DNA of 15,398 bases from Allobrachymonas sp. (GTDB taxonomy: Bacteria > Pseudomonadota > Gammaproteobacteria > Burkholderiales > Burkholderiaceae): assembly GCA_030529305.1 (NCBI GenBank), contig JAUMXD010000031.1, positions 1 through 15,398 on the forward strand, read 5' to 3'. The translations under genes and the position numbers were made by a program. The notes beneath the pieces are model-generated. The model was not told the DNA's origin and made no database searches. It saw nothing but the letters and a program-made list of their open reading frames with translations. This document shows positions 1-15,398 of this stretch, piece after piece. Each line of letters opens with the position of its first letter. Position 1 is the first letter of the stretch.

Positions 1-1
1 T

Positions 2-538
2 GGCGACGAAGTGCTGCAAGAAGGCGCCATCGCCCACATCCGCCAGCTGATTGCCAATACGCCTTACAACGGCTTCAGCATTCCGCGGCACGAAGTCTTC
101 ATGGGCCGGCCCATGACGCACAGCCGCGGTGACCAGATGATGCGCCTGTACCGCAAAGACAAAGCCGAGTGGGACTTGGTGCGCCTGGTACACGAACATG
201 TGGAGGTGCAGCAGCCCACCAGCCGCATCAGCCCCTACATGCTGCACTACGGCAACGACACCATCGCCAAGGCGCTGGGCAAAATCAACAGCTACTCCAG
301 CCTCAAGGCGCAGCAAAAGTTCAACGCAGGCAAGCGCGGCTCGGTAGGCAAGATGTTGCTCTCGCCCATCAGCTATTTCGTGCGCTACTGGTTGCTGCGC
401 GGCTATTGGAAAGAAGGCCTGCCCGGCCTGGTTTATTCCTGCCTGCAAGCGGGCTACGGCCTGCTGGGCGAGGCCAAGCTGCTGGAGCTGAGCCGCCAAA
501 ACCCGCCTAGCCCTGGCCCGCATACCCACACACCATGA
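2..538 (+). CDS. Glycosyltransferase family 2, LPS-core type (WaaE/KdtX-like), 3' part only
   Basis: This is the C-terminal part of a protein whose start lies before the window; the frame is open from base 2. The visible 178 or so residues resemble the distal half of family-2 glycosyltransferases of the WaaE/KdtX type, which add a sugar to the LPS inner core at the cytoplasmic face of the inner membrane. Supporting signs are the opening GDEV, the stretch IPRHEVFMGRP, the basic MMRLYRKDKAEW segment, and the closing RYWLLRGYWKEGLPGLVYS region, which in this family is an amphipathic membrane-associated tail. The catalytic N-terminal Rossmann half (DxD motif) is outside the window and cannot be checked. 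Its stop overlaps the next start as ATGA, implying translational coupling with the O-antigen ligase gene. The family call is from memory of homologues; the exact sugar specificity is unknown. Confidence 0.75.
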   Translation, partial: GDEVLQEGAIAHIRQLIANTPYNGFSIPRHEVFMGRPMTHSRGDQMMRLYRKDKAEWDLVRLVHEHVEVQQPTSRISPYMLHYGNDTIAKALGKINSYSSLKAQQKFNAGKRGSVGKMLLSPISYFVRYWLLRGYWKEGLPGLVYSCLQAGYGLLGEAKLLELSRQNPPSPGPHTHTP

Positions 539-1878
539 CATTACCCACCCCTGCCTGGTTCACAGGCATACAGCGCCTGCCTGCGCAGTTCTGGAGCAAT
601 CTGGCGCTTTTCATGCTGCCAGCCATGGCCACAACCGTGCCCAGCGGCTCCAGCTATTCAGCCGTGTTGCTGGTGCTGGTGAGCAGCGTGGCTTTTTTCA
701 AGGCCAACCCGCAAGAAAGAAAGCTGCCCGCTGATGCGCGCTGGCTGTTTCTTTCCTTTCTGCCCTTGGCTGTGTGCTGGCTGCTGGACGATCTTTCCAG
801 CGGTTTGAGTGTGGGCCGCTCGGCCGAAAAACCCATCCGCATTTTGCTGACCCTGCCTGCCCTGTGGTACCTGGCATACCGCCCGCCTGCGCACATCTGG
901 CTGTGGCTGGGGGCCAGTGTGGGCACCCTGATTGCCTGCACCGAAGCCATCTACCAGTTCTTTTTTTTGCAGATGGAGCGCGCGCAAGGCGCCATGTTCT
1001 CCATCCACTTTGGCGACCTGGTGTTGATGCTGGGCCTGATGAGCTTGTGCGCCTGGCATGTGCCTGTGCATCAAAACCGCTGGGTGTTTCGTGCCTGGCT
1101 GCTCATGGGCTGCATGGCTGGCCTACTGGCCAGCATTCTTTCTGGCACGCGCGGCGCCTGGCTGGGGCTGGGCGTCATCGTGGTCATCTACGCCACCTAC
1201 CTGCTGTTTGGCCGCCGCTTCAAGCTGCTGGGCCTGTTGCTAGCTGCAAACGCCTGTTTGCTGGGCATTGCGCTGAGCATGCCTTCCCTCAAGATCGAAC
1301 ACCGCGTACAGCAGGCCTACTCTGATATACAAGCTTTTGCTGCAAACGGCACGGCCAACACATCGGTTGGCGCGCGACTGCAAATGTGGCAGCACGCCTG
1401 GAAGCTGTATCAAGAACGTCCCGTTTTGGGCTGGCAGCGGCACGGTTATCTGGAGCAGCAACGCCAGGGCATTGCCAGGCAAGAGCTGGACCCCAGCATG
1501 GAGCAATACGACCACCCGCATAACGAATGGCTCAACCTCGCCGCCAAAGACGGCACCGTTGGCCTGCTGGCTCTGCTTGTGGCTTATGCCGTGCCGTTTG
1601 GCATTTTTCTGCGTTTGTTCCGGCAGGCCCGGCAGCCCTACCACGCCAGCCTGCGCGCCGTAGCTGCAGCGGGCATGCTGGTGCCGTCTGCCTATTTCGG
1701 CTTTGGCCTGACCGAAGCCCTCTTGCCCCACAGCAGCGTCATCACGGTTTATTGCTATTTGCTCTGCCTGTTGTGGGGTATGGCATACGGCCTGCAAAAA
1801 CGGGCCTTGCTGGCCCAAGATCCTGCCTCATCCAAGGCCACGGCACCTGATTTGAACCATGCACGTTCTGCTTGTTAA
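535..1878 (+). CDS. waaL: O-antigen ligase family membrane protein (WaaL/Wzy_C type)
   Basis: The 447-residue polytopic membrane protein has around ten to twelve hydrophobic segments and fits the O-antigen ligase/polymerase family, which transfers undecaprenyl-linked glycan to lipid A-core in the periplasm. Two family signatures are visible: SGTRGAW at residues 203-209 with the conserved Arg206, and HPHNEW at 327-332. His329 lies in a large periplasmic loop and matches the proposed catalytic His of WaaL; it is followed by KDGTVGLL. The ATG overlaps the upstream stop by four bases (ATGA), and the 3' end overlaps the next gene by 20 bases, so all three genes are probably one operon. Ligase and polymerase (Wzy) share this fold and cannot be separated from sequence alone; the position between core-type transferases favours ligase. 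An eight-T run lies inside the gene at 961-968. Confidence 0.8.
   Translation: MTLPTPAWFTGIQRLPAQFWSNLALFMLPAMATTVPSGSSYSAVLLVLVSSVAFFKANPQERKLPADARWLFLSFLPLAVCWLLDDLSSGLSVGRSAEKPIRILLTLPALWYLAYRPPAHIWLWLGASVGTLIACTEAIYQFFFLQMERAQGAMFSIHFGDLVLMLGLMSLCAWHVPVHQNRWVFRAWLLMGCMAGLLASILSGTRGAWLGLGVIVVIYATYLLFGRRFKLLGLLLAANACLLGIALSMPSLKIEHRVQQAYSDIQAFAANGTANTSVGARLQMWQHAWKLYQERPVLGWQRHGYLEQQRQGIARQELDPSMEQYDHPHNEWLNLAAKDGTVGLLALLVAYAVPFGIFLRLFRQARQPYHASLRAVAAAGMLVPSAYFGFGLTEALLPHSSVITVYCYLLCLLWGMAYGLQKRALLAQDPASSKATAPDLNHARSAC
961..968 (+). repeat. T8 homopolymer tract inside the waaL-like gene
   Basis: Eight consecutive T occupy codons for Phe-Phe-Leu (CAG TTC TTT TTT TTG CAG) in a predicted transmembrane segment of the ligase. 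Slippage by one base would shift the frame. Such runs are uncommon in a GC-rich gene. The tract is seen directly; any role in phase variation is inference. Confidence 0.6.
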
Positions 1879-2833
1879 CCAGTCGCCTATTCCCGTATTT
1901 GCCTATGGTGGCACCGAGCGCGTCATCTGGGATCTGGGCAAAACCCTGGTACGCCTGGGCCACACCGTGAGCTATCTGGTGCCTGCCGGTTCGCAGTGCG
2001 ACTTCGGCCGCGTGCTGCCCATCCGGCCTGATCGCCCCTGGGCCGAACAGATCCCAGCTGATGTGGATGTGGCCCACTTCCAGTTCAACCCTCAGGTCGA
2101 GCTGGATCGCCCCTACTTCGTCACCGAACACGGCAACGCCCGCCAGGCCAAACCCCTGCCGCGCAACACGGTGTTTGTGTCGCGCAACCACGCCAGCCGC
2201 TACGGCTCGGATCAATTCGTTTACAACGGGCTGGACTGGGCGGCCTACGGCCCGGTGGACTTTGATCGCCCGCGCAGCCACTATCACTTTCTGGGCAAGG
2301 CCGCCTGGAGTGTCAAGAATGTGCGCGGCGCCATTGCCGTGGCGCGCAAAGCCGGGGTGGAGTTGGATGTGCTGGGCGGTGATCGCTTTCAGTTCAAGCG
2401 TGGCTTTCGCTTCACCTTTTCGCGCCGCGTGCACTTTCACGGCATGGTGGGCGGCGAAAAAAAGTTCAGCCTGCTCAACGCCTCGCGTGGCCTGATCTTT
2501 CCGGCGCGCTGGCACGAACCGTTTGGCCTGGCGGTGATTGAAAGCCTTTACTTTGGCTGCCCCGTATTTGCCACGCCCTATGGCGCCCTGCCCGAACTGG
2601 TACCGGCCCACTGCGGCGTCTTGTCAGACAGTGCGCAGCAGCTAAGCGAAGCTGTGCGTACGAACCGCTTCGATCCGCGCGCCTGCCACGAGCATGTGAA
2701 GCAGCACTTCAATGCCGAGACGATGACGCGCAATTACCTCGCCATGTACCAACGCGTGCTGGACGGCGAAACCCTCAACGCCCAGCCGCCCGTGATTCAA
2801 GACCCCGCGCGCCATCTGCCCTGGCGGGCCTGA
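1859..2833 (+). CDS. Glycosyltransferase family 4 (GT-B fold)
   Basis: The 324-residue protein shows the two-domain layout of retaining GT-B glycosyltransferases. The N-terminal domain carries YGGTERV (residues 16-22) just after the first strand, where the acceptor-side glycine loop lies. The C-terminal nucleotide-sugar domain starts near FLGKAAW (144-150) and contains the EX7E motif as EPFGLAVIE (Glu220 and Glu228), followed by GCPVFATPYGALPELV. It is shorter than most GT4 enzymes (about 350-400 residues). It starts inside the ligase gene, so it is translated with it, and is probably another LPS-core or capsule sugar transferase acting in the cytoplasm. Donor and acceptor cannot be told from sequence. 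The gene ends 108 bases before the end of the convergent ampG gene, and I see no clear terminator in that gap. Confidence 0.82.
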   Translation: MHVLLVNQSPIPVFAYGGTERVIWDLGKTLVRLGHTVSYLVPAGSQCDFGRVLPIRPDRPWAEQIPADVDVAHFQFNPQVELDRPYFVTEHGNARQAKPLPRNTVFVSRNHASRYGSDQFVYNGLDWAAYGPVDFDRPRSHYHFLGKAAWSVKNVRGAIAVARKAGVELDVLGGDRFQFKRGFRFTFSRRVHFHGMVGGEKKFSLLNASRGLIFPARWHEPFGLAVIESLYFGCPVFATPYGALPELVPAHCGVLSDSAQQLSEAVRTNRFDPRACHEHVKQHFNAETMTRNYLAMYQRVLDGETLNAQPPVIQDPARHLPWRA

Positions 2834-2941
2834 TGAAGACTTGGCTGCCGCTGCACCGGCTACGTGCTGCTTGCACGCAAACCGGCAGCAGGCTCGCGTC
2901 ACTGCGCAGGAATCAAGCCCAATCGCCTGGCCTGCGCCGCA

Positions 2942-4642
2942 TCAGCCTTTGGGCCCATCCACCCGCAGCGATCGCCCCGCCAGCCACACCAGCACCACCA
3001 CGGGTATGCCAAGCACAGCCGTGCTGATGAAGAAAGCCGGATAGCCGTACGTGTTGACGAAGGTGCCCGAAAAACCCGCAATGAATTTGGGCAGCAGCAG
3101 CATGATGGAGCTGAACAGCGCGTACTGCGTGGCCGAGTAGCTGATGCTCGTCAGCCCCGACAAATAGGCGATGAAAGCCGCCGAGGCAATGCCGCCCGAA
3201 AGGTTGTCGGCCGCGATTACGGCCGTCAACGTCATGGGGAGGCTGAAGCTCTTGCCAAACATGGAAAACTGCCACAGCGATTGCGCCACGGCTGGATGGC
3301 TGGCCAGCCAGGCAAACAGCAGATTGCTGGCCGCCGCCAGAATGGCCCCCAACATCAACACCCGCATCACGCCCAGGCGCAGCGCCAACACGCCGCCGAT
3401 GAAGGTGCCCAGCAGCGTAAAGAAAATGCCGAAGACGCCGCTGACCAAGGCCACCTGCTCTTTGCTGAATTGCATGTCCACATAAAACGGGTTGGCCATG
3501 ATGCCCATGACCACATCACTGATGCGATAGATGCCGATCAAGCCCAGAATGAGCACGGCCTGCCAGCGATAGCGCGCAAAAAAATCAACAAAAGGCGCCA
3601 CGAACGAAGCCTGCACCCGCGCCAGCGTTTTTTGCCCGGCGCTGTGCGGAGCCGGCCGCCAGCGCGGCCCCCAGCCCAGTGCCGTGGCCGCCACCAGGCC
3701 CGCGCACAAAATCGGCAGCAGCCAGCCCAGGCTCCCTTGGCTGAGCTGATTCAGCGCTTGCCACCATTGCGCCTTGGCCGCACGCGCCACCATGCCCACC
3801 ACCGTGAACGCGCACAGCCCAAAGGCCGCCATGCCCGCTACGGCCACCCCTTGGTGGGCCACCTGCTGCAAGGCCTGCTCGTAGGCCGGGTCGGCCGGCC
3901 GATCATCTCCCGCCAACGCCGCTTGCGTTGGCGCCGTTGCCTGCGGCTCGCGCGAAAAGAGCACGGTGACCACGCCCACCAGCATCAGCACAGCCATCGT
4001 CAAATAGGCGGTCTTCCAAGCCGGGTCGTAATAACCTGCGCCCACTGGCGCATGGCGTTTTTCCAGCCAGGCCACCAGGCTCAACACGCCCGCGCCCGCA
4101 CAAATCATGGCAAGCCTATAACCCGTTTGATAATTGGCTGCCAACACGGCCTGCTTGTCGGCCGTGGCCGATTCGATGCGGAAGGCATCCAGCGCAATAT
4201 CCTGCGTGGCCGATGCAAACGCCACCAGCAAGGCCCAGCGCGCCAAAGCGGTAACGCCCTGCTGCGGGCTGTGCATGGCCATGCCCACTAGCCCCGCCAT
4301 GATGAAGAGTTGCGACACCAGCAGCCAACTGCGCCGCCGCCCCAAGCTGCGCGTGAGCAGCGGAATGGGCAGGCGATCCACCAGCGGCGCCCACACCCAC
4401 TTGAAGCCATAAGCCAATCCTACCCAGCCCAAGAAGCTGATGGTGGCGCGGTTGATGCCTGCTTCACGCAAACGAAAACTCAAGGTGCCCAGCACCAGCA
4501 ACAAAGGCAAGCCCGCCGACATGCCCAACAGCAGCATGCGCAAGCTGGCCGGTTCCAGATACACGCGCAGCGATTGCAGCCACGAACGCGGCGCAGCGCC
4601 GCCCGGCAATTGGGAAGAAGGCGAGGGAGAAGACCCGGTCAT
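2942..4642 (-). CDS. ampG: AmpG-like muropeptide MFS permease
   Basis: AmpG imports GlcNAc-anhydroMurNAc peptides released by cell-wall turnover; it feeds peptidoglycan recycling and, where present, AmpR/AmpC beta-lactamase induction. The 566-residue product has many hydrophobic helices and the family's recognisable stretches: LRMLLLGMSAGLPLLL early on, GFKWVWAPLVDR and LGRRRSW in the first half, and IYRISDVVMGIMANPFYVD opening the second half. It is longer than the E. coli protein (about 490 residues), mainly through a polar N-terminal tail and a charged central loop (QATAPTQAALAGDDRPAD region). The ATG at 4642 is chosen because AAGGTG lies eight bases upstream; a longer frame to 4741 has no such site and adds non-conserved residues. 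Transport specificity is inferred from family membership. Confidence 0.85.
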   Translation of the reverse strand: MTGSSPSPSSQLPGGAAPRSWLQSLRVYLEPASLRMLLLGMSAGLPLLLVLGTLSFRLREAGINRATISFLGWVGLAYGFKWVWAPLVDRLPIPLLTRSLGRRRSWLLVSQLFIMAGLVGMAMHSPQQGVTALARWALLVAFASATQDIALDAFRIESATADKQAVLAANYQTGYRLAMICAGAGVLSLVAWLEKRHAPVGAGYYDPAWKTAYLTMAVLMLVGVVTVLFSREPQATAPTQAALAGDDRPADPAYEQALQQVAHQGVAVAGMAAFGLCAFTVVGMVARAAKAQWWQALNQLSQGSLGWLLPILCAGLVAATALGWGPRWRPAPHSAGQKTLARVQASFVAPFVDFFARYRWQAVLILGLIGIYRISDVVMGIMANPFYVDMQFSKEQVALVSGVFGIFFTLLGTFIGGVLALRLGVMRVLMLGAILAAASNLLFAWLASHPAVAQSLWQFSMFGKSFSLPMTLTAVIAADNLSGGIASAAFIAYLSGLTSISYSATQYALFSSIMLLLPKFIAGFSGTFVNTYGYPAFFISTAVLGIPVVVLVWLAGRSLRVDGPKG

Positions 4643-4977
4643 AAGAAAAACACCTTGTGAAAAATCAAGTGGTTCAAGCCCTTGCTGGCACTGCTTGCAT
4701 GGGTGCTTGCAGATTGCATCCGAAAGTGGCCCGCTCGCCACCTGGCTCGAATGCCGCTCATCTTATCGGCTTGCGCCAAGATCATAAACAAGCAACAGCA
4801 GAAGAAAACCATCTGAGGCAAGGAGCACGCTTCGGCCCGCTGCTCTCTCAGCCCCAAACGGAGCAAGGTTCGATGCACAGCGGCCATATCCCAAACGACT
4901 GGAGCCTGAACGTAAAACCCGCCGCCGCTTGTATCACCCCCTTCCCGCGCCAACGCATCCTCCAGCGCAAGCCCCAT
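4639..4977 (-). CDS. Doubtful 112-codon reading frame linking gloC and ampG
   Basis: Nothing recognisable is encoded in the 334 bases between gloC and ampG, but one frame fills it exactly. Its ATG overlaps the gloC stop (TGATG) and its TGA overlaps the ampG start (ATGA), the pattern of translationally coupled genes. Against it: codon choice is mixed, with AGA, AGG and CGA for Arg and little preference for G or C in third position, unlike its neighbours; no ribosome binding site other than coupling is seen; and the protein has only one short hydrophobic stretch (MVFFCCCLFMILA). The same DNA must also hold the ampG ribosome binding site (4651-4656) and possibly an ampG promoter. I regard it as more probably untranslated spacer, with the double overlap as the only argument for a gene. 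Confidence 0.2.
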   Translation of the reverse strand: MGLALEDALAREGGDTSGGGFYVQAPVVWDMAAVHRTLLRLGLREQRAEACSLPQMVFFCCCLFMILAQADKMSGIRARWRAGHFRMQSASTHASSASKGLNHLIFHKVFFL

Positions 4978-5615
4978 CAGGTGCCGCGCACAAAAGGATT
5001 GCTCTGCCGCTCGCGCCCAAAGGTACTTTGCGGACCGTGGCCGGGCACAAAAATCGTGTCATTGCCCAAGGGCCAGAGCTTGTCGATGATGCTGCGGATG
5101 AGCTGATCGTGATCGCCCTGCGGAAAGTCCGTGCGGCCAATGGAACCGGCAAACAGCACATCGCCGACAAAGGCCAGCCGCTGCTGCGGCGCATGAAACA
5201 CCACATGCCCCGGCGCGTGGCCCGGGCAGTGCCGCACCTGCAAGCACTCTTGCCCCACCTGCACCGCATCGCCCTCTTGCAGCCAGCGCGCGGGCGTGAA
5301 CGTTTCTGCGGGCGGAAAGCCGTACCTGGCCGCCACTTCGGGCAGGGCCTCGATCCAGAACTGGTCGGCCACGTGCGGGCCAACGATGGGCACGCCCAGC
5401 TGTCGTGCCAAGTCGGCCGCGCCCGCGCAATGATCCACATGTCCGTGCGTGAGCAGAATCTGCTTGACCTTGACGCCATGCCGCGCCACCAGCGCCAGTA
5501 TCTGCGGCAGATCGCCGCCGGGATCGATCACCGCGCCTTCCATCGTTTGGTCACACCAGATGAGGGAGCAGTTCTGCTCAAAGGCCGTTACGGGCAGGGT
5601 TTCGTGATGCAGCAT
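4977..5615 (-). CDS. gloC: GloC/YcbL-type metallo-beta-lactamase-fold hydrolase (glyoxalase II-like)
   Basis: The 212-residue protein is the short, single-domain type of hydroxyacylglutathione hydrolase (E. coli YcbL/GloC is about 215 residues). These enzymes hydrolyse S-lactoylglutathione in methylglyoxal detoxification in the cytoplasm. All metal ligands are present: THGHVDH (His57, His59, Asp61, His62), His133 in CPGHAPGH, Asp152 in FVGDVLFAGSIGRTD and His193 in FVPGHGP. The ending STFGRERQSNPFV is also typical. ATG at 5615 is preferred over a GTG 15 codons upstream because family homology begins at the MLHHETLPVTAFEQN segment; neither has a strong ribosome binding site. It lies 109 bases after the cyclase gene on the same strand. 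The true substrate could be another thioester. Confidence 0.85.
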   Translation of the reverse strand: MLHHETLPVTAFEQNCSLIWCDQTMEGAVIDPGGDLPQILALVARHGVKVKQILLTHGHVDHCAGAADLARQLGVPIVGPHVADQFWIEALPEVAARYGFPPAETFTPARWLQEGDAVQVGQECLQVRHCPGHAPGHVVFHAPQQRLAFVGDVLFAGSIGRTDFPQGDHDQLIRSIIDKLWPLGNDTIFVPGHGPQSTFGRERQSNPFVRGT

Positions 5616-5724
5616 GGGTATTGGCGGTATAGGTGTATGGATGTTCGGGGCCTGGCGCACTGGCGATTTCGGGCCGATTGGATCGATTGCATCGAGCCGC
5701 TCTTTTCCCGGCTCACTGCCGCTT

Positions 5725-8253
5725 CTATTTGGCGGTTTCGGTCACGCCGTCCCAATCGTGCGGCGGCGCTTGATCCATGAAGACGTGCAGCCTTTCCTGA
5801 TACAGGGTGTACAGGCGCTTGCCGGGGCGCAATGCCTGCAGGCTTTGCAGCAGCTGCAAGCCTTCATGCCAGGCGCGATTTTGATAGGCCTGCCGGAATT
5901 GCTGCCACAACGCCGCTTCGCGTTGCTGCCCGGCGTCCAATTCGGCAGCGGGCTGCTGCGCATTGAAAGGCGCATACACCTGCAGAGCATGCGCGCGGCC
6001 TTGCACGCGCACGGTATCAAGCCATTGCCACTGCACCTGCGGCGCCAGTTCAGCCGTGCGCTCGCCCGCCACCAGCGCCGCATCATAGTGTTTGGCCAGT
6101 GGCTCCAGGCGCGCGGCCACGTTCACGGCATCGCCCAGCACGGTGTAGCTGCGGCGGATGCTCGAGCCCATGTCGCCCACGCTCACCACCCCGCTGTTGA
6201 TGCCGATATTGAGCTGAATGGGGGGCAGCCCCAGGCTGGCTTGCTCGGCGTTGAAGTCACGCAGCATCTCGCCAATATCGGCCACGGTTTTCACGGCCAG
6301 CCAGGCGTGGTCGGCCACGGGCAGCGGCGCGCCCCAAAAGGCCATGACGCAATCGCCGATGTATTTGTCGATGGTGCCGTGGTTGGCGGCGATGATGGCC
6401 GCAATGCGGTTGAACAAGCGGTTGAGCAGGGCCTGCACCTGCTGCGGCTCCATCGCTTCGGCCATGTGCGTGAACTGGCGAATGTCGCAAAACAGAATGG
6501 TGAGTTCACGCGACTGCACCGCCGTGGTGTAAGCGCCCGGGCGCTTGACCATTTCGCTCACCAGCTCGGCCGGCACATAGTGGCCAAAGAGCGATGCCAG
6601 CTGCTTTTTGGTGCGTGTTTCCAGAAACAGGCCGTAGCTCACGTGCAGCACATAGGTCAGCATCACCGTGACCAAACTGGCTGCCAGCGGCAGCGCCACA
6701 TGCGCTTGCACATAGGCCCAGGCGTTGATGCCCACCATCAGCAGCATCAGCCCCAGGCACACCACCCAGGCCCCTGTAGCGCCCGTGCGCGGCAGCAGCA
6801 CAAGCAGCACGAGCGATGCCAGCAGCACCATCACCAGCGCATAGCCGCGGGCATAGTCCGGCACATAGATGAAGCGCCCATCCAGCATGGCCGACAGCAG
6901 CGTGGCGTGCACTTCAACGCCAGGGTAGTTGGGATTGACGGGCGTGACGCGCAAATCGCGCAGGCCCGGTGCGGATGTGCCCAACAGCGCGATCTTGCCT
7001 TTCAGTTGCTGCGCCTGCAACCGGCCACTGAGCACATCGGCCGCCGAGATGTAGGCAAAGCGCCCAGCCCCTTGCTCACCTTTGCCGCCTTTGCTACGGA
7101 AAGGCACCAGCACCGCGCCGTGAATATCGGTGGGGATATGCAGCACATGCTTGCCCTGGCGCACGTCCAGCCCGCCCAGCTGGGCCTGCCCTGCTCGCGA
7201 CCAGCCCGCCACGGGCGCCAGCTGCACTTCGGTTGGCCCCAGCAGCGCCAGAAACATCGCCAGCGACAGTGATGGGTAATAACGCGAGCCGCCTGACGCA
7301 AGCGTGGCACTGGCTGCATTGCTTGAGCTGTTTGCATCAACAGCTACTGGGCGGCCTTCAATGCCGCCCCCGGCCGACGAGGCTACGCTGCTTCCTGCCG
7401 GCAGAGTTGTCTCATCATTCAACTGCGCCAACAGCGGCACGCTGCGCAAAGAACCGTCGCTATCCGTCAGTGCATTCATGAAGCCCCCAGCTGGCGCTGC
7501 CGCTGCCAACTCGGGCAGATTGGCCGTGTAGCCCTCCATCAAAGGCGGGCCCACCACGCGGCGCGGCCGGGCAAAGGGCCGCCCTGCTTCTTGCTTGGCG
7601 GCCTGGAGCCCCGCCTGGTGTACCGCCTGGCTGGCATCTTTTGTGGCTTCTGGCCTCGATATTCGTGCAGTCGCCTGCACGGGCAAAGGCGTGGGCAAAG
7701 TGCCTGTGCGGCCACTGTCGCGGTTGGATGAAAAGTAATAACCCAGCACCACGCGCTGGCCGCGCACGCTGTCGATCAACTGGCTGTCGTTGCGCATCAG
7801 CGCATCCAGCTGCTGCAAACGCTCGGCCTGCACTTGCTGCTGCGGCAGGTTGTCGTGCAACCATTGCCGAATTTCGGCGTGGGTGTCGTCCTCGGGCTCG
7901 GAAAACAAAACGTCAAAGCCCAGCAAAGCCACTTGCTGGCGCTGCAACAGCTCGGTGTTCAGGCGCGCCAGCACTTGGCGCCGCCAAGGCCAGCGCCCGT
8001 ATTGCTTCAAGCTGGCTTCGTCGATGTCGATGATGACGATGCGTTCGTCTCGCTGCTGTGTGCTATCGAACCAGCGCAAACGGCGGTCGTAAATGCGCTG
8101 CTCAATGCGTTCGATGACTTCGTATCCCGCCAGGCCCAGCACCTGCGGCAACATGAGAGCCAAAGGCAGCAGCAAGAGCACGCTGCGCACAAAGGCGGCC
8201 AGCGGCCAGCGCCGCACGCTTCGCCGCCAAGAAGATGCTACTTGATCGTTCAT
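5725..8253 (-). CDS. CHASE2-domain class III adenylate/guanylate cyclase
   Basis: The 842-residue membrane receptor makes a cyclic nucleotide, probably cAMP, in response to an unknown periplasmic signal. Order of parts: an N-terminal transmembrane helix (about 18-40), a periplasmic CHASE2 domain (about 45-465, with IDIDEASLKQYGRWPWRR near 75-92 and the family's GVEVHATLLSAML near its end), three transmembrane helices (about 470-543), then the cyclase domain (about 580-762). Metal-binding Asp590 (FCDIRQF) and Asp634 (KYIGD) are present, as are Lys630 and Asp708 for adenine selection and Asn711/Arg715 (NVAARLE) for the transition state, so the enzyme looks active. A C-terminal tail of about 75 residues ending WDGV is usual in such cyclases. 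A Ser/Ala/Gly-rich insert lies near 280-325. ATG 8253 is chosen over an upstream TTG; an AAGG lies only one base before it, too close for a normal site. The FHA gene lies upstream, separated by a terminator. Confidence 0.9.
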   Translation of the reverse strand: MNDQVASSWRRSVRRWPLAAFVRSVLLLLPLALMLPQVLGLAGYEVIERIEQRIYDRRLRWFDSTQQRDERIVIIDIDEASLKQYGRWPWRRQVLARLNTELLQRQQVALLGFDVLFSEPEDDTHAEIRQWLHDNLPQQQVQAERLQQLDALMRNDSQLIDSVRGQRVVLGYYFSSNRDSGRTGTLPTPLPVQATARISRPEATKDASQAVHQAGLQAAKQEAGRPFARPRRVVGPPLMEGYTANLPELAAAAPAGGFMNALTDSDGSLRSVPLLAQLNDETTLPAGSSVASSAGGGIEGRPVAVDANSSSNAASATLASGGSRYYPSLSLAMFLALLGPTEVQLAPVAGWSRAGQAQLGGLDVRQGKHVLHIPTDIHGAVLVPFRSKGGKGEQGAGRFAYISAADVLSGRLQAQQLKGKIALLGTSAPGLRDLRVTPVNPNYPGVEVHATLLSAMLDGRFIYVPDYARGYALVMVLLASLVLLVLLPRTGATGAWVVCLGLMLLMVGINAWAYVQAHVALPLAASLVTVMLTYVLHVSYGLFLETRTKKQLASLFGHYVPAELVSEMVKRPGAYTTAVQSRELTILFCDIRQFTHMAEAMEPQQVQALLNRLFNRIAAIIAANHGTIDKYIGDCVMAFWGAPLPVADHAWLAVKTVADIGEMLRDFNAEQASLGLPPIQLNIGINSGVVSVGDMGSSIRRSYTVLGDAVNVAARLEPLAKHYDAALVAGERTAELAPQVQWQWLDTVRVQGRAHALQVYAPFNAQQPAAELDAGQQREAALWQQFRQAYQNRAWHEGLQLLQSLQALRPGKRLYTLYQERLHVFMDQAPPHDWDGVTETAK

Positions 8254-8274
8254 GCCTTTATCACGCGGCAAAGC

Positions 8275-8302
8275 AAAAGCGGTTCAGTGTACTGAACCGC
8301 TT
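8275..8302 (-). terminator. Intrinsic terminator after the FHA gene
   Basis: A perfect inverted repeat with arms AAGCGGTTCAGT/ACTGAACCGCTT (8277-8288 and 8291-8302) is followed on the minus strand by TTTT and a T-rich stretch. It lies about 100 bases past the FHA stop and 22 bases before the cyclase ATG. It should end FHA transcription or limit read-through into the cyclase gene. Confidence 0.75.
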
Positions 8303-8404
8303 CATGCGCCATCTGTTGCTCCCCATGCACCGCCGCTGCGATCAATGATCGATGTGTTTCCCTTCAATCGAACGAAGCGGGCGCGCCACAAATCAAGGCA
8401 TCAA

Positions 8405-8998
8405 TCACGCATCGTATTTTTGCTCGAAGCGCATGCTCACGCCCGCCAGGTCGATTTCATCACCATTCACCAATACATGCTCACGGGCAGCCACTACATT
8501 GCCGTTGCAGGTGAGCGGGCGCGAACCTTCGATATAACGCAAGACGAAGCTCTCGCCCCGGCGATAGATGCTTGCCAGCGCAACGCCCGGCTTTCCCAGT
8601 GTTGTCACCGGTTTGCTCAACTTCACCGTCCGCCCGGCCGATGCCCCGGAAGTTACCCTGATCGAACTGTTGAGCACACCCGTGACCAAGGGCACAACCT
8701 GCTTTTCTGCCAGCGGATAGTCAAAATGCAAACGGAATTTGGCAATATCGATGATGTCGCCGTGCCACAGCTGCTGGCGCTTGACCTTCACACCGTTGAC
8801 CGATGTGCCATTGGTGCTGTTGAGGTCTTCAACATAAAAAGCGCCATCTTCGTACTGGAAGATGGCATGGTCGCCACTGACGGCCAGATTGTCGAGAACG
8901 ATGTGGTTGTACGCGCGGCGGCCCAGCGAAATGTGGTCTCTGTCCATAGGCACCTCGCGCACCGTCACGTCCTCTAGTGAAATGACTAGCTTAGCCAT
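8405..8998 (-). CDS. Tandem FHA-domain signalling protein
   Basis: FHA domains bind phosphothreonine peptides. The 197-residue cytoplasmic protein has a complete first domain (about 1-95) with the binding residues in place: LGRR (25-28), SGDH (41-44) and DLNSTNGTSVNG (58-69). A second, degenerate FHA-like domain (about 112-194) reads TTLGKPG where the first has SLGRRA, lacks the SxxH pair and keeps only CNG of the NG motif, ending VNGDEIDLAGVSMRF. The start is well supported by AAGGG seven bases before the ATG. FHA proteins and CHASE2 cyclases often neighbour each other in Betaproteobacteria, usually near a Ser/Thr kinase or PP2C phosphatase; neither is in this window. The phosphorylated partner is unknown. 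Confidence 0.88.
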   Translation of the reverse strand: MAKLVISLEDVTVREVPMDRDHISLGRRAYNHIVLDNLAVSGDHAIFQYEDGAFYVEDLNSTNGTSVNGVKVKRQQLWHGDIIDIAKFRLHFDYPLAEKQVVPLVTGVLNSSIRVTSGASAGRTVKLSKPVTTLGKPGVALASIYRRGESFVLRYIEGSRPLTCNGNVVAAREHVLVNGDEIDLAGVSMRFEQKYDA

Positions 8999-9196
8999 GG
9001 CTTGACCCTTGCATGCAGGACTGCGGCAAGAAAACCTGCCTCCAGCCCATCAAGATCTTCAGCATGCTATTCCCCGGACAAAATATGAAATCAGATAATT
9101 TGCAAATCCCGCATATTTTTACATGAAAAGAAAATAACAAGCTCCCATTTTCATGGAAACATAAAAATGGAAACCACTTTTACATCGCCAAACGAC
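8999..9196 (-). promoter_or_regulatory. AT-rich spacer between sucD and the FHA gene
   Basis: This spacer is markedly more AT-rich than its surroundings (roughly 9060-9180). It must hold the end of the sucCD transcript and probably the FHA promoter, though I could not fix a convincing -35/-10 pair. An imperfect terminator-like hairpin (CCATTTT at 9145-9151, AAAATGG at 9164-9170) lies just past sucD. It contains an 8-bp direct repeat ATGGAAAC (9153-9160, 9167-9174). AAGGG ahead of the FHA ATG is the ribosome binding site. Confidence 0.45.
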
Positions 9197-10090
9197 TCAC
9201 AGCAAACCCTGTATCAATCGCCCCATTTCCGACGGATCACGCGTGATTTTGAAGCCGCACTCTTCCATGATGGCGAGCTTGGCTTCGGCCGTATCTTCGC
9301 CACCCGAAATCAGCGCGCCCGCATGCCCCATGCGTTTGCCCGCTGGGGCCGTCACACCCGCAATGAAGCCCACCACGGGCTTTTGCATGTGCGCCTTGCA
9401 CCAACGCGCGGCTTCGGCCTCGTCTGGGCCGCCGATTTCGCCGATCATGACCACAGCGTCGGTATCCGGGTCGTCGTTGAACATCTGCATCACGTCGATG
9501 TGCTTCAGGCCATTGATCGGATCGCCGCCAATGCCCACGGCTGTGGATTGACCAATGCCCAAGTCGGTGAGTTGCGCCACCGCTTCGTAAGTGAGCGTTC
9601 CTGAGCGGCTGACCACGCCCACACGCCCTTTTTTGTGAATGTGGCCGGGCATGATGCCGATCTTGAGCTCATCTGGCGTGATGATGCCGGGGCAGTTGGG
9701 GCCCAGCAGCAGGGTCTTCTTGCCGCCGGCAGCCTCTTTGGCACGCATGCGGCTGCGCACTTCGAGCATGTCGCGAATCGGTATGCCTTCGGTGATGCAA
9801 ACCACAAAGTCCAGATCAGCCTCGACCGCTTCCCAGATCGCATCGGCCGCACCAGCTGGCGGCACGTAGATAACCGACACCGTGGCGCCCGTGGCCTGGG
9901 CGGCTTCACGCACGGTGGCGTAGATGGGAATGCCCTCGAAGTTTTCGCCTGCCTTTTTGGGGTTGACGCCCGCCACATAGCACTGCTGGCCGTTGGCGTA
10001 ATCGCGGCTCATGCGGGTGTGGAACTGGCCGGTTTTGCCGGTAATGCCTTGCGTGATGACGCGAGTGTGTTGATTGATGAGGATGCTCAT
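9197..10090 (-). CDS. sucD: Succinyl-CoA synthetase (ADP-forming) alpha subunit
   Basis: SucD is the CoA-binding, phosphohistidine-carrying subunit of the TCA-cycle enzyme that converts succinyl-CoA and ADP to succinate and ATP; it works as a complex with SucC in the cytoplasm. The 297-residue length is normal. Visible motifs are the CoA-binding loop GITGKTGQFHTR (15-26), LLGPNCPGIITP (128-139), GVVSRSGTLTYEA (158-170), GIGGDPINGL (187-195) and GHAGALISGG, whose His256 corresponds to the E. coli phosphorylated His246. The ATG begins 95 bases after the stop of the extended sucC gene. The region ahead of it holds a tandem 7-bp repeat (CAGATAG twice, minus strand, 10102-10115) and only a weak AGAGA-type binding site, so translation may depend on upstream ribosomes less than in the usual overlapping sucCD arrangement. 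Confidence 0.97.
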   Translation of the reverse strand: MSILINQHTRVITQGITGKTGQFHTRMSRDYANGQQCYVAGVNPKKAGENFEGIPIYATVREAAQATGATVSVIYVPPAGAADAIWEAVEADLDFVVCITEGIPIRDMLEVRSRMRAKEAAGGKKTLLLGPNCPGIITPDELKIGIMPGHIHKKGRVGVVSRSGTLTYEAVAQLTDLGIGQSTAVGIGGDPINGLKHIDVMQMFNDDPDTDAVVMIGEIGGPDEAEAARWCKAHMQKPVVGFIAGVTAPAGKRMGHAGALISGGEDTAEAKLAIMEECGFKITRDPSEMGRLIQGLL

Positions 10091-10185
10091 GATGGAAATC
10101 TCTATCTGCTATCTGGTCTGTAGGCTACTTTTGGCCACCAGCCATTGGCCGGGGCCGCTTGCTGTTTGATGCGCTGACACAGCCC

Positions 10186-12369
10186 TTACAAAACACGAAA
10201 CTGCACGCGGCGGTTGCGCTGGCGGCCTTCTGCGCTAGCGTTGTCGGCAATCGGTTGCGTCATGCCATAGCCCGCAGCGCTGAGCTTGTCGGCCGCCACA
10301 CCCTGCTGCACCAGATAGTCTTTCACCGCCTGCGCACGCTGCTGCGACAAGGCCAGGTTCGCCTGGGGCTGGCCCACATTGTCGGTATGGCCAGCCACTT
10401 CGCCCGCCACGCCAGCCTCTTTCAGCACGGCAGCCAGTTCATCCAATTCAGCCCGGCTGGCCGCGCGCAGCGTGGCCTTGCCCGTATCGAATTCAACGTT
10501 GATGCGAAAGTCCTTGATGCCTTGCCTGAAAGCATCGGCCGCTTTCATCGCTTGCGGCTGCACGGCGCTGGCATCGACCACCACCGTATCGCCCAGCCAA
10601 CCTGCAAAATGCTGGGGCAAACCGGCCAGCAGCGCTTCACCCAAGCTGCCACCCAGCATCAGGCGATTGTGTTCGGCTTGCAATGTGGCACTGGGGTGCT
10701 GTTTGAGCCAATCCAACACGCTGTGCAGCGCCTTGTCGCTCACTTCAAATGCGGGCAAGCTGGCGTCAATCTGCAATTGATCGACGACGCCTGCATCGCC
10801 AAAGATCTGGCGTGCCGCAGCCAGCAATTGTTTTTTAGCCGCTTCACTGGGCACCTGCCCGGCCAGCACGATCTGCCCCTCGCGCACGCTGGCTTGCCAG
10901 TTGCCTAAAGAAACAGGGGCGGCTTGCGACACAGCACCGCTGGCCACCGCAGCTGCGGGCGGCTTCACCTGCGCCGTTTGCTTCTGGCCGCCACAGAACT
11001 TGAGCATGAGCAGCGCCATCACCCCCAAACCGGCCAGATACACCCACTTGCCCCAACCAGAAGCGGTGGATTCCGCTGCGGGCGCGGCTGTAACGCCTGC
11101 TGCTGCAGCCGTGGTGGCTGTAGCAGTAGTCGCCGCAGTAGCAGCGCCCGCAACAGCTGCGCCAGATGCTGCAGCCGCCATGCCCATTGCGCCCGGCAAA
11201 ACCTGACCCGTGCGGGCGGCCGACACGGCTTTTTCCGCCGCCTCGGCCATGCTGTTGGCAGTGATGATGGGCAGGCCGCTTTCGGCCAGAATGCGGCGGC
11301 CCTCTTCTTCATTCGTGCCTTTCATGCGCACCACCAGCGGCACCGACAGGCCCACGGCTTTGGAGGCCGCCACCACGCCTTCGGCAATGGTGTCGCAGCG
11401 CATGATGCCACCAAAGATGTTGACCAGAATGGCCTTCACCTTCGGGTTTTTGAGCATGATCTTGAAGGCTTCGGTCACCTTCTCGGTCGTGGCGCCTCCG
11501 CCCACGTCCAAAAAGTTGGCAGGTTCGCCGCCATAGAGCTTGATGGTGTCCATCGTCGCCATCGCCAGGCCTGCGCCATTGACCATGCAGCCGATGTTGC
11601 CGTCCAGGCTAATGTACGACAAGCCAAACTTCGATGCTTCCAACTCGGCTGGGTCTTCTTCATCCAGATCGCGGTAGGCCAGAAGCTCCGGGTGGCGGAA
11701 CAGCGCATTGCTGTCGAAATTGAACTTGGCGTCCAGCGCGGTGATGCGACCCTGGCTGTCGCGATTGAGCGGGTTGATCTCTACCAGCGTGGCATCTGTT
11801 TCCATGTAGCAGCGGTAGAGCTTTTGGCACAGATCAACGAATTGCGCGCGCGAATCTGCAGGCATGTTCACGCGCTGGGCCAGCTCTTCGCCCTGCTCGG
11901 CCATCAAGCCCTTTTCCCAATCCACAAACACTTTGGCGATTTGCTCGGGGTGGCTGTGGGCCACTTCTTCGATGTTCATGCCGCCAGCTTGCGAGGCGAT
12001 CAGCGCCACTTGCTGCGTGGCACGGTCGGTCACGCACGAGAGATAAAACTCCTGCTGGATGTCGGCCCCTTCTTCGATGTAGAGGCGGCGCACTTTCTGC
12101 CCCTCGGGGCCGGTTTGATGCGTCACCAGCTGCATGCCCAGCATGTCGCCCGCGATTTGCCTGACTTCATCCACCGAGCGCGCCACTTTCACGCCGCCGC
12201 CCTTGCCGCGGCCGCCTGCGTGGATTTGCGCCTTGACGACCCAAACCGCACCGCCCAGTTTCTGCGCGGCCTCTACAGCCTCTTGCACGGTGAAAGCGGC
12301 AATGCCACGCGGCACGGGTATGCCGAACTGACGCAGAATTTCCTTGCCCTGGTATTCGTGGATTTTCAT
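10186..12369 (-). CDS. sucC: Succinyl-CoA synthetase beta subunit fused to a membrane-anchored BON/OmpA-like domain
   Basis: One uninterrupted 727-codon frame. Residues 1-388 are a full-length Suc[17 protein letters not shown] start, ATP-grasp loop [11 protein letters not shown] (50-60), EINPL (197-201), [16 protein letters not shown] (287-302), [16 protein letters not shown] (316-331), ending [12 protein letters not shown]. coli SucC is also 388 residues. Residues 389-440 are an Ala/Thr-rich linker. Residues about 441-459 are one hydrophobic helix ([14 protein letters not shown] core). About 487-535 is a BON-like fold, with a possible second copy at about 545-605. About 622-727 is an OmpA_C domain with [16 protein letters not shown] and LSQQRAQAV; Asp663 and Arg678 keep the 15-residue spacing of the diaminopimelate-binding Asp/Arg of OmpA. 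Predicted topology puts SucC in the cytoplasm and OmpA in the periplasm. ATG 12369 is chosen because TGGAG lies about ten bases upstream and homology starts there. A free OmpA protein from ATG 11187 is possible but lacks a good ribosome binding site. An assembly or base error removing a stop cannot be excluded. Confidence 0.88.
11056..11205 (-). other. Ala/Thr low-complexity linker at the SucC-OmpA junction
   Basis: Codons 389-438 of the fused gene are almost all GCN or ACN ([18 protein letters not shown] and similar), a repetitive stretch with many GCA/GCT/ACT triplets. It joins the last conserved SucC residue to the transmembrane helix. Codon 389 (CAG, 11203-11205) sits where a normal SucC stop would be expected and is one transition from TAG. 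The linker itself resembles the N-terminal low-complexity tails of stand-alone OmpA-family membrane proteins. Confidence 0.7.
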
Positions 12370-12688
12370 GGGTTGGACACTCCAAATGAATAAGAAGGCG
12401 AACGCTTGGCACAAAGCTTAATCACGGTCTGGCCGCTTGATGCATCGCGCCAGCGCCAACGCATCAATAAAAAGCTCGTACCCGTTTGAATTTTGCTAAC
12501 GAACACAGCGGCCAGCTGCAACCAGCAGGGCCGATCCGCCCCTGTGCCTGAGCCACCGCCTCAAAGGCAGGCACCAGCAATGCCCACGCCACGGCTCGTT
12601 CGCATCAAAACAGCGAGCTACTGTACCATGCGGGACTGATCAGAAACTGACCGCCCAACGCCCTCCAACCACCCGCATTGCACACGCC
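12370..12688. promoter_or_regulatory. Divergent spacer between sucC and argC
   Basis: The 319-base spacer separates two outward-facing genes, so it must hold a promoter for each; I could not fix either with confidence. On the minus strand TTGTGC and TATTCA, 16 bases apart, lie close to the sucC start, but would give almost no leader. TGGAG near 12378-12384 is the sucC ribosome binding site. A small repeat TGCCTG...CAGGCA (near 12545-12578) can form a hairpin. argC itself has no clear ribosome binding site. No protein-coding frame with supporting features is seen. Confidence 0.4.
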
Positions 12689-13612
12689 ATGACGACCCCC
12701 ACGCACCGCATCTTCATCGACGGCGAAGCCGGCACCACCGGCCTGCAAATTCGCGACCGCTTGCAGCACATGGCAGGCATTGAACTGCTGCGCATCGACC
12801 CCGCCCTGCGCAAAGACCCCGCGGCCAAGCAGGCGCTCATGGCGCAGGCTGATGTCGTCATCCTTTGCCTGCACGACGATGCCGCGCGCGAATCGGTGGC
12901 GCTGATTGATGCCACCCCCGGCAAACAGCCGCGCATCATTGATGCCTCTACCGCGCACCGCGTGGCGCCCGGCTGGGTCTATGGCCTGCCCGAACTTTGC
13001 CCCGGCCAGGCCGAGGCCATTCGCACCGCGCAACGCGTGGCTAACCCGGGTTGCTACGCCACCGGGGCCATCGCCCTGATCCGCCCGCTGATCGACGCAG
13101 GCATACTGCCAGCCGACCACCCCGTGACCCTGCCCGCCGTGAGTGGTTACTCCGGCGGCGGGCGGCAAATGATCGAAGCCTACGAGCAGCACGCCGCACC
13201 GCCTTTCGAACTGTATGCGCTGGGGCTGAACCACAAGCACATCCCCGAAATCATGGGCCATACCGGCCTCAAACGCCGCCCGCTGTTCGTGCCCAGCGTG
13301 GGCAATTTCGACCAAGGCATGATCGTGCAACTGCCCCTGCACCTGGACACCCTGCCCGGCCGACCGCGCCTGCAAGACCTGCACGCCGCTTACGAGGCCC
13401 ACTACCATGGCAAAGGCTGGGTTAAATTGGAAGATGCCCCCACCGACGGCAAGCTTGACGCCGTGGCGCTGAAAAACACCAATCTGCTGGAAATACGCGT
13501 GCACGGCAACGACGACATGTTCCACGCCGTTTGCACCGCCCGGCTAGACAATCTGGGCAAAGGCGCCAGCGGCGCAGCCGTGCAAAACCTGATGCTGATG
13601 TTGGGTCTGTGA
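12689..13612 (+). CDS. argC: N-acetyl-gamma-glutamyl-phosphate reductase, short (type 2) form
   Basis: ArgC reduces N-acetylglutamyl phosphate to the semialdehyde with NADPH, the third step of arginine synthesis. The 307-residue product is the shorter form (about 310 residues) rather than the 335-350-residue one. It begins [15 protein letters not shown] (8-22), the nucleotide-binding glycine loop. The active-site Cys122 is in NPGCYATGA (119-127). SGYSGGGRQ (152-160) and NHKHIPEI (181-188), with the catalytic-region histidines, follow. The C-terminus [10 protein letters not shown] is typical. ATG 12689 is the first in frame and fits the family's N-terminus, though no Shine-Dalgarno sequence is visible. 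It reads away from sucC. No ArgR-like operator was recognised. Confidence 0.96.
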
Positions 13613-13653
13613 GCTTGCGGGTTTTAAGCGGCGGCTTGAGCAGTTGCATGCAC

Positions 13654-13677
13654 TTGCCGTTTGGCAATGTTTGCCAA
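13654..13677 (+). promoter_or_regulatory. Overlapping inverted repeats between argC and the DUF2007-like gene
   Basis: Three short segments alternate: TTGCC (13654-13658), GGCAA (13663-13667) and TTGCC (13671-13675). The middle one can pair with either neighbour; the better hairpin is the perfect 7-bp repeat TTGGCAA-TGT-TTGCCAA (13661-13677). No T-run follows, so it is not an ordinary terminator. It could be an operator or a small RNA switch ahead of the next gene, or chance. Confidence 0.35.
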
Positions 13678-13700
13678 TGCCGACCAACGATTGCCGAATC

Positions 13701-14015
13701 ATGAATCCAACACCCAGCCCGCCCGAAGACACCACGCCCTACCCCGGCGAAATGGTCATCCTTCGGCGTGACTTGGAGCCCACCCAGGCGCATCTGCTGG
13801 GTAACTTCCTACGCCGCTGCGGCATCGCCGCCGAAACGGACGATGCCGATCTGGTGCGCATCGTGCCTTTGCGCATTGCATTTGGCGGCGCCAAAATCCG
13901 CGTGCCCCAATTGCAGGTGGCAGAAGCCTTGGAGTTGCTCGCCGCCTTTGAACGCGGTGAGTTTGCGCTGGATGACAACGGTGAAAGCGAAAGCGCCGAG
14001 CCTGCTCACCCTTGA
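13701..14015 (+). CDS. DUF2007-like small protein (putative signal-transducing protein)
   Basis: The 104-residue protein resembles DUF2007 proteins: a small ferredoxin-like fold beginning MVILRRDLEPTQAHLLGNFL, then a RRCGIAAETDDADLVR turn and a VRIVPLRIAFGGAKIRVP strand region, with LQVAEALELLAAF as last helix and an acidic tail (ALDDNGESESAEPAHP). The family name 'putative signal transducing protein' is not backed by a defined function. Two further in-frame ATGs lie upstream (13644, 13677); 13701 is preferred because the extra residues look non-conserved, but none has a good ribosome binding site. It follows argC by 88 bases on the same strand and may be co-transcribed with it. Confidence 0.65.
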   Translation: MNPTPSPPEDTTPYPGEMVILRRDLEPTQAHLLGNFLRRCGIAAETDDADLVRIVPLRIAFGGAKIRVPQLQVAEALELLAAFERGEFALDDNGESESAEPAHP

Positions 14016-14423
14016 ACGCTCGCGGCCCCGGCAACCATGATCCGCTCGTACTCTATCGCGGCATGCATCACGGCATGGGTTCCAAAAAGCCGCATACCCG
14101 CGCAGTAGCTGCCACAACCGTAACCGTATTTCTGTGGCCGCCTTGACGTTGTACCGTTGAACAAACGTCGAGCCGTCCACCCCCGGCCAGCAAGGCCCGC
14201 ATGGCGGCATCCACCAGCGGACGTAGAAAACCTGCCGGGTTAAAGCGGTGAGTTTGAGCAGTGGAGGCGCAGGCACGCGGCGGCGGTTCGGTGCTTGCCA
14301 TGTTGGCCAGGCTGTTTGCTTCAGGCGACACCCTGACGCACGCAAGCCCTGCGGTCAAGGCCTATCAGGTATCATTGGGCGTTTTTCAGCCAGTCAACCC
14401 TATTTTTATATTCAGGAATCATC
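14016..14423. other. 408-base gap with no recognised gene
   Basis: No frame here encodes anything I recognise. Two adjacent short hairpins occur: GCCACA/TGTGGC (14111-14116, 14133-14138) and GACGTT/AACGTC (14145-14150, 14164-14169). Minus-strand frames of about 96 and 178 codons cross the gap; one reads RFNPAGFLRPLVDAAMRALL, which looks mildly protein-like, so a decayed gene is conceivable. The last 40 bases are AT-rich (TATTTTTATATT) and probably carry the promoter and leader of the small gene at 14424. Confidence 0.4.
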
Positions 14424-14582
14424 ATGGGCAACAAAATCGTTACCGAAGCCGATCGCAAGGCCACCAAACCCCTGCCGGGCGCACCGCGCATCAAGCAAGG
14501 CGCTGGTCAACGCCGCAGCCAAGAGCGCGGTTCGCACATCCGCAGCAAAAAGAACCCCGGCAAGCGCCCGCATCAGGGCTGA
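14424..14582 (+). CDS. Small basic protein, 52 residues, function unknown
   Basis: The frame starts with ATG preceded by CAGGAA at a spacing of about six bases, one of the best ribosome binding sites in the window, and is followed 48 bases later by a clear intrinsic terminator, so it looks like a self-contained gene. The product begins MGNKIVTEADRKATKP and ends RSKKNPGKRPHQG; 14 of 52 residues are Lys or Arg, with no hydrophobic core, which suggests a nucleic-acid- or ribosome-bound peptide. KIVTEADR and NPGKRP recall KIVTEGDK and NPTGRKRP in the E. coli stationary-phase ribosomal protein Sra (RpsV) as I remember it; that resemblance is tentative. Confidence 0.7.
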   Translation: MGNKIVTEADRKATKPLPGAPRIKQGAGQRRSQERGSHIRSKKNPGKRPHQG

Positions 14583-14630
14583 TCGGGGCGCAAGCCTTTG
14601 GCAGAAGCGCACAGGCGCTTGCTGCCACCC

Positions 14631-14664
14631 AAAAACCTGCCACTTTCATGCGGCAGGTTTTTTT
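14631..14664 (+). terminator. Intrinsic terminator of the small basic-protein gene
   Basis: AAAACCTGCC (14632-14641) pairs with GGCAGGTTTT (14652-14661) around a ten-base loop and runs into seven T (14658-14664). It lies 48 bases past the stop codon of the 52-residue gene. The upstream A-run means it could also act weakly in the other direction. Confidence 0.85.
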
Positions 14665-14834
14665 GTGTCTGTTGTTGAGGCGGTGCGCCACATAAGACGC
14701 GCTCCACATATCCAACAACGAGCCACGGCACCGGTGTCGCATCATGTGTATTTGAAAACTCATCTTCCGATTGGCTCGACAGCCCAACAATCGCAACCGT
14801 TGCCCGTGCACTTGCCTGGTCAAATAGCCAACGC

Positions 14835-14864
14835 AAAAAAAAAGCGCCACTCAGGCGCTTTTTT
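14835..14864 (-). terminator. Terminator of tyrS, probably bidirectional
   Basis: AAGCGCC (14842-14848) and GGCGCTT (14854-14860) flank a five-base loop. On the minus strand the stem is followed by nine T, and on the plus strand by six T, so it can stop transcription from both sides. It begins about 20 bases past the tyrS stop. Confidence 0.88.
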
Positions 14865-14883
14865 GTTGCATCAGAAGCAGCCC

Positions 14884-15398
14884 TCAAGCCAGCGTCACGC
14901 GTGCGAATTTGCGTTTGCCCACTTGCACAACGTAAGTGCCCGCTTGCAGCTTCAGGCCCTTGTCGCTGATGACGCTGGAATCCACGCGCACGCCGCCGCC
15001 GTCAATCAGGCGGTTGGCCTCGCTGGTAGAAGGCGCCAGGCCCGATTGTTTGAGCAACAGGCCGATGCCCAAGCCGCCTTCGCCCGCAGTCAGTTGCACT
15101 TCGGGGATGTCATCGGGTACGCCACCACGCGAGCGGTTGATGAAGTCCTGCTCAGCCGCTTCTGCCGCCTGCGCGCTGTGAAAGCGCGTGGTGATTTCTT
15201 TGGCGAGCATGACCTTGGCCTCTTTGGGGTTGCGGCCTGCGGCCACCTCGGCCTTGAGCGCCTCAATCTCGGCCAGGCTCTTGAACGAGAGCAGCGTGTA
15301 CCAGCGCCACATCAACTCGTCGCTGATGGAAAGCACCTTGGCAAACATGGTGTTGGCGTCTTCGGTGATGCCGATGTAGTTGCCCTTGCTCTTGCTCA
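14884..15398 (-). CDS. tyrS: Tyrosyl-tRNA synthetase, C-terminal part
   Basis: TyrRS charges tRNA-Tyr in the cytoplasm. The gene runs off the window's right edge; about 170 C-terminal residues are seen. They open with SKSKGNYIGITED, the KMSKS ATP-binding loop of class I synthetases, whose first residues fall outside. Then comes the anticodon-recognition helical region (MFAKVLSISDELMWRWYTLL, NPKEAKVMLAKEIT, HSAQAAEAAEQDF). The C-terminal S4-type RNA-binding domain (IGLLLKQSGLAPSTSEANRLIDGGGV to KGLKLQAGTYVVQVGKRKFARV) ends the protein normally. An ATG at 15348 is internal, not the start. The HIGH motif cannot be checked here. Confidence 0.96.
   Translation of the reverse strand, partial: SKSKGNYIGITEDANTMFAKVLSISDELMWRWYTLLSFKSLAEIEALKAEVAAGRNPKEAKVMLAKEITTRFHSAQAAEAAEQDFINRSRGGVPDDIPEVQLTAGEGGLGIGLLLKQSGLAPSTSEANRLIDGGGVRVDSSVISDKGLKLQAGTYVVQVGKRKFARVTLA

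Follow-up and report, generated by a model that had tools for sequence, protein, structure and literature searches.

A fusion of SucC to a predicted membrane helix and periplasm-type domains, probably a membrane tether for succinyl-CoA synthetase

We analyzed a stretch of DNA of 15,398 nucleotides (the window) in which the gene of the beta subunit of succinyl-CoA synthetase, SucC, continues in frame into a linker, a hydrophobic segment and two further domains. The gene is preceded by the sequence GGAG (positions 12380-12383), located 10 bases 5' of the ATG, and encodes a 75-kDa protein of 727 residues, 339 of which lie beyond the SucC part. The locus contains the following features:

10186..12369, reverse strand: the whole fused gene, a single open frame of 727 codons and a stop
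11206..12369, reverse strand: SucC (ATP-grasp_2 and Ligase_CoA), residues 1-388, recognized by domain matches and by the NF001913 score
11047..11205, reverse strand: linker rich in Ala and Thr, residues 389-441, disordered in the structural model and fast-evolving
11002..11046, reverse strand: hydrophobic segment, residues 442-456, followed by K-F-C-G, a predicted single transmembrane helix
10552..10920, reverse strand: BON-like region, residues 484-606, proposed from a Pfam BON match at 492-535 only, a match to Rv0899 (2l26) and the model
10210..10491, reverse strand: predicted OmpA-type peptidoglycan-binding domain, residues 627-720, with D663 and R678, recognized by Pfam and by sequence match
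9197..10090, reverse strand: sucD, the separate alpha subunit, 297 residues without a tail, scoring 465.6 bits against NF004230

The open frame, the domain matches and the predicted structure of the fusion, which consists of two well-folded halves with disordered stretches and a helix between them, bear out the succession of SucC, linker, helix, BON-like and OmpA parts described in an earlier note on this DNA. On the same strand, two further genes follow 3' of sucD in the window, one for an FHA-domain protein (8405-8998) and one for a CHASE2 cyclase (5725-8271).

The SucC half passes the cut-off of the equivalog NF001913 (587.4 bits against 370) and has all of K46, E99, E197, N199 and D213 (E. 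coli numbering), which we take to be the nucleotide and Mg residues of SucC. The gene of its partner adjoins the fused gene, and the SucD protein exceeds the NF004230 cut-off of 336 bits and carries His256 in a GRMGHAG-type loop, presumably the His loop of the partner subunit. The earlier description of sucD as separate and normal was accordingly confirmed. To judge from score and residues, the SucC half looks like an intact ADP-forming SucC, and it is predicted to be active.

The OmpA part scored 83.9 bits against Pfam OmpA (cut-off 27.2). Its Asp/Arg pair, D663 and R678, is spaced by 15 residues, and an Asp and an Arg occur at the same spacing in all 75 OmpA-tailed proteins. For OmpA of A. 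baumannii, a portion of PMC5974059 describes Asp271 and Arg286 as binding diaminopimelate. The OmpA half looks intact and would be expected to bind peptidoglycan, and the claim that both halves keep their key residues and are not decayed agrees with the score and residues of SucC and with the Asp/Arg pair of OmpA. The BON-like region gave a partial match to Pfam BON (28.4 bits against a cut-off of 27, covering profile positions 25-68 of 69), and for most other tailed proteins the precomputed Pfam lists do not include BON. In a sequence search residues 484-724 matched Rv0899 (2l26) with an E-value of 4.4e-19, and Rv0899 also appeared at rank 46 in a structure search with a first, poorer model; with a second model the lists were filled by SucC-type chains, and the match of the tail rests on the sequence and the first model.

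The predicted membrane segment is the element common to every type of tail except the lysine-rich ones. In the window protein it forms part of a helix (440-457) in the predicted structure, and its uncharged stretch is short, with 15 residues. The survey of this element covered 106 tails, a set of overlapping and related rows from which 22 lysine-rich tails and 23 rows lacking a usable bacterial tail had been removed beforehand; a filter caught the segment in 94 of them, with a median of 15 uncharged residues and the usual pattern K-W-x14-K/R-x-C, and it is visible in the printed sequences of the remaining 12. A Cys lies near the end of the segment in 73 of the 94. Of these 94 segments, 49 have the higher flanking charge toward SucC and 26 have it away from SucC, which gives no clear positive-inside bias; for the window protein the two values are 0 (SucC side) and +2 (far side). 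In P0034 and P0236-P0267 the linkers measure 100-200 residues and carry amphipathic repeats rich in Val, Ala and Gly before the helix.

The fusion is real and conserved across species. An independent Brachymonas sp. MAG (locus L001 of genome G001) has the same fusion, with 90% identity over all 727 residues, and the fusion occurs again in G006 and G003, which belong to the genus of G001. Among the nine genomes of this genus, the OmpA tail was found in G001, G003 and G006, and a tail with a helix and without OmpA in G005 (543 residues). Three others (G002, G004 and G009) have a SucC without tail, no tail gene beside it and sucD close behind, whereas no SucC came from G007 and G008 was cut off, making both uninformative. 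The earlier note had asked about close relatives that might all encode the two proteins separately; with four tailed, three untailed and two uninformative genomes, the fusion survives this comparison. Since three close relatives are untailed, SucC does not need the tail, which is dispensable. In G005 (L023/L100) the linker is Cys-rich, with many CC, CK and CS repeats, and is followed by the membrane segment, the stop and sucD.

The four tailed genomes of this genus and the 13 from the family of G118, most of them drafts, each yielded a single SucC place. In the tailed genomes inspected (G001, G003, G005, G006, G039, G118, G137 and G145), sucD lies directly downstream of the tailed gene. The genes beyond sucD are less constant: G006 has both the FHA and the CHASE2-cyclase genes, as in the window, G003 and G004 have a CHASE2-like gene with no FHA gene seen, and in G118, G137 and G145 the genes after sucD differ from those of the window.

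A protein search with the tail returned 15 other proteins combining SucC and OmpA among 111 matches. A second search, with the SucC part of P0034, is limited by length to proteins of at least about 429 residues, and the best 120 of its 5842 matches contributed 118 new proteins. Together with the window protein this gave 134 SucC-like proteins, which were classed as carrying OmpA (75), a hydrophobic segment without OmpA (10), a lysine-rich end (22), a 'noTM' extension without OmpA (18) or no tail (9); because the 134 were chosen mostly for extra length, these shares are uninformative on natural frequency. The 22 lysine-rich proteins (P0284, P0324, P0345 and 19 others) have histone H1-like ends and no membrane segment, and one source of a lysine-rich-tailed SucC names Betaproteobacteria. 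Long insect proteins account for 13 of the 18 'noTM' proteins without OmpA. Wasps and ants contribute about 13 proteins with lengths of 886-1011 residues (P0271, P0272, P0277, P0283 and others), which combine SucC-type domains with extra ATP-grasp or ligase matches and are perhaps tandem copies or joined gene models.

The distribution of tails among genomes is patchy. Outside the genus search, G039 encodes a SucC-helix-OmpA protein, and among its relatives (114 of 120 genomes with a match, every open frame >480 being read) tails were found in G039 and G118. The family of G118 comprised 64 genomes, 51 of them with a SucC match, and at least 13 of these 51 carry a tail; of the other genomes with a match, 19 were read and 19 were judged by frame lengths and stops, G141 and G156 of the latter being incomplete. 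Five of these 13 tails have BON-like and OmpA parts, two have OmpA alone and six have neither, ending instead in a Pro/Ala-rich stretch behind the helix. The membrane segment is present in all 13. The short form of the tail in G118 itself lies on a 4.47-Mb contig. Across the order of G118 tails are rare, with 3 of 89 genomes tailed (G118, the chosen centre, G137 and G148); these 89 were the genomes with a match at 1e-150 among 150, and 29 of their loci were read (L163 giving no reading) while the rest were judged from the search.

Substitution rates indicate that the tail is maintained. Between the window and L001, dN/dS was 0.087 for SucC, 0.32 for the linker, 0.139 for the membrane segment and spacer, 0.092 for the BON-like region and 0.093 for OmpA. 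Over seven species pairs the values ranged from 0.038 to 0.175 for OmpA and from 0.028 to 0.087 for SucC, all of them rough because several pairs have high dS. The linker evolved fastest (0.32-0.59 in three Brachymonas pairs). Between the window and L018, dN/dS reached 0.301 for the BON-like region and 0.174 for OmpA against 0.083 for SucC, and in the more distant Brachymonas pairs the tail evolved two to four times faster than SucC, with the exception of one pair's membrane segment (0.552). Purifying selection on the tail is evident in each of the seven computed pairs, and the tail is less constrained than SucC. Decay was rejected.

The origin of the tail was approached with two trees. The tree of OmpA domains was built on 114 columns from 46 fused and 61 other rows (107 in all) and places 44 of the fused tails in one group (SH-aLRT 93, not starred), with L099 and P0015 apart; since the unfused rows were picked by likeness to the tail of the window, this makes a single origin possible and nothing firmer. 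The SucC tree of 96 rows intersperses tailed with untailed proteins, with at least seven changes of the untailed label; its class 'TM_BON_OmpA' denotes only OmpA combined with an extension exceeding 300 residues, and one gene appears twice, as L092 and L112. This interspersed pattern is compatible with one old gain followed by many losses, with several gains, or with transfer.

We propose that the tail probably tethers SucC, of which these genomes yielded no second copy, to the membrane by its C terminus, that the whole is a single protein and that wall binding is optional. The gene would make one protein. In the cytoplasm its SucC part would fold and, together with SucD, constitute an ordinary succinyl-CoA synthetase. 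Behind the linker, the single hydrophobic helix would cross the inner membrane and leave the BON-like and OmpA parts in the periplasm, where the OmpA part would bind the diaminopimelate of peptidoglycan and tie the enzyme to the wall. The membrane tether would then be the function common to the tailed SucC set, and wall binding a module that lineages lose or lack. We infer that the protein is expressed in one piece, that its helix inserts in this orientation, that the OmpA part binds peptidoglycan and that the cell benefits; SucC is placed on the inside because it is cytoplasmic and has no N-terminal signal, and the benefit may be proximity to other enzymes of the pathway at the membrane, succinate dehydrogenase for instance. 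The double anchor to membrane and wall put forward in the earlier note is still the best explanation of the window protein, but the wall domain is not the common element, being missing from 6 of the 13 tails in the family of G118 and from G005.

A bolder form of the proposal, which we offer tentatively and think unlikely as a whole, holds that several betaproteobacterial lineages moved their only succinyl-CoA synthetase to the inner membrane and, in some cases, locked it to peptidoglycan. A step of the Krebs cycle would thereby be fixed in the envelope, and the Cys behind the helix could pair the two beta subunits of the tetramer across the periplasmic face.

There is a smaller chance that the two halves do not stay together. 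A cut in the linker, or the use of an internal start, could yield SucC and the membrane-wall anchor as two proteins, and the fusion would then serve only to couple their expression. A linker that is disordered in the model and evolves fastest is in keeping with such a cut, as are free BON-OmpA proteins with N-terminal signal-like sequences in relatives (L035-L039 and L055) and four database entries that show the tail without SucC (P0113, P0114, P0116 and P0117, on contigs of 1.9-3.7 kb), although the latter may be contig ends, frame breaks or real separate genes. The persistence of the fusion at the same locus across divergent species argues for the single chain. So do the candidate in-frame starts between residue 360 and the membrane segment, before which a Shine-Dalgarno-like motif was absent in 19 of 20 tailed genes, the exception being L104, with such a motif before GTG 381, inside SucC. 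With one in-frame start so preceded across 20 tailed genes, separate translation of the tail is disfavoured. If the protein were nevertheless cut after synthesis, the locus would represent a new coupling of an envelope protein to a metabolic operon.

It is also rather improbable that the tail is a near-neutral addition, captured long ago, tolerated and inherited without adaptive value. Its patchy spread, with at least seven changes of the untailed label on the SucC tree, its rarity in the wide sample (3 of 89) and the close relatives without tail would all be expected of such an addition. However, purifying selection acts on the membrane segment, the BON-like region and OmpA, the Asp/Arg pair is kept in 75 of 75 proteins, and the segment is kept where OmpA is missing.

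We likewise doubt that SucC acts as a cytoplasmic sensor or plug that signals to the periplasmic domains which nucleotide or CoA state it is in and thereby makes the wall or envelope respond to the energy state of the cell. The architecture of cytoplasmic enzyme, membrane helix and periplasmic domain would fit such a role, as would the FHA and CHASE2-cyclase genes that follow in the window. Yet long disordered linkers are ill-suited to signal transfer, the periplasmic part is missing in several tailed species, and the neighbourhood is not kept, the FHA gene being unseen in G003 and the next genes being different in G118, G137 and G145. Finally, an assembly or sequencing artefact joining two genes has nothing in its favour beyond the oddness of the fusion and was rejected as hardly conceivable, given that the same junction recurs in L001 and in many further assemblies and that the short form of G118 lies on a contig of 4.47 Mb.

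If the membrane tether is real, the location of the SucC step in bacteria becomes directly testable, as sister species with the full tail, with the helix only and without tail exist, and a wall-binding module would have been put to use in fixing a central enzyme. A synthetase fixed to membrane or wall would amount to a built-in placing of a central metabolic step on the membrane, for which tailed and untailed sisters provide natural controls.

Solved bacterial chains of ADP-forming SucC (NF001913; E. coli 1jkj and 1scu) have 385-397 residues, whereas the window protein adds 339 residues with a membrane segment and periplasm-type domains. To our knowledge, Krebs-cycle enzymes are treated as soluble, succinate dehydrogenase excepted. 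The wall-binding module is known from motors, secretion systems and outer-membrane proteins. The tail resembles Rv0899 (ArfA/OmpATb) of Mycobacterium tuberculosis in having a BON-type region followed by OmpA; Rv0899 starts with its own membrane segment and, unlike the fusion, has no enzyme in front. Another likeness is found in photosystem I, where PsaB (7f4v chain aB, presumably from Gloeobacter) is a core bioenergetic subunit with a C-terminal OmpA-type domain (residues 755-862 of 872, E-value 9.7e-14). In PsaB this domain adds only wall binding, since PsaB is already a membrane protein, whereas SucC is elsewhere soluble; no paper on PsaB with a wall-binding domain was found in the open-access literature. 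An OmpA-type domain also stands behind a membrane pyrophosphatase (P0066, named from Spirosoma oryzae) and, in P0206 (YidB-OmpA), behind a YidB-like domain and a hydrophobic stretch, but the front domains of these proteins are different.

The closest working analogy is with specialized TssL of type VI secretion. Portions of two sources describe TssL as C-tail anchored and inserted with YidC (PMC3426401) and as extended in many systems by a fused C-terminal peptidoglycan-binding domain (PMC8253398). On these partial accounts TssL shares with the fusion a cytoplasmic domain, one C-terminal membrane helix and an optional OmpA-type domain behind it. TssL is, however, part of a secretion machine and not an enzyme, the cytoplasmic domains have no common descent, and the OmpA part scored below the cut-off of the long-form TssL model TIGR03350 (75.4 bits against 139.8), so that the comparison concerns the way of working only. 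The earlier note had presented the fusion as a form of SucC without described precedent. As an isolated oddity it does not stand, given the recurrent set of tailed SucC proteins, but no description of it, and no title on SucC with an OmpA or membrane tail, was found in the open-access literature (subscription journals lying mostly outside the search). An OmpA-type domain fused behind a functional protein is already known from PsaB, the pyrophosphatase P0066 and TssL; a soluble Krebs-cycle enzyme as a putative membrane and wall protein is, as far as the open-access literature was searched, new.
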